Source of the DNA: Nostoc commune NIES-4072
GTDB lineage: Bacteria; Cyanobacteriota; Cyanobacteriia; Cyanobacteriales; Nostocaceae
Assembly (NCBI RefSeq): GCF_003113895.1
Contig: NZ_BDUD01000002.1
Location: forward strand, 62,001-126,000
Reading direction: 5' to 3'
Length of the DNA: 64,000 nucleotides
Below the pieces are notes generated by a model, which saw only the letters and a list, made by a program, of their open reading frames with translations, was not told the origin of the DNA and made no database searches. Each line of letters starts with the position of its first letter. The first letter of the stretch is position 1. This document shows, piece after piece, positions 1 through 64,000 of the stretch. The position numbers and the translations under genes are program-made.

Positions 1-451
1 CAGAGAAGGTGACAATCTGCTGCGAATTATTCGGTGCGTCTGCCTCAATTACTCCTTCTTCGCCATAGCGCGGATGCAATTGTGATGAAACAGTGACAGA
101 ATTACACAATTGCGTTTGACTTTCTTCGCTTTTTGTGGTTTTTCCAGTTGTTTGTGCGACAAGTTGTACTGCTTGAGCGAAATCTGCGGCAGTGGGGAAG
201 GGTTTTTCTTTGGCTGCGATCGCTACGACTTCCTGTAACTTATCGGGAGTTTTGACCAGTCGGAGTAGGAAACGAGTCTGAGAAGGTTTGGTAATATGCG
301 CCCTCAGTTCAATAGGTAGAGTATCAACTACTTTTTTGGCAGAAAGCAAATCTCTGACCCGGCGATATCCACCATGTTTGGTCAACTCGTTTTCGCAATA
401 GTCTTCAAAGCTCTTGTGTCCAGCGTCTTTGTAATAACAGTTGTTCTGTGA
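1..451 (-). pseudogene. 5'-truncated plasmid DNA-binding-type protein, runs off left edge
   Basis: The minus strand is open from about 451 to the window edge. It reads like the middle of a family often seen on Nostoc plasmids, with the stretches KSFEDYCENELTKHGGYRRV, KKVVDTLPIELRAHITKPSQ and FPTAADFAQAVQLV. In the homologues I remember, this part follows roughly 50 N-terminal residues. Here an in-frame TGA lies about 15 bases upstream of the first recognisable codon and no ATG, GTG or TTG precedes the conserved part. The gene therefore appears to have lost its 5' end. The family assignment is from memory and the molecular function is unknown; ParB-like or HTH roles are guesses. Confidence 0.5.
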
Positions 452-845
452 GATTTTTACTTTTCACTTTTAAGTTCTCCACACTTGTGATGTTTGTGCC
501 AAGCCTCCTATCCGGGGAAGGGTTTTAACTTAAGTAAACCTGCGCCAGATGTTACAATTAGACCTGATGATCGGTTTTGTCCGTAAGTCTAGCTACCTAT
601 GGAAGGTAGTTGCTGGTACGGGATTGGTCAATTTCAGCTTTAAAATAGCTAACCTATAACCGTGACAATGTATTCACAGGTGTCTATTGCTATTTAAGCC
701 ATGTAACATTTTAAATCTTATAACTTGAAGGGCAGATTGTAATCCCTACTCTAAGTTAATAATTGTAAAGGGAATAGGGGTTGACAAGATTGGTCATAAG
801 TAAGATCAAATACAGTATTGTTTGTAGTGGTATTACGGCTCAAGC
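452..845. other. Gene-free region upstream of the NB-ARC operon
   Basis: No convincing coding frame. A TTGACA hexamer at 781-786 is a possible -35 box for the downstream operon. The nearest -10-like strings, TAAGAT (801-806) and TACAGT (811-816), have poor spacing of 14 and 24 bases, so no promoter is called firmly. Confidence 0.3.
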
Positions 846-2276
846 ATGAACTCAAGTCAAAATTTAGACATAAGAACAGTAATTGACATACTAGAAGCTC
901 AAGTTCTTAGTTATACTGGAAAACGTTTGACTAAAGCTGAAAGGATTGTAATTGAAGGGTCTTGGCATGGTAAAGACTATAAGGAAATAGCAAGTGATTC
1001 TGGATACAGTGGGTATTATTTGCAGCAGGAAGTTGGACCACAGTTATGGACAACACTTTCAAAGGTAATCGGTAATGGGGTGCAGGTAAAAAAAATAACT
1101 TTAAAAAATATTTTGCTTAAAGTAGCAAAAGAGTATTGTATAAAGCTGGAAGCATCTAGGCTGGACGATGATTGTCTAGTGGGCAAGACAAGAATATATG
1201 GAGATCTGCCCAAAGCAGCGTTTTTTTATGGTAGAAAAAAAGAAATTATTGATTTGAAAAAGCAAATTAATTTTTCTAAAAAATCTTGCATAGCCATAAC
1301 TGGAATAGGAGGAATAGGTAAAAGTCTATTGGTAGCGAAAGTAATCGAAGAAATACTTTTAGATAAATCAGATGCATATGAATACATAGTTTGGAATACA
1401 GTTACTCGTTATTTCTCCATTGATGAAATAGTCACTGAATTAATTAGTATTTTTGACTTAGAAGCAGAGGAAGAAACTCTGTTAGAAAAAATTTCTTTGC
1501 TATCAAAACATTTTCATCTGCATCGCTGTTTACTAGTATTAGATGGGTTTGAAAAAGTGGCACAAGTAGAGAGTTTTAAAAAAAGATTAGAATATGAAGA
1601 CTTTTTTGTTGGAATTACAAAAGGTCGTCATAAAAGCTGCATATTAGTAACGAGTCAAGTGCCTTTAAAGGACATTGCTTACGTAACTCAAAGTTTGCCT
1701 ATTGAATCTTTACGCTTGGAAGGCTTAGACTCAAATGCTGCAATGCAAATGCTACGTGATAAAGGATTATTTGGGGACGGATGTATACAATTAATTGAAA
1801 ATTATCGCGGAAATCCATCAGAGTTAGATACAGTTGCTGAACGAATTAACCGCATTTTTGGAGGGAATGTTCAAAAATTCTTTGATTATGAAACAACGGT
1901 AATTGGCCCTAGACTTAAAGTAATGCTTAATATGCAATTTGGGCGAGCTGGCTTTTTAAGTGATCTCCAAAAAAAAATCATGATTTTTTTAGCAGAAGAG
2001 CTATCAAAAGATTCAACTCCAATTCCTTTTTTTAAGCTTGTTAGTGGATTAAAAGAACGATTAGGTTTAAAAGTGTCAGTTTCTGAAGTAATAACAGCAA
2101 TGGAAGCCTTAGATGAACGTTCGTTAATTGAAACTAGTAGAAAATCAAGTAAACAGGAAATTTGTTATAGTTTGGAACCAGTAGTTAAGAAGTATATTTT
2201 GGTCGATGCACTCGGCTTGGTGTACGATAAGACAAGTGCATCGCAAACAAGTAATGCCGTTCAGGAGCGAATGTGA
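846..2276 (+). CDS. NB-ARC STAND NTPase with cyanobacterial N-terminal HTH-like domain
   Basis: A 476-residue STAND-class NTPase, probably a signal-responsive switch. Residues 1-100 match the helical domain that opens many cyanobacterial NB-ARC and WD40 proteins (the vWA-MoxR-associated N-terminal type, containing GKRLTKAERIVIEGSWHGKDY). The P-loop GIGGIGKS lies at 153-160 and a Walker-B-like CLLVLDGFE at about 230-238. The rest is the NB-ARC/winged-helix region. There is no C-terminal WD40 or TPR array, so a sensor domain is missing or supplied by the partner. The stop codon overlaps the GTG start of the kinase gene by four bases, so the two are translationally coupled. The composition is AT-rich compared with the CIS genes. 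Function in stress or phage response is inference. Confidence 0.8.
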   Translation: MNSSQNLDIRTVIDILEAQVLSYTGKRLTKAERIVIEGSWHGKDYKEIASDSGYSGYYLQQEVGPQLWTTLSKVIGNGVQVKKITLKNILLKVAKEYCIKLEASRLDDDCLVGKTRIYGDLPKAAFFYGRKKEIIDLKKQINFSKKSCIAITGIGGIGKSLLVAKVIEEILLDKSDAYEYIVWNTVTRYFSIDEIVTELISIFDLEAEEETLLEKISLLSKHFHLHRCLLVLDGFEKVAQVESFKKRLEYEDFFVGITKGRHKSCILVTSQVPLKDIAYVTQSLPIESLRLEGLDSNAAMQMLRDKGLFGDGCIQLIENYRGNPSELDTVAERINRIFGGNVQKFFDYETTVIGPRLKVMLNMQFGRAGFLSDLQKKIMIFLAEELSKDSTPIPFFKLVSGLKERLGLKVSVSEVITAMEALDERSLIETSRKSSKQEICYSLEPVVKKYILVDALGLVYDKTSASQTSNAVQERM

Positions 2277-4159
2277 GCTACTGTATAAATCCTCTTTGTA
2301 CTCAGCGTCACAATCTTGATAATATTGAAAATTGTTTAGCTTGCGGGAATCCATTATTAATAAACAAACGTTTTCGTTTGTTACATCCGTTACGTTCTTT
2401 AGATAAAGATCCATATACTTATACAGATATTTTTGAGGTTGAAGACGTTGGTATTGTTGAGGATGAGGATGATAGCACAGAATCCTATCCACATCCTCAA
2501 AGAAAAGTGATGAAAATCTTAAAATGGATAGACGAGCCTAAATTAGTTGAACTGCTTCGACGAGAATCAATTTTATTACAAATTCTTGACCATCCTGGAA
2601 TTCCTAAGTCTAATAGAGGAGATTATTTTGCTTTGAGGCTGAATGACAATCGTTTAGAATTGCATTGCTTAGTAATGCAGAAGTTTGAAGGAGAGGACTT
2701 AGGGAAGTGGATAAAATCTTATGGAAAAATTCCTCAGAGCCTAGCAATTGATTGGCTTTCACAATTAATGGATATTCTTGATTTAGTTCACCGCTCTGGT
2801 GTGTTTCATAGAGATATTAAGCCAAATAACATTATTTTTCAACCCAACGGCAAATTAGCACTTATTGATTTTGGTGGCGCAAGAGATATTACTAGAACCT
2901 ACTTAGCGAAAGTTAGCACTAGCGGAGGAACCAGTACAGGATTAGGTAGTGGGCATGACATAACTATCGTTCGGACAGCTTGTTTCTCCCCTTTAGAGCA
3001 AATTAATGGGCAAGCTGTACCACAGTCAGACTTTTATGCATTAGGCAGAACTTTTGTTAACTTAGTTACTGGTATTCCTTTAATTCAAATTAAAAGCGAC
3101 GAAAAAACAGGGAGGCTACTTTGGAGGAATAAAGCACCTCATATCGATAAATCTTTGGCTGATTTTATTGATGATTTGATGGCTCCCTTCCCAGGGCAAC
3201 GTCCACAAAATACTCAAGTAATTTTGCAGAGGTTAAAAAGCCTTTCTCTGCAAAGCAAATCAAATAGATTAATTAAGTCTAAAAAATTTTTATTTAGTGT
3301 ATTAGTTACATTAATTGCTTTAGGGGTTTTTGGAGGGTTCCAAGTTTTTTTCCCAATAATGGCTAATAAGTTGGTAGTAGAAGGCAAAAAAGCAGAAATA
3401 GCAAATGATTCCCAAACTGCACAAAACTATTTTAACCAAGCTATAGAATATAATTCCCAACTTAAACTTTCTGTTTCCCAGTTTTACTTAGAGCAAGCTG
3501 CCCGTCATTTTAACGACTTCAAACTAGCGAAAAAATATTATGAATTAGCCCTTAAATATAATGATAAAGATATAAATGCTTATAATAGTTTAGCTGTAGT
3601 TTGTTGGCAACTTGGAGAAGTCGCTTGTGCCTTAAATAATTATCAGCAGATTTTGAAATTAAAGCCTAATGACTGGGAGGGATATTATAGGTTAGGAAGT
3701 TTTTATGATCAAGAAGGAAAAGAGGATTTAGCTCAAGAACAATATAAAATAGCAATTAGAATTAATAAAAAAGCAGTGCCTGCGCTCAATGATTTATCAC
3801 GCCTCAGAAATCTCAAAGAAGACTATACCCAGGCTAGTGCATTAGCGCTTGAAGGATTGCGCCTGACTGAAGACCCAAAACTACAAGCTGCTTTATATAA
3901 AAATTTGGGTTGGGCAAAGTTCATGCAAAATCAGTATAACGAGGCAGAGACATATTTACAAAAAGCAAGTGATTTAGATAGCAAGAGAATAGATGCTGTC
4001 TGCTTGCTGGCTCAGGTGCAAGAAGCTCTAGGTAAAATTGAGGATGCTAGACTTTCATGGGAAATCTGTATGCTTGCTAGGACTACTCAGCAAGATGTTT
4101 TTCAGTGGAGGCAGGAATTATTAGACCGCCTTACCAATAACTCAAAAATCTCTCAATAG
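2273..4159 (+). CDS. Zinc-ribbon serine/threonine protein kinase with TM segment and TPR repeats
   Basis: A 628-residue membrane-bound Ser/Thr kinase. It starts at GTG 2273, inside the stop of the preceding gene. Residues 3-27 form a zinc ribbon with CxxxxC and CLAC pairs. The kinase domain (about 35-320) has an intact catalytic loop HRDIKPNN, the DFG motif (LIDFGGARD) and CFSPLEQ in the activation segment, so it should be active. A hydrophobic helix at about 342-365 crosses the membrane, followed by TPR repeats to the end. The likely topology is kinase inside and TPRs across the membrane. The coupled NB-ARC protein suggests a joint signalling unit. Substrates cannot be read from the sequence. 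Confidence 0.85.
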   Translation: MSYCINPLCTQRHNLDNIENCLACGNPLLINKRFRLLHPLRSLDKDPYTYTDIFEVEDVGIVEDEDDSTESYPHPQRKVMKILKWIDEPKLVELLRRESILLQILDHPGIPKSNRGDYFALRLNDNRLELHCLVMQKFEGEDLGKWIKSYGKIPQSLAIDWLSQLMDILDLVHRSGVFHRDIKPNNIIFQPNGKLALIDFGGARDITRTYLAKVSTSGGTSTGLGSGHDITIVRTACFSPLEQINGQAVPQSDFYALGRTFVNLVTGIPLIQIKSDEKTGRLLWRNKAPHIDKSLADFIDDLMAPFPGQRPQNTQVILQRLKSLSLQSKSNRLIKSKKFLFSVLVTLIALGVFGGFQVFFPIMANKLVVEGKKAEIANDSQTAQNYFNQAIEYNSQLKLSVSQFYLEQAARHFNDFKLAKKYYELALKYNDKDINAYNSLAVVCWQLGEVACALNNYQQILKLKPNDWEGYYRLGSFYDQEGKEDLAQEQYKIAIRINKKAVPALNDLSRLRNLKEDYTQASALALEGLRLTEDPKLQAALYKNLGWAKFMQNQYNEAETYLQKASDLDSKRIDAVCLLAQVQEALGKIEDARLSWEICMLARTTQQDVFQWRQELLDRLTNNSKISQ

Positions 4160-4557
4160 AGTGAATTTTTGCGAAAGTATGGATTTAGTTTATTTGTTTC
4201 GCTATCAAACTTATGTATGCTATTAACAAGCAAGTAAATAGATAAAAGCTTTTAATGCAGTCTTTACGGGAGCAACGCGATTTGGTGAGGTAGGATCAAA
4301 AACCAGCGATCGCTAACAACTTTCTTCAGTACTAAAAAATATTTATTACATTAAGAGCCGTATTAATACATAAGCTGTCAACCAATTTTAAGTCTAGTGA
4401 TGTGTGCAAAAATTTATAAAGGTCAAAAACAAGGTAGGATTCCGGTTAAGTAATCTTTCCAGAGTTTTAACGTCTACCTTTTATGGCAAAAAATATAAGT
4501 GCAACTCTTGATTTAAACAACTCAGTTAAAAGTTTTCACTTACAGGTCACAAAACTT
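4160..4557. repeat. Gene-poor stretch with a solo end of the GGGAGCAACGCG repeat
   Basis: At 4268-4298 lies GGGAGCAACGCGATTTGG followed by TGAGGT. This is one terminus of the inverted-repeat element found complete at 46929-47160 and 47747-47895; no matching second end is seen here. The rest up to 4557 has no convincing gene. A plus-strand frame at 4483-4932 is antisense to two better-supported minus-strand genes. Confidence 0.55.
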
Positions 4558-4794
4558 TTAGAATTTACAAATATCATTTTGGTTAGTGATGTAGTCGTCG
4601 AGTTCGGCTTGGGCTGCGGCTTGGTTGTCAACTTTCTGAAGCTTGGTGGATTGGTGGGTGATGATTGCGTTTACCCAGGTTTGGGTCGCTCTTCTGTCCC
4701 CGGTGGGTGTTACGCCACGTTCGGCAGCGATTCTTTTGAGGCGGGGGAGGTTATAGCGGGAAAGGGCTTGCTGTGTGTAAGTTGGATGGGTCAT
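4558..4794 (-). CDS. Short SAP-like plasmid protein, C-terminally truncated paralogue
   Basis: A 78-residue protein using the ATG at 4794. Its first 55 residues align almost residue for residue with the 256-residue protein at 56253-57023 (QQALSRY..LPRLKRIAA, then TWVNAIITHQS). After LQKV the two diverge and this copy ends within 25 residues, so it is a 3'-shortened duplicate. The shared segment looks like a SAP-type nucleic-acid-binding motif. It lies behind a duplicated HTH gene, as in the intact copy. Whether it is expressed is unknown. Confidence 0.55.
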   Translation of the reverse strand: MTHPTYTQQALSRYNLPRLKRIAAERGVTPTGDRRATQTWVNAIITHQSTKLQKVDNQAAAQAELDDYITNQNDICKF

Positions 4795-4890
4795 AATAAG
4801 ATTTCCTGTAAAAGGGTCAAAGGGCGATCGCACAAGTTTTCCAGGCTGAAGCGGTTGTCCTTTGTTTTATCTCTTATTATTTTACATATT

Positions 4891-5238
4891 TTATGGAAAC
4901 TGGTCAACACCTACGGACGAGATTTTTTGTAACAATGGGTAACTAAGGGTTTGCGCTACAACAGGATAAAATTGCCTAAGCTCGATCCCTAAAATTTGAC
5001 AATATTTCAAGATAAGAGACAAAGAAACAGAGCGATCACCTTTACCCTTCCATTTTTCTATTTTATGAATTAACTGCTGAGAACAAGGTTCTCCAAGCCC
5101 TGTAATTGCTTGTGCTACTTCTTCTCTAGAAAGTTTCTTGTCTTCTCTTTGCTGAAATAAAAACTCACCATATTCCTGATCCCAGTCAATCCGGGATACC
5201 AAATCCAAAGGTATTCCTTGCATTACGATTTCTCTCAC
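4891..5238 (-). CDS. XRE-like HTH regulator, copy 1
   Basis: A 115-residue protein almost identical to the one at 55810-56148, apart from a few substitutions and a different C-terminus (GVDQFP). The central region REDKKLSREEVAQAI and RSVSLSLILKYCQILGIEL is a Cro/C1-type helix-turn-helix. The start is GTG 5238, chosen because AGGAG lies five bases upstream in both copies. A small gene begins divergently upstream and a perfect palindrome lies between them, which suggests autoregulation. This is inferred from layout only. Confidence 0.7.
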   Translation of the reverse strand: MREIVMQGIPLDLVSRIDWDQEYGEFLFQQREDKKLSREEVAQAITGLGEPCSQQLIHKIEKWKGKGDRSVSLSLILKYCQILGIELRQFYPVVAQTLSYPLLQKISSVGVDQFP

Positions 5239-5277
5239 TGATACTCCTATATTTACACAATGTGTGGAAATAGTGGT

Positions 5278-5297
5278 ATACTTCTTCTATGAAGTAT
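5278..5297. promoter_or_regulatory. Palindromic candidate operator upstream of HTH copy 1
   Basis: ATACTTC and GAAGTAT form a perfect 7-bp dyad with a 6-base spacer. The same palindrome occurs at 55751-55770 at the same distance from the second HTH gene. It is a candidate binding site for the HTH protein; this is inference. Confidence 0.45.
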
Positions 5298-5411
5298 GTA
5301 AAACCTAAGCAGTATTAGCGTAGAGCCTAAATCGTGAAAGCGATCACTCTAATTTTGTGTTGTCTTTTAGGAACTAAGTTGAGAGTTCTTACTCTGAAGG
5401 GGTTCTAAAAA

Positions 5412-5493
5412 ATGACAGACCCACAAGTAATACTTTCCAGCAATCAATGGTGCAACGAATGCCCACACTGGGCTGCACCAAGGCATATATAGA
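5412..5493 (+). pseudogene. Remnant of the small MTDPQ-type gene
   Basis: An ATG at 5412 opens MTDPQV, like the 54-residue protein at 54673-54837. Traces of its next segment (ATNAHTGLHQ) appear in shifted frames around 5450-5480. The gene is then cut by the IS630 remnant. It occupies the divergent position opposite the HTH gene. Confidence 0.5.
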
Positions 5494-5910
5494 ATGGAAG
5501 ACTTACTATGCTTATATGCGGAGTATTTTACCCCTTTCAACCCGATTGTTTGTTTTGACGAAAGACCCTATCAATTATTGACTGATATAGTAAAAGCTTT
5601 ACCTTGTGAACCTGGACAACCACCACGAATAGATTACCAATACTCTCGTCAAGGGGTGTGTAACTTATTTGTTTTTTATGCTCCACACTACGGCTGGCGA
5701 CATGTTATACCAATTCACAATTCGCAATTCGCAATTAAAAAACTTAGATACAGCAATGCTTTTAAGGTTTGCATCTGTATCAGATTTTTCGTGAAATGGT
5801 ATTAGAAGTTACACAGTCAAGAACCAAAAAAGATTTTGCTCACCAAATGAAGGATTTGGTAGATGTTCATTTTCCCAGAGTAGAGAAAATTCGGGTATTT
5901 TTAGATAATT
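5494..5910 (+). pseudogene. IS630-family transposase remnant
   Basis: Two pieces of an IS630-type transposase lie in order. Residues from 5494 read MEDLLCLYAEYF..NPIVCFDERPYQLL, containing the DE of the catalytic core. A second piece from about 5803 reads VTQSRTKKDFAHQMKDL and ends in EKIRVFLDN, just before the second catalytic Asp motif. A 96-bp inverted-repeat element separates them. The 5' part and the C-terminal third are missing, so it cannot transpose. Its right end abuts the 3' end of the TPR gene. Confidence 0.75.
5707..5802. repeat. Short element with ATACCAATT / AAATGGTAT ends
   Basis: It interrupts the IS630 remnant. It begins ATACCAATT and ends with the near-complement AAATGGTAT. 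A similar 102-bp element lies at 14472-14573. No clear target duplication was found. Confidence 0.4.
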
Positions 5911-7638
5911 TCAGTTGTTTAATTTTGGATGAGGAGGCGGTGTTGACATCTTTTTTTGTTCCAACTTGCGCTGGATAAACTTTTTGTTTTGCTGAGCAAC
6001 AATATTATTAGCATCAATTTTTAACGCAGCATCAAAAGCCGCGATCGCTTCTTTATCTTTGTTTAGTTTCATGAAGACTATGCCTTTACCAACTAAGACA
6101 AAAGGATCGTTTTCCTTGAGCGCATTTGCCCGATCATAAGCTGTGAGTGCTTCTGGATAGCGTTTCAACTCAGATAAAATCACGCCGCGATTGTACCATG
6201 CCTGAAATAGCTCTGGATTGATACTAACAGCGCGATCGCTAGAAGCTAAGGCTTCACCATACCTTCCTAAATACCAGAGTACGACGCTGCGATTTGTCCA
6301 GATATCGGACAGGGTGAGGTTATCGCCTGACTTCGCATCCCCAGCCAGCGCTTGATCGTAAGCAGCTAAAGCATTGGGATACTGTTTTAAAGTTCTGAGG
6401 ATGCGGGCTTTATTGAACCAAGCCTGAGAGTATTTAGGCTGAAGTTTTGTAGCACGATTACTAGCAGCCAGGGCATCTTGCAATCTTCCTAAATACCAAT
6501 GGGCGACGCTGCGATTGTTCCAAGCTTCGGCATAATCAGCTTTTAAACCGATGGCACGGTCAATAGAAGCTAGTGCTTCTTCGTACTTACCACCGCCAAC
6601 GAGGGCATTTCCTCTTTGGTTCCAGGCAATGGCAGGCGTGAGATCCCCCCAGTTACCATCGCCTTGTAGGGCTTTGTCGCAAGCAGCGAGGGCATCTTGA
6701 TAATTTCCCAACCGATTTAAGGCTGTACATTGACTAGCTAAGGCCAGAGAATAGTCGGGTTTAATTTTGATTGCCCATTCATAAGATGAAAGTGCTTGAG
6801 CATATTTTCCTAAAAGCCCTAGCACAAAACCATGTTCTGCCCAAGTAGGGGCATCGTCAATTTTCATGGCGATCGCTTGGTTGTATGAGGCGAGGGCGGC
6901 TTCATACTTGCCTAATTTTCTCATTACCAAGCCTTTGTGATACCAAGCCATTGCAGGCGTTGCTTTGCCCCAATTCTGGTTAATTTTCAATGCCAACTCG
7001 CAAGCACTAATGGCTTGTTCGTACTTACCTAATTCCGAAAAAGCCTGACAACGGTTAGTTAGGGCTAAGGAATAATCAGGGTTAACACTCACGGCGCGGT
7101 CATAAGCGGCGATCGCTTCTTCTGGTTGCCCTGACTTGTCTAAAGCTGCTCCCTTGAGATACCAACCTAATGCGGCTGTATGTTGTCCCCAATTACCATC
7201 ACCTTGCAGGGCGCGGTCACAAGCGGCGATCGCTTCTTCATATTTTCCCAATCCCGAATAAGCTTGACAACGGTAAACCCAAGCCAAAGAATAATTAGGC
7301 TGAAAATTAATCGCCGTATTCGCAGCCACAATTGCTTCTGCATACTTGCCTAAATTGATTAACGGTTCAATCCTTGCCGTCCAAATTTTTGGCTCTTTGG
7401 GATTCAATCCTAAAGCGCGATCGCAAGCTGCCATTGCTTCAGTATATTTGTTTTCACTGCCCAGCAAATCACACAAACTCGCCCAGTAATTAAAGTCCTT
7501 TAACTCCTCTTGAGCTAATACCTTTTGTGAAGGATAAAAACTCACAGCTAACAGTGAAACAGGCAAGAACCAGAAAAAAATAGCCTTACCTTTAGCCTTT
7601 TGTTTATTGCTACTAATAGATTTCAATATATTTTTCAT
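5911..7638 (-). CDS. Secreted or membrane-attached TPR protein at the end of the CIS operon
   Basis: A TPR protein of 575 residues starting at ATG 7638. A longer frame runs upstream but overlaps the preceding gene. This start gives an N-terminal signal or anchor (basic residues, then FFWFLPVSLLAVSFYPS, ending LAQEE). The rest is about a dozen TPR units with the motif YEEAIAACDRAL or close variants, repeated every 34 or 40 residues. TPRs bind proteins, so a scaffold on the lumenal or periplasmic side is likely. It begins 34 bases after the Ig-like membrane protein gene, consistent with co-transcription. Confidence 0.75.
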   Translation of the reverse strand: MKNILKSISSNKQKAKGKAIFFWFLPVSLLAVSFYPSQKVLAQEELKDFNYWASLCDLLGSENKYTEAMAACDRALGLNPKEPKIWTARIEPLINLGKYAEAIVAANTAINFQPNYSLAWVYRCQAYSGLGKYEEAIAACDRALQGDGNWGQHTAALGWYLKGAALDKSGQPEEAIAAYDRAVSVNPDYSLALTNRCQAFSELGKYEQAISACELALKINQNWGKATPAMAWYHKGLVMRKLGKYEAALASYNQAIAMKIDDAPTWAEHGFVLGLLGKYAQALSSYEWAIKIKPDYSLALASQCTALNRLGNYQDALAACDKALQGDGNWGDLTPAIAWNQRGNALVGGGKYEEALASIDRAIGLKADYAEAWNNRSVAHWYLGRLQDALAASNRATKLQPKYSQAWFNKARILRTLKQYPNALAAYDQALAGDAKSGDNLTLSDIWTNRSVVLWYLGRYGEALASSDRAVSINPELFQAWYNRGVILSELKRYPEALTAYDRANALKENDPFVLVGKGIVFMKLNKDKEAIAAFDAALKIDANNIVAQQNKKFIQRKLEQKKMSTPPPHPKLNN

Positions 7639-7672
7639 ATCCAGCGAACAGCTAGAATTTTTGCTAATTTTT

Positions 7673-10600
7673 TTAATCAAATTTAGGAGGTAATTCCACA
7701 GGAGAGAGCAAATCTGGTTCCGCAGGTGTAGGCGCACCAACAGCAGGAGCCGATGTTGCACCAGAATTAGGCGCTGGCTGTAGTACAAAGGTTTCGATAG
7801 TGACTGCTCTAGTAATTGGTTCACTTGCCGAACTTTTGACTTGCAGTGTCAAGGTCACAATGCTTGGCTTGTCACTTAAGGGATAAGATATATTACCCGA
7901 TACAGGTACAGTTCCAGGTGCAGGCAGTAATTCTACTTTCAGGTCTTTTCCCCCTTCCACCTTCCAAGATATATTCATATTAGTTGCGATTTTTGCACCA
8001 ACAATGGGGAATAAATATTTTGCTGGCGCATCTTTACCATTAACCTTAAATTCCACAATCTGGGGTAGTTGAGGTTTAATTTGAATATTATCTATTTTTT
8101 TAGCATCAGCAGGTTGTGCTTGTCCTTGTGGAGATAAAATTATCAATTCAAATGTATAGTTACCTGCTTCTTTAATACCTGTAGGCACATTTTTACAGAT
8201 TAAGGTATCTCCTACTTGGCAGGACTGCTTGAGTTTCCTATTAATTCCTTGGCTAAGGTCATATGATGCCACTGGAATATTAGCCGTACCATCAGCCGCT
8301 TTAGCAATAATCTTGAGTTGGTTAATCTGTTCTGGATTACTAATTTGCCAGTTCAATAAAATACTCTTATTTATATAATTACTGGGGTTGGCTTTGCCTG
8401 GAGCTACTTTTATAATAGGTTTGGCATTTAATCTTGCTGCTTCATAGATAGGTTGATCAGAACTAAATTCCAGAATTTTTGGTATAGGTAAGGGGATGAT
8501 TTTGATGGGATTGGTTTTGAGTGCATCGGCTGCTACTTCTTGGTTACTTTTAGAGAAAACCTGGAGGTTGAAAATATATTCTCCTGGCAGACGGGCATCT
8601 GTACGCATATTCTGACAAGTTAGTACCGATCGCCAACTACAAGATTCCTTGAGTTCATTGGGTATACCTTTGCTAAAGTCATAAACTATCGGTGCGACAG
8701 AAGCAGTCCCGTCAGTTGACTGACCCGTGAGCTTGAGTTGGTTAATCTGTTCTGGATTACTAATTTGCCAGTTCAATAAAATACTCTTATTTATATAATT
8801 ACCGGGGTTGGCTTTGCCTGGAGCTACTTTTATAATAGGTTTGGCATTTAATCTTGCTGCTTCATAGATAGGTTGATCAGAACTAAATTCCAGAATTTTT
8901 GGTATGGGTAAGGGGATGATTTTGATGGGGATGATTTTGATGGGATTGGTTTTGAGTGCATCGGCTGCTACTTCTTGGTTACTTTTAGAGAAAACCTGGA
9001 GGTTGAAAATATATTCCCCTGGCAGACGGGCATCTGTACGCATATTCTGACAAATTAGTACCGATCGCCAACTACAAGATTCCTTGAGTTCATTGGGTAT
9101 ACCTTTGCTAAAGTCATAAACTATCGGTGCGACAGAAGCAGTCCCGTCAGTTGACTGACCCGTGAGCTTCAACAGATAAATTTGTCGCGGATTGCGGACT
9201 TGCCAATTGAGACGGATAAAGTCATTATTAACTTCTTGATATAAATTGTTGTCAGCCGCAAACTCTACGATTTTGGGTTGAGCAGGCGGTTTAAAAAAAG
9301 TTGCCCAAATCAAAAAAGCGATCGCTCCCAAAGTCCCGACCCCGGCTATAAATAACAGCAGAAATTGCCACCAAGGGCGCGGCTCCCAAATTAGTGTTCC
9401 TTGCGGAATATAATCAGGTAGAGGTAACTGCTGAGTATCTTCAAGTTGAACTCGGAACTCAATTAGCTCCGGCGCTCCATAGACAGGTCTGCGCCACCAT
9501 TTATTAGGTTTGACCCGTAAATCAATATTAGTTGAACTGTTGGGTAATAAGCGCACAGCATCAGGCTCTACAGTGTAAGTGCAAAGCTCCTTGTCATCGG
9601 CAGTTTGCGTGCGGATCAAAACTTCCCGCGTCGTATTACCAGAATTATTCAACTTGAGATGAAATATACCTTCCTGATTTCTCACCCTGCTTCTTAAAAT
9701 CAGAAATTCTGCATTTAGTGCATAAACTGGCAGAACTTGCAAATACACCACATCCATTAGTGCCAAATTCGGATTATTGGCAGAATGCAGACGGACGCTA
9801 GGAAAGTAATTTCCCGCGACAGCATTAAGCCCAGGAGTCAGCAGCAACAGAATATCCCCCCTAGCACCTGGGTTAAGGTCTAACGCATCTGGTGCTATTA
9901 GCATCCCAATTTGTTCCAACCCTTGAGGATATATCACTTTATACCAATTTTCCGGTATGTCTGGGCAAGTGATGCGAAAACGGTCTACCCGATCAGAGCG
10001 GTTATATACGCTGACGTTGACAGAGAAAGAATCTCCGGGTCGCACAGGAGTAGGTGTTTGAGAAGTCGTGACTGGTTGTAGCGTAAAGGTAGGGTCACTA
10101 ACTCGAATGGCAGTTTCCACTGGCGGCAAAACTTGCAATCGTTGCGGGTGCAGTATGGGCGTGTCTTCTGGATAGTGCTGTGGCGCATCAACTTTGATAT
10201 TGTAATTGTATGTACCTATTAACGTTTGTATGGGTACTAGAAACTCGAAAATAACTTCGCTACTACTATTTGAGTTTAAAGCTAACCGCTTGTTAGGTTC
10301 ACTACACCATTGACGAACGGTATAAGTGCTGTCATCAAGAGAAAGGTCTATTAAGGCGCTTTGATTGCCTTTGTTGATGACAGTGACGCAGAGTTCAAAC
10401 TTAGAGCCAGCAACAACTGTTTGAGCGCCAGAAGGATTGACTATCAGCGCTAAAGGCTGACCGGGAGATATTTGAGTAATAGTGTCTGGGCTGGAATCTG
10501 GGTGACGAAAGGCTATTTTGTAGCGTGGCTGACCTCCACTTTCCAATAACTGAAGAAAACCACGTTGTAGTAAATAGTCAAGTATAGTGGAGGCAACTAC

Positions 10601-10765
10601 CTTATTTTTCCCAAGATCGAGATAAGCTGAAACTTCAGACAAGCTGACTGCTGCTGCTGTTTCCAACATCCACAGCACGAGCTGCCGCTCAGAATCGGGA
10701 AGCGCCTCAACATCAGCCATCTTCAGTCCATTAGCTCTTTGATTAGTTTGGCGCTGTGCCGTCAT
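7673..10765 (-). CDS. Winged-helix, Ig-like, transmembrane CIS-associated protein
   Basis: A 1030-residue protein. Residues 15-90 look like a winged-helix domain. Residues 95-455 hold several Ig/CARDB-like beta domains (motifs such as RPGDSFSVNVSVYNRSDRVD). A hydrophobic helix follows WEPRPWWQ at about 470-495, and beyond it lie at least three more Ig-like domains and a proline-rich tail. Two of the distal domains are almost identical copies. With the next gene upstream it is one of two TM proteins in the baseplate operon and a candidate membrane anchor of the injection machine. That role is inference from its position and from the described thylakoid anchoring of cyanobacterial CIS. Confidence 0.7.
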   Translation of the reverse strand: MTAQRQTNQRANGLKMADVEALPDSERQLVLWMLETAAAVSLSEVSAYLDLGKNKVVASTILDYLLQRGFLQLLESGGQPRYKIAFRHPDSSPDTITQISPGQPLALIVNPSGAQTVVAGSKFELCVTVINKGNQSALIDLSLDDSTYTVRQWCSEPNKRLALNSNSSSEVIFEFLVPIQTLIGTYNYNIKVDAPQHYPEDTPILHPQRLQVLPPVETAIRVSDPTFTLQPVTTSQTPTPVRPGDSFSVNVSVYNRSDRVDRFRITCPDIPENWYKVIYPQGLEQIGMLIAPDALDLNPGARGDILLLLTPGLNAVAGNYFPSVRLHSANNPNLALMDVVYLQVLPVYALNAEFLILRSRVRNQEGIFHLKLNNSGNTTREVLIRTQTADDKELCTYTVEPDAVRLLPNSSTNIDLRVKPNKWWRRPVYGAPELIEFRVQLEDTQQLPLPDYIPQGTLIWEPRPWWQFLLLFIAGVGTLGAIAFLIWATFFKPPAQPKIVEFAADNNLYQEVNNDFIRLNWQVRNPRQIYLLKLTGQSTDGTASVAPIVYDFSKGIPNELKESCSWRSVLICQNMRTDARLPGEYIFNLQVFSKSNQEVAADALKTNPIKIIPIKIIPLPIPKILEFSSDQPIYEAARLNAKPIIKVAPGKANPGNYINKSILLNWQISNPEQINQLKLTGQSTDGTASVAPIVYDFSKGIPNELKESCSWRSVLTCQNMRTDARLPGEYIFNLQVFSKSNQEVAADALKTNPIKIIPLPIPKILEFSSDQPIYEAARLNAKPIIKVAPGKANPSNYINKSILLNWQISNPEQINQLKIIAKAADGTANIPVASYDLSQGINRKLKQSCQVGDTLICKNVPTGIKEAGNYTFELIILSPQGQAQPADAKKIDNIQIKPQLPQIVEFKVNGKDAPAKYLFPIVGAKIATNMNISWKVEGGKDLKVELLPAPGTVPVSGNISYPLSDKPSIVTLTLQVKSSASEPITRAVTIETFVLQPAPNSGATSAPAVGAPTPAEPDLLSPVELPPKFD
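8310..9170 (-). repeat. 420-bp tandem duplication inside the Ig-like anchor gene
   Basis: The segment starting near 8310 recurs exactly 420 bp later near 8730 with very few differences, apart from a 15-bp extra unit (GATGATTTTGATGGG) around 8930-8945. It duplicates one 140-residue Ig-like domain in frame. The near-identity points to a recent event. Confidence 0.85.
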
Positions 10766-10801
10766 GATTTTTACCTTCCTTTGATTAGCACCTTAGTCAT
10801 A

Positions 10802-13009
10802 TTATTTACAGCCCGTATCGACTTGTGGAGCAACATCAATTCTCACTTGTGTGTCGTCACCACCACTAATTACAAAAATATTTTTGCCTTGTCTTTTGAT
10901 ATCAACGCTATTGACACGTTTGTTATATTGGCGCAGTTGTTTAACATTCTCAAATTGAGAAGAGCGTTTGCCGTCAATAGTCAAAGGCCAAAGCATCACC
11001 CTACCGTCATCTCCCCCACTAGCTAGGTAGCAACCATCTCTAGTGATCGCTACAGAGCGCACGGGCTTGTTACCAAGAGCCTTATCCTTATACAAGGGAT
11101 AGGCGGTACATTGAACATCCTTAGTTAATAAGCATTGCTCCAGATTCCACAAAGTGATCTGTCCCTGTGTATCGGCTGTTGCCATTAAGTTTGGCTTATA
11201 AGCGGCAACAGCTAAACTTTGAATGTAATCGTCTTTGCTGCCTTGTGGATCTGATAAGGAACGGACTTGATCCGTTTCCAAATTCCACATCCACAATTGG
11301 TTAAATCGACCGCCAATTATGAGATTTTTACCTTCTTTTCCGGCTAGGGCTAAAGCAGAGACCGCAAAATCGAATTTTTTTCGTTTAAAAGGCGTTGTGT
11401 TCTGACTGACACCCTTTTCCAGGTCGCTTTGGATATCCCACTGCAAAACCAAACCGCTACCGTGACCACTGAACAGAAAGTGCGAGTCTTTAGTAAACTC
11501 TAGAGCAAATACGCGATCGTCCGTGCCAACGCGATCGTCTTTGCGAAAAAATAAAGAATTTATCGGTTTTTTGTCAGCCCCAGCCAGATTAAATATCCTG
11601 ATTTCGCCATTTTCTAACCCTGCGGCTAAGAGATTATTATCCACTGGGCGATAGCGAACTACTCGTACTGCTTTGCCCTGGGAGGGCAAATCACCCCCAA
11701 ACTGGTTAATTAGTGGATTGAGGAAGCCTGCACTCTTCCACTTAATGATTTTTTGGTCATCACTCCCACTGATGGCACTTTCTCCTGTACCATTGAATTG
11801 CACAGACTTCACAGGCTTTTCATGACCATACCATCGGTTAGCAGGATTTAACCAAGAACAAGCCCAAGCTATTGTGAGCAAGCCTGCACCTATCAATAGC
11901 TGCATCCAAATTGGCAAAACAGGCAGTAAATTCAGTTTTAAGAATTGGGTATCGTTGCGGATATCTATATTTGCTTCTGACTTACTAGCTTTGACATCTG
12001 CTTCTGACTTACTAGCTTTGACCTCAAATCGCAATTTTCTGCTTCCCCCCCACCAGTGTCGGCGCTTTTTGATCACTAACTGCAACTGTACTGTTTCACC
12101 TGGGGAAATATTGGCTTTCTCTGGTAGTAGTTCCCAACTGCTTTTACTCTGTCCCGCTTCTGGTTCAACCTGCACCATCACATCAGATTTTAAATTGCTG
12201 GCATTGTCGAAGTTGAGTATGTAGATGGTAGAGTGACATTTCCACATAGGTATCCACCATGCTGAGGCTGATGGTGGCATTTGTTGTTCTTTGGGTATAC
12301 AGCTAAATTCTATAAACCCTTGAGTCAGAACTTTTATGATTCCACTGGTGCTAGATGAAGGGCCGTCAACGAGGTTAGCTTCAATGGTGAAGGGATATGG
12401 CTGACTAGGAACTTCACTAGGATTAGGCAATTGGCATGAGAAAGTTCTATCTTTCTCTTCCCCGGGGGGAATTTTCAAGCTTATTTTGCTACCTTTAACT
12501 AACCATTTCTGGTCTACGCCTAAAAAACTTAGGACGACATCGGCTGTGAGTTGATTGGGATTGTAGACACTGACAGGAATTTCTTTTAATTCTTTAGGAG
12601 AAGCTGAAAATGTGGCTACAGGGAGAGTCACTTTTACAGGTGTGTATCCTTTGCTTTGTTCTACAATCAGACGCACCACTTCTCTTGTGTCTTCTCCCAG
12701 TCCCAGTTCTAATGAGAAAATCCGCACGGTCAGGTTCATGATGCCAACAAACCCTGGAACTGGGCTATCTGTGATCATGACAGTAAATCGCGTGCTATCA
12801 CCTGGTGGTTTTTTGGCGCTGACTTCTGGCGAAAGACTGTACCAACGCAGTCCAGAAATGATGTCAGCGCCAGCAGCGATTATCTCTAATTGAAAGGCAA
12901 CGAAGCGATCGCTGTCATTGGTTACAGTTATGTTAAAAGAGGCGGGCGTTCCACCTGGCTTAAATTTCACAACTTGTTCGGAAATTGTTGTACTGATACT
13001 ATTTGCCAT
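10802..13009 (-). CDS. Ig-like, transmembrane, WD40 protein of the CIS locus
   Basis: About 735 residues. The ATG at 13009 is used; a TTG five codons upstream is possible. Residues 1-365 are Ig-like beta domains similar to those of the downstream gene. One hydrophobic helix (LPIWMQLLIGAGLLTIAWA) lies near residue 380, followed by a WD40 propeller with GH..V.SVQFNGTG and SGSDDQKIIKWK signatures to the C-terminus. A 9-residue in-frame repeat (KASKSEADV, KASKSEANI) precedes the helix. A propeller and Ig domains on opposite sides of a membrane suit an adaptor between the CIS baseplate and the membrane; this is inference. Confidence 0.7.
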   Translation of the reverse strand: MANSISTTISEQVVKFKPGGTPASFNITVTNDSDRFVAFQLEIIAAGADIISGLRWYSLSPEVSAKKPPGDSTRFTVMITDSPVPGFVGIMNLTVRIFSLELGLGEDTREVVRLIVEQSKGYTPVKVTLPVATFSASPKELKEIPVSVYNPNQLTADVVLSFLGVDQKWLVKGSKISLKIPPGEEKDRTFSCQLPNPSEVPSQPYPFTIEANLVDGPSSSTSGIIKVLTQGFIEFSCIPKEQQMPPSASAWWIPMWKCHSTIYILNFDNASNLKSDVMVQVEPEAGQSKSSWELLPEKANISPGETVQLQLVIKKRRHWWGGSRKLRFEVKASKSEADVKASKSEANIDIRNDTQFLKLNLLPVLPIWMQLLIGAGLLTIAWACSWLNPANRWYGHEKPVKSVQFNGTGESAISGSDDQKIIKWKSAGFLNPLINQFGGDLPSQGKAVRVVRYRPVDNNLLAAGLENGEIRIFNLAGADKKPINSLFFRKDDRVGTDDRVFALEFTKDSHFLFSGHGSGLVLQWDIQSDLEKGVSQNTTPFKRKKFDFAVSALALAGKEGKNLIIGGRFNQLWMWNLETDQVRSLSDPQGSKDDYIQSLAVAAYKPNLMATADTQGQITLWNLEQCLLTKDVQCTAYPLYKDKALGNKPVRSVAITRDGCYLASGGDDGRVMLWPLTIDGKRSSQFENVKQLRQYNKRVNSVDIKRQGKNIFVISGGDDTQVRIDVAPQVDTGCK

Positions 13010-13203
13010 AATCAAGATACCCAACGCCTCTATAAATCAAAATAATTAATGTTTTTATAAATGTGTTTTTAATAAAATTTTGGCATCAATCGATAACAGA
13101 TTAATTCATATTTACTGACATGGCAAGGATTAAATATTCCATAAAGTTGAGAAAGAATTTATTGTTGATATACACCAAGTCTTCCCACAGTTTATGCCGA
13201 CAA

Positions 13204-14433
13204 TTAAGAGTTTGAGTTTTTATTTTCAAGTTTTAATAACTGCATAATCTGTCTTCGTTTCCAACTAAAATGTAAAATATTAATTCCTATCTCCTGAGCA
13301 GTGCGGATCGTTTCCCGCGATAATAACAAGGCATCATTTAATCCCCAGGCGCTAGAAAGGTCGCCTGTAACTAAGATGATGCCTTCACCGTATTGTATCT
13401 GAATGTGTTCTTGATTCACAACAGGTAGTGAAGAAAATAAAAATGGTTCTGTTCGCAAATAATGATTAGGCTTGATGTCTTTGATATCTTGTAAAGAAGT
13501 TCCTAACTGTTTTGCTAAGTCTAAAACGCTGCTAATTGTGATATTGCTATTACTGGGTGTATCTATTAATAAAACGCCTCCTAAATCTAAGTAATTCTTG
13601 AGAACTGCCAGTTCTATTGGGTTTAAAGAAAACTCTGCACTAGTCGCCAAAAATAGTAAATCGCAAGTTTGGATTTGCGAATCAATGTCTTTAATTTCTA
13701 AGTTGATTGGCTCGATTTGTTGAGCAGACAAATTTGGGTAAAGACTAGAAACAGATTTGACTAAATACGAGAGATTTTCGGCACTGCGCTTTGTGGCTGC
13801 ACTATTGGCGATTTGGGCAACACGTATAGTTGCTTGGGGGCGCGATCGCACCTGCTGCCGATAACGCAAGTCTAGCTGGTTATGCTCAGGAAAAAACACA
13901 TCAACGGGATTTTTTAACTTTACTTCTACCGCTAACTTTACTTCTCCCTGTTTTAGGAAAATCCGGCACAATTCTACTTCTGTTTCTGTTGGGGGGCTAA
14001 GTTTCTCGTCAATCCGAAAAGTTTCTGCGATAATCTCAGGGTTTGTGGGACGGCGCAATCTTTCTGGATCTACGTAACTGATGACTAAATATACAGTCAG
14101 TGATTTATCTAGCGGCGCTTGGGTAGCAATGCGATAAGTTTCTGGCTGCGGTACAATAATCGGGTTGCCAGCTATGTCAATAGCAATACCGGGCTGAACT
14201 TCTAGCCAACGTTCATCGCGGTAATTTGCTGGCACTTCTGCTGGGGCAGATATTAAATGCACTCCCAATCCACAAACAATTCCTGGCTGATTGAGGGATT
14301 GATAGTGAATATTTTGTCTGTGACGATGGTATTCGTGAGCTACTCGCCAGCGATCAGCGTTCATCAGCAGTCCATCAGTCACCAGCAAGCGTTCGAGAAT
14401 TTTAATCGGTGGTAGGGGAAATTGTTCAGTCAT
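13204..14433 (-). CDS. DUF4159-like protein of the CIS baseplate operon
   Basis: A 409-residue protein. The N-terminal 200 residues contain ILERLLVTDGLLMNADRW and EVQPGIAIDIAGNPIIVP, a beta-rich region I associate with eCIS operons. The C-terminal half (LLFLATSAEFSLNPIELAVL, NYLDLGGVLLIDTPS) resembles DUF4159, a glutamine-amidotransferase-like fold without obvious catalytic residues. It sits between the anchor genes and the baseplate genes on the same strand. The biochemical role is unknown. Confidence 0.6.
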   Translation of the reverse strand: MTEQFPLPPIKILERLLVTDGLLMNADRWRVAHEYHRHRQNIHYQSLNQPGIVCGLGVHLISAPAEVPANYRDERWLEVQPGIAIDIAGNPIIVPQPETYRIATQAPLDKSLTVYLVISYVDPERLRRPTNPEIIAETFRIDEKLSPPTETEVELCRIFLKQGEVKLAVEVKLKNPVDVFFPEHNQLDLRYRQQVRSRPQATIRVAQIANSAATKRSAENLSYLVKSVSSLYPNLSAQQIEPINLEIKDIDSQIQTCDLLFLATSAEFSLNPIELAVLKNYLDLGGVLLIDTPSNSNITISSVLDLAKQLGTSLQDIKDIKPNHYLRTEPFLFSSLPVVNQEHIQIQYGEGIILVTGDLSSAWGLNDALLLSRETIRTAQEIGINILHFSWKRRQIMQLLKLENKNSNS

Positions 14434-14471
14434 GGCAATTCAGGATTGTGGATGTTGGAAAGTGAGAAATT

Positions 14472-14573
14472 ATACCAATTTGAAAAAAGAATACGACAGA
14501 TATACAGCCCCAAACGCTTGTCCTGTCTTGATTATTAATTTTGAATTTTGAATTTTGAATTTTGAATTGGTAT
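14472..14573. repeat. Short ATACCAATT element with TTTTGAA heptamer repeats
   Basis: It begins ATACCAATTTGAA and ends TTGAATTGGTAT, an inverted-repeat pair. The right half contains four TTTTGAA heptamers in tandem, a cyanobacterial short tandem repeat. It ends on the stop codon of the tail-protein gene. It resembles the element at 5707-5802. Confidence 0.5.
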
Positions 14574-15640
14574 TAGTTTGTTGGTAACTCCTGATTTCTT
14601 TGTTCGATGAAGAGGTCGTAGGTGCAGAAAGCTGGCTTTTCTCTGTCAATTACCTCGCGCACTAAACCTGCATCTACCTGCTGATCTGGTTCAAGACGCA
14701 GCCGGACAATGAAATGATAGGGTCGTCCACCCCCTAGTAGTGAGTCTTCTCCCAGGTGCGTTTCTCCGAACAAAAAGCCTCGACTAAAGATTTCTTCAAT
14801 ACTGATATGCTTCTGGTTTTCAGGCAAATGCTCATCTAAAGGCAAGTCTGTATAAAGATGCAGATATAATCGCAAACCCCGACGAGTACCCCGCCAACGG
14901 TAAAGCTCTAAAGCTTGACGAATCAGATAACGCTGGCGCATCATACCCCAGCGAGAGTCAATCGGCCAGCCTACCCAATAAGCCAGAAACGGCAGCAAGG
15001 TTTGAGGAGCCGTTAAAGGATCTAGATAAGCCGATAAGCTATCGAGAATATCCATTGTCGGTTCAAACGCCTGCTCAAAAATGTGCAGGAAGCGACCGAT
15101 AAAATCTGCTTCACGGTAAATACTCGGCAAAAAATCGAGGTACAGGCTGCGTGGACGCACGTGCAGGTTAAAGCTGGCAGTTTCTAACCCTTGCTCACTA
15201 CCATCCATCGCTGTATAGCTGACATCAAGGCGACAGTGATAATCGATAACCAGAGATTGGTCAGCAGCTAAAGACTCATTTTCCTCAAAGAAATTTTCTG
15301 GCACTCGGAAGTATAGCAAAGCATAAATCTCTTTATCATGATCAATTGTCTGCCCTTCTAGATGGGTGCGACACCAAAAAGCCGGAAAATTCCCTTGGCT
15401 TTCCAGGTGCAATTCCTGCAACGGTTTTCCCGAATTTTTCATTTTGACAACCATTTCACTGGGTTCGCCTGGGTACAAAACCAAGGAGTTGGTGATGGGG
15501 GTATGCTGCTGAAGCCCAGAGGCTGCGGGGAAGCGCCGCATCTGCATGGCTCCTCCTGACCCCGATGATATGGCTGTTTCGGGGATCTGCATGGGAGTAA
15601 GTTGCAGATGTAGGGAAGAACCAGAGCGGGCTTGTGACAT
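14573..15640 (-). CDS. CIS baseplate wedge protein, P2 gpI-like tail protein
   Basis: A 355-residue protein. The core FLPSIYREADFIGRFLHIFE, LDSLSAYLDPLTAPQTLLPFLAYWVGWPID and YRWRGTRRGLRLYLHLYT is typical of the phage tail protein I domain family found in eCIS and T6SS-like baseplates. The first 160 residues are a beta-rich extension. It lies directly downstream of the gpJ-like gene, the normal order for these baseplate parts, and probably corresponds to Cis12. Confidence 0.85.
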   Translation of the reverse strand: MSQARSGSSLHLQLTPMQIPETAISSGSGGAMQMRRFPAASGLQQHTPITNSLVLYPGEPSEMVVKMKNSGKPLQELHLESQGNFPAFWCRTHLEGQTIDHDKEIYALLYFRVPENFFEENESLAADQSLVIDYHCRLDVSYTAMDGSEQGLETASFNLHVRPRSLYLDFLPSIYREADFIGRFLHIFEQAFEPTMDILDSLSAYLDPLTAPQTLLPFLAYWVGWPIDSRWGMMRQRYLIRQALELYRWRGTRRGLRLYLHLYTDLPLDEHLPENQKHISIEEIFSRGFLFGETHLGEDSLLGGGRPYHFIVRLRLEPDQQVDAGLVREVIDREKPAFCTYDLFIEQRNQELPTN

Positions 15641-15654
15641 TTTCTCTTTGCAGG

Positions 15655-17859
15655 TTAAATCAAGTTAATAATATGACCAGAGCGGAGTTGAGCATTTTGC
15701 CAGGAGCAAACTAAACCCAATGGGCCAGGAGCGATGACTGGATTTTGTGGCAGCGATCGCACCCAGTTTGTACCTTGTTTGCGTAACTCGAACAACTGCA
15801 CTACACCCAGGTAGCGCACCCCGGCAATTTGCTGAAACAAAGTCACAATATCTGAAGGATAAACGGGGCGACCAAATGGCCAGCCTTTCCCTTCCATTCC
15901 CCCAGTTAGGGGATTGAGAAAGCGGTAAAGGGCGACTTGCAATTTGCTGAGGATTTCTTGTTGGGCGCGGGGATTTTGATATTCTGCTTCTAGGGCTACC
16001 TCTGTTTGGACTGCAACCCCCACATATTCCGGTTCTTGTAAACATACCTGCACCCCCAGTAATCGCCGTTCATTGAGATAGGCGAGAATTTGCTCACTCA
16101 GTTGGGGGCTGAGGGCAAGTTGGTCTGGGTCTATACCTTGACTACGCGCAATCCCTTCTGTATTCGCGTGTGGTATGACTAGCAGGCGTACTATCCCAGC
16201 TTCGCTACCGCCTTTGGCTGGTAAGCACCTAGCACGGGCAATAGCGCCGTTAGCCGCTTTGATGGTTAAGGCTTCAAAATCTTCAGGAGTGACAGCGCGA
16301 TCGCGTGTACGCAGCATTGCCGGGACGCGGATGACTGCTTCTTCTAAAGATTCGGCATTAGCACCGTTGCGTCCGGGTTTGTAGTTGACAATATTGGCCA
16401 CATAAGGCACAGAATTTTTCAAAACTCTGATTGAGCCAACTTGTACATTTCCCTTCACACCGCCGCCAATGCGATAGGCAACCATCGTAATTGTCGAACC
16501 TCTCGGTGGCACAGCCCCATATTGCCGCTCTAAAGAGTTCACTGTTTCTTCGCCTATTGTATTGAGCAGTCGTTCTCTATCTGCCGCCTGTGTCATTTGC
16601 AATTTGGCACGCAACATTGTTTGTTGCTGAATTTGACCCGGTTCACGAATCAGGGGGCCAAACTGCACAGTTCCGGTGCGCGAGTCGATGGTATAGTGAC
16701 GGTCTTGAGGCCCTGAATTAGCAAAATCCATCACCTCATACCACCTTTGGGGCAGTTCTCCTGGTGGCGTAACTAGGATATATTCTTTTTCTTTACGTTC
16801 CAGCGCAGGAGAACCCATTAGCTGAAATGTTTGTCCGGGTTTACCGTTGCTCTCTCCTAGCGGCTCATTGGTGATTAATTCGCTTTGGCTTGCTCCCACA
16901 GTACCACCAATAGCGCGCACAGATAGCCCGACAATTCGGGGAGAGCTAATGTAGCCAGATTGATTGGGTAATGGGTCAGCATAAACGCAGCGCACCCAGC
17001 GACCTTGGTATGTGGCAAACTGGGTCACAGGCCAGAACTGGGGCATATGCAGCACGATATCTGCACCTTGTAGTGGGTTCCCACCAGCACGAGCTATTTC
17101 ACTAAAACTGAATCCTTTAGTGCGGTCATCTCTTTCTCGCATTAACACTGGTTCCCAAACCCTGCCATTCCAAGCTTCCCAGCGACGTGGCGGTGCTTCT
17201 GGGTTGATACCAGTAGATGTGGCAGCTTCTCCTTGAAAATTAACTGCAATCACATTGCCATCAATCGGCTGTCCTGGGTCAAATACTAGATAAAAGCAAT
17301 TGCCAGCATGGGGTTGTTCGTTAAAGAATGCTAGCTCTCGCCCGCTCCAGTGACCATCAGCACTGAGCGTCCACAATCCGCCAAAGCGATCGCGCAATAT
17401 TTGCGGCAAATCCTCTGCCATCTCCGCCGTGAGAAAATGAAGAATGCTAGGATTGCCAATCTGTAACTGACGATCTGTGCTAAAGACAATCGCTTCTTCG
17501 GTTTCAGTCCGCAGTGTGGCTATTTCTGTACCTTCAGGAATTGTGTAAGTCTCAGGTAGAGACGAACTCAGATAAAAAGTAACATCAGTCTTAGCGGGAG
17601 TTGGTGCTTGTAAGCGAATCCCTAGTAACTCCAGAAAGGCAACATAATTGCGTCTGGGAACTTGATTGAACCGCAGCATCATTTGGTCTGTTAACCAAGC
17701 AAACAGTTCAATCAGGGTAATTCCTGGGTCGCTGGGGTTGTAGTTTGTCCATTCAGGACAGTAACGAGGAATGCGGAGAATGCATTCTTCTACTAAGTCC
17801 TTAAAAGTGCGATCGTCTAAATCCGACTTGGGTAAATTGGGTAGAAAATCAAATTCCAC
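15655..17859 (-). CDS. cis11: CIS baseplate protein, gpJ-like (Cis11)
   Basis: A 734-residue putative baseplate assembly protein. The N-terminus (DLVEECILRIPRYCPEWTNY, then NPSDPGITLIELFAWLTDQM) and the central RDRAVTPEDFEALT with TGTVQFG are hallmarks of the gpJ/gp6 family. These proteins form the ring of baseplate wedges around the spike. Start GTG 17859 has GGGGAG five bases upstream, inside the 3' end of the gp25 gene; only two bases separate the genes. Confidence 0.9.
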   Translation of the reverse strand: MEFDFLPNLPKSDLDDRTFKDLVEECILRIPRYCPEWTNYNPSDPGITLIELFAWLTDQMMLRFNQVPRRNYVAFLELLGIRLQAPTPAKTDVTFYLSSSLPETYTIPEGTEIATLRTETEEAIVFSTDRQLQIGNPSILHFLTAEMAEDLPQILRDRFGGLWTLSADGHWSGRELAFFNEQPHAGNCFYLVFDPGQPIDGNVIAVNFQGEAATSTGINPEAPPRRWEAWNGRVWEPVLMRERDDRTKGFSFSEIARAGGNPLQGADIVLHMPQFWPVTQFATYQGRWVRCVYADPLPNQSGYISSPRIVGLSVRAIGGTVGASQSELITNEPLGESNGKPGQTFQLMGSPALERKEKEYILVTPPGELPQRWYEVMDFANSGPQDRHYTIDSRTGTVQFGPLIREPGQIQQQTMLRAKLQMTQAADRERLLNTIGEETVNSLERQYGAVPPRGSTITMVAYRIGGGVKGNVQVGSIRVLKNSVPYVANIVNYKPGRNGANAESLEEAVIRVPAMLRTRDRAVTPEDFEALTIKAANGAIARARCLPAKGGSEAGIVRLLVIPHANTEGIARSQGIDPDQLALSPQLSEQILAYLNERRLLGVQVCLQEPEYVGVAVQTEVALEAEYQNPRAQQEILSKLQVALYRFLNPLTGGMEGKGWPFGRPVYPSDIVTLFQQIAGVRYLGVVQLFELRKQGTNWVRSLPQNPVIAPGPLGLVCSWQNAQLRSGHIINLI

Positions 17860-17861
17860 GA

Positions 17862-18275
17862 TTACTCCCCTCGCGGCAACAAATAGAAAGGATAGACCAA
17901 ACTGCGAGTATCATGGCTTTCCTTGGGGCGATATTCCAAAGTAATATCTACTCGACCTTGCACTGGATCTGGTTCAGTGCGTACAGCATCGACGACAATA
18001 CGCGGTTCCCACATTTCCAAAGCCTCTTGCACATACAGACGCAGCAGCAGTAAAGTTTGAGTATTCATGGGTGCAAAAGTCAATTCTGAAAGACGTGACC
18101 CAAAGTTAGGCCGATATACCCGTTCGCCTAATTGCGTACCCAAGATCAGCCAAATAGACTCCTCAATATTTCTTTCTGCTGAACTGATCTGGATACTTCC
18201 TTGTACATTCACCCGTAAAGGGAATGACCAGCCTGTACCCAGATATGATTGTCGATTATTAGCTGCATCTGACAT
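17862..18275 (-). CDS. cis9: CIS baseplate protein, gp25-like (Cis9)
   Basis: A 137-residue protein of the GPW/gp25 family. It carries the conserved ESIWLILGTQLGERVYRPNF segment and MNTQTLLLLRLYVQEALEMWEP. gp25 proteins nucleate sheath polymerisation on the baseplate. Length is normal. It sits immediately before the gpJ gene. Confidence 0.9.
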   Translation of the reverse strand: MSDAANNRQSYLGTGWSFPLRVNVQGSIQISSAERNIEESIWLILGTQLGERVYRPNFGSRLSELTFAPMNTQTLLLLRLYVQEALEMWEPRIVVDAVRTEPDPVQGRVDITLEYRPKESHDTRSLVYPFYLLPRGE

Positions 18276-18509
18276 GCAAATAACTTTAGTGGCTAACTGT
18301 GCAGTTAATGTAATTTAGAGTAACTGCAAACACTATTAGCCAAAAGTCGAGTTATTTATCTAAATTCGCGGAAAACCCCATCCGCCTATGCAGTGGGGAG
18401 TATCAAAGCAGGGAACAGATGACAGGTGATATCAAGTCCGGCTAATTATATACGATATGGTTGGTTGAGTTGGTAATGGGTTGAGCTTCATTGGTAAGTC
18501 CAGTCCTCA

Positions 18510-18806
18510 TTATGGTGCTACTAACACCGTCACCCCGGTAGCAATCACAGGCAAGGATATGGGTACTGGCACTGGCGCTGGTGGAGTCACGCCTACAGCC
18601 ATAGTCCCCATGTGTGCTACAGGACGACCACAAGCCAAAACCGTGACAGAAGAGGGCATAACTAGCGCCCCAGTAGCAATTGTTGGCCCGGCTACAGCAT
18701 CCCCCATACAAGCGATTGGTCTTCCCATAACTAAGACATTTGGCGCTCCAGGCCCTATTATTGGACTGCCACTAGCCAAATCTCCTAAAACTGCAACTGG
18801 TAACAT
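18510..18806 (-). CDS. cis10: PAAR-repeat spike tip protein (Cis10)
   Basis: A 98-residue PAAR protein, glycine- and proline-rich, with several short beta turns ending in MG or CG dipeptides (RPIACMGDAVAG, RPVAHMGTMA). The ATG at 18806 was chosen because AGGAAAG precedes it by a few bases. PAAR proteins cap the VgrG spike. The spike gene lies next to it, in the expected arrangement. The 18276-18509 and 18807-18963 gaps hold nothing clear. Confidence 0.85.
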   Translation of the reverse strand: MLPVAVLGDLASGSPIIGPGAPNVLVMGRPIACMGDAVAGPTIATGALVMPSSVTVLACGRPVAHMGTMAVGVTPPAPVPVPISLPVIATGVTVLVAP

Positions 18807-18963
18807 AAACTTTCCTTTTGCTAATTGCAATATAGTTTTAAACGTTGATTATGTATGAAATCTTGCCATCCAGTTATTAGCCATTAGTAGGTATAGGCTT
18901 GACAATCCCCGCACTTTTAGGGCATGGAGGAAGGCTATGTTCACAGATTTGCCGTTACACGAC

Positions 18964-21111
18964 TTAACAATTAAGGCGAATCAAAGGTGCTGTAACGCTA
19001 GCTGTAACAGCAGCCATCAAAGCAGCAGCAGCCCCAGCTTGTAAATTTAGTGCTGCACCGGATTGAACGCTACAAGAAGCACCAGCCTGTACTGATAGCG
19101 CCGCCCCAGATTGCAGTGACATTGCCGCTCCAGCTTTCATATTTGCAGTACCGACAGCTTTAAAATCTAACATTCCTCCTGCTTGGGCGCTGATTTTAGC
19201 TGGAGTTTGCATTTCAATACCACCAGGAGCAATTTTTATACTACTAGGGCCTGATTCTAATTTAATTTCCATCGGCGCTTTAATATTAATTTTCTGCACC
19301 GCCTCGATGTTAATACTATTGCTCGTATCGCTCATAGTTATTTTTTGACCGTTGGGCGTTTTAATTTCAATTTTTTTCCCCATGTCATCCATCATTATTT
19401 GATGACCGCCAGTTGTTTTAATTTTTATATTTTTCCCCATGTCATCCATCAGCACTTGATGACCATTTTTTGTTTTAATTTCAATCTTCTTATCTTTATC
19501 ATCTAATCGCACATAATGACCATCTGTGGTTTTAGTTTCCACAAATTTATCACTATCATTCATATGGAATTTATGAGCTTTTGTTGTCTCCAGGTAACAG
19601 CCAGATTTACTGCTATCTTTATCTTCTTCTACAAATTGCAGTTTATGACCTAAGCGAGTTTTAAATGTTCTTAAGCGTACTTTGCCATCAACCACCGATT
19701 TGTCTACAGTTTCGGGTGGCGCATCTTTACCATTCCATACTCCGCCAATTACATAAGGACGATGAATATCGCCATGCTCAAAAGCTACCAACACTTCGTC
19801 ATTGATTTCTGGTAGGCAATCAAAACCGCGATCGCCTGCTGCTCCTGCTCCCACAACTCTCGCCCAGTTGCTTTGGTGGTCTTCGGTCAAAGTGGGAAAT
19901 TTTACTTTTACTCTGCCCCATTTTTGGGGGTCATTATTGTCAGTGACAATCCCTACTAAAAGCGTTTGTCCTGGTTGTAAATTGCTTTGGGTAATGCGAG
20001 GCATCCAATTATTTCCTCGTAAACCTCGGACGCTAAATTCTGTGATATAGTTGCCTTCTTGATATAAGTGACGGGTCTGGGTAACGTAATATTTACCATT
20101 ATATTTACCCATGCCTTCTAGTTTTATGACTTTTCCTGTGCGTAATAAAGGGTTGCCTTCACCTTTACCATCTGCATGGACAAATTCTCCGGCAATTTCA
20201 TTACATATACCTTGGGCGATCGCATCTGCTTCAGCAATAGTAGAAACCGGGCGATCTACTATCACCATTGTCGGTGAATTTGGCTTACCATTAAAGCTAT
20301 TATTGGTACTATTACCTTTACCAAAATCAATTTGTGTCACTACTTGAGGCGCATTTTTATTAGAGACGATGGCTTGTTTTTGGCTGTAGTCCCAAGCTCG
20401 AACCTGCACAGAATTGATCTGTTCTGCACTAGTAACACGCACTGCCAAACTATGAATATTTTTTAACCACTGGAGATTTAAAGTATCTCCTGTGGTAGGT
20501 TTACGAAAGTGCAGTTTGTTATCTTGCACGAAAAGTTCAAAACCAATTCTCGCTGCCCTCTCGTGCAGAAATTCCATATTAGTTTGATTCTTCTGAAAAA
20601 TATATCCAGGGGGATCATCAAAACCATGAGGGCCGCCGCTATCATCTACAGTACCAATAGATATACCCACTTCCCCAGCAATTTTTTTGGCAATATCGCT
20701 GTCTTTAGCATTCTGATAAGAGCGATTAAAGCGTCCCCGATGCAGGCGGTGAGATATATCATAACCGCGAATAATTAGGGGTGCTTGGGATTCGCTGTTA
20801 AACTGAGTTTCTATAGCTGTAATTTCTCCTTCAAGAATATAGCCTTGACCCTGCTCTGAAAATTCTTGTGCTTGTGTAGTACTAGACTTAAAACCAATTT
20901 TTATCGATTTACCAATTGTAAATAAGTCTTGGTATCGCCATGCTGTATCCTCTTGTCGCCCAGGAAAGTAATCATTGCGAATTACTAAAGTAAACATTCC
21001 AGGTTGATGTAGACTTTCTTCCACAGATATTTGCAGAATATCCTCAAGTAATGCTGCGGAAGCATCCTTGTTATCAATCTGCAATATCGGTTCTGCACTA
21101 TAAGTTCCCAT
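18964..21111 (-). CDS. cis8: VgrG-like spike protein (Cis8)
   Basis: A 715-residue spike. Residues 1-360 are the gp27-like hub (IQKNQTNMEFLHERA-type region around 165-180, FRKPTTGDTL). Residues 380-470 form the OB fold (LLVGIVTDNNDPQKWGRVKV, then WARVVG and the VAFEHGDIHRPYVIGGVWN ending). The C-terminal third is a repetitive beta helix: three or more K-I-E-I-K-T..GHQ units of about 19 residues, then alternating MKAGAAMSLQSGAALSVQAG repeats. The tip would receive the PAAR protein. The gene is intact. Confidence 0.9.
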   Translation of the reverse strand: MGTYSAEPILQIDNKDASAALLEDILQISVEESLHQPGMFTLVIRNDYFPGRQEDTAWRYQDLFTIGKSIKIGFKSSTTQAQEFSEQGQGYILEGEITAIETQFNSESQAPLIIRGYDISHRLHRGRFNRSYQNAKDSDIAKKIAGEVGISIGTVDDSGGPHGFDDPPGYIFQKNQTNMEFLHERAARIGFELFVQDNKLHFRKPTTGDTLNLQWLKNIHSLAVRVTSAEQINSVQVRAWDYSQKQAIVSNKNAPQVVTQIDFGKGNSTNNSFNGKPNSPTMVIVDRPVSTIAEADAIAQGICNEIAGEFVHADGKGEGNPLLRTGKVIKLEGMGKYNGKYYVTQTRHLYQEGNYITEFSVRGLRGNNWMPRITQSNLQPGQTLLVGIVTDNNDPQKWGRVKVKFPTLTEDHQSNWARVVGAGAAGDRGFDCLPEINDEVLVAFEHGDIHRPYVIGGVWNGKDAPPETVDKSVVDGKVRLRTFKTRLGHKLQFVEEDKDSSKSGCYLETTKAHKFHMNDSDKFVETKTTDGHYVRLDDKDKKIEIKTKNGHQVLMDDMGKNIKIKTTGGHQIMMDDMGKKIEIKTPNGQKITMSDTSNSINIEAVQKINIKAPMEIKLESGPSSIKIAPGGIEMQTPAKISAQAGGMLDFKAVGTANMKAGAAMSLQSGAALSVQAGASCSVQSGAALNLQAGAAAALMAAVTASVTAPLIRLNC

Positions 21112-21163
21112 AAGAATTTTTTTAATTAACTTAATTTTTATTACTAATATTTAAAGCCTGCGT

Positions 21164-21673
21164 CTATCTCTGCCTTGTACGATTCACATTTGCCGGAGTT
21201 CCCATACCAGGTTGGGAAGTTGACTCATCTACTTCTTCTAAAGTTAAATCCAGCTTGGCTCTTACTGGTGTACCATCAGGCAGAAACATCATTAAGCTGT
21301 AGATAATACTGGTGACAAAGCAACGTATGTACTGTTGCTCTCCCCAAGTAAATATATATATGGGTGGGCGTTTTTCTTTGCCTTCTCCGGCTTGAGCAAA
21401 GTCAACAGCTTTTTGAAATTTGCTGATGTATGTTAATACGCTAGTGCCATCTTCATAGGTGTCAAAAAATATATCTCTAATGTTGAGAGTACAAGGTTCT
21501 GGATAAGCAAAAGTAACTTTTGGCAATCCCCTACCAGTTCTTGCACCGGGATTTTTATTCAAACTAATTGACTGCCCAAAATCTAACTGAGTAGGGTTAT
21601 ACATAAATTCGATATCTTCGACACCTTTATCGCAGGCAATCAGTTTGGCTTTAACCAGACTAGAAGTTGGCAT
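21164..21673 (-). CDS. cis7: CIS tube-initiator protein (Cis7-like), without LysM
   Basis: A 169-residue protein with the CIS tube-protein N-terminal signature (EFMYNPTQLDFGQSISLNKN, then FFDTYEDGTSVLTYISKF and a YIRCFVTSIIYSLMMFLPDG stretch). It joins the spike to the tube. Larger relatives such as Afp7/Pvc7 carry a C-terminal LysM domain, which is absent here, so this is the short form. It follows the VgrG gene on the same strand. Confidence 0.85.
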   Translation of the reverse strand: MPTSSLVKAKLIACDKGVEDIEFMYNPTQLDFGQSISLNKNPGARTGRGLPKVTFAYPEPCTLNIRDIFFDTYEDGTSVLTYISKFQKAVDFAQAGEGKEKRPPIYIFTWGEQQYIRCFVTSIIYSLMMFLPDGTPVRAKLDLTLEEVDESTSQPGMGTPANVNRTRQR

Positions 21674-21796
21674 ATAATTTTTCTTATGAGGGGACAGGGA
21701 ATAGGAAGAGGCAATATTAATCTGGTTGGAATATGGCTAAATAACTAAGAATCAGCATAGAAACTGCACTACATAAGTTAAGGTCAAAAAACCTCC

Positions 21797-22588
21797 TTAC
21801 CAAGGCAGTTTCCCAGAAGAGGATTGAGTGTGAAATTCTCGCTCTAGCATTAATTTCTGTTGAATAAAGGCATAAACTTCTTGCGCCAGAAGTTCTAAAT
21901 TCCGTGAGTCTGGCTTTTTTGAAGATTGACGTGAATAAGTAGTTTGTTGAGTAAAAGTTGGCGATCGCTGTTGAGGAGAGATTACAGTAGAGTTTGATGA
22001 CTGACTTAACACATGGGAATTTGTGTTCATGACATGATCTATATTGTCGATATCTGTCCTATCGACATTGGTTAATAAGTCACTAATACTTGACCAAGCT
22101 GCTGGGGTTGTGTCGGATGCTGTTAAGTTGGGCTGTTTTTTTTGCTGATGGTGTTTCACAGGTATGGGAGAATAAGTCAGGCGATCGCTAGATGCTATCT
22201 TCACCCTCTGTTGACCAGTCGGCGCTACATTTTCTTTAGCGACAGGTTGCACATCGATAAAGTCAGATTCCCTCACCAAAGGGCTGATGAGGGCTAAATT
22301 CTGCAAAACTTGAGGTAATTGTGGCAGTTCTGACTCTAGTTCCACATCACATTCCTTTGGTTGAGCTTCTGTCTCTGCGGCGATTATTCTTTCTGAGGAT
22401 GGGACGCTGGCAGTATTTTCTGTAATATCCGCAGACACCAATTCTATGGGACAAATATGTGTTAGCTGCCAATTTTGACCTAATGTAATAGCAGGTAGTA
22501 AGGGAGCTTTTATCCCCAGAGGTTCATGAGGTCTTATCTGTGCGTAACACTTGCTACTTATGGGGTCGTCATTGAGTGCTTCTGTCAT
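21797..22588 (-). CDS. Low-complexity CIS linker protein with conserved C-terminal VY helix
   Basis: About 263 residues, starting at ATG 22588 (an upstream in-frame extension is less likely). The first 220 residues are low-complexity and probably disordered. The C-terminal helix LAQEVYAFIQQKLMLEREF matches a short motif (L-x-x-x-VY-x-x-x-x-x-L-x-x-ER) that I associate with small eCIS operon proteins. It lies between the Cis7 and tube genes. The role is unknown; an assembly adaptor is possible. Confidence 0.5.
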   Translation of the reverse strand: MTEALNDDPISSKCYAQIRPHEPLGIKAPLLPAITLGQNWQLTHICPIELVSADITENTASVPSSERIIAAETEAQPKECDVELESELPQLPQVLQNLALISPLVRESDFIDVQPVAKENVAPTGQQRVKIASSDRLTYSPIPVKHHQQKKQPNLTASDTTPAAWSSISDLLTNVDRTDIDNIDHVMNTNSHVLSQSSNSTVISPQQRSPTFTQQTTYSRQSSKKPDSRNLELLAQEVYAFIQQKLMLEREFHTQSSSGKLPW

Positions 22589-22673
22589 ATAGGAGTTATA
22601 TTTGATTTGGGAAAAAATCAGTAAATTTCTATTTGTCTTCTTTGCTGTTCCCCGTTTCCTCACTACAAAAATT

Positions 22674-23249
22674 TTAATAACTAGTGAAATATCCTTTATT
22701 GTCGCGTCCGTCCTTCAGAATAGAAGCACCACTACCACTGGATTTTGACTGTTGATTAGTAACTTTTATTCCTTCATAGATTAAAGTTAATTCTTCAATG
22801 GCTACAGTGGTGCTATCTGCGCTTAAAGAAGGAGCTTTCCAGCCGACAGGAACTACACCAATTAGAGTCCAACGCTGCATCGTTTCCCCCGCTTGATTGA
22901 AGAGTAAAATATTGACATTGCGGCGGTTTTTAGTACTGCTTGCATTATTACGACTAGGGTCTTTTTGGGTTAATATCTGCTCTAACCAATGCCAGAAAAC
23001 CAAATCGTTAGTAATTCCGCGTTTGAGTGTGACTGGCGAGAATTTAGCTTGACCTAAAAAAATCCGTTGCTGATCATTCACCCCGCCTTCATATTGAGTT
23101 TTATAATCCAAATCTACACCCAAACCCGAACACTCAGTAAAACAGGCAGTAATACTACTCTCCATTTCTACATAAAAGCGATTGGCTGTAACGTAGTTGA
23201 GTTCACGGGTGTTATTGCCTTTTTTGTCAGAGTTGCTGTTAGCTGGCAT
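22674..23249 (-). CDS. gp19-type inner tube protein of the baseplate operon
   Basis: 191 residues from ATG 23249. It has the T4 gp19-like tube fold signatures: ANRFYVEMESSITACFTECSG, then FSPVTLKRGITNDLVFWHWL and the AIEELTLIYEGI ending strand. It is one of four tube paralogues in the window and the only one beside Cis7, so it may start the tube. The C-terminal 25 residues are a polar tail. Confidence 0.85.
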   Translation of the reverse strand: MPANSNSDKKGNNTRELNYVTANRFYVEMESSITACFTECSGLGVDLDYKTQYEGGVNDQQRIFLGQAKFSPVTLKRGITNDLVFWHWLEQILTQKDPSRNNASSTKNRRNVNILLFNQAGETMQRWTLIGVVPVGWKAPSLSADSTTVAIEELTLIYEGIKVTNQQSKSSGSGASILKDGRDNKGYFTSY

Positions 23250-23273
23250 GGTTAGCTGGGGATGATGCAAACA

Positions 23274-23459
23274 TCAAAATAGTCTTGTGTAATTATTGAT
23301 TGTTTGTCTTTGGCTGGGCATATCTTCCTGCATTAGTTGATATACTCTTTAGCTGATCTGCCCCAATAACCCTGGATCTTGCAGAACTTGCCCTGCTAAC
23401 TCAGAGAGAGTATGGAGGTCATTTAGGCGAGCGCAGCCTGGGGAAGAATACTTGACCAT
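23274..23459 (-). pseudogene. Small eCIS gene with in-frame stop
   Basis: ATG 23459 opens a 36-residue frame ending LQDPGLLGQIS at a TAA (23349-23351). Without shifting frame, it continues RVYQLMQEDMPSQRQ and stops at 23274-23276. The second part carries the same L/VY helix motif as the linker protein at 21797-22588, which is why the stop looks like a nonsense mutation in a short eCIS protein of about 60 residues. Readthrough cannot be excluded. The rest of the gap up to 23578 shows nothing clear. Confidence 0.4.
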
Positions 23460-23578
23460 AAACAAACACCTATAATCACCACATAGTATAGAGAGGTAGG
23501 TTTGTCCTTGATACTAGACAAAAGTCGAATTTCTCAAATCCTTAGCAGTACAGACTTATCTATCTGAATTGAGGCTCA

Positions 23579-25963
23579 TCAATTTTCAGGTAAAGGTTGC
23601 AAAGGTACTAACCCCGTTTTGCTCAGAAGCTGCTGACTTTCTTTAGTCTTAAGAATATTTACAAAGTTCGCCCCAACTGTAGAGCGTCTATTATCTCTTG
23701 CATAGACTACAGTAATAGGATAAGCCAAGGGATATTTTTTTGTACTAAAAAGCTGCTCATTAGGATAGTAGCTCCCCTTGTTATTGCACAAATCCGTACT
23801 TGGATCTATTGGTAAGCCGTTATTTTGCACAATCGATTGGACAGGCTCTCCTTGCTCGGCTACTGCCAGAGGATAAACCGAACATTGACCATAGACTTTG
23901 CTGATTGTACCAAAACCAATTCCACCTGCTTTACCACCTACTTTATTATTCTCAAAATCTTCAATCACCTTTCGCAAAATAGCAGAAGTAGACAATTGAG
24001 TAATTAATGTAGCTGGTGTAGTTATATTAGAATTAGCTTTCTTCTTGCTGTTTTGCCACAAACTTCTAAACGCCTCAATAGATGATTTATCTTTGAGTAC
24101 CCGTTGCTCAAATATTTGCAATGCCTCAGTTTCCGTGGGAATATATAGTTTAACTCGTAAATCCGGGCCTCCAAGTTCCTGCCAATTTTTGATTTGACCT
24201 GTGTAAAGTTGGCGCAATTGGGCAAATGTAATTTTTCCCTTCAGGGCGTTAGGAAGACTTTTTTCTCTTCGGGAATAGCTGAAGTTAACGAACACTACTA
24301 AGCCATCATAAGCAAATTCTTTATAGGTTAAATCATCATTTTGCTGATCAACTAAACTGGTGATAGCAAAGTCAGCTTTCCCTGCACGGACTTCTTGAAC
24401 AACGGCATTCTGAGTGGCAGATATATTATCTTTATACTTAACAGGTTTATAGATGAGTTGCGATTTCCGCAGCCGTTTTTGCAGTTCTGCTTCTAAAGTT
24501 TTGTCTTTAGCAATTAGGTTTGGCTGTTGCAAAACATAAGTCCAGGTTCCCTTGGCTTCACCTGTATAAGTAAATTTGCCATGAGGCAGTGGCGGTACAT
24601 CTTTAATACAGCAAGCAAGAAATTCGCTTTCAGTTGCTTCTTGGGCAGAGAGTTTTGAGGCTAAAAACCAAATTAATCCCCCTAACAACAGCAAGCTCAC
24701 AGTAGTACCAAAAATAATTAAGGGAGTGCGAGAAACTTTCACCTTTTGTGGTTTTTCTTCTGTTACTACCAAAGAATGAATTGGCTCTTCCTTTTCTGTT
24801 GGTAGTTTCAATAAAGCTTGGTGGGCAGCATTAGCACTTTCAAACCCAATACCCATACCAACCAAGCGGAGAATAAATTCTTTGAGTTGAGGGCTGATTG
24901 GCGGCCATTGCTGGTAATCTTTGGGGTGGATAGGTGCTTCGGAAGCAGGGTCTACTGCTTTGCCTATAAGTAATTGAAAGGCGACTTGTCCCAATGCTGA
25001 TAAATCATCTGCGAGGACTGGTTTGATTGTTGTGGTAGTAGGTGGGTGAAAGAGATTTTCCCAGAGAGCTAGGTCACATAGATAGATAAAAAATGATTCT
25101 TCGTCTATGAGTAGGCTGTGGAGATTGAGATTACCGTGGGCTAGTTTCTGTTTAATTTGACCTGAAGGCAGCGAAAATTTCTGTTCGTGAAGAAATACCA
25201 ATGTTTGCAAAACTTGCTTGAGGACTTGCTGCACTTGAGCAGAAGTCATAGCTCCATGACGAGCTAGGTAGCGGCTCAGAGTTGGATAGGTATCTAATTT
25301 GCTTTTGGTGATCAGGTAGCAGCGTTCTTCCTTTATATTAGTTCGATCGGCGATCGCTTCCCAAGGACATATCAGGCGACAGTCCTGCATTCTGCCGTCG
25401 GCTAAATTCAATCCTGCCAAGCTGATAAATGCGGCTTTGCGCTGAGTTAATTCCTCTTTGTTAAAAACCTTTTGCGGCAGTAAATATTCTTTAATTGTCA
25501 CTGGCTGGCTGTCATCTAGTTGCGTACCTTGGTACAAGCGCCCCATTCCTCGCCTACCCAGTAAAGTTTCTACTGTGTAAGTACCCCGATTACCTTTGAG
25601 CTTGGTCTTCTGGGCTAAGGTGGCTGGAAAACCGCATTTGACGCATGAAGTAGCTTTTGCATCTTCCTGCACTGCTTGTTGGGGGAAAGAGCAGTTTAAA
25701 GGGTTGCGAATTGGGCAGGAGCGATACTCAATGTAAAGCCGTTCATTTGTATAGAGTATAGCGACTGGTTCCCCTGTTGTGGCAGTTTCTTCAACAACTG
25801 GGGTAACTTCAACGACTGGCGGAAATAGTTCATCTTTGATTTCTCCCAGAATTGGCTTCATCCATAAAAATCGCCCTAGAAAGTTATAGCGATTTAGCCT
25901 AGCCAGTGGCTCTTGCCTTTGTAGATAGGTTCTAAGTAAATTTTGGGGAATTTTTGTCAGCAC
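23579..25963 (-). CDS. Pseudokinase, TM and PstS-like binding protein fusion
   Basis: 794 residues, GTG start at 25963. A zinc-ribbon-like region lies at about 82-118 (CPIRNPLNC, CVKCG). A kinase fold covers about 125-375: the loop GRRGMGRLY and the VTIKEY lysine are present, but HRDxKxxN is replaced by HGNLNLHS and DFG by DLA. The catalytic Asp is lost, so this is probably a pseudokinase. One TM helix follows (SLLLLGGLIWFLA, near 405-425). The C-terminal 350 residues are a periplasmic phosphate-binding (PstS/SBP) type domain with QLRQLYTGQIKNWQELGG. It could sense a ligand on one side and signal by binding on the other. It lies next to the CIS operon start. Confidence 0.8.
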   Translation of the reverse strand: MLTKIPQNLLRTYLQRQEPLARLNRYNFLGRFLWMKPILGEIKDELFPPVVEVTPVVEETATTGEPVAILYTNERLYIEYRSCPIRNPLNCSFPQQAVQEDAKATSCVKCGFPATLAQKTKLKGNRGTYTVETLLGRRGMGRLYQGTQLDDSQPVTIKEYLLPQKVFNKEELTQRKAAFISLAGLNLADGRMQDCRLICPWEAIADRTNIKEERCYLITKSKLDTYPTLSRYLARHGAMTSAQVQQVLKQVLQTLVFLHEQKFSLPSGQIKQKLAHGNLNLHSLLIDEESFFIYLCDLALWENLFHPPTTTTIKPVLADDLSALGQVAFQLLIGKAVDPASEAPIHPKDYQQWPPISPQLKEFILRLVGMGIGFESANAAHQALLKLPTEKEEPIHSLVVTEEKPQKVKVSRTPLIIFGTTVSLLLLGGLIWFLASKLSAQEATESEFLACCIKDVPPLPHGKFTYTGEAKGTWTYVLQQPNLIAKDKTLEAELQKRLRKSQLIYKPVKYKDNISATQNAVVQEVRAGKADFAITSLVDQQNDDLTYKEFAYDGLVVFVNFSYSRREKSLPNALKGKITFAQLRQLYTGQIKNWQELGGPDLRVKLYIPTETEALQIFEQRVLKDKSSIEAFRSLWQNSKKKANSNITTPATLITQLSTSAILRKVIEDFENNKVGGKAGGIGFGTISKVYGQCSVYPLAVAEQGEPVQSIVQNNGLPIDPSTDLCNNKGSYYPNEQLFSTKKYPLAYPITVVYARDNRRSTVGANFVNILKTKESQQLLSKTGLVPLQPLPEN

Positions 25964-26280
25964 AGCAGATAATTTAGGTGCTAAATATTAAAGATAAAAG
26001 CGTACATTCTACCCTATGGCCAAAATATAAAGCTATTTGTATTTAATTTTTTTATTTTGGCATTTACTGCTTGTCTGAGCGACTAGACTATAGTCGAATT
26101 TTGGTTGATAAATTCTTTTGGTTTTGTACATCTAGAGATAGTGGGCCTTAGCCTTAAGCATAATATCTGCTAAATGCAGTTAAATTTATCAACTTTCAGT
26201 TGCTACTAATTCACTCTACACATATTATAAATATGATTGCCAAGTATTGTATATACGTCAACTTTCAATAACTAGGAATT

Positions 26281-26490
26281 ATGGCTAAAGAAGAAGTAAC
26301 CAGATTATTTAGAGCGGCTCAAGCTAATTTATCTTTACGGGAAAATCTCAACTCAGCACCGAATATAGAAACATTTGTGCAGTTAGCTCAAGGTCTTGGC
26401 TATAACTTCACCCTTCAAGAATGGAAAGAAGTTACTAGCGTCAATGTTGAAGAGTTGCAGTGTAAAGTATCCGAGATTCCAGGGATTTAA
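26281..26490 (+). CDS. Nif11-type peptide
   Basis: 69 residues. The pattern EEVTRLFRAAQANLSLRENL, then FVQLAQGLGYNFTLQEW, is the Nif11 domain used as a leader in cyanobacterial peptide natural products. There is no Gly-Gly site followed by a long core; only about 12 residues follow the domain. No lanthionine synthetase or peptidase transporter is visible nearby, so a stand-alone regulatory or structural role is possible. It is the only plus-strand gene in this stretch. Confidence 0.65.
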   Translation: MAKEEVTRLFRAAQANLSLRENLNSAPNIETFVQLAQGLGYNFTLQEWKEVTSVNVEELQCKVSEIPGI

Positions 26491-26530
26491 TTTGGTGACA
26501 AATTTAGGTGGAGGTGATTGTCTGGGCAAG

Positions 26531-28489
26531 CTAGACCCAGCCTTTCACCTCTTCTTTTGTCAGCAGTCTTTGCAACTTTAAATAATCTCGTTGCGTTGCT
26601 GTAAGAATATGTTTCATCATCACCGGTTCATTGGCATCAGCAGCGATAAAAGCAGCATTCATGGCAATGTTGCGGATATTGCCACCAGCGACTTGTAACT
26701 GTCCGAGTTTTTGATAGTCTAGCCCTTTGGTTGGTGTCTGCGGTGGGAAAATGCGCTGCCAAATTTGCGCGCGATATTGTGCGGCTGGGAAGGGGAAATC
26801 TACCATAAAGCGGATACGGCGCAAAAAGGCAGTATCTAGAGCGTTTTTTAAGTTAGTGGTCAAGATAGCTAAACCGCCGTAGGCTTCCATACGTTGAAGT
26901 AGATAACTGACTTCCACATTAGCATGGCGATCGCGGCTATCTTTCACTTCCGAACGCTTGCCAAACAAGGCATCGGCTTCATCGAACAGTAAAATAACTC
27001 CTCCGGCTTCGGCAGCATCGAATATGCGGGCTAAATTCTTTTCGGTTTCCCCAATATATTTACTGACAACGGCGCTAAGGTCGATACGGTAGAGGTCAAG
27101 GCGATATTGCTTTGCTAATACTTCCGCCGCCATTGTTTTCCCTGTACCGCTTTCGCCGTGAAACAAGGCAGTGATGCCAAAACCGCGATTGCTTTTACTA
27201 GCAAAACCCCAGTCTTGGTAAACTTTTGACCGTTGTTGTAGATGTGTGAAGATATCACAGAGTACCTGACGTTGGGGATCAGGTAGCACTAAGTCTTCCC
27301 AAGTCGATGTGGCGTTGATGCGTTGGGCTAAGTCATCAAGGCGAGGGCGGGCTTGAGTGCGGCAAAAATCCCACAGTTGATTAGCGATCACAGATTCGGG
27401 ATTTTCGCTGGATAATGCGTATTGGGTGGTAATTTGCTGGCAGGCGGCTTTAATGGTGGCTGGGCTGAGGTTAAATTGGGATACCAGCTTGGTGAGTTGT
27501 CCGTTGAGTTGGTTTGCTGCTGTACCCAGATGAATTTCCCACAAGGTTTTTTGTTCGTGGAAGCCCAGGGAACTCACATCAAAGCTGACAATAGTTTGTT
27601 GTCGAGACGGCAGACGTTCGAGGGTGCTGATAATTGCCGGAGTCTGGAGATTTTCAATAAATAGAGAAATCGCCGTAGTTTTCAGAGGATCGGCGGTGGA
27701 GATGCTGTCACAGTCGAGTAATAATACCCGATTTCCTAATATGGCTTCTCTTTCCCATCTTTGCTTGAGTTGATGCAGTTCGTGGGGGGCTGTGGGAAGG
27801 ACGGCGGCATTAATTATACCCAGGTTAAAGTTGAGGCGATCGCAAATATGATTGACAATTTGATATTTGCTGGAGGCTTCATAACCGCATAATTGCAACA
27901 GGGGTAATTTACGCTGGGTTTGCGACCAAGTGGCAATGATGCGATCGCAAATTCTCTCATGAGTTGGGGGTAAAGGTTGAGTTTGGGGTTTGGCTTCGGG
28001 AAAAGTGACAATTCCTAAGAGTTGTTCGTCAAAGGCGACTTCCCCTAACAGATAACAGAGAATGCGTTTGTCGATTCTCATTGCCGTTTGCGTGAAGGAA
28101 AAGCCAGGGGCAAACTCAATCATTTGCCAAAGCTGCAAGGGGTTTTGGGGAGAGAGGACAGACAGACTAGCACCGGGAAAAATGGACAGGGCTAAACTGA
28201 GGGTGGGATAATTGCGATCGCTGTTCCCATTAGCTTGGGCGCAGAGGTTGGCAAAACTCGGCTCGATTTCCATCCCCACACACAGTAAAAGTATATCCCG
28301 TGCAAAGGCAGATAGATTAAATTTTGAGCTGAGTAGAGCTATGGCACAGGATGGGGCGATCGCATTGTCTATCACATCCTGGGGTTTGCCTTCAATAAAG
28401 GTTTCCAACAACTGACGAAGGCGCAAGATTTCTTGCTGAATGATTTGCCAGTTAGTTTGATACCAGTTTGGTAGTCCGGTATTTGTCAT
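26531..28489 (-). CDS. cis15: CIS-associated AAA+ ATPase (Cis15)
   Basis: A 652-residue ATPase. The N-terminal 380 residues are helical. The AAA+ module has GESGTGKT (Walker A, near 440), LLFDEADALFGKRSE (Walker B, near 500), sensor-1 TTNLKNALDTAFLRRIRF and the arginine finger region. An AAA+ ATPase of this type is a core eCIS gene thought to help assembly or cargo loading. It faces the DUF4157 gene divergently across a 165-bp gap, which likely contains both promoters. Confidence 0.9.
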   Translation of the reverse strand: MTNTGLPNWYQTNWQIIQQEILRLRQLLETFIEGKPQDVIDNAIAPSCAIALLSSKFNLSAFARDILLLCVGMEIEPSFANLCAQANGNSDRNYPTLSLALSIFPGASLSVLSPQNPLQLWQMIEFAPGFSFTQTAMRIDKRILCYLLGEVAFDEQLLGIVTFPEAKPQTQPLPPTHERICDRIIATWSQTQRKLPLLQLCGYEASSKYQIVNHICDRLNFNLGIINAAVLPTAPHELHQLKQRWEREAILGNRVLLLDCDSISTADPLKTTAISLFIENLQTPAIISTLERLPSRQQTIVSFDVSSLGFHEQKTLWEIHLGTAANQLNGQLTKLVSQFNLSPATIKAACQQITTQYALSSENPESVIANQLWDFCRTQARPRLDDLAQRINATSTWEDLVLPDPQRQVLCDIFTHLQQRSKVYQDWGFASKSNRGFGITALFHGESGTGKTMAAEVLAKQYRLDLYRIDLSAVVSKYIGETEKNLARIFDAAEAGGVILLFDEADALFGKRSEVKDSRDRHANVEVSYLLQRMEAYGGLAILTTNLKNALDTAFLRRIRFMVDFPFPAAQYRAQIWQRIFPPQTPTKGLDYQKLGQLQVAGGNIRNIAMNAAFIAADANEPVMMKHILTATQRDYLKLQRLLTKEEVKGWV

Positions 28490-28654
28490 AGATTAACCCT
28501 TTGTAAGACAACCAGAAAGCTTGTATCCAAATGCTTTCCCCCAAAACCAAATCATAGTTCTAGCCAAGGTTATCAGTATACTTTTTGCTATAGCGAAATT
28601 TCGATAAATCCCCGAAAATATCATACAGAAGCTTGACGTTAGCGAGGAAGAATT

Positions 28655-29905
28655 ATGTCTAATACTAGTGGTAAGGAACAGGCGAAATCTTGGCAACCCC
28701 CCGCAGTGCAAACAGCAACGAAAGGATTCTCCGCCCGACCATTACCAGAGATGGCGATAAGTCCGACGATTGGTAAGCAAGCCAGCCATGACCACTCAAG
28801 TGCAGAGAATCTGCCGGGAGGGATAATTGATAATATCAACCGCACACTCGCATCAGCCAGGCCACCGGCATCATACCCCGAATCGGGAGAAATGGGAGTG
28901 CAAGCAAAGCTGACCCTTGGCACAGTGGGCGATGTGTACGAGCAAGAGGCTGACCGGGTGGCGCGGCAAGTGGTAAAAGAAATTCACTCTTCCCCATTCC
29001 GAGCCAGAAATACAATGTCGCCCAGTGAGAATATAGCCAATGGCGGGCAAGGGGGACGGGTACAACGGCAGATTACGGTGCGGTCTTCGAGGGATGCAGG
29101 GGGAGATATTTCCAGTGAATGGGAAAGCGAGTTGATTCGTGCGAGAGGTGGGGGTCAGCCGTTGTCACCGTTCGTGAAAGAACCGATGGAGCAGGCGTTT
29201 GGGGCTGACTTTAGTGGCGTGCGCGTGCATACGGATTCTCAGGCGGATCAGTTGAATCAGTCGATACAGGCGAAGGCGTTTACAACGGGGCAGGATGTGT
29301 TCTTTCGGCAGGGGGCGTATGAGCCGGGGAGTCGCGGGGGGCAGGAGTTATTAGCGCATGAGTTGACGCACGTAATGCAGCAGTCAGGGGTAGGATTAAC
29401 GGGGACGGTATGGAGGATGAAGGAGGGGGACGCGGTTGGTGGGGAGGGTCCAAGTCCTGAAACAACTTTGCCAGGCAGTAGTATTAGAGTAGAAGTTTGG
29501 GAACGTCGCGATTTGCACACGATAGAGAAACGATTATCGGACTTGAGATTGAGACGAGACAAAGAGGGAGTAGACGAAGGCATATTAGATATGGCGAATA
29601 AAATCTTGGAGCAACTTCAGAAGTTGTTGTTGGAGCAGAGTGAGGAGAGGAGCTTGAGTGATGGTGTGGCGGCTCCTGTTTTGAAGATGCATGAGATAGA
29701 AATGCTCAAGAAAACAGCACTCGAGGGAGTCTCTGTGTTAGAAGGAAGGACGAGGGGCAAGTGGCCAGTATCACGACAGGGAGGAGGGGATGTGGATAGG
29801 CCCGCGGTACCCGAAAGAGTGTGGGGGGATTGGGGGAAGAGTCTGAGGAATTTATGCTTGGAGCTTATTGTCCACTGCAAGAATATGTTGGAAAGGGTGA
29901 CATAG
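28655..29905 (+). CDS. DUF4157 (eCIS core domain) protein, candidate effector
   Basis: 416 residues. The DUF4157 region is at about 165-255 (MEQAFGADFSGVRVHTDSQA, QAFTTGQDVFFRQGAYEPGS-type run) and ends with ELLAHELTHVMQQ, which holds an HExxH zinc-protease-like motif. DUF4157 marks proteins loaded by eCIS. The N-terminal 160 residues are low in hydrophobics, and the C-terminal 160 residues have no fold I recognise; they could be the effector part. The DNA is purine-rich and higher in G than its neighbours, which may indicate separate acquisition. Confidence 0.8.
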   Translation: MSNTSGKEQAKSWQPPAVQTATKGFSARPLPEMAISPTIGKQASHDHSSAENLPGGIIDNINRTLASARPPASYPESGEMGVQAKLTLGTVGDVYEQEADRVARQVVKEIHSSPFRARNTMSPSENIANGGQGGRVQRQITVRSSRDAGGDISSEWESELIRARGGGQPLSPFVKEPMEQAFGADFSGVRVHTDSQADQLNQSIQAKAFTTGQDVFFRQGAYEPGSRGGQELLAHELTHVMQQSGVGLTGTVWRMKEGDAVGGEGPSPETTLPGSSIRVEVWERRDLHTIEKRLSDLRLRRDKEGVDEGILDMANKILEQLQKLLLEQSEERSLSDGVAAPVLKMHEIEMLKKTALEGVSVLEGRTRGKWPVSRQGGGDVDRPAVPERVWGDWGKSLRNLCLELIVHCKNMLERVT

Positions 29906-29912
29906 TTCCGAC

Positions 29913-30065
29913 ATGCAGGGGAAGGTTGTCGATGTGCGGGGGGCGGATGGGGCGAAGGGCGAAGGGGAAGAGTGGAGGACTGGTGAGCAAGGGGTGAGGG
30001 TCGGGGTTAGTGATGTGAGGTACATCGTTGGGAGTTGGTGTGGGGAATGTTGGAGTGAGGTGTGA
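29913..30065 (+). CDS. Possible 50-residue ORF after the DUF4157 gene
   Basis: ATG 29913 opens 50 codons seven bases after the DUF4157 stop, with the same G-rich composition. It ends IVGSWCGECWSEV, which contains a CxxC. It may be an immunity or accessory protein, a frame-shifted continuation of the effector C-terminus, or chance. Nothing decides between these. Confidence 0.25.
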   Translation: MQGKVVDVRGADGAKGEGEEWRTGEQGVRVGVSDVRYIVGSWCGECWSEV

Positions 30066-30091
30066 AGAAAGACAGTGCGATCGCCTGATCT

Positions 30092-30182
30092 TGTAGGTTG
30101 GGTTGAGGAACGAAACCCAACATTATATAAACCCATCAAATATGTTAAATTGTTGGGTTTCACTTACGTTCTACCCAACCTA
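30092..30182. repeat. REP palindrome flanking the RAYT gene (right-hand side of DUF4157)
   Basis: TGTAGGTTGGGTTGAGGAAC at one end and CTACCCAACCTAC at the other form a long imperfect hairpin, with GTTGGGTTTC in the interior. Related copies lie at 30760-30835 and 30960-31033. Confidence 0.8.
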
Positions 30183-30186
30183 CCCG

Positions 30187-30729
30187 TCATTCCATGCCAA
30201 CATTGCCATTAAATATCAACCTGTCTTCAGCACCCCACATCAAATCATAAACTCCCGCTTTCACATAACGGTGAAAACTCGAATATTGCCAATCTTTCGG
30301 CGCAAGAACTAATCCGTGATGAACTGGATTATGATGAATATATTCCACATGATTAACAAAATCATGATCATCTCTAATTTGATGCTCCCAAAATCGACGT
30401 TGCCAAATCGCTTTTTCTCCCTTTCTTTGTCGAGATGAAGTCATTTTACCTTGATAATAAACATGGCATTTACGACTAAAATAACTTTTAATTAATCGCC
30501 AGCGAGTTGAAAAATCAGCATCATTTTCGGGTAATGTCCAAATACAATGGAGATGATCTGGCAAAATGACTATCGCATCAATTTTAAAGGGATGTTGTCT
30601 CATAACATAACGAAAAGCTTCCCTGAGTAAATCTATATTTTCAGATTTATCCAAAATTGAACGACGATGGTGGGTAACAAGGGTAAAAAAATAAGTAGCT
30701 CCTGGTGTTTTTGCCCGCCGATATTGCAT
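30187..30729 (-). CDS. REP-associated tyrosine transposase (RAYT)
   Basis: 180 residues. The Y1 transposase signature is intact: AIVILPDHLHCIWTLP (HxH-type motif), WQRRFWEHQIRDDHDFVNHV and EYIHHNPVHHGLV. RAYTs are single-copy host-linked relatives of IS200 transposases that act on REP hairpins. Here the gene is flanked by three REP-like palindromes, as expected. ATG 30729 is the start. Confidence 0.85.
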   Translation of the reverse strand: MQYRRAKTPGATYFFTLVTHHRRSILDKSENIDLLREAFRYVMRQHPFKIDAIVILPDHLHCIWTLPENDADFSTRWRLIKSYFSRKCHVYYQGKMTSSRQRKGEKAIWQRRFWEHQIRDDHDFVNHVEYIHHNPVHHGLVLAPKDWQYSSFHRYVKAGVYDLMWGAEDRLIFNGNVGME

Positions 30730-30759
30730 AATATTGAGCGTAAAATTTATAAATTATTG

Positions 30760-31033
30760 TAGGTTGGGTTGAGCGCTCGCGAAACCCCGCATCTTCGCGC
30801 ATTTGTTGGGTTTCATGCCTCAACCCAACCCACTACTTACAGGCAATCCGTAGTTTGATGAGATGGAAATGAAGAAGTGCGAGCGAATAAGATGAGTAAG
30901 GTTTTGAGAGAGCGATCGCACTTTTCTAAAAGTTTGTTTGATACAAGCAACCTAAGTTATTGTAGGTTGGGTTTCGCGATCGCGAAACCCAACATCTCCG
31001 CGCATTTGTTGGGTTTCGTTCCTCAACCCAACC
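30760..31033. repeat. Two further REP palindromes
   Basis: Copies at 30760-30835 and 30960-31033 share TGTAGGTTGGGTT, CGCATTTGTTGGGTTTC and CTCAACCCAACC. The second one extends into the end of the DUF4255 gene and supplies its last codons and stop. Confidence 0.8.
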
Positions 31034-32309
31034 TACTATTTCTCAAAACTATTTTGGGGCTAATATATTGATTAAAAGTTCGACTATCTGGATTTGTATC
31101 CACGCTCAAAACACTTTCCGCACCATCCACTTGCACACGCGCTAAATATTCTCCTGCCTTAACGCCAGAGATAACGAATTTTATCAAATTAGTATATTCT
31201 TGCCGTCGCTTACCCTGCTCAAACATATAACCTACAGGATCATTTGTTGAACGCTCGTTTAACAACAAAACTACCCTCTGCCCTTTGCCAATTTTGAGAT
31301 TAACCTTGATACTCACCTCAGCCGATCGCAGTTCATCTGCACTCCCTTGAATCTTAGATACTTTGACTTGTATAATCGTCGGGCGCACTACAACAGCTAC
31401 TGCATTCGACTCCACTCTGCCTTTAGGCGCTGGCGGTATCCCTGTCATTACTTGATGAACTACTTGCAACCTCTGCACACCAGCCCGCAACTCATTAGCA
31501 GATACCAAAGATAGAGGCAATACTATCTGCTTTTCACTTACCTGTTCTGGAGTCACCACCACATCACCTATCCGTACATGGGTGACATCGCCCTTTAATC
31601 GCTGACCTCGAATCATCAAAGAACTGTCTGCTAAAATTGGCTGATAGACACCTGCTTGCGATACAACTTTTTCTACCATTGGTTGAGCCATAAAAGGCAC
31701 CAGTGTAGCTCTGTATTCCCGCACAGGCAATGCTTTTTGAGCAGGTTCAGCCCCATCAATTAAGACAACGCTGGTTTGATAGGCAACTGATAAATTATAT
31801 GGAGTCTGGAAAAGTACAGACCACACCTTAGATAAATCTTCTAAAGACAAATCGAGTGGCTCAATTTTGATTAATTCTACTTGATTCGCAAGGTCAGAAT
31901 CAGCTAAAAAGCTAAAGCTTGAGTCAGCTAGCGTATCTTGAATCATCTGCTGATTAATTATTGAATAGTCTTGCAGCGTCCGCACAACGCTACCCAGTAG
32001 ACGTTGCGGTTCTAACTCGACTTCATTGCCATAGAAACTCAGCAAATAGTAAAGGTCTAAACCTCTTTGACTGCGTTTGCTTGGCTGTCCATTAGATTCT
32101 CTATAGGCGTATCCATGATTTTTACTGCTGATATGATTAGGTGTGACATGGTAAAGAAATAAGTTAACCCCTGTTTCAGGTGTACCACTTCCCAAATTAC
32201 TAGGCTTAACTGTTGTTACTCTAGCGCTATCCACATCTAGTTGAATGCTTGCCTGCAAAGTTCTTTGTAGCACTGCTGTTATAGTGGCAATAGCTAAATA
32301 ATTACTCAT
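31023..32309 (-). CDS. cis16: DUF4255 tail terminator/cap protein (Cis16)
   Basis: 428 residues. The N-terminal half (MSNYLAIATITAVLQRTLQA, GVNLFLYHVTPN, RGLDLYYLLSFYG) is the DUF4255 / Pvc16 N-terminal domain that caps CIS tubes. The C-terminal half consists of Ig-like IPT domains (PMVEKVVSQAGVYQPILADSS, then a second). Its last residues NSRLG and the TGA stop lie in a REP palindrome, so the original C-terminus may have been replaced. It is encoded 14 bases before the response regulator gene. Confidence 0.85.
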   Translation of the reverse strand: MSNYLAIATITAVLQRTLQASIQLDVDSARVTTVKPSNLGSGTPETGVNLFLYHVTPNHISSKNHGYAYRESNGQPSKRSQRGLDLYYLLSFYGNEVELEPQRLLGSVVRTLQDYSIINQQMIQDTLADSSFSFLADSDLANQVELIKIEPLDLSLEDLSKVWSVLFQTPYNLSVAYQTSVVLIDGAEPAQKALPVREYRATLVPFMAQPMVEKVVSQAGVYQPILADSSLMIRGQRLKGDVTHVRIGDVVVTPEQVSEKQIVLPLSLVSANELRAGVQRLQVVHQVMTGIPPAPKGRVESNAVAVVVRPTIIQVKVSKIQGSADELRSAEVSIKVNLKIGKGQRVVLLLNERSTNDPVGYMFEQGKRRQEYTNLIKFVISGVKAGEYLARVQVDGAESVLSVDTNPDSRTFNQYISPKIVLRNSRLG

Positions 32310-32323
32310 CTGTTATCTATTAT

Positions 32324-33013
32324 TTATTGCGTAAGTCCTAGTTTTAATGCTTTAACGATCGCCTGAGTGCGGCTGTTAACTTTTAATTTTTCAAATATGG
32401 CCGTCAAATGTGCTTTGACCGTAGCTACTGTAATGTAAAGTTCAGAGGCAATCTGTTCGTTAGAAGCACCTTTGACTAGCCATTCTAAAACTTCTTTCTC
32501 CCGCTCAGTTAAGTGAATGCCTTGCGCGGCATCAATGGTGGTTTGGGTATAAGAGTGAAATAAGCGGAAAAATACAGTCGAAACTTCTGGGGCAAGATAT
32601 ATCTGATTATTGAGGACAGTAGCGATCGCATCACAAAGTTGAGTCGCAACACGGTCTTTCAATACGTACCCATAAGCCCCAGCTTGCATTGCCCGAAATA
32701 TCCATTCTTCCTCCTCGTGTCCCGATAAAACTAGTACTTTACCCTTGTAGGATAAACTTTTCAAGCGCGTCAGGGTAGTAATTCCATCTCCTTGAGCTAA
32801 CTCCAAATCTAACAGCAGTAAATTTGGTTGTTGCTGTGCTATTAAGTTTAAGGCTGCATCCATCGAATCTGCTTCACCGACAACCTGAAACTCTGCATTA
32901 CCATTATTGCTATAGAAATTCAGCAGAGTCAGCAAACCTGCTCGAAAGCGCGGTTCATCTTCTACTAAGACAATTGAAACAGGTAACTTAGTTATCAAAA
33001 TAAATGACCTCAA
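32324..33013 (-). CDS. NarL/FixJ-family response regulator
   Basis: 229 residues, probably starting at TTG 33013. The receiver domain (about 13-130) has the acidic pair VLVEDE, phospho-acceptor Asp in NLLLLDLELAQGDG and Lys in YVLKD. The C-terminal LuxR HTH is LTEREKEVLEWLVKGASNEQ with VATVKAHLTAIFEKL. It sits just before Cis16 and near a histidine kinase, so it is a candidate transcriptional controller of the CIS genes. Confidence 0.85.
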   Translation of the reverse strand: MRSFILITKLPVSIVLVEDEPRFRAGLLTLLNFYSNNGNAEFQVVGEADSMDAALNLIAQQQPNLLLLDLELAQGDGITTLTRLKSLSYKGKVLVLSGHEEEEWIFRAMQAGAYGYVLKDRVATQLCDAIATVLNNQIYLAPEVSTVFFRLFHSYTQTTIDAAQGIHLTEREKEVLEWLVKGASNEQIASELYITVATVKAHLTAIFEKLKVNSRTQAIVKALKLGLTQ

Positions 33014-33090
33014 AATCTTTGTAATTACCAGTGTTCTTGCTCATGGATAAAACCTCATCCCGCAAGTGGCGTGAGGATGTAATCACAGTT

Positions 33091-33119
33091 AAATAATGGG
33101 TTTTAATACCCCATTATTT
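33091..33119. promoter_or_regulatory. 10-bp palindrome upstream of the response regulator
   Basis: AAATAATGGG and CCCATTATTT form a perfect stem around a 9-base loop about 80 bases upstream of the regulator start. It lacks a following T run on the minus strand, so it may be an operator rather than a terminator. Confidence 0.35.
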
Positions 33120-33212
33120 AACAGTTTCTGCATTGTTTTTGAGTGGCAATATATTGCTTTCATAGCGCTAAACGTCGTTTAAAATCGATGTCTGGACGCG
33201 AGAAGCGGTTCG

Positions 33213-33323
33213 CAATACTTTTCGGTTAAGAGGAAAAGGGGGAAGGGAAAGAAAAAACCTTTAACCCTTACCCTTTACCCTAAACCCGATTCCGAGTTAA
33301 AAATGCTTAACCGAGAAGTATTG
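33213..33323. mobile_element. MITE with CAATACTTTTCGGTTAAG ends
   Basis: 111 bp. It begins CAATACTTTTCGGTTAAG and ends CTTAACCGAGAAGTATTG, matching the ends of the element inside the methyltransferase gene (60047-60183). The interior is a purine-rich arm and a CCCTTTACCC arm that could pair. No clear target duplication here. Confidence 0.7.
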
Positions 33324-33402
33324 GTTCATGTTGGATACGAATAATTGTGTAAGTAAAAAGCAAGCCAACCAACCCTTAGTTGCGATTTTTGTGCTTTAGG
33401 AC

Positions 33403-33612
33403 TTGTTCAGCATTCGCACCCAACGGCGAGGCACACCAGTTGCTTTATGCCGGGGAACTCGTCCACCGCACTGGCTTAAGAAAATGAATAAATGGTTGGG
33501 TAGTTGGGCATTTTTTCAGCAAGAGCAGTTCTTAGCTTACAAGGCAGAAACATTAGCAAAACGAGTAGTGCATCAAGACCCTAGATACACATCCCAAGAG
33601 TGGGTGTGGTAG
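33403..33612 (+). pseudogene. TnpB (IS605-type) C-terminal remnant
   Basis: The frame from about 33481 reads KKMNKWLGSWAFFQQEQFLAYKAETLAKRV and DPRYTSQ, which is the region just before the zinc finger of TnpB-type RNA-guided nucleases. The finger itself and almost all of the protein are missing. It lies between the response regulator and the histidine kinase. Confidence 0.65.
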
Positions 33613-33616
33613 TTGA

Positions 33617-34729
33617 CTAGCAAGGTAATGTAAAAGAGAACTGTGCCCCTCCTTCAGGGAGATTGTCTACCCAAAGACTGCCGCGATGGTCGAGGATAAT
33701 TTTTTTAGCGATCGCTAATCCTAACCCTGTTCCTCCTGGTCTTTGAGTATAAAAAGGTGCAAATACTTGTTCTAGAGCCTCTGGGGGAACTCCAGGGCCG
33801 CGATCGCGCACTTGGAAAATTGCTTCATTTCTAAATATTTGCCACTGCCAGCTAATAGTTTCCCCCTCAGGACTAAAACTAACAGCATTGCTCAATAAAT
33901 TGTCAAAAACTTGCTTTAGCTGCCACCGATCCACTGCTAAAGTAATGGGCGCATTCGGATACAATACACGCAGTTGTTTTTGCTCTAGCCAAGGTTGCAA
34001 ATCTTGAATACTCTCAGCCAATACCAGCCTCAAATCACAACTAGTAAATTGCAATTTGGCCTGCTGCCCACAGTAAAGCAAACTCTTCAAGTCACTACTT
34101 AACTTCTGTGCAGTTTCGTGAATCACTTTTGCTTGTTCTTGCTCTGCTCCTGTATGCAAACAAAGGCGAAGATTTTCGGCATAGAGAGCAATCAAAGCCA
34201 GAGGATTGCGAGTTTGATGTTCTGAACGCTGTAATGCTTGCTCAAGTAATTGAATCTCTGCCTTTTGCCGTGAATATTCTTTATAAATAACTAAATAATG
34301 GCTCAACAGTTGAGCGGATTGCTCTACACATTGTTGTTGGGATGGCAAGAGAGGCTGATAGCTCAACACCAAAAGATACTCAGGATGAGAACCTTGCTGA
34401 CAAAAAGGGAAGACGTAGGCATTGTAGCTGCTTGCGATCGTCAATTCGCTCAACTGCAAAGAAGGTAAAGAATCTATCCACCACAGTTCTGATTCTAGGT
34501 AAGAAATTTCTGTATAAGAACTTAATTGTTCTTGCCTGTAGCCTGCCCCTATCCGACTCTTTCCTCTATCTAGATCATTATAAACGCTCCAAACAGTAAT
34601 GCTTGGTAGCTGTGTTGCTAACTGTTCAACTTGTAGCTGACACATACTTCTTATATCTGGATAGCCTAATAGATAAGACGAAGGTCTAGCTGAAGAATCT
34701 GCATACATCTGAGCTAGTGATTTTTGCAT
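33617..34729 (-). CDS. Sensor histidine kinase with GAF-like N-terminus
   Basis: 370 residues. The N-terminal 150 look GAF-like and lack TM helices, so the protein is probably soluble. The H box is HQTRNPLALI, the N box LKQVFDNLLSNAVSF, then DRGPGVPP and the G box GGTGLGLAIAKKII. All catalytic boxes are present. With the nearby response regulator it forms a likely two-component pair, although a TnpB remnant and a MITE now lie between the genes. Confidence 0.85.
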   Translation of the reverse strand: MQKSLAQMYADSSARPSSYLLGYPDIRSMCQLQVEQLATQLPSITVWSVYNDLDRGKSRIGAGYRQEQLSSYTEISYLESELWWIDSLPSLQLSELTIASSYNAYVFPFCQQGSHPEYLLVLSYQPLLPSQQQCVEQSAQLLSHYLVIYKEYSRQKAEIQLLEQALQRSEHQTRNPLALIALYAENLRLCLHTGAEQEQAKVIHETAQKLSSDLKSLLYCGQQAKLQFTSCDLRLVLAESIQDLQPWLEQKQLRVLYPNAPITLAVDRWQLKQVFDNLLSNAVSFSPEGETISWQWQIFRNEAIFQVRDRGPGVPPEALEQVFAPFYTQRPGGTGLGLAIAKKIILDHRGSLWVDNLPEGGAQFSFTLPC

Positions 34730-34951
34730 ATAAAATTAGTAATTGCTTAGTGGGAAGATAATACACGCTCTTGGCAAAATTCATACTATGTCATCTACCG
34801 CAAGCTATAAATAATTCTTCTACATTAGTAGTATTTTCTACTACTTAATTAATTAGCACACATTTTTTAAACTTTCGACCAAAGTCTAATAACCATAAGG
34901 TTTTTCTATCCTTAATCTAGATATATACAAACCAAGTGCCCAGTATGTTTT

Positions 34952-35497
34952 ATGCTCCCTGCTGTTACTCAGACGTTAGCGGAGATCCTGGCTGGTGGAA
35001 CTTCTCTAATCAGTACAGAGCAAATAGATTTTAACCATCCTGGTCTACAACAAGGTATGGAGCCATTGCTGAACCTTTACTGTTATGACATACGAGAACA
35101 TAACGAAGGGCAATATTCAGTTTGGCAAATAGGGAGAAGAAACAGCTATGAGACACAGGATACAACCTCTGAGAAATACTCAACTGTTTGGATTGATGTG
35201 TCTTTCCTAGTAAGTGTCTGGGGGTTTACAGCGCTAGGGGAACAACGTCTGCTGTCAGAGGCATTAAAGCTACTATTGCGTCACCGCAAGCTGCCAGAAG
35301 AGGTGCTAGATCCTACACTGCGTGGTCATGGCAACTTACAATTGCTTGTTTGTGCCATTAAGCCTCTAGATGCATTAGCTTTGTGGAGTGCTTTAGGTGT
35401 TAGGTTGCGTCCAGCTTTATATGTGACAGTAACAATACCCTTGCAGCTAAAAGCAGAATCAATACATCCAAGTAGATTAATTAGCTCAAAAGACTAA
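34952..35497 (+). CDS. Second DUF4255-family CIS protein
   Basis: 181 residues. It resembles the N-terminal domain of the Cis16 cap (LPAVTQTLAEILAGGTSLIS, NLYCYDIREHN, VWIDVSFLVSVWGFT) but lacks the Ig-like extension. It is the first gene of the plus-strand sheath/tube operon, ahead of the sheath gene. Probable tail terminator or tube-sheath adaptor. Confidence 0.75.
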   Translation: MLPAVTQTLAEILAGGTSLISTEQIDFNHPGLQQGMEPLLNLYCYDIREHNEGQYSVWQIGRRNSYETQDTTSEKYSTVWIDVSFLVSVWGFTALGEQRLLSEALKLLLRHRKLPEEVLDPTLRGHGNLQLLVCAIKPLDALALWSALGVRLRPALYVTVTIPLQLKAESIHPSRLISSKD

Positions 35498-35558
35498 TTA
35501 AACGCAGGTTTAGTACCTGCTGATTGCCAACTTCATAGCAAATGCAAAAAGAGTACCT

Positions 35559-37259
35559 ATGCCCAGATTAGATTACTTTGCCCCTGGTGTTTACGTCGAA
35601 GAAGTAGACCGTGGCAGTCGCCCGATAGAAGGAATCAGCCTGAGTGTTGCTGGTTTTATTGGCTTTACTGAAGATGTACGTGGTGACGCTGAACTGTTTC
35701 AACCGATGATGGTCACCACTTGGGATCAATACCTTGAATACTTTGGCAAGCAAGGATCTGATGGCTTCACAGACTTCAATGCTTACTTACCTTTTGCCGT
35801 TTACGGTTGGTTTCTGAATGGTGGTGGTCGCTGTTGGGTTTCTAGCATCGGTATCAAGCTGCCTGGTTCGGCAGCGCCACCTGCTGAAGAAAGTGCTACA
35901 AAGGTTTTAAACTCAGGCGGTCGTCCATCTTTGCGGTTCTTTATTAAGGCATCTGAAGAAGGGAGCGCACTCGCTCTACCAGGATCTACCCCCCGGCTGA
36001 CTGTGCAAATTCAATCCAGTACGCCTAAACCTCCCCCAGAAGATGCACCCGAAGGAACAGAACCGCCACTAGACTCAGGCGAATTTTTCACTATTGTAGT
36101 CAAGCGGAGTGAGCAGGAGCTTGAACGGTACGAGCACCTGACAATGAACTCGACCATCAATACCCAGGTAGCAGACTATGTAGTTACGGTTCTGGAAACA
36201 TCTGAATTCTTGACTATTGAGGATATCGCCCAAAACGGGCAACCTCTATCCCGCCGTCCTGTTAATGGGATGTACGAGGTCAGCCCACCTCCTCATATTT
36301 CTACTCCAGATCGCTTCCCCCGCGATTTGCAAGGGACACGCGACGATCGTACTGGCATTCAGGGGATTTTTGAAATTGACGACGTTGCTATGATTGCCTG
36401 CCCAGACCTGATGCGGGTCTACCAAGAGGGACTAATAGACCTCGATCAGGTACACGGTATGATGGAAATGATGATCAGCAGGTGTGAGAACTCCTCGCCC
36501 AGCCCCCCTTTCCGCATGGTAGTTCTCGATGCGCCTCCTTGCAAGAATGGTGCAGCAGTACCAGCTGAACAAGTCAAGCCCCAACACGTAGCGCAGTGGT
36601 TGAGCGCTTTTAACCGCCGTTCCCAGTTTGCCGCTCTCTACTATCCCTGGATCAAAGTTGCTAACCCCCGCAATGGCGGTAGACCGATTGCTATTCCTCC
36701 CTGCGGTCACATGATGGGCGTTTGGTGTCGTACCGACGAAACTAGAGGACTCTACAAAGCACCCGCTAACGACACTCCTCGCGGTGTCATCGGTTTAGCA
36801 TACGAAACCAACTTCCGCGAACAGGAATTGTTGAACCCGTTAGGCATCAACTGCATCCGCAACTTTGCTAACTTCAATCGAGGCATTAAGATTTGGGGTG
36901 CTCGCACCCTGGTCGAGCCAGATAACATTCAGTGGCGTTACATTTCAGTTCGCCGTCTGATGAGCTACATCGAAAAATCGATTGAAATTGGTACCCAGTG
37001 GGTGGTATTTGAGCCGAACGATTCTAGACTCTGGGGTCGCGTTAACGCTACTGTCTCCAGTTTCTTGGAACGCTTGTGGCGCGAGGGAGCGCTAGTGGGA
37101 GCAAGTGCTGCTGACGCTTTCTATGTCAAGTGCGATGCAGAACTCAATACTCCAGATACCATGATGCTCGGTCGCTTGTACATTGAAATCGGTGTTGCTC
37201 CAGTACGCCCTGCGGAATTTGTAATCTTCCGCATCAGTCAGTGGGCGCCAGGGCAATAG
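35559..37259 (+). CDS. cis2: Contractile sheath protein (Cis2)
   Basis: 566 residues. It has the classical sheath N-terminus (YFAPGVYVEEVDRGSRPIEG, then VAGFIGFTEDVRG) and C-terminal core (YISVRRLMSYIEKSIEIGTQ, then WVVFEPND and RLYIEIGVAPVRPAEFVIFR). A variable insertion of about 150 residues in the middle (rich in PPPEDAPEGTEPP-type residues) would decorate the outer surface. It is followed by a strong hairpin and the tube genes. Confidence 0.95.
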   Translation: MPRLDYFAPGVYVEEVDRGSRPIEGISLSVAGFIGFTEDVRGDAELFQPMMVTTWDQYLEYFGKQGSDGFTDFNAYLPFAVYGWFLNGGGRCWVSSIGIKLPGSAAPPAEESATKVLNSGGRPSLRFFIKASEEGSALALPGSTPRLTVQIQSSTPKPPPEDAPEGTEPPLDSGEFFTIVVKRSEQELERYEHLTMNSTINTQVADYVVTVLETSEFLTIEDIAQNGQPLSRRPVNGMYEVSPPPHISTPDRFPRDLQGTRDDRTGIQGIFEIDDVAMIACPDLMRVYQEGLIDLDQVHGMMEMMISRCENSSPSPPFRMVVLDAPPCKNGAAVPAEQVKPQHVAQWLSAFNRRSQFAALYYPWIKVANPRNGGRPIAIPPCGHMMGVWCRTDETRGLYKAPANDTPRGVIGLAYETNFREQELLNPLGINCIRNFANFNRGIKIWGARTLVEPDNIQWRYISVRRLMSYIEKSIEIGTQWVVFEPNDSRLWGRVNATVSSFLERLWREGALVGASAADAFYVKCDAELNTPDTMMLGRLYIEIGVAPVRPAEFVIFRISQWAPGQ

Positions 37260-37260
37260 T

Positions 37261-37307
37261 TAATTAGTAATTGGTAATTACGAATAATAATTACCAATTA
37301 CTAATTA
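37261..37307 (+). promoter_or_regulatory. Perfect 20-bp hairpin between sheath and tube genes
   Basis: TAATTAGTAATTGGTAATTA (37261-37280) is followed after seven bases by its exact reverse complement (37288-37307). It begins directly after the sheath stop and ends 38 bases before the tube start. There is no T run, so it is not a typical terminator. It could stabilise or process the mRNA so that tube and sheath are made at different levels. Confidence 0.7.
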
Positions 37308-37345
37308 TTAATTACGAATACTATACAATTTGCAAGGAGTAAAAC

Positions 37346-37816
37346 ATGGCTGTAGAAGTAATTTCTTCTAGTAATTTTATTTTTGAATTTGGTGGCACAG
37401 TTTATCCGATTAAGAGCTTCAGTGGTATAGATGTGGAAGCAAAAATCGCTGCTGCTGATCTTCCCATAGCATCAGGTGCCAAGGCGCAGGTAACTTACCA
37501 GACAACTTCTAGTGGTTACACCGATAATAAAAACTTCACTATCGAGGCAGCTCTGGAAGATGGCAACAAGAAACTGTTCGACGTTTGGGCTAAAGCCTTA
37601 CCTGCAACTTATACCGGTGGCGGTGGCAAATGGAATGATGGTTATACTGATGGCAAAATAACAATCTTAGATGCTAGCGGTGGTGAAGTAGTTAGTTACG
37701 ACCTCAAGCAATGTCAAATTGTCAGTTATTCTGTGTCAGATTTTGATGTTGCTAGCAAAGATATTTTGATGGAATCATTTGAATTTAACGCTCAAATGAT
37801 CCAGCGATCAAAATAA
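37346..37816 (+). CDS. cis1: CIS inner tube protein (Cis1)
   Basis: 156 residues of the gp19/Hcp-like tube fold: SNFIFEFGGTVYPIKSFSGI, NFTIEAALEDGNKKLFDVWA and a final strand DILMESFEFNAQMIQ. GCAAGGAG lies upstream of the ATG. It follows the sheath gene, the usual place for the main tube subunit. Confidence 0.9.
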   Translation: MAVEVISSSNFIFEFGGTVYPIKSFSGIDVEAKIAAADLPIASGAKAQVTYQTTSSGYTDNKNFTIEAALEDGNKKLFDVWAKALPATYTGGGGKWNDGYTDGKITILDASGGEVVSYDLKQCQIVSYSVSDFDVASKDILMESFEFNAQMIQRSK

Positions 37817-37888
37817 GTAAAATCTTTTGATCAAAAGCATTTAAATTGAGATAAATGTGAAAGAATGTAATTGACTAGGAGTAAATAG

Positions 37889-38362
37889 ATGGCAGAATAT
37901 TTAGCATCGGCTAGGTTTCAATTTACCGCCGATGGACTAGGTGATGATTTATTTGTCCAGAAGGTTTCTGGCCTAAAAATGTCGATTCAAGTTACTGGTA
38001 CTGATAGCCCGTTAGGAGTTAGTGGGGGCAGCAAAGTTACTTCCCAGCAAGCTGCTTCCGCAGTTAAAAACGAAAATATAACCATCATATTTGTTACCAA
38101 CAGCAACAAGCCTAAAGCCGTCTCTGATTGGTTTTACGATTCTCATGCCAATAGAGATTTAGGCGGAGCGACTAAGACGAAAGGTGAGTTGAAAACTGCT
38201 GATATCAAAGTTTTTAAACAAGATGGCAGCGAATCATCTCACTGGCACTTCACGGGTGTAATGCCTCTGTCATATAAGATGTCCAATCTGGATGTTGCTG
38301 GCAACCAAGCACTCACAGAAACCGTATCATTTTCTTATAGGTATGTAGAACGCAAAAAATAA
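37889..38362 (+). CDS. cis5: CIS inner tube paralogue (Cis5-type)
   Basis: 157 residues, homologous to the preceding gene (ARFQFTADGLGDDLFVQKVS, NENITIIFVTNSNKPKAVSDW, ALTETVSFSYRYVER). AGGAG precedes the ATG. Two successive tube genes occur in most eCIS clusters. Confidence 0.9.
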   Translation: MAEYLASARFQFTADGLGDDLFVQKVSGLKMSIQVTGTDSPLGVSGGSKVTSQQAASAVKNENITIIFVTNSNKPKAVSDWFYDSHANRDLGGATKTKGELKTADIKVFKQDGSESSHWHFTGVMPLSYKMSNLDVAGNQALTETVSFSYRYVERKK

Positions 38363-38674
38363 ATAGTTGGTTGAGTGTCTATTGCCAATGCTATCTCAGA
38401 AACGAAATCGTGACAAGCTGCGAGTGCAGCAAAGCAACCCGTCTTCACAAACAAGCAGAAGGCGCTGACAGATCCACAAATTGCGACATCTGACGTGCTG
38501 GTACTTCAGAAGAGGTAGCTTTGCTTGCACTATAATCTCTCTATCATTAGTTGCAAAATGCAGAGGCTAATCGGCAACTTTCATCCTTGACCGTCATTTA
38601 CTAAATTCCTTACCCACCAAGCATAATTCGAGTGGTGTAGTAATAAAGCTAATTAACTCAACTGCAAGCTAACT
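38363..38674. other. 312-bp gap between tube genes
   Basis: No gene-like frame with a start and a family match on either strand, and no strong repeat. I see nothing specific in it. Confidence 0.4.
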
Positions 38675-39163
38675 GTGTTAAAACAACCCGAATTTCTTAC
38701 AAGTTGCCGTTTTTACCTGGAACTCAAACTTGACGGTAGCATTGATAGTGTAGATGGGTACTTTATGGAGTGTCAGGGTTTTAAGCGGACTCAGGAAGTA
38801 ATCCCAATTTCCGAAGTAACGCCACAAGTTTGGAGTAAAGCCAAAACTGGTCGGATTGTCAGTACGCACATTCCTGGTAATGTCAAAAGTAGTAATTTAG
38901 TTCTGCGTCGGGGAATGACATCATCTATGACCTTATGGAACTGGTTGAAGGCAGTAGAAGAGGGAAATTGGGCGCAACAGAGGCGAGATGGTTTTTTAAC
39001 TATCTATAACCAAGCAGCCGAAGCACAGGCAACATTTGAATTCAAGGGTGCATGGCCGAGTAGCTATACAATTACTGATGTGAAAGCATCTGCTAATGAG
39101 CTAGAAATTGAAGAGATCGAATTAGTTGTTGAAGAATTTAAGCGGACAAACGTAAGTAAGTAA
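38675..39163 (+). CDS. gp19-type tube/tail protein, fourth paralogue
   Basis: 162 residues, GTG start at 38675. The segments RFYLELKLDGSIDSVDGYFM, SSNLVLRRGMTSSMTLWNWL and ANELEIEEIELVVEEFKR match the gp19 family. Its stop overlaps the ATG of the next gene by one base. Probably a tube variant placed near the baseplate. Confidence 0.85.
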   Translation: MLKQPEFLTSCRFYLELKLDGSIDSVDGYFMECQGFKRTQEVIPISEVTPQVWSKAKTGRIVSTHIPGNVKSSNLVLRRGMTSSMTLWNWLKAVEEGNWAQQRRDGFLTIYNQAAEAQATFEFKGAWPSSYTITDVKASANELEIEEIELVVEEFKRTNVSK

Positions 39164-39552
39164 TGTTCCAAACAGAGTTTGAATTTACCTTACCCAAGGG
39201 ATATTTAGATGCTGATGGCAATTTACACCGCAAAGGTGTAATGCGTCTGTCTAAAGCAATTGATGAAATAGTTCCTTTGCGAGATCCTCGTGTAAAATCC
39301 AATCCAGCCTATGCTACCGTCGTGATTCTGGCTCGCGTTATTATCAGATTGGGAGCTTTGGAAGAAGTGAATACGGCTGTGATAGAAGGGTTATTTGCCT
39401 GCGATCTCAATTACTTACAACGATTTTATCGTCAGATTAACGAACTTGATGGGGGAGATGAAGTTTCGCCAAATAATGCGAAATTACCATCTGAGCAGGT
39501 ATCAGAATTTTCACGTTATGTAGAAACGTCTACGCTTAACCTCTCCCCCTAA
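39163..39552 (+). CDS. Phage tail assembly chaperone-like CIS protein A
   Basis: 129 residues. TEFEFTLPKGYLDADGNLHR, GVMRLSKAIDEI, then VVILARVIIRLGALEEVNTA and a leucine-rich helix. This small family is common behind eCIS tube genes and resembles phage tail assembly chaperones. It overlaps the preceding gene and has a paralogue 190 bp downstream. Confidence 0.75.
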   Translation: MFQTEFEFTLPKGYLDADGNLHRKGVMRLSKAIDEIVPLRDPRVKSNPAYATVVILARVIIRLGALEEVNTAVIEGLFACDLNYLQRFYRQINELDGGDEVSPNNAKLPSEQVSEFSRYVETSTLNLSP

Positions 39553-39738
39553 TATCTGTTCTTATTAGTGAAGGGGGAGAATTTAAAGCCTCTTCCTGAA
39601 ACAGCAAAGTTTAAACAGGGGTGTTTCCGATACAGTCCAAATTCAGATGCTAGTTATTATGTCAATATCTATTAGCATAATTTGTTTACCTGCTGCCTTT
39701 TTCTATAAGCTAAATTTTATTTTTAAATCAGAACTTCC

Positions 39739-40122
39739 ATGCACAGTCACGACAATATCACAGACACGGAATTTGAATTTATCTTGCCTAGAGGCTTGGG
39801 AGATAGCGAAGGACTGGTTCATCGTCATGGGGTGATGCGCTTGGCGACGGCAAAGGATGAAATATATGTGCAGAAACATCGTCACGCTAAAGAAAGTTCA
39901 GCCTATGGTGTCTTGGTGATGCTATCTCAGGTAATTACTCGTTTAGGAAGTTTATCTGTAGTCACCCCTGAATTATTAGAAGGTCTTTTTACAAGAGATT
40001 TGACTTATTTACGAGAGTTTTTTAATCGGATAAATCAGCAAGGCGATGCTTGTATTCAGGTTGATTGTCCCCATTGCAATAGTAGTTTTCAAGTGGAGCT
40101 TTCTTTATCGGGGGAATCATAA
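39739..40122 (+). CDS. Tail assembly chaperone-like CIS protein B with zinc knuckle
   Basis: 127 residues, clearly paralogous to the previous gene (DTEFEFILPRGLGDSEGLVH, GVMRLATAKDEI, VLVMLSQVITRLGSL). It adds a C-terminal CPHC motif, half of a zinc-binding site. ATG 39739. Its stop overlaps the start region of the tiny gene that follows. Confidence 0.75.
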   Translation: MHSHDNITDTEFEFILPRGLGDSEGLVHRHGVMRLATAKDEIYVQKHRHAKESSAYGVLVMLSQVITRLGSLSVVTPELLEGLFTRDLTYLREFFNRINQQGDACIQVDCPHCNSSFQVELSLSGES

Positions 40123-40130
40123 GCTACCCC

Positions 40131-40262
40131 TTGGAACAACTGCACGAGGAGGTAGCTTTAATTGCCTTTTATTTTCATTGGTCTTTAGAGGATATCTTGA
40201 CACTAACCCATGCTAATCGGCGGCTTTGGGTATCGGAAATAGCCAAGATTAAGGAGCAATAA
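40131..40262 (+). CDS. Tiny DUF6760-like eCIS protein with unusual start
   Basis: The frame reads (I I S Y P) LEQLHEEVALIAFYFHWSLE, then DILTLTHANRRLWVSEIAKI and stops at 40262. It matches the small eCIS-linked protein I know as DUF6760, which normally starts a few residues before YPL. There is no ATG or GTG: the homologous start would fall on ATC or ATA (40116-40121), overlapping the previous stop. TTG 40131 is the first conventional start and gives 43 residues. An 8-bp inverted repeat, AAGCTACC (40121) and GGTAGCTT (40151), covers the start. Confidence 0.6.
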   Translation: MEQLHEEVALIAFYFHWSLEDILTLTHANRRLWVSEIAKIKEQ

Positions 40263-40314
40263 TATCATGTTTATTTTCCTTCGCTAATCAATAGCATTAA
40301 TTTCTGGCATTTCC

Positions 40315-42738
40315 TTATTTTCTCTCACCTATTAACATGAATCCAGCCCAGTCTCTGGGATTTGGATATTGTTCCTTAGTTTTCAACATTGCTTGGCGTA
40401 AAGCTTTGGCTTTGTCACCCGTTTGATTCAACTGATTGTAAAATTCGGTCATGAAAAAAGTCGTGGGGACTTCAGGTGATGACCACAGGGGCATGATTAC
40501 ACTAGGGACTCCAGCAGAAATCAGAGACAAGGATAAACCACTAATGCCATCACTGGTAATTTGACTCTTGGTCACTTCTGTGGCGCTGATAAGAAATAGT
40601 GTCGTTTTCAGCTTCAAGTCTAAAATTTCTGCGGCACTCAGGACACCATTATCACCGTCACCTGGAGCAAGAGCGATCACACCGGGAATACCTTGTCGCT
40701 TTATACTATCTATTATCCCATAAGTAGCTAAATGCACTGTTTGAGCTTTCTTTAATTGTTGCAAAACAGTCTTCTTCGTTGCTTGATTGGCAATCAAAGG
40801 TTTAGCCTTCAACAATTCAGCAATTTCTATTGCTTCTTGTTCAGCATTGACAAGAGGCGCTAAGGGTTGCGGTGGTTGCCCAATGAAAAGGGCAATTCTT
40901 GGCATACTTGGATTACCCACTACTAAGGCATTATTTTTGGCAAAACCTCGCTGTTGTTTATGAGTTAAAGCTAACACTTGAATTGCCGGAACAGTGACAA
41001 TTGTGTGTTTCTCAATTAGATATTTGCCAGAGATGTCAACCAGCGCTGCAAATGGAACTAAAGAAAGTTCTTGTTGGGTGATAAATATCAGACGGCTAGC
41101 AGTTTCTTTTGGCAATAAATCAGCAATGGGTTTAATTAGTAACTGGTGAAGCTGCAATAATGGGTTTGTTTGAATGTTGGCTTTTGCTGAGGCTTCGCTC
41201 TTACCTTTAATTTGTATAGCTTCGCCAATACTAGCAACTACATCAGCTATGGAGGAAACAGGATAAATTGTGGGTTGAGATTTGATATCAATGCGACGAA
41301 ACCTTACATCACCTGATGGCTGCACTACCCAAACATACAAACCTTCATCAGGAATAATTGAATATTCAATTAATGTGGCGTTTTGTTGTTTAGCAATTTG
41401 GCGAATTTGGTCAATTGTTGGCGGATTTAGTTCTGGAGGGGCAGTTTTGGCAGCAGCCCATGCTGGTTCAGAAGACAAGCGCATTCCTAACAACTGAGCT
41501 ATAGACCAAGATTTACTGCGTTCTGCCATTTCTAAGGCCGCTTCAGGTTGATTTTGAGCAATCAATAGTTGTTGCCAAATTCGATAGGTAGCGGCTTGTT
41601 CTTGAACATAGTTAATATTATTACCTACTTTCGCTCGGATGAGTTCCCAAACCTTTGTCACATCAACTAGAGTTTTTTCTGCTACTGATAGTTTTCCTGC
41701 TTGCAGCAGCGTTAAGCCTATATTATTGAGTGCTACTCCTGTTTGTAATTGTTCATTTTTGTTGCGAGCGATAGCTAACTGCTGCTGATACATTTCTAGG
41801 GCTTGTTCATACTGTCCACTCTGACGATAAGTGCCTCCTAAATTGCTTAGAGAATTAATTTCTCCCAGTGAGTCTTTGAGATTTCTGATGGTTGACAACT
41901 GCTGCTGATATATTTCTATTGCTTGCAGATATTGTCCTTGTGATTTGTATACTTGCGCTAGTTGGCTTAGTAAATCAGCAACCCTTACCCTGTCTTGATT
42001 TTGCTGGGCGATGCCTGCGGCGGGCGTAGCCATCGCCAATTGCTGCTGGTACAGTTGCATTAACTGTTGGTACTGTCCTTGCGACTGGTAAACCTGTGCT
42101 AATCTGTTGAAGGAATTATTTATGTTAACAACATCATTAGATTTTTGTGCGATCGCTAACTGCTGTTGATAAGTTGCAATTGCTTGGGGAAACTTTCCTT
42201 GAGATTCATAGGCTAACCCTATATTACCTAAAAAAGCAGCTTCTCCTTGGGGATTACCTATATCTTTTCTAATTTTTTGGGCTAAATCATGCAATTTTTT
42301 TGCTTCATTCCCATTTCCTTGATAGATATAAGTATTACTCAAATCGTCTAAAGCCTTAGCTTCACCTGCGCGATCGCCAAGCGCCAACAAAACATTTCTT
42401 TGCTGCTGATAACAATCAACTGCTCGCTTGTACTGTCCTAAAGTAAAGTAAATTTTACCCAAAATACTGAGAGTATTTGCTTCGCCAACAGCGTTCTTAT
42501 TCTGCCGAAAAAGCTGCAAGGCTTTGTCTAAAGATGCTATTGCTTCTGCAAATTGGGCAGTCTGATGCTGCCTAATTCCTAATCCTAGTAAGAGATTAGC
42601 TTGATATAAACGATTATCATCTATAGTCTGAGTCCACCCCGGTATTGCTAAAAAAAATGCCAATTGTAAAGTAATTAAACAATTTAAAGCGATTAAGGAA
42701 AAAACAGATTTATTTTTATTTAATGTTAAAAATTGCAT
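40315..42738 (-). CDS. TPR-CHAT protein with apparently inactive protease domain
   Basis: 807 residues. A signal peptide (LITLQLAFFLAIPGWTQ) precedes about nine TPR units of the AIATYQQQLAIAQ type (residues 40-370). The C-terminal 330 residues are a CHAT caspase-like domain of the cyanobacterial type. The usual HLATHG is HLATYG here and the usual LSACxT is LISATEV, so both catalytic His and Cys appear replaced by Tyr and Ala. The rest of the domain (GLSLSLISAGVPSVIMPLW) is well kept. It is probably a non-enzymatic scaffold or decoy. It converges on the CIS operon end. Confidence 0.85.
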   Translation of the reverse strand: MQFLTLNKNKSVFSLIALNCLITLQLAFFLAIPGWTQTIDDNRLYQANLLLGLGIRQHQTAQFAEAIASLDKALQLFRQNKNAVGEANTLSILGKIYFTLGQYKRAVDCYQQQRNVLLALGDRAGEAKALDDLSNTYIYQGNGNEAKKLHDLAQKIRKDIGNPQGEAAFLGNIGLAYESQGKFPQAIATYQQQLAIAQKSNDVVNINNSFNRLAQVYQSQGQYQQLMQLYQQQLAMATPAAGIAQQNQDRVRVADLLSQLAQVYKSQGQYLQAIEIYQQQLSTIRNLKDSLGEINSLSNLGGTYRQSGQYEQALEMYQQQLAIARNKNEQLQTGVALNNIGLTLLQAGKLSVAEKTLVDVTKVWELIRAKVGNNINYVQEQAATYRIWQQLLIAQNQPEAALEMAERSKSWSIAQLLGMRLSSEPAWAAAKTAPPELNPPTIDQIRQIAKQQNATLIEYSIIPDEGLYVWVVQPSGDVRFRRIDIKSQPTIYPVSSIADVVASIGEAIQIKGKSEASAKANIQTNPLLQLHQLLIKPIADLLPKETASRLIFITQQELSLVPFAALVDISGKYLIEKHTIVTVPAIQVLALTHKQQRGFAKNNALVVGNPSMPRIALFIGQPPQPLAPLVNAEQEAIEIAELLKAKPLIANQATKKTVLQQLKKAQTVHLATYGIIDSIKRQGIPGVIALAPGDGDNGVLSAAEILDLKLKTTLFLISATEVTKSQITSDGISGLSLSLISAGVPSVIMPLWSSPEVPTTFFMTEFYNQLNQTGDKAKALRQAMLKTKEQYPNPRDWAGFMLIGERK

Positions 42739-43040
42739 ATTATTTGTAGAGAGTAATAACCGTTGTTTTCAGCATTTTCAGCTTCTACAATTATAAGTTG
42801 AACATAGAGTTATAGTAAGGAAAAAGTGACAGGTGAGACAGCGCTGTAGGAAGATTAGCCTGGTCTAAGCGACTACGTTCGCCGTACTCATTTCCTACAG
42901 AACACTATCGCGAATAAAGAAGCAAGCTACGCAAAGCTTCCCGTAACTCTCAAGAAACACATTGCGGTTAAGTCAGAAATGGGGATAAGTTCCAAACCAA
43001 AAGCTAAAATTACTGAACTCTTTACCAAAGCTTTCTCTCA
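42739..43040. other. 302-bp gap between CHAT and replication genes
   Basis: No coding frame of note. It contains a GCTACGCAAAGCTTCCCGTA stretch of the kind dispersed in Nostoc genomes but no defined element. Confidence 0.3.
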
Positions 43041-46000
43041 CTACACCACCGCCAACCAATCACAGACCACAGAGGTACACCCGTCAGCAAAGTTAACCCA
43101 AACCTGCCACTGCCCCAGATACCCATTCCAGTAAGGCTCACCATCAGCAATTCCAACAGCCGAGCCTATTGTGGAGACAAGCTGTTGGTAGAACTGACCA
43201 GCGCTGTCCAAACCTTGCTGCATTTTCAGTTTCAGCCCTTTCCAACCTTGGGTAACAGGACTTTCCATTAACGTGGGTGTTTGAGGAATATCCTGGGATT
43301 GGGTGTCAATGACTGGTGTAGTTGTACTTATATTATTACTGACTGACACCAACTCATTTTGAAATGCTTCATCTCGATTTAACCACTGGCCAAAAATCGA
43401 ATCACGCTGATCATCAGGGGCAACAAACCGATAAACGCACTCCCGATTTTCACGCTTACCCAACCGACCAACGTAGTTCAACTTCAAATCAATCTTGGCA
43501 AGTAATTTCTGTGCGATCACTATGGGAGAAAATTTTTCCGAAATGGTGAGGTTTAAACAAGTTTTGATGAGATACCGATTCTTCATCGCCGCCTTCTTCA
43601 ACTCCTGCATCGCCTCGTCAGAAGAGCGTAAGTGTTCCCCAGGTATAAGAAACTGCAACAAGTTCAGTCTCTCCAATAATAGGACAGCAGGCAATAGCTG
43701 CCCCTTGTTAAAATCTGGCTTCCAAACCGAATTCTCCCCAGCCTCTAACTGCGCCTTAGCCCGTTTCGCATCACGGTTCGTCAGAAATTCCCGCCCCAGC
43801 GTGAAATAATAGTGCATTCTCAGTTGAGGATACCACCCGTCGTCATCCTTCTCAACCAAATCAGGGGTTACGTCAATTTCGTAACGACGGGACAATTCCG
43901 CCTTGCGCTGCTGATGTCGTTCGGTTTTCGTTTTCGCCCTTGTGTCAAGGAGCTTCTTGAGTTCGGCATCAGAGATGGTTGGAGAATCCGCGATCGCCTG
44001 ACATTCACTAGCATACAATTCCTGACTAGCCGCTTTAACCGACTCGATTACTGCCCCACTCTCATCGTCATCAGCATCGTCGGCATCAATAACGATATAT
44101 CCATCTTCGACCAAACCCGCAAGCACCGATTCTCGATAGCGCCGCATCTCTACGTTGATTACAGAACCACGTTTCCCCCAAGTCTGCAAAGATTCGGGCT
44201 GAAAATTCTGGTCAACATAGCTGTAGTCATCATTATCCGCCGCCGACAACAGCGCAATATTAGCTTGTGTTGCGACGTGTTGACTTCTTAGTAATCCTCC
44301 GATGGATGTAGAGCCATTGCCCACAACTGACATTCCCCACTCTCTGACCCAAATGTGACGGTCAACAGTTTCCCTAACCCGTGCCAACATCTGCCGCACG
44401 GAGTTAACAGGCTGCACTCCCTGAAAAATACCCCAAACACCATCAAAATGTCCTCGAATATCGATGGATACCCCAGTTTCTAAACTTGGAGATGCGATAA
44501 CCAAATCATACTGAGTCAGAATCTCGTTGAGATGAGCGATACAGCCGAAAGCCGCATGAGAGGGGTCAGCAACAGATTCACTGTCAATTCGCAGAATCCG
44601 CAGGTATGGTAATTTGCGGCGAAAACGTTCTTCCAGAGCTTGCGTCCCCCATTTTGACTTAGCTTTCTGAGCAGAGCAGCAGAGTAAATGATGCCCCCCT
44701 TTGGCTATCGCTTTGTCTAGTGCGGCGATGAGATTCTTCGGATTACTGCCAGAATAGTTGTAACAGTTTCCAGCACTATCTCGATAATTGTTGACAATGA
44801 CGAACGGGTTAACTCGATATTCTCCAGCGAGTGATAAAACATACTTCACATCTGTGTCAGAAACATCGGCACTAGACAGGTAAATCTTTCCTTGACTGCT
44901 GCCCAAAACATTCTGTACCAGTTGTTTGAGGTTTTTGAGAACAGATACCCGACGTTTCTGCACTTCAGTGCCAGAGTTAAGCAAATGCCAGAAAACTTGG
45001 TCACATTCATCAATAATAATCACATCATTTGACCAGTCATTAGGGTTGAATCGCGCCTGACTTTCTTGATGCAAAGAGTCCACGCAGACCCCGTATCCCA
45101 ACAATGTGCCTGTTTCATTCGTGCGGACTTCGGTAACATAGTTAACACCAAAGCGATTACACAACGCCTCGCCCAGTTGGATACGGTGGGTGATTATTAG
45201 TACCCGTCTCTCTTGGTCATGTGCTTTTGCCACTTCAGTTGCCAGCCATTCGGTTTTACCCGTTCCCTTTGGCGCTTTGAGAACAATCAGTTTTTCGCCT
45301 TCGGGGACGAGCAACTGACCCAGGAATCTTTGGTTGAGTGCGATTGACGGCGGGTAAGTCAGTAGAGTAAACAACTTAATCTCCCACAACTCCAGTGCAA
45401 CAGCCGTGTTGTAGAGTGCATCAAATGCTGGCTGACCGTGAGCAACGATAAAATCATCAACCCCTTTCTCTGCCCCTAATGGTAAATCAATCACTCGCAG
45501 CGAACAACCCTCATTTACCAGCAGCCGACCCATGCGACTGATAGCGGTTCTGACTCGCTGGACTGTCTCAGGTTTGTTGTCCTGGTCAAAGCAGATGTTA
45601 ACAATCCTCCCCTGTGTTGCAAAATGTTTCAAGTCGGGAATCAGAAAGGGTTTCCCGATGGCAGTACCGTACTCATCCTGGGGTGTGCGGTATCCAGCGT
45701 TAACACCAGGGATAGCGATCGCAGCATAACCGGCAGTCAATAATGCCCCCGCTTTCTTGACACCTTCCACGATGGTCACTGGTACGTTATGCCGCCAGAC
45801 CCAATACCAGAAACCACCGGGGTGTTGTAAGTCTTCTTCTGTGATGGGGATGCCAGAGCGATTTGAGACTTTTACCCAAATGCGATTCGGGACTAAGAGG
45901 AAGAAGGCGCGTGTCTCTTCTCTAAAGGGGTGTTCGTATTTGATAAACTTGTGGATCTTCTGGCGATCGCGTCTAGGGTGGTCGGGTTTGAAGCAGCCCC

Positions 46001-46160
46001 ACATCATTAGGACGTAGTTGTTGAGGGGGTCAACGCCATTGCACCACCAGCCGCCTAGTTCAATGTGCTGGTACTTCTTTAAATCGCGATCGCGCAATCG
46101 TCCATCATTGCGACGGGAGATTTTAGGACTGTAAAGCAGATATTCGTAAGGCAAAGTCAT
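43041..46160 (-). CDS. CyRepA1-type plasmid replication protein, copy 1
   Basis: 1039 residues from ATG 46160 (the longer upstream frame lies in the preceding gene). Residues 1-300 contain a DUF3854/TOPRIM-like region (TIVEGVKKAGALLTAGYAAI, NICFDQDN). A helicase/primase-type ATPase follows with KAPKGTGKTEWLA (Walker A), VIIIDECDQVFWH (Walker B) and a conserved IASPSLETGVSID motif. This is the cyanobacterial plasmid replication initiator family. A second copy at 63333 onward is inverted and highly similar. The ATG overlaps the ATPase gene by 38 bases. Confidence 0.85.
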   Translation of the reverse strand: MTLPYEYLLYSPKISRRNDGRLRDRDLKKYQHIELGGWWCNGVDPLNNYVLMMWGCFKPDHPRRDRQKIHKFIKYEHPFREETRAFFLLVPNRIWVKVSNRSGIPITEEDLQHPGGFWYWVWRHNVPVTIVEGVKKAGALLTAGYAAIAIPGVNAGYRTPQDEYGTAIGKPFLIPDLKHFATQGRIVNICFDQDNKPETVQRVRTAISRMGRLLVNEGCSLRVIDLPLGAEKGVDDFIVAHGQPAFDALYNTAVALELWEIKLFTLLTYPPSIALNQRFLGQLLVPEGEKLIVLKAPKGTGKTEWLATEVAKAHDQERRVLIITHRIQLGEALCNRFGVNYVTEVRTNETGTLLGYGVCVDSLHQESQARFNPNDWSNDVIIIDECDQVFWHLLNSGTEVQKRRVSVLKNLKQLVQNVLGSSQGKIYLSSADVSDTDVKYVLSLAGEYRVNPFVIVNNYRDSAGNCYNYSGSNPKNLIAALDKAIAKGGHHLLCCSAQKAKSKWGTQALEERFRRKLPYLRILRIDSESVADPSHAAFGCIAHLNEILTQYDLVIASPSLETGVSIDIRGHFDGVWGIFQGVQPVNSVRQMLARVRETVDRHIWVREWGMSVVGNGSTSIGGLLRSQHVATQANIALLSAADNDDYSYVDQNFQPESLQTWGKRGSVINVEMRRYRESVLAGLVEDGYIVIDADDADDDESGAVIESVKAASQELYASECQAIADSPTISDAELKKLLDTRAKTKTERHQQRKAELSRRYEIDVTPDLVEKDDDGWYPQLRMHYYFTLGREFLTNRDAKRAKAQLEAGENSVWKPDFNKGQLLPAVLLLERLNLLQFLIPGEHLRSSDEAMQELKKAAMKNRYLIKTCLNLTISEKFSPIVIAQKLLAKIDLKLNYVGRLGKRENRECVYRFVAPDDQRDSIFGQWLNRDEAFQNELVSVSNNISTTTPVIDTQSQDIPQTPTLMESPVTQGWKGLKLKMQQGLDSAGQFYQQLVSTIGSAVGIADGEPYWNGYLGQWQVWVNFADGCTSVVCDWLAVV

Positions 46161-46928
46161 CCTGCGTTGTTTCTTGGCTGTCCTGCATTGTTTCCGTAAC
46201 TGCCACAGGGGCTTCCTTCTTTTTTCGAGTTTGCTTCTTCTTTGGTTCCGGGCTACCAGCCATTGTTTCTGGATTAGGAGTATCAGTCTGTACCATCTCT
46301 GGTTCAGAACGTTTTTTTCGAGTTGATTTAGAGGTAGCAGAAGAATAAACAGGTGCAACAGTAGACTTTACTCCCGGTGATAAATTCACAATCCCACCGG
46401 GAACCGAAGTTGAAGTCATCCCCATCTGTAACAAATGCCATAAATGTTCGCGGCGACTTTCCATGTAACAAAGTTTTTGTTCTCCCTCAGTCGCCTCTAT
46501 CGCCATCCGCTCACACTGAGCCAGCGACAGAGTATGTTCATGCAACCGTTCCAAAGTCAGCGAGTCAGCCCCATCATGCAACGCCGCAGCCACAGCCCGA
46601 ATCAGCCAATCCTTCAACACACCCACGCAACCAATAGAACGCTCATAGAAATAAACCCAATGCTGCATCAAAGCTGGAATATCAACCTGAAGAGGAACTT
46701 GCTTCAGCAGTGCCAGTAAAATTCCTTGAAAATCCTGACGGTCAAGTTCATGCTGAAACAAATAACGAGGAAAATGAATATCCAACCCCCGTCGTGATGC
46801 CTGTCCGCTTAAATTGCGAAAATTCAAAAGTTCATAAGTGCCAATGAGAATGTGCAGTACACCAGTCACATTCGTCATTGACTTAATCCAGTCCAACTGG
46901 TCTAAAAGTTTACCACCACTAGCTCCAC
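46123..46928 (-). pseudogene. 5'-truncated TniB/TnsC-like AAA ATPase
   Basis: The frame GGKLLDQLDWIKSMTNVTG, HILIGTYELLNFRNLSGQAS is the sensor-1 region of a TniB-like ATPase common upstream of plasmid replication genes. The P-loop half is missing: the minus-strand frame is cut at 46929 by a MITE end. The C-terminal 120 residues are a low-complexity KKRSEPEM / KKKQTRKKK tail. A TTG at 46896 could start a 257-residue fragment, but function is doubtful. Confidence 0.65.
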
Positions 46929-47160
46929 GGGAGCAACGCGAAAATGTTAGATCATCGCTTTTTGGGGCAGGGGGAGCAGGGGGAGCAGGGGGAGCAGGGG
47001 GAGCAGGGGGAGCAGGGGGAGCAGGGGGAGTAAAGAGAGAATTTAGTAATCTTCGCTACTATAAATCCTTCAAAATACACTTAATTTCTTTCTCCTCCCC
47101 TGCCTCCCCTGCCTCCCCTGCTCCCCCTGCTTGCCCACCTCACAAAATCGCATTGCTCCC
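46929..47160. mobile_element. 232-bp MITE with GGGAGCAACGCG ends
   Basis: It begins GGGAGCAACGCGAAAATG and ends with the inverse CGCATTGCTCCC. The left interior has seven or so 9-bp GGGGGAGCA units (about 46970-47030); the right interior has CCCCTGCTCCCCCTGC, so the two arms can pair into a long hairpin. No target duplication flanks it, so the site has been rearranged since insertion. It separates the ATPase fragment from plus-strand gene debris. Confidence 0.75.
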
Positions 47161-47234
47161 TCGCTAAACCAATTCGCAAGTCGCAATGACGCTCGAGGAC
47201 TCGCTAACGCTGCGCTAACGCAATTCGCAATTGT

Positions 47235-47436
47235 TTTAACTGCGAATGGCTTTGTTGATGAATATTTGCAATACCGAGCGTTGGAACAACTGACTACTGA
47301 CGAATTACAGCAGTTGCTAAATGCTGAAGTGGATAACTGTGAGCAGTTGTTAGACCGCCCTGTTGACGAACTGACCTCCCAGGACTGGAAACGGTTACGG
47401 GGGTATGAGTCGCACTTGGAGCTAGTGGCGGCGTAA
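47235..47436 (+). pseudogene. 3' remnant of a SAP-like plasmid gene
   Basis: The frame FVDEYLQYRALEQLTTDELQ is similar to the C-terminus of the 256-residue protein at 56253-57023 (IFDEYFLEQPLEQLTGDKLQ). Its 5' part is replaced by repeats. Confidence 0.5.
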
Positions 47437-47485
47437 TTCACCCAGGCGATCGCCCAACCCATCTTCACAAACAACCAATTTATCT

Positions 47486-47548
47486 ATGCAACCAACAATT
47501 ACAATCCCACTAGATTGGGACTACCCTCATTTTACTTTTGGCAATTAT
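47486..47548 (+). pseudogene. 5' remnant of the MQPTI plasmid gene
   Basis: ATG 47486 reads MQPTITIPLDWDYPHFTFGN, matching the start of the 108-residue protein at 57207 (MQPTISIPQHWGYPRFAF). It then runs into the end of an oppositely oriented gene. The order of this and the previous remnant matches the intact region at 56.9-57.3 kb. Confidence 0.6.
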
Positions 47549-48329
47549 TTATTTTGTTTTTCTGCTTCTAGCAAGGTTTGCTGACTTCCAGTTGAGATTG
47601 CTGGCTGGTTACTACTGGCTTGAATAGCCTTAAAAAGTATACCTACTTGTTCATTCGTCTGCTCCATTTGACTTAGAAGTGGCTCTATATACTGAATTTC
47701 TTCTGAGGTCAGTTTTCCAACTTTATGTCCTATATGAGTTGTTATGGGGAGCAACGCGAAAAAGTGAGATCGGGGTTTAGTTCTCAATTACACCCCTATA
47801 TTCTCAACAAAATCTGGTTTTTTAGTTGCGATCGCATCCTGAAACAAGCTATATACGTCCCAGATTTTAGCACCTCACAAAATCGCGTTGCTCCCGTTGT
47901 TATGTAGTTTTGAACATCCTCTCTTAGCTTCTGTTTTCCAAATTTCAGATTACTAAAAGTCTGTATAGCATTCCACTCTCTTGGCAAGCTAACACGTTGA
48001 GAACGTCCAGTTTTTGAATCATTAGATGTTGAGGGGATATAGTAGTCCTCTAATTTAGATATAGCAGCCTCTAAACTATCCGCAGTATTCGTATACCAAT
48101 CTATCAATTTAGATCTAGATGGTACGCTGATTTCTCCTTCATTAATAATTTTTTTTAAAATATCTTTAATTTTATGAAAGCTCACTTCTTGTAAGTCTCT
48201 TTGAAGATCATCCACAAATTGCTTTTTATTTTTTTCGCTCCTCTTTTCTATTAACTCTATCATTGTTTTAATAAGTTCTTTAAATCCTAAATTAATAGTA
48301 ATTAAAGATTCAAACGCATTAACATTCAT
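47545..48329 (-). pseudogene. Helical protein gene split by a MITE
   Basis: Two fragments: ATG 48329 reads 143 or so residues to KLREDVQNYITT, then enters a 149-bp element and stops; after the element, the same protein resumes as THIGHKVGKLTSEEIQYIEP to 47545. Removing the element and one copy of its 9-bp target gives a single 208-residue frame. The protein is charged and helical, with no family I recognise. The 80-residue downstream frame is a by-product. Confidence 0.75.
47747..47895. mobile_element. 149-bp MITE with GGGAGCAACGCG ends and 9-bp target duplication
   Basis: Perfect 12-bp terminal repeats GGGAGCAACGCG / CGCGTTGCTCCC, extended imperfectly to about 25 bp. Flanked by direct repeats GTTGTTATG at 47738-47746 and 47896-47904. 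It has no coding capacity of its own. Confidence 0.9.
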
Positions 48330-48350
48330 ATTTTTTCTCCGTTGGTTGTA

Positions 48351-48603
48351 GTACAGAACAGCTACAAATGCATAAAACCTGATTCCAGATTGATATTAGC
48401 AATATTCAGTAAATTTACCATAGGAGCTAAAATTAGGGCAATGCATCTAAAGTATAATCCTTTAATAGCAAAGGTTTGGGCGTTTTTCCATTAAACCGAT
48501 TTTTCATCAATATGCTTATGCAGTAAAGGTTTAAGAAATACTGCGCGTTTACCCTAATTCTGCTTTGATGATTTCATGACCCCAACACCTGCAATACTGC
48601 CTA
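48351..48603. repeat. Direct repeat copy 1, left part
   Basis: From GCTACAAATGCATAAAACCT to CAACACCTGCAATA this matches about 53945-54300. Its continuation (49487-49720) lies beyond the IS5-like element. Shared landmarks include CCTGATTCCAGATTGATATT and TTTTTCATCAATAT. Confidence 0.8.
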
Positions 48604-49484
48604 GGGCGTGTTTTCAAACTCGTTGTATCCTAAAAAATAGGCGATCGCAGACAGGGTAGGTTGATGAACCGAGGAGAATTAAGTAGCGAACAGTGGGAGA
48701 GGTTAAAACCGTTACTACCACAACAAAAACCCAGAACAGGAAAACCCAATAAAGACCATCGCACAGTCATCAATGGAATTCTATGGATTCTGAGAACAGG
48801 AGCACCGTGGCGAGACTTACCAGAGCGTTATGGTCCGTGGGCAAGTGTAGCAACAAGATTTTATCGATGGCAAAAAGCTGGAATTTGGAATCAAATCTTA
48901 GAGCACCTACAAGCGATCGCAGACGAACATGGAAAACTTGATTGGCAAGTTCATTATGTCGATGGCACAGTTGTACGCGCCCATCAGCACGCAGCTGGTG
49001 GAAAAAAGGGGGTGAAGAAGACGAGAAACTAGGTCGTTCCCGGGGTGGTTTCAGTACAAAAATACACATTCGGTGTGAGGGTAAAGGTAAACCCATAACT
49101 TTTATTCTCAGTCCTGGTCAGAGAAACGAGTCAATTTTTCTCGAACAATTGATGGAACAAGGCTCAGTTAAGCGTTCTGGGCGAGGTCGTCCACGTTTGC
49201 GCCCTTTACGATTAGTTGGAGACAAAGGTTACACTGGTCGGAGAATACGTAATTACCTTCGCCGCCGTGGTATCCGCCTCACTATTCCACGACTTTCAAA
49301 TGAACCGCGACGCGGCCCGTTTAACCGTGAAATCTATCGTCAACGCAACGTTGTTGAGCGTGCTATCAATAGACTCAAGCAATTTCGCCGCATTGCTACT
49401 CGATATGAAAAACTTGCAGCCAATTATACAGCTATGATTACGATCGCCTCCATTCTATTGTGGTTATAGTTTGAAAACACGCCC
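48604..49484 (+). mobile_element. IS5-family (IS427-like) insertion sequence, 881 bp
   Basis: Terminal inverted repeats GGGCGTGTTTTCAAACT / AGTTTGAAAACACGCCC, flanked by TA on both sides. It splits the direct repeat that is intact at 53940-54560, which confirms insertion. The transposase frames fill the element. Confidence 0.9.
48664..49469 (+). CDS. IS5-family transposase made by -1 frameshift
   Basis: Two frames: 48664-49032 (orfA, LSSEQWERLKPLLPQQKPRT, GILWILRTGAPWRDLPERYG, YVDGTVVRAHQHAAGG) and 48942-49469 (orfB, GRSRGGFSTKIHIRCEGKGK, RNVVERAINRLKQFRRIATR). They join at the slippery A-AAA-AAG in GGT GGA AAA AAG GGG near 48999-49010; a -1 shift leads straight into KKGGEEDEKLGRSRGG. The DDE residues are spread over both frames (D in YVDGT, D in VGDKGYT, E in VVERA). 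It appears functional. Confidence 0.85.
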
Positions 49485-49486
49485 TA

Positions 49487-49720
49487 ACCCCCGCTTTCCC
49501 CCGCTCCATCTCCTGAACTCCCTCTACTCAACCGCTTGGGGATATACTTCGACGACTTGAGGGTGCGATCGCCCTGGTTCCAGAACTCGTAGTGATAATA
49601 TGCCTGTAGGTAATCCCTGCCGTTGTAATTGTGCGAAGCGTAAATACTCCTACTGATCTCGAAACTTTTCCTGTACCTGTAGCCCTACAACAGCATCAGC
49701 ACATTCGCCAGTACCGCTGT
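49487..49720 (-). pseudogene. Direct repeat copy 1, right part, with decayed YIPKR gene
   Basis: The minus strand reads ASHNYNGRDYLQAYYHYEFW and TLKSSKYIPKRL, then loses frame. The copy at 54290-54470 reads HHNNNRKDYPHAYYYYEF followed by a stop. Both look like relics of a small cyanobacterial plasmid protein. The 49660-49720 end matches the last codons of the MTDPQ gene (TGCTGATGCTGTTGTAG against TGTTGATGGTGTTGTAG). Confidence 0.5.
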
Positions 49721-50577
49721 TAGCAATCAAAGTTTTATAGAGTATCTCATTGTTTTTACAGTCTTGAATACGATAGTAGTTAGCAGACTTTCCATTGATG
49801 GAAGAACATACATCAATTAATAACGGTAGAATTATTCCATAATCAAAATTAGGATCTTTGAAAGAGGAGAAAGTAGCAACCCAAAGTTCAGTTCCATTTC
49901 TTAATTGGTCAGGATCAACTTCTTCATATAATAACTTTTTAAGAGGTTCTGAATCAAAAAAAGAACTATTATCTTTGCTACGTATTATTACATTTTGTTT
50001 TCCAATTCCTTTCCAAAGTTTAATTACACGCTTAACTCCTTCATGAAATGATTGATGCGAAGCTAAAACTGCACCATTAATCGCACCAATGCTAGTACCA
50101 GCAATAATTGAAGGGACTAAATTTATCTCATCCATGTATTTTAGTACACCAGCTTCATAAGCACCTTTAGCACCACCTCCTGCTAAGACTAATCCAAACT
50201 TAGGTATGACTCTTTCAAACTTTAAATCAATGGTTGTTGAATCTCGCCTTGAAACTTGAGTAATTCCATCTTTCATCTGATTTTCAGATACTCTTAAAAG
50301 AGATAAATGATTTTCGGCTGTTTCATGAACAATGACTGACACAAAATTTCTTAAACTTTTAACATAATACAGAGGATAATTAGTTTGCTTGCGAGATATT
50401 TGAATTGCACATTTAATAGGATCAAAGTTTTCAGATGTTTCAGTTAAATTTAAAAGCTCTAGAGTCTTCCAAAGAGATATTAAATAAGGTATATTAAAAC
50501 TTTTATATGATTGAAATGCCCAGAAAGGCTCTAAAATTTCTACTAATAAAACTTCTTTATTGTGTTCTGATACAATA
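49650..50577 (-). pseudogene. Patatin-like phospholipase, truncated at both ends
   Basis: The minus-strand frame runs without a stop from the ISAs1 edge (50577) through KEVLLVEILEPFWAFQSYKS to a patatin domain: GLVLAGGGAKGAYEAGVLKY (oxyanion hole) and IIAGTSIGAINGAV (catalytic Ser in GTSIG). It then ends LIANSGTGECADAV, where the DNA becomes the MTDPQ-gene repeat, so the catalytic Asp region is lost. GTG 50342 could start a 230-residue piece. The IS removes the 5' end. It is probably inactive. Confidence 0.75.
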
Positions 50578-51960
50578 CAGGGTTAGCGCGTCTCAAACCC
50601 TATTGACAAGCGGACTTACCTATAAGCAATCAAGTTGGAAACAAAGTGGCACTATCCGGGCTAGGGTAAGATTTAATCCATCTAGGTGCAAGGTTCGAGT
50701 AATGCCAGCAGGATTTGAGAACAAGAAAAGCAAAACCAAAGCATCTTTTACACCCAGTGTAAATAGCAAAGACATTACCACTAAGTTTCAGGAATACTTC
50801 ACACAAATAAAAGATCCCAGAGTGGAAAGGACAAGATATCATTTACTCACAGATATCATCACCATAGCGATTTTGGCAGTAATAGCAGGAGCGTCAGGTT
50901 GGGAAGATATTGAGGAGTATGGAATCAGTAAACAAGAGTGGTTGAAAACGTTTTTGCAACTACCATTCGGAATACCCAGCCCCGATACTTTTAGGAGGGT
51001 GTTTGAAAGAATTAACCCAAAAGAATTTGAGCAATGTTTTCGGCAGTGGGTTCAATCCTTGGTTGAGAAATTGGGAGTAGAAGTAGTAGCCATAGATGGC
51101 AAAACTCATAGAGGCTCTTATGACCGAGAATCAAAACTAAAAGCCTTGCACACAGTGAGTGCCTGGTCGAGTGAACATCGTTTAGTTTTGGGACAAACAA
51201 AAGTCAGTTCTAAATCAAATGAAATCACTGCAATTCCAGCACTATTGGACATATTAGACATCTCTGGCTGCATCATTACCATTGATGCGATGGGTACACA
51301 GAAATTGATTGCCGAGAAAATTATTGCAGCTAATGCGGATTATATTCTGAGTCTGAAAGATAATCATCCAACACTCCATCAACAAGTAAAAAATTGGTTT
51401 GAGGCAGCACAATCCATTGGATTTAAAGATATTGATATCGGTATTAGTCAACGTATTGAAAAAGGACATCACCGCATCGAAAAACGTACAGTTTACACCG
51501 TACCTGTGTCGCAGATTCCTGGACTTTATCAACTAGATTTATGGGGAGGACTAAAAACAATAGTCATGGTAGTACGTTCGATTCAGCATTGGAATAAAAC
51601 AACACACGAAGTACAATTTTACATTACTAGCCTTATTAATGATGCAAACAAGATTGCTAGTGCAATTCGACAGCATTGGGGAATAGAAAATTCTGTTCAT
51701 TGGACATTGGATGTTACCTTCCACGAGGATGAATGCCGAATTCGTTCTTTACACAGTCCACAAAACTTTGCTTTACTACGTCGTATTGCTCTTAATGCAT
51801 TAGAGCGAGAATCGTCTTTTCGTCGCAGTATTCGCCAAAAATCACGACGGGCAGCTATGAACGATCACTATATGCTTTCTGTGTTAGCTGCGGCTCTCTC
51901 AAACTCAGTACCTCTGCCATAAATCCCCCTGTCAATAGGGTTTGAGACGCGCTAACCCTG
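50578..51960 (+). mobile_element. ISAs1-family insertion sequence
   Basis: Ends CAGGGTTAGCGCGTCTCAAA and its exact complement at 51941-51960, with about 31 bp of perfect terminal repeat. No target duplication is visible: left flank CTGATACAATA, right flank GTATTCATTA. Each side cuts a different minus-strand gene, so the IS probably took part in a deletion or recombination. Confidence 0.85.
50702..51922 (+). CDS. ISAs1-family transposase
   Basis: 406 residues from the ATG at 50702, which lies inside the element; a longer frame from 50507 begins outside it and is rejected. Conserved blocks: FQEYFTQIKDPRVERTRYHL, AIDGKTHRGSYD (first D), IITIDAMGTQ (second D), DYILSLKDNHPTL and HEDECRIR (E). Complete and probably active. 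Confidence 0.9.
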   Translation: MPAGFENKKSKTKASFTPSVNSKDITTKFQEYFTQIKDPRVERTRYHLLTDIITIAILAVIAGASGWEDIEEYGISKQEWLKTFLQLPFGIPSPDTFRRVFERINPKEFEQCFRQWVQSLVEKLGVEVVAIDGKTHRGSYDRESKLKALHTVSAWSSEHRLVLGQTKVSSKSNEITAIPALLDILDISGCIITIDAMGTQKLIAEKIIAANADYILSLKDNHPTLHQQVKNWFEAAQSIGFKDIDIGISQRIEKGHHRIEKRTVYTVPVSQIPGLYQLDLWGGLKTIVMVVRSIQHWNKTTHEVQFYITSLINDANKIASAIRQHWGIENSVHWTLDVTFHEDECRIRSLHSPQNFALLRRIALNALERESSFRRSIRQKSRRAAMNDHYMLSVLAAALSNSVPLP

Positions 51961-53511
51961 GTATTCATTAAAACCATTTAGGAAATTATCAAGCACAATC
52001 ATTAAATCTTCCTCATTTTTCTTTTCTTGAAGTTTATCTACCAAAGATTGTTCTAGTGCTTCCTGAAAGCTTTTCATTTTTTTTTGAATGTTTGCCGAAA
52101 ATTCATCAATTAGTTGAGTTAATTCATTAGTGACAAAGTTAAACATTAATTGTTGAATTTCTATAAATTGATTATCAAATTCAATATTCATTTCGTCTAT
52201 CATGTTTTCCAAAGAAATAGAAAAAATATTAGGACTAATCTTTTTGTCACTAATACGACTACGTATCCAATCAAAACCTCTCTGCAAAAGAATTTTCTTG
52301 CGTTCAGAAATTGTTATAATTGTTGAAGAATTATTATATACAATATTTTCTTCTATAAATATTGGTAACTTTAGTCCAACATCAAATTTATCGTTCAGGT
52401 AATCAAGAACTTCTGTTAATGATTTTCGGGTTTTATCTATTAAAGATTTTTGTATTTCTTCCTGATTTAAATCAATTATTCTATTACCTTCTAATACAAA
52501 CTCATTAAGATGTTTGTTAAAAATAGTACAGGCATCAGTAGTTACTGAATCTCTGAAATCTTCAGCTTCTTCCTGATTCTCAAAATAAACTACATTCACT
52601 CCTTTTAACACCACTTTATATTTTATAATTGTTAAAAGCGACTCAGGTATATAATCATTAAAATAATTGTCTACAAAGTTTAAAAACGCTTGAATTCTAG
52701 GTATAGCGCTTCTCCTCAATCTATTTAGAGAAAAGTCTACTACACCTCTTTTAATGAGAAGATCGATTTCTTGAAAGAATGAGCTAAATTTATTATCATT
52801 GTCACGAAATTTAATTAAAAGTTCATCCAAAAAAAAATCTCGCAAAGATTTTTCTGATATTTTTTTTGCTTTTTGGAGTTGTATATTTATTTCTTTTTCT
52901 ATTCTTTCTTTCATAGTTTCCAGTTCATTATATATATTATCAAGATTAAAATTATTGTTAAGTTCATTCAAGTAATTTTTTAATAACTTAATTGCAAATT
53001 CGATTTCCTCTTTATGCTTACGGTTTCCATTTCTTCGTAAGTTTAATGGCTTTTGGTAGTGTATGAGTATTTTTAGAGTATTAGTAAGAGTATCTTCTAT
53101 ACAAATTGGTGCTGCTTTTAACATTAAATCATCAATAGCATTTTCCAAAAAAAGACCAAAACCAGAATTTTCCCATACCTCTAAAGCAAATTTATTCAAA
53201 GATTCTTTAGTTATTAAGTTGTTTTGCGCCATCTTCCAGCCATCACCACAAGATTCCTTCAGAAATGGAATTAATGATTCAAATTCAGAGATGTCTTTAT
53301 TAGGGTATTCCTGCATCTCTAACAGTAGTTGAGTTGTTCTCAATGCTTTGATAGCTGATATTTCAAATAGTTGATTTGGATTATTTTCTTCGGACAGTCT
53401 ATATTTAGAGTAAACAAATTTTTTGATATTTATTTTGTCTCTTTGATTTTCTTCTTCTGTGTTAGTTTTGCGATGATCAATTTTATTAACATTGCAATAA
53501 GATTTAGACAA
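51952..53511 (-). CDS. Large helical protein, 3' end cut by ISAs1
   Basis: 519 residues from TTG 53511. It is AT-rich, very rich in Lys, Glu, Asn and Ile, and almost entirely helical, with coiled-coil-like stretches (ELETMKERIEKEINIQLQKA). No P-loop or known domain is visible. The last codons NEYQG and the stop come from the IS end, so the original C-terminus is missing. It faces the same way as the patatin gene on the other side of the IS; the two may be parts of one gene or one operon. Confidence 0.6.
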   Translation of the reverse strand: MSKSYCNVNKIDHRKTNTEEENQRDKINIKKFVYSKYRLSEENNPNQLFEISAIKALRTTQLLLEMQEYPNKDISEFESLIPFLKESCGDGWKMAQNNLITKESLNKFALEVWENSGFGLFLENAIDDLMLKAAPICIEDTLTNTLKILIHYQKPLNLRRNGNRKHKEEIEFAIKLLKNYLNELNNNFNLDNIYNELETMKERIEKEINIQLQKAKKISEKSLRDFFLDELLIKFRDNDNKFSSFFQEIDLLIKRGVVDFSLNRLRRSAIPRIQAFLNFVDNYFNDYIPESLLTIIKYKVVLKGVNVVYFENQEEAEDFRDSVTTDACTIFNKHLNEFVLEGNRIIDLNQEEIQKSLIDKTRKSLTEVLDYLNDKFDVGLKLPIFIEENIVYNNSSTIITISERKKILLQRGFDWIRSRISDKKISPNIFSISLENMIDEMNIEFDNQFIEIQQLMFNFVTNELTQLIDEFSANIQKKMKSFQEALEQSLVDKLQEKKNEEDLMIVLDNFLNGFNEYQG

Positions 53512-53939
53512 AAACTAGCCAGAAAAAACTCAAATTTATACACACAGAGACTTTAGTATCGTTAAGCCTAGTTTATTGACGTATCTGGGTTTCAAACATT
53601 TTTGAGCCTTTGGTGTATTTTATTTGCCCTGTATAGGTTTGAGGCTTATTTCTGCCTTAAAAATGTCTAAGTCCCGTTATTACTGAGCAAGTAAGATTCT
53701 GTCATGAACTTACTGCAACTATTTTTATCTCAGTCGTATGCTCGGCAAACTGTAATTCACAACAATTTCTTACCTATCTAACTCTTCAACCGATTGCACT
53801 TCACTAGTTAACCATTACTTAATCATCTCCACTACAACTTGACTCATCTTCAGCCCACGCAAAGCACAGGCTGCATGAAAACGTTTCTTCAAGTCGTCTG
53901 TAATACTTAATATACATAGCGGTTATTCTAAATTGTGTC
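53512..53939. other. 428-bp gap with a ribbon-helix-helix relic
   Basis: Between the helical gene and the direct repeat. The only coding trace is the RHH fragment at 53815-53904 listed separately. Confidence 0.4.
53815..53904 (-). pseudogene. C-terminal relic of a ribbon-helix-helix protein
   Basis: ITDDLKKRFHAACALRGLKM then SQVVVEMIK and a stop. This is the second half of an RHH (ParG/CopG-like) DNA-binding protein as found in plasmid partition or antitoxin genes. The N-terminal strand and start are missing; the direct repeat begins just upstream. Confidence 0.5.
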
Positions 53940-54560
53940 TACACAAAGCTACAAATGCACAGAACCTGATTCCAGATTGATATTAGCAATATTCAGTATA
54001 TTTACGATAGTAGCTAAAATCAGGGCAAACGCATTTAAAGTATAAGAATTCTTTAATAGCAAGGATTTTGGCGTTTTTCCCTTTAGCCAAATTTTTCATC
54101 AATATCCTTATGCCGTAAGGTTTTCAGAAATGCTGTGCGTTTGTCCTGGAGCTAAAATTAAGAAATCTAAACTTTTTAACTAAATATTTTTGATCTGATA
54201 ACTCAGTCAGGTTTAGAAAATTAGCTTAACCTCTCCCTAGCTTAATGTATTCCTGGATGGGCAACAAAAATCATGATTTCAACACCCCCAACACCTGCAA
54301 TATCCCCCAACTACCGCCTTCCCCCGCTCCATCTGTTGAACTCGCTTCAGCACCCGCTTGGGAATATACTTCGACGACTTCACGCCTACGGTCGCACTCG
54401 CTCTAAAACTCGTAATAATAGTAAGCATGCGGGTAATCCTTGCGGTTATTGTTATGATGCGCCAGGAGCAGCAAGTCCACTCATACTTGCCATTCTTAAA
54501 ACCCCTCGCTATACCTGTATCTCCATAACACCATTAACACATTAGCCAACACTGCAATCT
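53940..54560. repeat. Direct repeat copy 2
   Basis: Matches 48351-48603 plus 49487-49720, i.e. copy 1 without the IS5-like element, with about 100 extra bases near 54150-54260. It contains the decayed YIPKR gene (HAYYYYEF then stop on the minus strand). With copy 1 it brackets the patatin/ISAs1/helical segment. Confidence 0.75.
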
Positions 54561-54672
54561 GCCGCGCTAATATTTGCTTCGCTTCTGTAACCGAACCATG
54601 CGTTAGTTCGTGGATAGCCTGATGTAACCCAGAGTGGGCATTAGCCGCAAGAGTGATCGTAAATTCTGCTGT
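54510..54672 (-). pseudogene. Degenerate tandem copy of the 54-residue gene
   Basis: AEFTITLAANAHSGLHQAIH and THGSVTEAKQILARQIAVLA repeat the neighbouring 54-residue protein without its start; it then runs on into unrelated codons. Confidence 0.65.
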
Positions 54673-54837
54673 CTACAACACCATCAACACATTAGCCAGT
54701 ACCGCAATCTGTCGAGCTAGTATCTGTTTCGCCTCGTTAACTGACGCATGCCGTAGCTCATGAATAGCTTGATACAACCCAGTGTGGGCATTAGCTGCAC
54801 CGTTAATCGCTGTTTGTAATACCTGTGGGTCTGTCAT
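54673..54837 (-). CDS. 54-residue helical plasmid protein (MTDPQ family)
   Basis: MTDPQVLQTAINGAANAHTG, then LYQAIHELRHASVNEAKQIL and a leucine-rich end. Its function is unknown. Partial or decayed relatives lie at 5412, 49660, 54510 and 55560, always near regulators, TA genes or repeats, so this is a small family of the plasmid's accessory regions. Confidence 0.55.
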   Translation of the reverse strand: MTDPQVLQTAINGAANAHTGLYQAIHELRHASVNEAKQILARQIAVLANVLMVL

Positions 54838-54882
54838 CTTCTAGTCGAATGTAGAAACCTTGTTTAGGTGGCTATATTCAAT

Positions 54883-55182
54883 CTAAAGCTCTAGATTATC
54901 TTGTGCCGAGTGCCAAAATCTAGCAATGCTGATCCGCTTTTTCTCTTCTTCAACCCTGTAAACAACACGATAGGGTTTAAGAATAAGCTGACGAATATTA
55001 GGATCGTCAAATTCAGGTACTTTCTGACCTTTCAATGGAAACTGACTCAACTCCTTAGTCTTTTCTAGGAGTCGTTGACCCAACTTTCTTGCAGCTTCAG
55101 GGTTACTTGAAGCAATATACCTGACAATTGCCTCTAAATCACCCACAGCTTTAGGAGAGAGGATTACTTGGTAGTCGTCCAT
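54883..55182 (-). CDS. RelE/ParE-family toxin
   Basis: 99 residues. YQVILSPKAVGDLEAIVRYI, ARKLGQRLLEKTKELSQFPL, PYRVVYRVEEEKKRISIARF are the typical ParE fold segments; the family acts on gyrase or on translating ribosomes. It overlaps the end of the upstream antitoxin gene by 19 bases, so the pair is one operon. Confidence 0.85.
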   Translation of the reverse strand: MDDYQVILSPKAVGDLEAIVRYIASSNPEAARKLGQRLLEKTKELSQFPLKGQKVPEFDDPNIRQLILKPYRVVYRVEEEKKRISIARFWHSAQDNLEL

Positions 55183-55352
55183 GCTTCAATCATCTGTTCA
55201 ACAGATTCAATTGACACTCCAAGTCCTTGGTTAATCTCTTCTAAACCCTCTTTTACTGCCGCAATAAACTCAATTTCTCGAAGGATCTCCCGTAGAGACA
55301 CATTTGGCGGTAATCGCTTCACAAGTTCAAGAACGGTTTCCCTATCGCTCAT
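55164..55352 (-). CDS. Antitoxin of the ParE-type pair
   Basis: 62 residues from ATG 55352. MSDRETVLELVKRLPPNVSL, REILREIEFIAAVKEGLEEI. Helical and acidic, as expected for a partner antitoxin. Order antitoxin-toxin with overlapping ends is the normal arrangement. Confidence 0.75.
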   Translation of the reverse strand: MSDRETVLELVKRLPPNVSLREILREIEFIAAVKEGLEEINQGLGVSIESVEQMIEAWTTTK

Positions 55353-55559
55353 GGTAGTTTTCGCTTCTATGCAGATGACTACTGTAATCTTAACCCCACT
55401 CCACACCCTCATCCACTAATTTTTGTTTGGTCGAGAACTATGGCTGTAAATCGGGCATATCTGCAATTAAAAGGAATCTTTATTAAAGCTGTTACTCATT
55501 TACCCTAATCCAATTTTCTCAACAGATGCGATCGCTTCCTTAGTTGCTGCTTGCATGAC

Positions 55560-55637
55560 CTAATGACAGCCAGCGTTAACGTAGTCTTGCACAAGCATTA
55601 ACCACACGTTGATTACTGTTTCTAAAACTTGTGTCAT
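55560..55637 (-). CDS. Possible 25-residue relative of the MTDPQ family
   Basis: MTQVLETVINVWLMLVQDYV then NAGCH. It is divergent to HTH copy 2, in the position that the MTDPQ remnant holds beside HTH copy 1. It may be a decayed gene. Confidence 0.3.
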   Translation of the reverse strand: MTQVLETVINVWLMLVQDYVNAGCH

Positions 55638-55750
55638 TTTTTAGAAGCCCTTGAGAGTACAAACTTTCAAAGGGGTTCTAAAAGTCAGCACAAATTTAGA
55701 GCGATCGCTTTGACGATTTAGGCTCTACGCTAATACTGCTTAGGTTTTAC

Positions 55751-55770
55751 ATACTTCATAGAAGAAGTAT
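55751..55770. promoter_or_regulatory. Palindromic candidate operator upstream of HTH copy 2
   Basis: ATACTTC - ATAGAA - GAAGTAT, the same dyad as at 5278-5297, 40 bases before the GTG start. Confidence 0.45.
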
Positions 55771-55809
55771 ACCACTATTTCCACGCCTTGTGTAAATATA
55801 GGAGTATCA

Positions 55810-56148
55810 GTGAGAGAAATCGTAATGCAAGGAATACCTTTAGATTTAGTATCCCGGATTGACTGGGATCAGGAATATGGTGAATTTTTATTTCAGCAAA
55901 GGGAGGAGAAGAAACTTTCTAGAGAAGAGGTAGCACAAGCAATTACAGGACTTGGAGAACCTTGCTCTCAGCAGTTAATTCATAAAATAGAAAAATGGAA
56001 GGGCAAAGGCGATCGCTCTGTTTCTTTGTCTCTTATTTTGAAATATTGTCAAATTTTAGGGATCGAGCTTAGGGAATTTTATCCTGTTGTAGCACAAACC
56101 CTCAGCTACCCTTTATTGCAAAAAATCTCGTCCGTAATCGTTGACTAA
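55810..56148 (+). CDS. XRE-like HTH regulator, copy 2
   Basis: 112 residues, near-identical to the protein at 4891-5238 (REEKKLSREEVAQAITGLGE, SVSLSLILKYCQILGIEL). GTG start with AGGAG five bases upstream. It precedes a long run of co-directional plasmid genes and is a candidate repressor of that run. Confidence 0.75.
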   Translation: MREIVMQGIPLDLVSRIDWDQEYGEFLFQQREEKKLSREEVAQAITGLGEPCSQQLIHKIEKWKGKGDRSVSLSLILKYCQILGIELREFYPVVAQTLSYPLLQKISSVIVD

Positions 56149-56252
56149 TTTCCATAAAATATGTAAAATAATAGTAGATAAAACAAAGGACAACCGCCTT
56201 AGCCTGGAAAACTTGTGCGATCGCCCTTTGACCCTTTTACAGGATCTATATT

Positions 56253-57023
56253 ATGACGTATCCCATCTACTCACAGCAAGCCCTCTCCCGTTACACCCTC
56301 CCGCGCCTCAAAAGAATTGCCGCAGACCTCGGCGCAAACCCAACAGAAGACAAGAGAGCGGCTGAAACTTGGGTAAACGCAATTATCACCCACCAATCCA
56401 CACAGCTTCAGAAGGTCACTGATGAACAAGCCCAAGCGATCGCCCCCAAACCCCTCACAATAGTCGAAATCTCGTTTGACCATCACGAGTATTACGCTGG
56501 TAGTCAACTCATAGCCAGCATCACCCATGATGACAGCCACTTAACGCAACGCTGGGTAGTCATGGTCAACGACAAAGAAGTATTTCGTGCCAACACTCTA
56601 ATGCGTTGCGATCGCTTCATCTGCACTCACTACAAAGACGGCTCATTACCTGTGCAGGAGAAAGAAACAACACCCCCCACGACCGAAAATCGAATCATGG
56701 CGCATATCTTCAACGAGTGCCAGAATTACGGCTTTGAAATTCTCAATGATGGGATTTACACCCGCAATACTCAAGACGGCAAACTACGCAAATTGGGCGA
56801 AGTCGGATGCACAGATGGTAACTGGTGGGTAAAGGAAGGTTGTTCAGACCAACAGCAGTATTCTAACTCGGTCTATGATGCAGTGCGATCGCTGTCGATG
56901 GTGGATGTGTCTTGTGATAGTAAATCCATTTTTGATGAATATTTTTTAGAGCAACCCTTAGAACAGCTAACTGGCGATAAATTGCAACGGCTGCTGGAGA
57001 GAACGGAGTTAGTAATAGCGTAA
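56253..57023 (+). CDS. SAP-like plasmid protein, full-length
   Basis: 256 residues. An N-terminal SAP-like segment (ALSRYTLPRLKRIAADLG, TWVNAIITHQS) is followed by a beta-rich domain, VEISFDHHEYYAGSQLIASI and VMVNDKEVFRANTLMRCDRF, and a C-terminal helix EYFLEQPLEQLTGDKLQRLL. AGGA lies eight bases before the ATG. Truncated paralogues at 4558 and 47235 show it is a recurring plasmid gene. The function is unknown; DNA or RNA binding is plausible. Confidence 0.65.
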   Translation: MTYPIYSQQALSRYTLPRLKRIAADLGANPTEDKRAAETWVNAIITHQSTQLQKVTDEQAQAIAPKPLTIVEISFDHHEYYAGSQLIASITHDDSHLTQRWVVMVNDKEVFRANTLMRCDRFICTHYKDGSLPVQEKETTPPTTENRIMAHIFNECQNYGFEILNDGIYTRNTQDGKLRKLGEVGCTDGNWWVKEGCSDQQQYSNSVYDAVRSLSMVDVSCDSKSIFDEYFLEQPLEQLTGDKLQRLLERTELVIA

Positions 57024-57206
57024 TTAAGAAGTCAGAATCCAGGAGTCAGGAGTCAGTAAAAAACAAAGAGCAGGGTGCAGAAGTTAATAAAATCTGCCTT
57101 CCTTTCTCCTCTTTTTCCTACCTCTTCCCGAAATTCTGACTTCTGAATTCTGACTCCTGAATTCTTCTCTCATTTTCCCTTCATTCACCAATCCCCCATT
57201 AAATCA
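57024..57206. repeat. Gap with dispersed AGTCAGAATTC-type inverted repeats
   Basis: AGTCAGAATCCAGGAGTCAG on the left and TTCTGACTCCTGAATTC on the right can pair. A similar small hairpin (GATTCAGAA / TTCTGAATC) lies at 59105-59140. Confidence 0.45.
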
Positions 57207-57533
57207 ATGCAACCCACAATATCAATCCCCCAACACTGGGGCTACCCTCGCTTTGCCTTTGACCAGCGTACAGAACAAGGCACGATTCTCGGACTTTACT
57301 ACTACCCATCTGGTACAGAATTGACTGAACAATTTGATGAAGGATGGCGTTATGTATTGATGCCTAACAAGAATTCTGACGAGATATCGTACTTGCAAGA
57401 GAATCAAATTCAGCCGCTATCTCCACAGGAATTGTTCACGCAGATACGCGCAGAGATTGAGTTTTATCAACAGCAAATAAATAACCTCAATCGACACTTA
57501 GATGCAATGGCTGGAGGTACAAACAATGGCTAA
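57207..57533 (+). CDS. Conserved plasmid protein (MQPTI type)
   Basis: 108 residues: MQPTISIPQHWGYPRFAFDQ, GTILGLYYYPSGTELTEQFD, ending in a coiled-coil-like EIEFYQQQINNLNRHLDAM. A truncated relative lies at 47486. It overlaps the next gene by eight bases. Function unknown. Confidence 0.6.
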   Translation: MQPTISIPQHWGYPRFAFDQRTEQGTILGLYYYPSGTELTEQFDEGWRYVLMPNKNSDEISYLQENQIQPLSPQELFTQIRAEIEFYQQQINNLNRHLDAMAGGTNNG

Positions 57534-57723
57534 GACGATTGACAACTATGTGGAACGTACTTCTGCTAGATTACTGCACTCTTTAAGTCGCTCTGGTGGT
57601 TCTATCCCTTTGCACCGCATTCAATTCTCAGAAACCATCATCCAATATTTGCTTGATAAAAAACGGGTACAAGTGCAAAACACTGGATGCGGCTTTTTGT
57701 TGGAGATTGCTGAGGATTTTTAA
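57526..57723 (+). CDS. Small hypothetical plasmid protein
   Basis: 65 residues from ATG 57526, preceded by GGAGG eight bases upstream; an ATG at 57502 lacks such a site. TSARLLHSLSRSGGSIPLHR, then IIQYLLDKKRVQVQNTGCGF suggests a small winged-helix-like fold. Function unknown. Confidence 0.6.
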   Translation: MAKTIDNYVERTSARLLHSLSRSGGSIPLHRIQFSETIIQYLLDKKRVQVQNTGCGFLLEIAEDF

Positions 57724-57747
57724 CTGACGAAACAATCAGGAGCAGAT

Positions 57748-58137
57748 ATGAAACTTTACGCTAAAACCATTCCACAAACCTTACCCAATTGGGCAACTGT
57801 TGTTACACAGAGTGCAGATTTAATTGAAATTGAAATCAACGATGACCATCCAAACTTTCAATCTTTGCTTGAAGAATTAGAGACGGAAATTGAACCAGGA
57901 ACAATAGGTGTCAAGGCAGAAGATTTATGTTCCAGACTTGGTATCGAGATGTCTAATCCATCTCTTCACCGCTTAGTTGAACAATCCCAAACCCTAATAT
58001 CCCTTATTGCTTGGCACCCAGACTACAAACAACTGCTGGACGAGGGATATAGCCCTGATTTAAACATTGCTGATGCTCAGACTGCGCTCACCTATCTGCA
58101 ATGGGAATTAGAGCGTAATCGAGAACCTTATGCCTAA
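57748..58137 (+). CDS. Hypothetical plasmid protein
   Basis: 129 residues; AGGAG five bases before the ATG. Acidic and helical (FQSLLEELETEIEPGTIGVK, LLDEGYSPDLNIADAQTALT). No family recognised. Same strand and spacing as its neighbours, so probably co-transcribed. Confidence 0.55.
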   Translation: MKLYAKTIPQTLPNWATVVTQSADLIEIEINDDHPNFQSLLEELETEIEPGTIGVKAEDLCSRLGIEMSNPSLHRLVEQSQTLISLIAWHPDYKQLLDEGYSPDLNIADAQTALTYLQWELERNREPYA

Positions 58138-58160
58138 TACAAAAGCGTTCATCCAAAGGA

Positions 58161-59093
58161 ATGCCATTACTTCAGATGAACGCACGGAAGTTTTTCTCCC
58201 GCTACAGAATTCCCATTATTGCACACGAAACACTAATCAATGAAACATTAATCAAGGTGAACATGGTTACTGAAATTAAACTAGGTTTATGCAATCCTCC
58301 CGAACCCATCTATTTATATGTCAACCAGGGCGAGGTAGATGGAGAATCATTCGTTTGGTACAAGTTCAATATCAGCCAGGAGAAGAAAATTCCAGTCCCC
58401 CAAAGGGCGTTAACTGGGTACTTGTCAGAACTGCGATTGACCACTAAAGAATTCAAAGGCAGGGACAATCTCAAACTGGATATTGTTGTCAGTGCTGATG
58501 AACTTTACGTCATAAGAACTGGTGTTGAAACCAATTTTGCCAAAAGCTTTCTTTTAGCGGCTTCATTAGTCCAAGACTTTTCCAAACCACTGATTATCGT
58601 TGCGAATGCTGGGGACGAGAATACAGTTTTCTGTAATCTTTATGATGCTGCAACCAAAACCAAAATTTACAGGGAATGGAGTAGAGATTTGGATTGGGCA
58701 ACAATCATTCGTGACATCCAATCTTTATTGGGTGGTGCTTCATCAACTATTTCAGCCACGCCAAAACTTAGTGTAGTACCTCAATCAGTACACCCACAGG
58801 ATTTGCGAGTGAAAAATATTCGCACTTTGCTTGATTATCCCCTTGATTTGGTCAGAGAGTGGTTGCAATTCCAAGACACTAATAGTCCCAGCCAATTGCA
58901 TATTAGCAAGATTGATGAATTGGTGAAGACTATGTGTTTGGCTTGGGCAGCAGGCAAGTGTGACCATCCCAATCATGCTGAATCTTTGTATCAAAATCTT
59001 GTTGTTGATGCTGTTGTTAGCGGTACTGATGAATTAACGGCAATCAAAACGTGGATGCAACAGTTGCAAGCAGTAAAGACTGGGGCAAGTTAA
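58161..59093 (+). CDS. Hypothetical plasmid protein, 310 residues
   Basis: The start is uncertain: ATG 58161 or the ATG at 58264 (VTEIKLGLCNPPEPIYLYVN), where the sequence becomes clearly protein-like. A mixed alpha/beta region, ELRLTTKEFKGRDNLKLDIV and KSFLLAASLVQDFSKPLIIV, is followed by a helical tail. No known family. It belongs to the plasmid run between HTH copy 2 and the methyltransferase. Confidence 0.55.
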   Translation: MPLLQMNARKFFSRYRIPIIAHETLINETLIKVNMVTEIKLGLCNPPEPIYLYVNQGEVDGESFVWYKFNISQEKKIPVPQRALTGYLSELRLTTKEFKGRDNLKLDIVVSADELYVIRTGVETNFAKSFLLAASLVQDFSKPLIIVANAGDENTVFCNLYDAATKTKIYREWSRDLDWATIIRDIQSLLGGASSTISATPKLSVVPQSVHPQDLRVKNIRTLLDYPLDLVREWLQFQDTNSPSQLHISKIDELVKTMCLAWAAGKCDHPNHAESLYQNLVVDAVVSGTDELTAIKTWMQQLQAVKTGAS

Positions 59094-59159
59094 ACCAAAA
59101 GTCAGGATTCAGAATAATTCTGACTTCTGAATCCTCAATTAATCAGATAAGAATTAACC

Positions 59160-59369
59160 ATGAGAATCATCGTTACAGTTGTTGAAAAAATCACCAGCGA
59201 AGCGCACATCGATATCCCTGATGGGCTGAATCAATCTGCAATTAAACAGCACATAGTAGACCGCTACAACAGTGGGGAAATGGTCACAAATATGAACATA
59301 TTTCAAGTTGACTTTGAATCTATCAGCGCTCGGATTGTACCAGAAAAACTTTCTTCTAAATCTGTATAA
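59160..59369 (+). CDS. Small hypothetical plasmid protein
   Basis: 69 residues: VTVVEKITSEAHIDIPDGLN, QHIVDRYNSGEMVTNMNIFQ. Short beta-alpha-beta pattern. Function unknown; it lies directly before the Myb/HTH gene. Confidence 0.5.
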   Translation: MRIIVTVVEKITSEAHIDIPDGLNQSAIKQHIVDRYNSGEMVTNMNIFQVDFESISARIVPEKLSSKSV

Positions 59370-59385
59370 ACATTGGAGGTAACAA

Positions 59386-59784
59386 ATGAATCCTAAATGG
59401 ACTGATGAAGAACTAGCAATCGTTGAAGAAATGGCTTGTCTCAACACTGTTAAGCAAATAGCTTATCGCCTCAAAAAAAGAGGATACACCCGCTCAACAT
59501 CAGCTATTCAAAAGAAACTGCGCTTTTTAGGATACTCCGCACGTCCAATCCTTGATAACTACAACTGCTGTGAAATAGCCAGAGTTTTACAACTTAATTC
59601 AGCGACTGTTTGGACTTGGGTAAAAAAAGGATGGATTCGTACAACCAAACACTCTGGAAGATATCACCAAATTAAGAGCAAAGACTTAAAACGATTTCTT
59701 GAAAACCCACCTCAACGTATTAAGAACCGGATTGCTGCCATTGATAAAGATGCTATCGAATACTTGGTAGGGAGGTTGGAATGA
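59386..59784 (+). CDS. Two-domain HTH DNA-binding protein
   Basis: 132 residues, GGAGG before ATG. The N-terminal part (WTDEELAIVEEMACLNTVKQ, STSAIQKKLRFLGYS) looks like a SANT/Myb-type helix triad. The second part (CCEIARVLQLNSATVWTWVK, then KGWIR and YHQIKSKDLKRFL) is a MerR-like HTH. Its stop overlaps the methyltransferase ATG (ATGA), so the two are coupled; it may regulate or guide the methylase. Confidence 0.65.
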   Translation: MNPKWTDEELAIVEEMACLNTVKQIAYRLKKRGYTRSTSAIQKKLRFLGYSARPILDNYNCCEIARVLQLNSATVWTWVKKGWIRTTKHSGRYHQIKSKDLKRFLENPPQRIKNRIAAIDKDAIEYLVGRLE

Positions 59785-60046
59785 CAGAACAATTCACCAC
59801 CCTTAAAACTCAAAAAGTCCTTGACCTTTGTTCTGGCATTGGTGGTTTTACCCTTGGTCATCTGATTAGCGGCGGTTTTGAGACTGTAGCTTTTTGCGAG
59901 ATTAATCAGTATTGCCAACAAGTTCTAAATCTGCGCTTCCCACAAATTCCAATTATCCCAGATATTCATGACATCACAGTTGAGTCTCTTTACCAAGTGG
60001 GAGTTAGAGAAATTGACGGCATCATCGCCGGATTACCCTGCCCTCC

Positions 60047-60183
60047 CAATACTGCTCGGATAAGCAGGGGAGGCAGGGGAAGCAGGGGAGGCAGGGGAGG
60101 CAAAAACTCAACGCCAGCCTCCATTTCTCCCCCTGCTCCCCCTGCTTGCCTCAACCAAGAAATTCCTTAACCGAGCAGTATTG
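60047..60183. mobile_element. 137-bp MITE with CAATACTGCTCGG ends and 10-bp target duplication
   Basis: Begins CAATACTGCTCGGATAAG and ends CTTAACCGAGCAGTATTG. Flanked by CCTGCCCTCC at 60037-60046 and 60184-60193. The interior has GCAGGGGAGGCAGGGG and CCCCTGCTCCCCCTGC arms that can pair. Same family as 33213-33323. Confidence 0.9.
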
Positions 60184-60846
60184 CCTGCCCTCCTTTCAGC
60201 CTTGCGGGGAAACGTGAAGCCTCGAAAGACAAGCGCAACCTGTTCGGGGAATTCTTTAGAATCATTTGCGAGATTCGACCAGACTGGGCGATTGTGGAAA
60301 ACGTTCCCGGACTGCTTACTGCTGAGGGAAGTGAATTTTTCCGTGCCGTACTTTGGGAGTTTGCCTCGCTGGGGTTCGATGTCGAGTGGGGAATTGTTTC
60401 GGCAGCAGAGGTGGGGGCCGTCCATAAACGAGAAAGAGTTTGGATTATTGCCCACTCCCAAAGCTCAAGACGGCGAACATCCTGGAATCAGCGCATACAA
60501 GAGAGGACAAACGCTGCATCTGTCGGCGGCGGTGATGATGACTTCCAGAAACACAGATTTACCAACTCAGTTTACCCTGAGCGCAGTCGAAGGGTTGAAT
60601 ACGGAGCGCTCCCTGAACCCGCATCTAATAGAGGCGATGATCGGCGTACCACAGGGCTGGACGGATGTCTCCTTACCCACGCCGGACTTGATTATTGGCT
60701 CACCTCTGCGACAATCCCCAGCTTCCATCGGCTTAATCGTACTGAAATTGCAGCGCTTCCGGCAGATAGCCAAAAAGAATATTGCCAACTCTATGCAGAA
60801 TACCAAAGCCTCAGAAAACAACACACAGAGCAAATCAAAGCTTTAG
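60181..60846 (+). CDS. Overlapping second-frame protein inside the methyltransferase gene
   Basis: In the +1 frame relative to the methyltransferase, 222 codons are open (the start is uncertain; the frame also continues upstream of the MITE). The translation reads SGNSLESFARFDQTGRLWKT, LPRWGSMSSGELFRQQRW, FGLLPTPKAQDGEHPG and LNPHLIEAMIGVPQGWTDVS. These resemble a phage/plasmid protein type that I recall with SWKT, PRWG.M..GEL, LPTP..D and LNP..VE.LMGFP.GW motifs. The same DNA (60194-60460) encodes methylase motifs VI and VIII in the other frame. It is either true dual coding or a frameshifted methylase middle part. Confidence 0.45.
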   Translation: MPALLSALRGNVKPRKTSATCSGNSLESFARFDQTGRLWKTFPDCLLLREVNFSVPYFGSLPRWGSMSSGELFRQQRWGPSINEKEFGLLPTPKAQDGEHPGISAYKRGQTLHLSAAVMMTSRNTDLPTQFTLSAVEGLNTERSLNPHLIEAMIGVPQGWTDVSLPTPDLIIGSPLRQSPASIGLIVLKLQRFRQIAKKNIANSMQNTKASENNTQSKSKL

Positions 60847-60925
60847 GAAATGCGATTGTGCCTCAATGCGCTGCACTAATTTTTGACCGACTTAAAAGAA
60901 TTTTATCTCAACAAAGGAAAAACGC

Positions 60926-61384
60926 ATGATTGACAACGTTAATGCGCTTCAAACAATCTGGTATCTCTCGCCACCTTGGAGACAAACAATTCCACCTGTT
61001 GAGGTCAATTTACTAGAGAGAGTATACCTCAGAACTACGAGAACATTCGGTTACTGCTGTGGAATTCAATGGAAACACGAATGCTGGATTTATTCAATTG
61101 ATTGTCGTAATGAAATTGTTCACGTTACACAGCATCAAATCATTGGGACTGGAGATTTAGTTCCCCTGCCCGTGCCAAAACCGGCTTTTGTTTTGGGGCA
61201 AAGAGTGATGCTTTGTTCTCACGACAAGGGAACAAAACAACGGCTGATTTTGGGAATTGCACTGGTGCATAATTCTTGGTTTTACCTTGTTGAATTGATG
61301 TCGCCAACGTTAATTAAGACACCAACTATATCGAATCGTTTCTCATTAGTTGGTGAAAAAAGTTTGATGCGGGTAAATGCTTGA
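60926..61384 (+). CDS. DUF1392-family protein
   Basis: 152 residues: NALQTIWYLSPPWRQTIPPV, EVNLLERVYLRTTRTFGYCC, WIYSIDCRNEIVHVTQHQII. This is a Nostocales plasmid family of unknown function. ATG overlaps the methyltransferase stop. Confidence 0.7.
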   Translation: MIDNVNALQTIWYLSPPWRQTIPPVEVNLLERVYLRTTRTFGYCCGIQWKHECWIYSIDCRNEIVHVTQHQIIGTGDLVPLPVPKPAFVLGQRVMLCSHDKGTKQRLILGIALVHNSWFYLVELMSPTLIKTPTISNRFSLVGEKSLMRVNA

Positions 61385-61443
61385 GTTTCTTAGATTGCAA
61401 TTCCTCTTTTTTCACTGTTTGAATAATAACCAGGGAGTTAATT

Positions 61444-62244
61444 ATGTTGATACACAAATGGCGTGACTCAGAAATTAACCAAATGCCCCAATCTGGGGAA
61501 ATAGGCAAATACAGCATACCCAAAGGCTACGTGAATGCAACTCAAATGTGCCATGCAAATAACAAGTCTTGGGGGCATTACAAAGAAAGGAAGTCCACAA
61601 AAGCTTACTGGACGGCACTTTCAAACGACATCGGGATTCCGATATCGTCTCTTGTCATCGAAGTTGATGGTTATGGCAGTTCTCAAGGGACTTGGATTTA
61701 TCCAGAAATCGCAATTGATTTAGCTCAGTGGGTTTCTGTTGAATTCCGCATCTGGGCTAACAGAACTTTGATGAAAGTGATGCTCTCAACCCAAGTAGAG
61801 CAAGTATTACAGCAAGAATCACCACATAGATTAGCCCCATCCCACGAAGCCGCACAGTTAGCAATGATGTTGGGGGAATTTGCCGGATTAGAAAAATCTC
61901 TCACCGCCCAGTTAGCAGTCAATGCTGCCACTAAAGTTAACCCCGCACTTAAGCCAGCAGCAGATGAGCTTAAGACTGCGATCGCTTCCACTAATACCGC
62001 AGAGGACGCATTTCTCAACCCAACACAAATTGGTGAGGTAGTAGGAATGTCTGCACGGGCTGTTAACCACTGCTTACTAAATTCTGGACTGCAATACAGA
62101 ACTGACGACAAGAAAATTCCCTATCGTCCTACTGAATCTGGTAAGCAATGGGGTCGCATGGTTCCCGCAGTCGCCAAATCCTCAAATCAAACTGTTTTTC
62201 AACTGCGGTGGTTGCCCGAAATAGTAAAAGTCATCTCTCAATAA
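61444..62244 (+). CDS. KilA-N domain protein
   Basis: 266 residues. The KilA-N DNA-binding domain occupies about 10-115 (YVNATQMCHANNKSWGHYKE, GTWIYPEIAIDLAQWVSVEF, IWANRTLMKVM). The rest contains a helical linker and a C-terminal HTH-like part (NPTQIGEVVGMSARAVNHCL). Phage- and plasmid-type regulator. GGGAG lies upstream of the ATG. Confidence 0.85.
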   Translation: MLIHKWRDSEINQMPQSGEIGKYSIPKGYVNATQMCHANNKSWGHYKERKSTKAYWTALSNDIGIPISSLVIEVDGYGSSQGTWIYPEIAIDLAQWVSVEFRIWANRTLMKVMLSTQVEQVLQQESPHRLAPSHEAAQLAMMLGEFAGLEKSLTAQLAVNAATKVNPALKPAADELKTAIASTNTAEDAFLNPTQIGEVVGMSARAVNHCLLNSGLQYRTDDKKIPYRPTESGKQWGRMVPAVAKSSNQTVFQLRWLPEIVKVISQ

Positions 62245-62269
62245 TTCCCTACCTAACTCAACAACAATT

Positions 62270-62548
62270 ATGAACACTCTACGAAAAACCTTGGCAGAAA
62301 AATACGGTCTAGTTGCTGATATTATGCACGACGATTATTTTTTTGTTCAGCTACCAGAAAACGAAGATCATTCACTTAAGTTTTTAGAGAGCAATTTACC
62401 AGAGTGTATTCGGGTTGAACTTGCAGAATGTTTTGCTGGTAGTGTGATTGCGGCTTGGGAAGTCCCCTTATTTTTACTCCCTCAAGTGTTACAGCAAGCC
62501 CATGATTTTGTTATTGAGTATTGGGAGCAAGTGTCTCAAGAAATGTGA
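62270..62548 (+). CDS. Hypothetical plasmid protein
   Basis: 92 residues: NTLRKTLAEKYGLVADIMHD, PECIRVELAECFAGSVIAAW. Acidic, no known family. It lies between the KilA-N and AlkB genes on the same strand. Confidence 0.55.
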   Translation: MNTLRKTLAEKYGLVADIMHDDYFFVQLPENEDHSLKFLESNLPECIRVELAECFAGSVIAAWEVPLFLLPQVLQQAHDFVIEYWEQVSQEM

Positions 62549-62617
62549 AGTATTCTCCAGCAACTAAAACTAACAGCAATTGCTTCAGCACACGTTTTTT
62601 AATTGCAGAAAACTACC

Positions 62618-63217
62618 ATGCAACAACTCAATTTATTTGCTGAATTAGCCCCAGTTTTACCAGTCACTTATTATCCCGATTTCTTAAGTTTTGAACAGGC
62701 CAATGAACTCTACCAACACTGTCTACAACTGCAATGGCAGCAGAATCAAATCAGGATCGCGGGTAAAACAATGCCCGTCCCCCGCCTGGAATGCCTGTAC
62801 GGTGACAAAAACTGTGACTATCTTTACTCAAACAGCGTATTTTTGAAACCCCTGATTTGGACAGACAATCTGGCTAACTTGCGCGATCGCATCACTGCAC
62901 TTACTGGTTATAAATTCCGTATCGTCATCGGCAATCAGTATCGCAGTGGACAAGATTCTATCGGATGGCACGCTGATACTGATTCTTCGATGGGATATCA
63001 GCCAGCGATCGCTTCCCTTAGCCTGGGGTCATGTCGCAAGTTTCAAATCAAACCGAGGAATGGCAAACCTACTGATTTCTGGTTGGAACACGGCAGCTTG
63101 CTTGTGATGCACCCAGGCTGTCAATCGACACATCTGCATCAGCTTCCCAAGACCAACAAAGTGGTTAGTACCCGTATCAATCTCACATTTCGACCGCACA
63201 CAGGAGGGGGTAGATAA
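62618..63217 (+). CDS. AlkB-like 2-oxoglutarate/Fe(II) dioxygenase
   Basis: 199 residues from ATG 62618. The iron ligands are in IGWHADTDSSMG (HxD) and the distal His in HLHQLPKT; RINLTFRPH provides the 2-oxoglutarate arginine. IASLSLGSCRKFQIKPR is the conserved jelly-roll strand. AlkB proteins repair alkylated DNA or RNA; plasmid copies may protect incoming single-stranded DNA (inference). Complete. Confidence 0.85.
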   Translation: MQQLNLFAELAPVLPVTYYPDFLSFEQANELYQHCLQLQWQQNQIRIAGKTMPVPRLECLYGDKNCDYLYSNSVFLKPLIWTDNLANLRDRITALTGYKFRIVIGNQYRSGQDSIGWHADTDSSMGYQPAIASLSLGSCRKFQIKPRNGKPTDFWLEHGSLLVMHPGCQSTHLHQLPKTNKVVSTRINLTFRPHTGGGR

Positions 63218-63332
63218 CGCTGTGGCTGGCTGTTGAGGATTTCATAGCCAGCATAAGCTCTCACACAAATTTGAACCGGCGGCATGGGTGCAATGCCGCA
63301 CCCTGCACCATGCGTCAAAAAACAGAGGGAAT

Positions 63333-64000
63333 ATGCGTATAATCGAATTTGATTCTCAAGCTCTACACTTACAAGAATGGCTCAACAGTTGCGTTGACGA
63401 AGAAATCATTGCCTTAAATGTACGCTCACTCTCCAGCACAACACCCTACGAATACTTGCTCTACAGCCCCAAAATCTCCCGCCGCAATGATGGGCGCTTA
63501 CGAGACAGAGACTTGAAGAAATACCAGCACATTGAGCTAGGCGGCTGGTGGTGCAGTGGCGTTGACCCTCTCAACGACTATGTACTGATGATGTGGGGCT
63601 GTTTCAAACCAGACCACCCCCGAAGAGATCGCCAGAAAATTCACAAATTCATCAAGTACGAACACCCATTTAGAGAAGAGACACGCGCCTTCTTCCTCCT
63701 AGTACCGAATCGCATTTGGGTAAAAGTCTCCAACCGTAGTGGCATCCCCATCACTGAAGAGGACTTACAGCATCCTGGGGGTTTCTGGCACTGGGTTTGG
63801 CGGCATAATGTGCCAGTCACAATTGTCGAAGGTGTCAAGAAAGCGGGGGCATTACTGACTGCTGGTTATGCTGCGATCGCAATTCCGGGAGTAAACGCTG
63901 GATACCGCACACCCCAAGATGAGTACGGTACTGCCATCGGTAAACCCTCTCTGATTCCTGACTTGAAACATTTTGCAACACAAGGAAGACAGGTTAACAT
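63333..64000 (+). CDS. CyRepA1-type plasmid replication protein, copy 2, runs off right edge
   Basis: ATG 63333, GAGG four bases upstream. The first 38 residues (IIEFDSQALHLQEWLNSCVD..) are absent from copy 1. From YEYLLYSPKISRRNDGRLRD onward it matches copy 1 (43041-46160) with few substitutions, including the TIVEGVKKAGALLTAGYAAI segment. The 3' part is outside the window. The two copies are in opposite orientation. Confidence 0.85.
   Translation, partial: MRIIEFDSQALHLQEWLNSCVDEEIIALNVRSLSSTTPYEYLLYSPKISRRNDGRLRDRDLKKYQHIELGGWWCSGVDPLNDYVLMMWGCFKPDHPRRDRQKIHKFIKYEHPFREETRAFFLLVPNRIWVKVSNRSGIPITEEDLQHPGGFWHWVWRHNVPVTIVEGVKKAGALLTAGYAAIAIPGVNAGYRTPQDEYGTAIGKPSLIPDLKHFATQGRQVN

Follow-up and report, generated by a model that had tools for sequence, protein, structure and literature searches.

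Within the window, the 64,000-nucleotide stretch of Nostoc commune DNA that we analysed, a C5-cytosine DNA methyltransferase (MTase) gene occupies positions 59781-60929 of the plus strand. It sits between a gene for a helix-turn-helix (HTH) protein (59386..59784, plus strand; HTH_17, E 3.5e-6), whose stop overlaps the MTase start in an operon-like manner, and a gene for a DUF1392 protein (60926..61384, plus strand; ORF list and Pfam), whose start overlaps the MTase stop. We refer to the MTase frame (frame 0) as alpha and to the +1 frame as beta. The 5′ part of alpha (59781..60046, plus strand), taken from the ORF list and PF00145, carries motifs I-IV up to an insertion, and a Pfam profile search matched PF00145 to 59781-60167 (E 4.5e-13). 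The 3′ part (60184..60929, plus strand) lies in a frame open from 60186 to 60929 and matched both PF00145 (E 4.4e-26 over 60186-60926) and PHROG 363 (E 2.5e-38). It contains a remnant of motif IV (CPPFS), segments that we take to be motifs VI (ENV) and VIII (HKRERVWIIA, 60423-60452), and motif X (IKALGNAIVPQ) from 60834. By PF00145, the frame-0 protein belongs to the C5-cytosine DNA methyltransferase class in both halves in the window as well as in an intact paralogue.

The beta frame is likewise present in two parts on the plus strand. Its 5′ part (59968..60046), read from the translation, runs from an ATG at 59968, placed by comparison with the ATG of the intact paralogue, to the insertion. 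Its 3′ part (60184..60846) belongs to an ORF of 221 amino acids, open from a TTG at 60181 to a TAG ending at 60846. The +1 motifs listed in the first-pass annotation were all present, with LWKTF at 60292-60306, LPRWGSM..GEL at 60361-60396, LPTPKAQD at 60448-60471 and the motif-IX-like LNPHLIEAMIGVPQGW at 60613-60660, as were VI and VIII in the MTase frame.

Both frames are cut by a MITE-like repeat of 137 bp (60047..60183, recognised from the sequence), which ends in 13-bp inverted repeats (CAATACTGCTCGG/CCGAGCAGTATTG) and is flanked by a 10-bp target-site duplication, CCTGCCCTCC, at 60037..60046 (left copy) and 60184..60193 (right copy). The insert is GGGGAGGC-rich. Across the genome, 47 sequences match it in full or in part, one of them 100% identical over 135 bp (G000:C1:450722-450856, locus L433). 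Within the insert, the beta reading meets a stop at 60061-60063 and the MTase frame at 60168-60170, so neither protein can be produced whole from this copy. The window locus is thus a copy that the insertion of a small repeat element has inactivated, and ORF 60181-60846 is the 3′ remnant of beta. Position 60181, where the span of the first-pass annotation begins, is not the true start: the gene begins upstream at ATG 59968 with the repeat intervening, and the TTG is an accident of the insert.

Further downstream, at about 60575-60598, the window has a 24-nt stretch with CCCTGAGCGCAGTCGAAGGG that presumably represents a small palindromic repeat. It adds eight codons to both frames and breaks neither. 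In the alignment, the Nostoc loci L008 and L345 show an eight-codon gap at this place, and the intact paralogue has related sequence.

The intact paralogue (L002) lies on the same contig of the 8.2-Mb genome (match G000:C2:683193-683879), and both of its ORFs are complete. It encodes a 342-amino acid alpha (PF00145, E 2.9e-41), with a 252-amino acid +1 ORF nested inside that starts at an internal ATG. Over residues 2-221, the +1 peptide of the window is 83% identical to this beta. As in the window, LNPHLIEAMIGVPQGW stands in the +1 frame and motif X in frame 0. Behind the L002 paralogue stands an ORF similar to the DUF1392 one of the window, and in Nostoc L008 the gene after the MTase is annotated as DUF1392. 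In PADLOC, L002 alpha matched the Druantia DruM2 methylase model over almost the full length (E 5.8e-40), together with MTase_II models.

Profile searches placed beta in PHROG 1008 (E 1.3e-13 for the window, 5.4e-16 for L002), which was also matched in seven further loci. This phage family, named "DNA methyltransferase", derives from annotated ORFs and is matched by frame 0 of the one-piece forms too; its name gives no sign of a second frame. In the window, the match covers residues 2-107 of the +1 peptide, which places second-frame homology before 60460 and argues against a mere frameshifted methylase tail. Beta had no Pfam match (none at E≤1 for the window +1 peptide), and there was none for beta in NCBIfam (four betas searched) or PADLOC (three betas). 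Searching PDB sequences with the profile of beta returned one chance-level match (E 1.2). AlphaFold modelled beta alone with low confidence (mean pLDDT 62.7, pTM 0.29), and this model had no PDB match at E≤0.001 and gives no fold backing for a recognition domain. In a model of a fused form, described below, the LPTP region had a pLDDT of 25-46.

A translated search with beta (E≤0.01) matched 59 phage and 4 plasmid records, and a search with a beta from a Leptospira plasmid (E≤1e-5) matched 64 phage and 5 plasmid records, including a plasmid of the archaeon Methanomethylovorans. The nearest named relatives of the window locus that we found were on Nostoc plasmids. In six of the first eight loci examined, the match was +1 to an annotated MTase, with frames taken from coordinates; in the other two (SOVA965 and Dylan gp6), the annotated CDS was the beta frame itself. 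Of the 111 loci that formed the first set (98 distinct), 110 had a +1 match overlapping an MTase with the same frame offset, so homologues of the second frame likewise share their DNA with methylases. Matches, many of them full-length, were also listed by scans that covered viral contigs and one genome for each species, under record names from Proteobacteria, Patescibacteria, Verrucomicrobia, Actinomycetota, Spirochaetia, two archaeal MAGs and others. Each scan kept the best 80 of 240-594 confirmed matches and is not a census of C5-MTases. In Pseudomonas aeruginosa phage phPA-G and Vibrio phage 1.236.O, only beta is annotated and alpha is also open. The distribution is sparse in the order of the window, with the beta profile (E≤1e-4) in 18 of 291 genomes; at phylum level, PHROG 1008 (E≤1e-5) was matched in 2 of 292 cyanobacterial and 0 of 14 control genomes. 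Overall, the pair of frames recurs in phages, bacteria and archaea at hundreds of loci.

Four loci from cyanobacterial genomes (L096, L097, L100 and L108) have +1 ORFs of 448-689 amino acids that run past the alpha stop, as if fused to more domains, and two of them reach the end of the locus. A Pfam search with these long ORFs gave no match.

We assessed the openness of the +1 frame by shuffling the synonymous codons of alpha within each gene and comparing the longest +1 ORF. The set comprised 337 of 351 loci in which the MTase frame spanned approximately motifs I-VIII (292 of them distinct; L001 excluded), reduced by shared 4-mers to 126 representatives, all distinct; a flanking control ORF was found in 95 of these. 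The test was passed by 118 of the 126 representatives and by 8 of the 95 flanking control genes. Since the sets were partly found via beta itself, we also used a non-redundant set of 44 viral MTases ascertained through a frame-0 pattern: all 44 had a longer +1 ORF than their shuffles (p≤0.05), with a mean of 258.5 versus 97.6 codons, and their +2 frame averaged 49.4 codons versus 50.1 in shuffles. The part of beta upstream of motif VIII was kept open in 84 of the 126 representatives (p≤0.05, first 165 codons). A shuffle that also fixed the first base of the next codon was set aside, as it leaves the +1 codon set almost unchanged and +1 stops untestable; even so, 20 of 52 loci exceeded its expectation.

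Codon positions were compared in 71 of 81 pairs of distinct genes, from which kinship was not fully removed; the rest had no motif match or a short ORF. Up to motif VIII, the third position of frame 0 was the fastest in 68 of 69 pairs, with amino acid identities of 86.8% in frame 0 versus 70.7% in +1. Between VIII and IX the pattern reversed: the third position of +1 was the fastest in 65 of 71 pairs, and identity was 62.1% in +1 versus 42.6% in frame 0. Nine of the ten pairs with both members from the frame-0-ascertained set showed this reversal. A comparison based on frame-0 alignments (81 of 99 pairs) gave the same pattern, with frame 0 conserved again after motif X. Its pair count and that of a further comparison (89 of 99) include some doubled contigs; taking the doubles out altered counts but left every result pointing the same way. 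The reversal also holds in the window's own family, where the window and L002 differ between VIII and IX at 15 first, 11 second and 4 third positions of frame 0.

We further shuffled +1 codons and counted frame-0 stops between VIII and IX, using 97 of the 126 representatives and 32 of the 44 frame-0-ascertained MTases. In the latter, 6 frame-0 stops were observed versus 155 expected, and frame 0 was stop-free in 31 of the 32 loci versus 1.4 expected. The position reversal and the deficit of frame-0 stops together show that, in the stretch from VIII to IX, selection maintains the sequence of beta but only the openness of alpha. A site-wise consensus test put the strongest columns at the +1 LPTP and LNPxWVEWLMGxP. 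We gave this test little weight because it was unspecific in I-VIII, where the +2 control was also positive (z 6.2 versus 12.5 for +1, and 12.8 versus 18.7). It is near certain that the +1 frame of this C5-MTase gene is a real, overprinted coding gene. The first-pass annotation, which had proposed that one stretch of DNA encodes protein in two frames, was therefore borne out as to the coding of both, including by the codon-position analysis across homologues.

The motifs of the enzyme are divided between the two frames. Alpha carries I-VIII and X, and beta carries the motif-IX-like LNPxxVExLMGxPxGW. With strict patterns applied to the 292 distinct loci, IX was found in +1 together with X in frame 0 in 212, and IX in frame 0 in one. 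With a looser pattern, 23 of the 126 representatives had no motif IX, including 9 of the 11 representatives from the cyanobacterial order. Among actinophage relatives, both parts are encoded as one protein or split. We used 77 of 80 actinophage-type loci (74 with distinct N-terminal frames). The fused form, in which the C-terminal segment bearing IX and X continues the frame of I-VIII, was seen in Moonbeam and in 26 of these 77 related viral contigs; in 13 of the 77, motif IX was absent from every frame, and in 5 it lay beyond stops. In Mycobacterium phage Dylan (L003), gp7 holds motifs I-VIII and gp6, in +1 with a 209-nt overlap, holds LPTP, IX and X; the two are annotated as overlapping DNA methyltransferases. 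The assignment of LNPHLIEAMIGVPQGW as a putative motif IX draws on the fused actinophage forms, a weak alignment with M.HhaI (−3.9 bits, below significance) and a model.

In Streptomyces phage Darolandstone (L010), the MTase frame has an extra stretch between IV and VI. It also has an ADAxGxRR-rich linker, and the +1 frame of this linker contains several LPTPxAxD-like repeats.

Known enzymes offer several comparisons. In M.EcoHK31I, the beta gene is nested inside the alpha gene in another frame. As described in the literature, M.EcoHK31I (YGGCCR) is a two-polypeptide C5-MTase with I-VIII and X on the large chain and IX on the small one, and the predicted target-recognition domain is placed in alpha, not beta (PMC3404938). 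By motif layout, the window family is alike in that alpha has I-VIII and X but not IX, which is on the second polypeptide; in contrast to the cited account of M.EcoHK31I, the VIII-IX stretch of the window class is under selection in the beta frame. The same paper describes M.AquI (CYCGRG) as an alpha/beta C5-MTase whose two chains are split within the variable region (PMC3404938). This split resembles that of Corndog-type actinophage gp7/gp6, but M.AquI has both IX and X on its small chain, whereas the window and L002 have X in frame 0, in alpha. One-piece C5-MTases, such as M.HhaI and mycobacteriophage methylases (for example Moonbeam gp69), have the same motifs as the window family, which differs in that a second frame supplies its LPTP region and IX.

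An out-of-frame ORF in phage methylases is also known from ShiLan, where a hidden HNH endonuclease is reported (PMC11855218). That element is a mobile HNH insertion, whereas beta is the methylase's own DNA. We ruled out a hidden endonuclease of the ShiLan type in the window, as the +1 peptide had no Pfam match at E≤1. In the portions of the open-licence literature that we searched, which included PMC3439449, PMC6456624, PMC3711429, PMC12707154 and PMC5009743 (subscription papers and REBASE being outside this scope), we found no description of an overlapping second frame as a class in C5-MTases, and only M.AquI, M.EcoHK31I and ShiLan were relevant.

Taken together, these results make it quite probable that the alpha and beta frames of one DNA together encode a single two-polypeptide C5-MTase resembling M.EcoHK31I, of which the window holds a broken copy. 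The alpha chain, with I-VIII and X, would bind AdoMet and perform the chemistry. Beta, whose C-terminal half would comprise a variable LPTP-containing region and motif IX, would bring motif IX and, we infer, the target-recognition part. Most of alpha between VIII and X would be a linker that tolerates sequence change, with stops kept out so that translation reaches motif X. Both proteins would be made and would assemble, with beta choosing the target. With somewhat less confidence, we favour the broader proposal of a large class of C5-MTases in phages, bacteria and archaea in which the specificity determinant (target-recognition region and IX) is a separate, +1-overprinted protein, and what looks like the recognition domain of alpha is a nearly neutral linker.

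The earlier proposal of an accessory protein embedded in a methylase gene stood as regards the embedding; as an unrelated accessory it did not, beta being probably the part for motif IX and target recognition. The view that beta is an independent accessory protein which just happens to be overprinted on the MTase, such as a regulator or a partner acting elsewhere than on alpha, would fit the openness of its part upstream of VIII and the cyanobacterial +1 ORFs that extend beyond the alpha stop. We nevertheless regard it as rather unlikely, given that the C-terminal segment of beta is fused in frame to actinophage C5-MTases and that beta has the motif IX that alpha is without.

In a second alternative, a single enzyme is made by ribosomal frameshifting from frame 0 into +1 after VIII and back before X. 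An ATG opens the +1 ORF in 125 of the 126 representatives, which argues against frameshifting. As for how beta is started, a Shine-Dalgarno (SD)-like site was found at 83 of the 126 beta starts versus 22% of the 1773 remaining ATGs within the genes, and at 59 of the 91 beta starts lying more than 30 nt inside alpha; the test is crude, as only 55 of the 126 roughly placed alpha starts score. The ATG of beta follows 4 bases after the alpha start in 20 loci. The selected frame does run 0, +1, 0 along the gene, as frameshifting predicts, but two shifts would be required, and X_XXY_YYZ heptamers were not enriched near motif VIII (7/3548 versus 134/33324). Nor would frameshifting need an open frame 0 through VIII-IX or an open beta upstream of VIII, both of which are kept, and we consider it very unlikely.

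Hardly credible is a mere shadow, in which an unused frame would owe its open and conserved look to the conservation of the MTase and to codon bias: although +1 and frame 0 have common conserved columns in VI-VIII and +2 retains some consensus, synonymous shuffles do not reproduce the openness of +1, and for VIII-IX the idea is refuted by the coding-type pattern and the higher conservation of +1 than of frame 0, because a shadow cannot exceed its source in conservation.

The interest of a two-polypeptide enzyme encoded in overlapping frames lies in the class, not in the broken copy in the window. If the reading is correct, many genes now recorded as one "DNA cytosine methyltransferase" would be only half annotated; the annotated frame expressed alone would give a dead enzyme, and any specificity predicted from that frame would mean nothing. 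The reading would also explain split calls such as Dylan gp6/gp7 and phage records in which just one of the two frames is given. A widespread, nearly full-length overprinted gene pair would allow an enzyme to be compared in its fused, split and nested forms, and its specificity would evolve in the frame that annotation overlooks.
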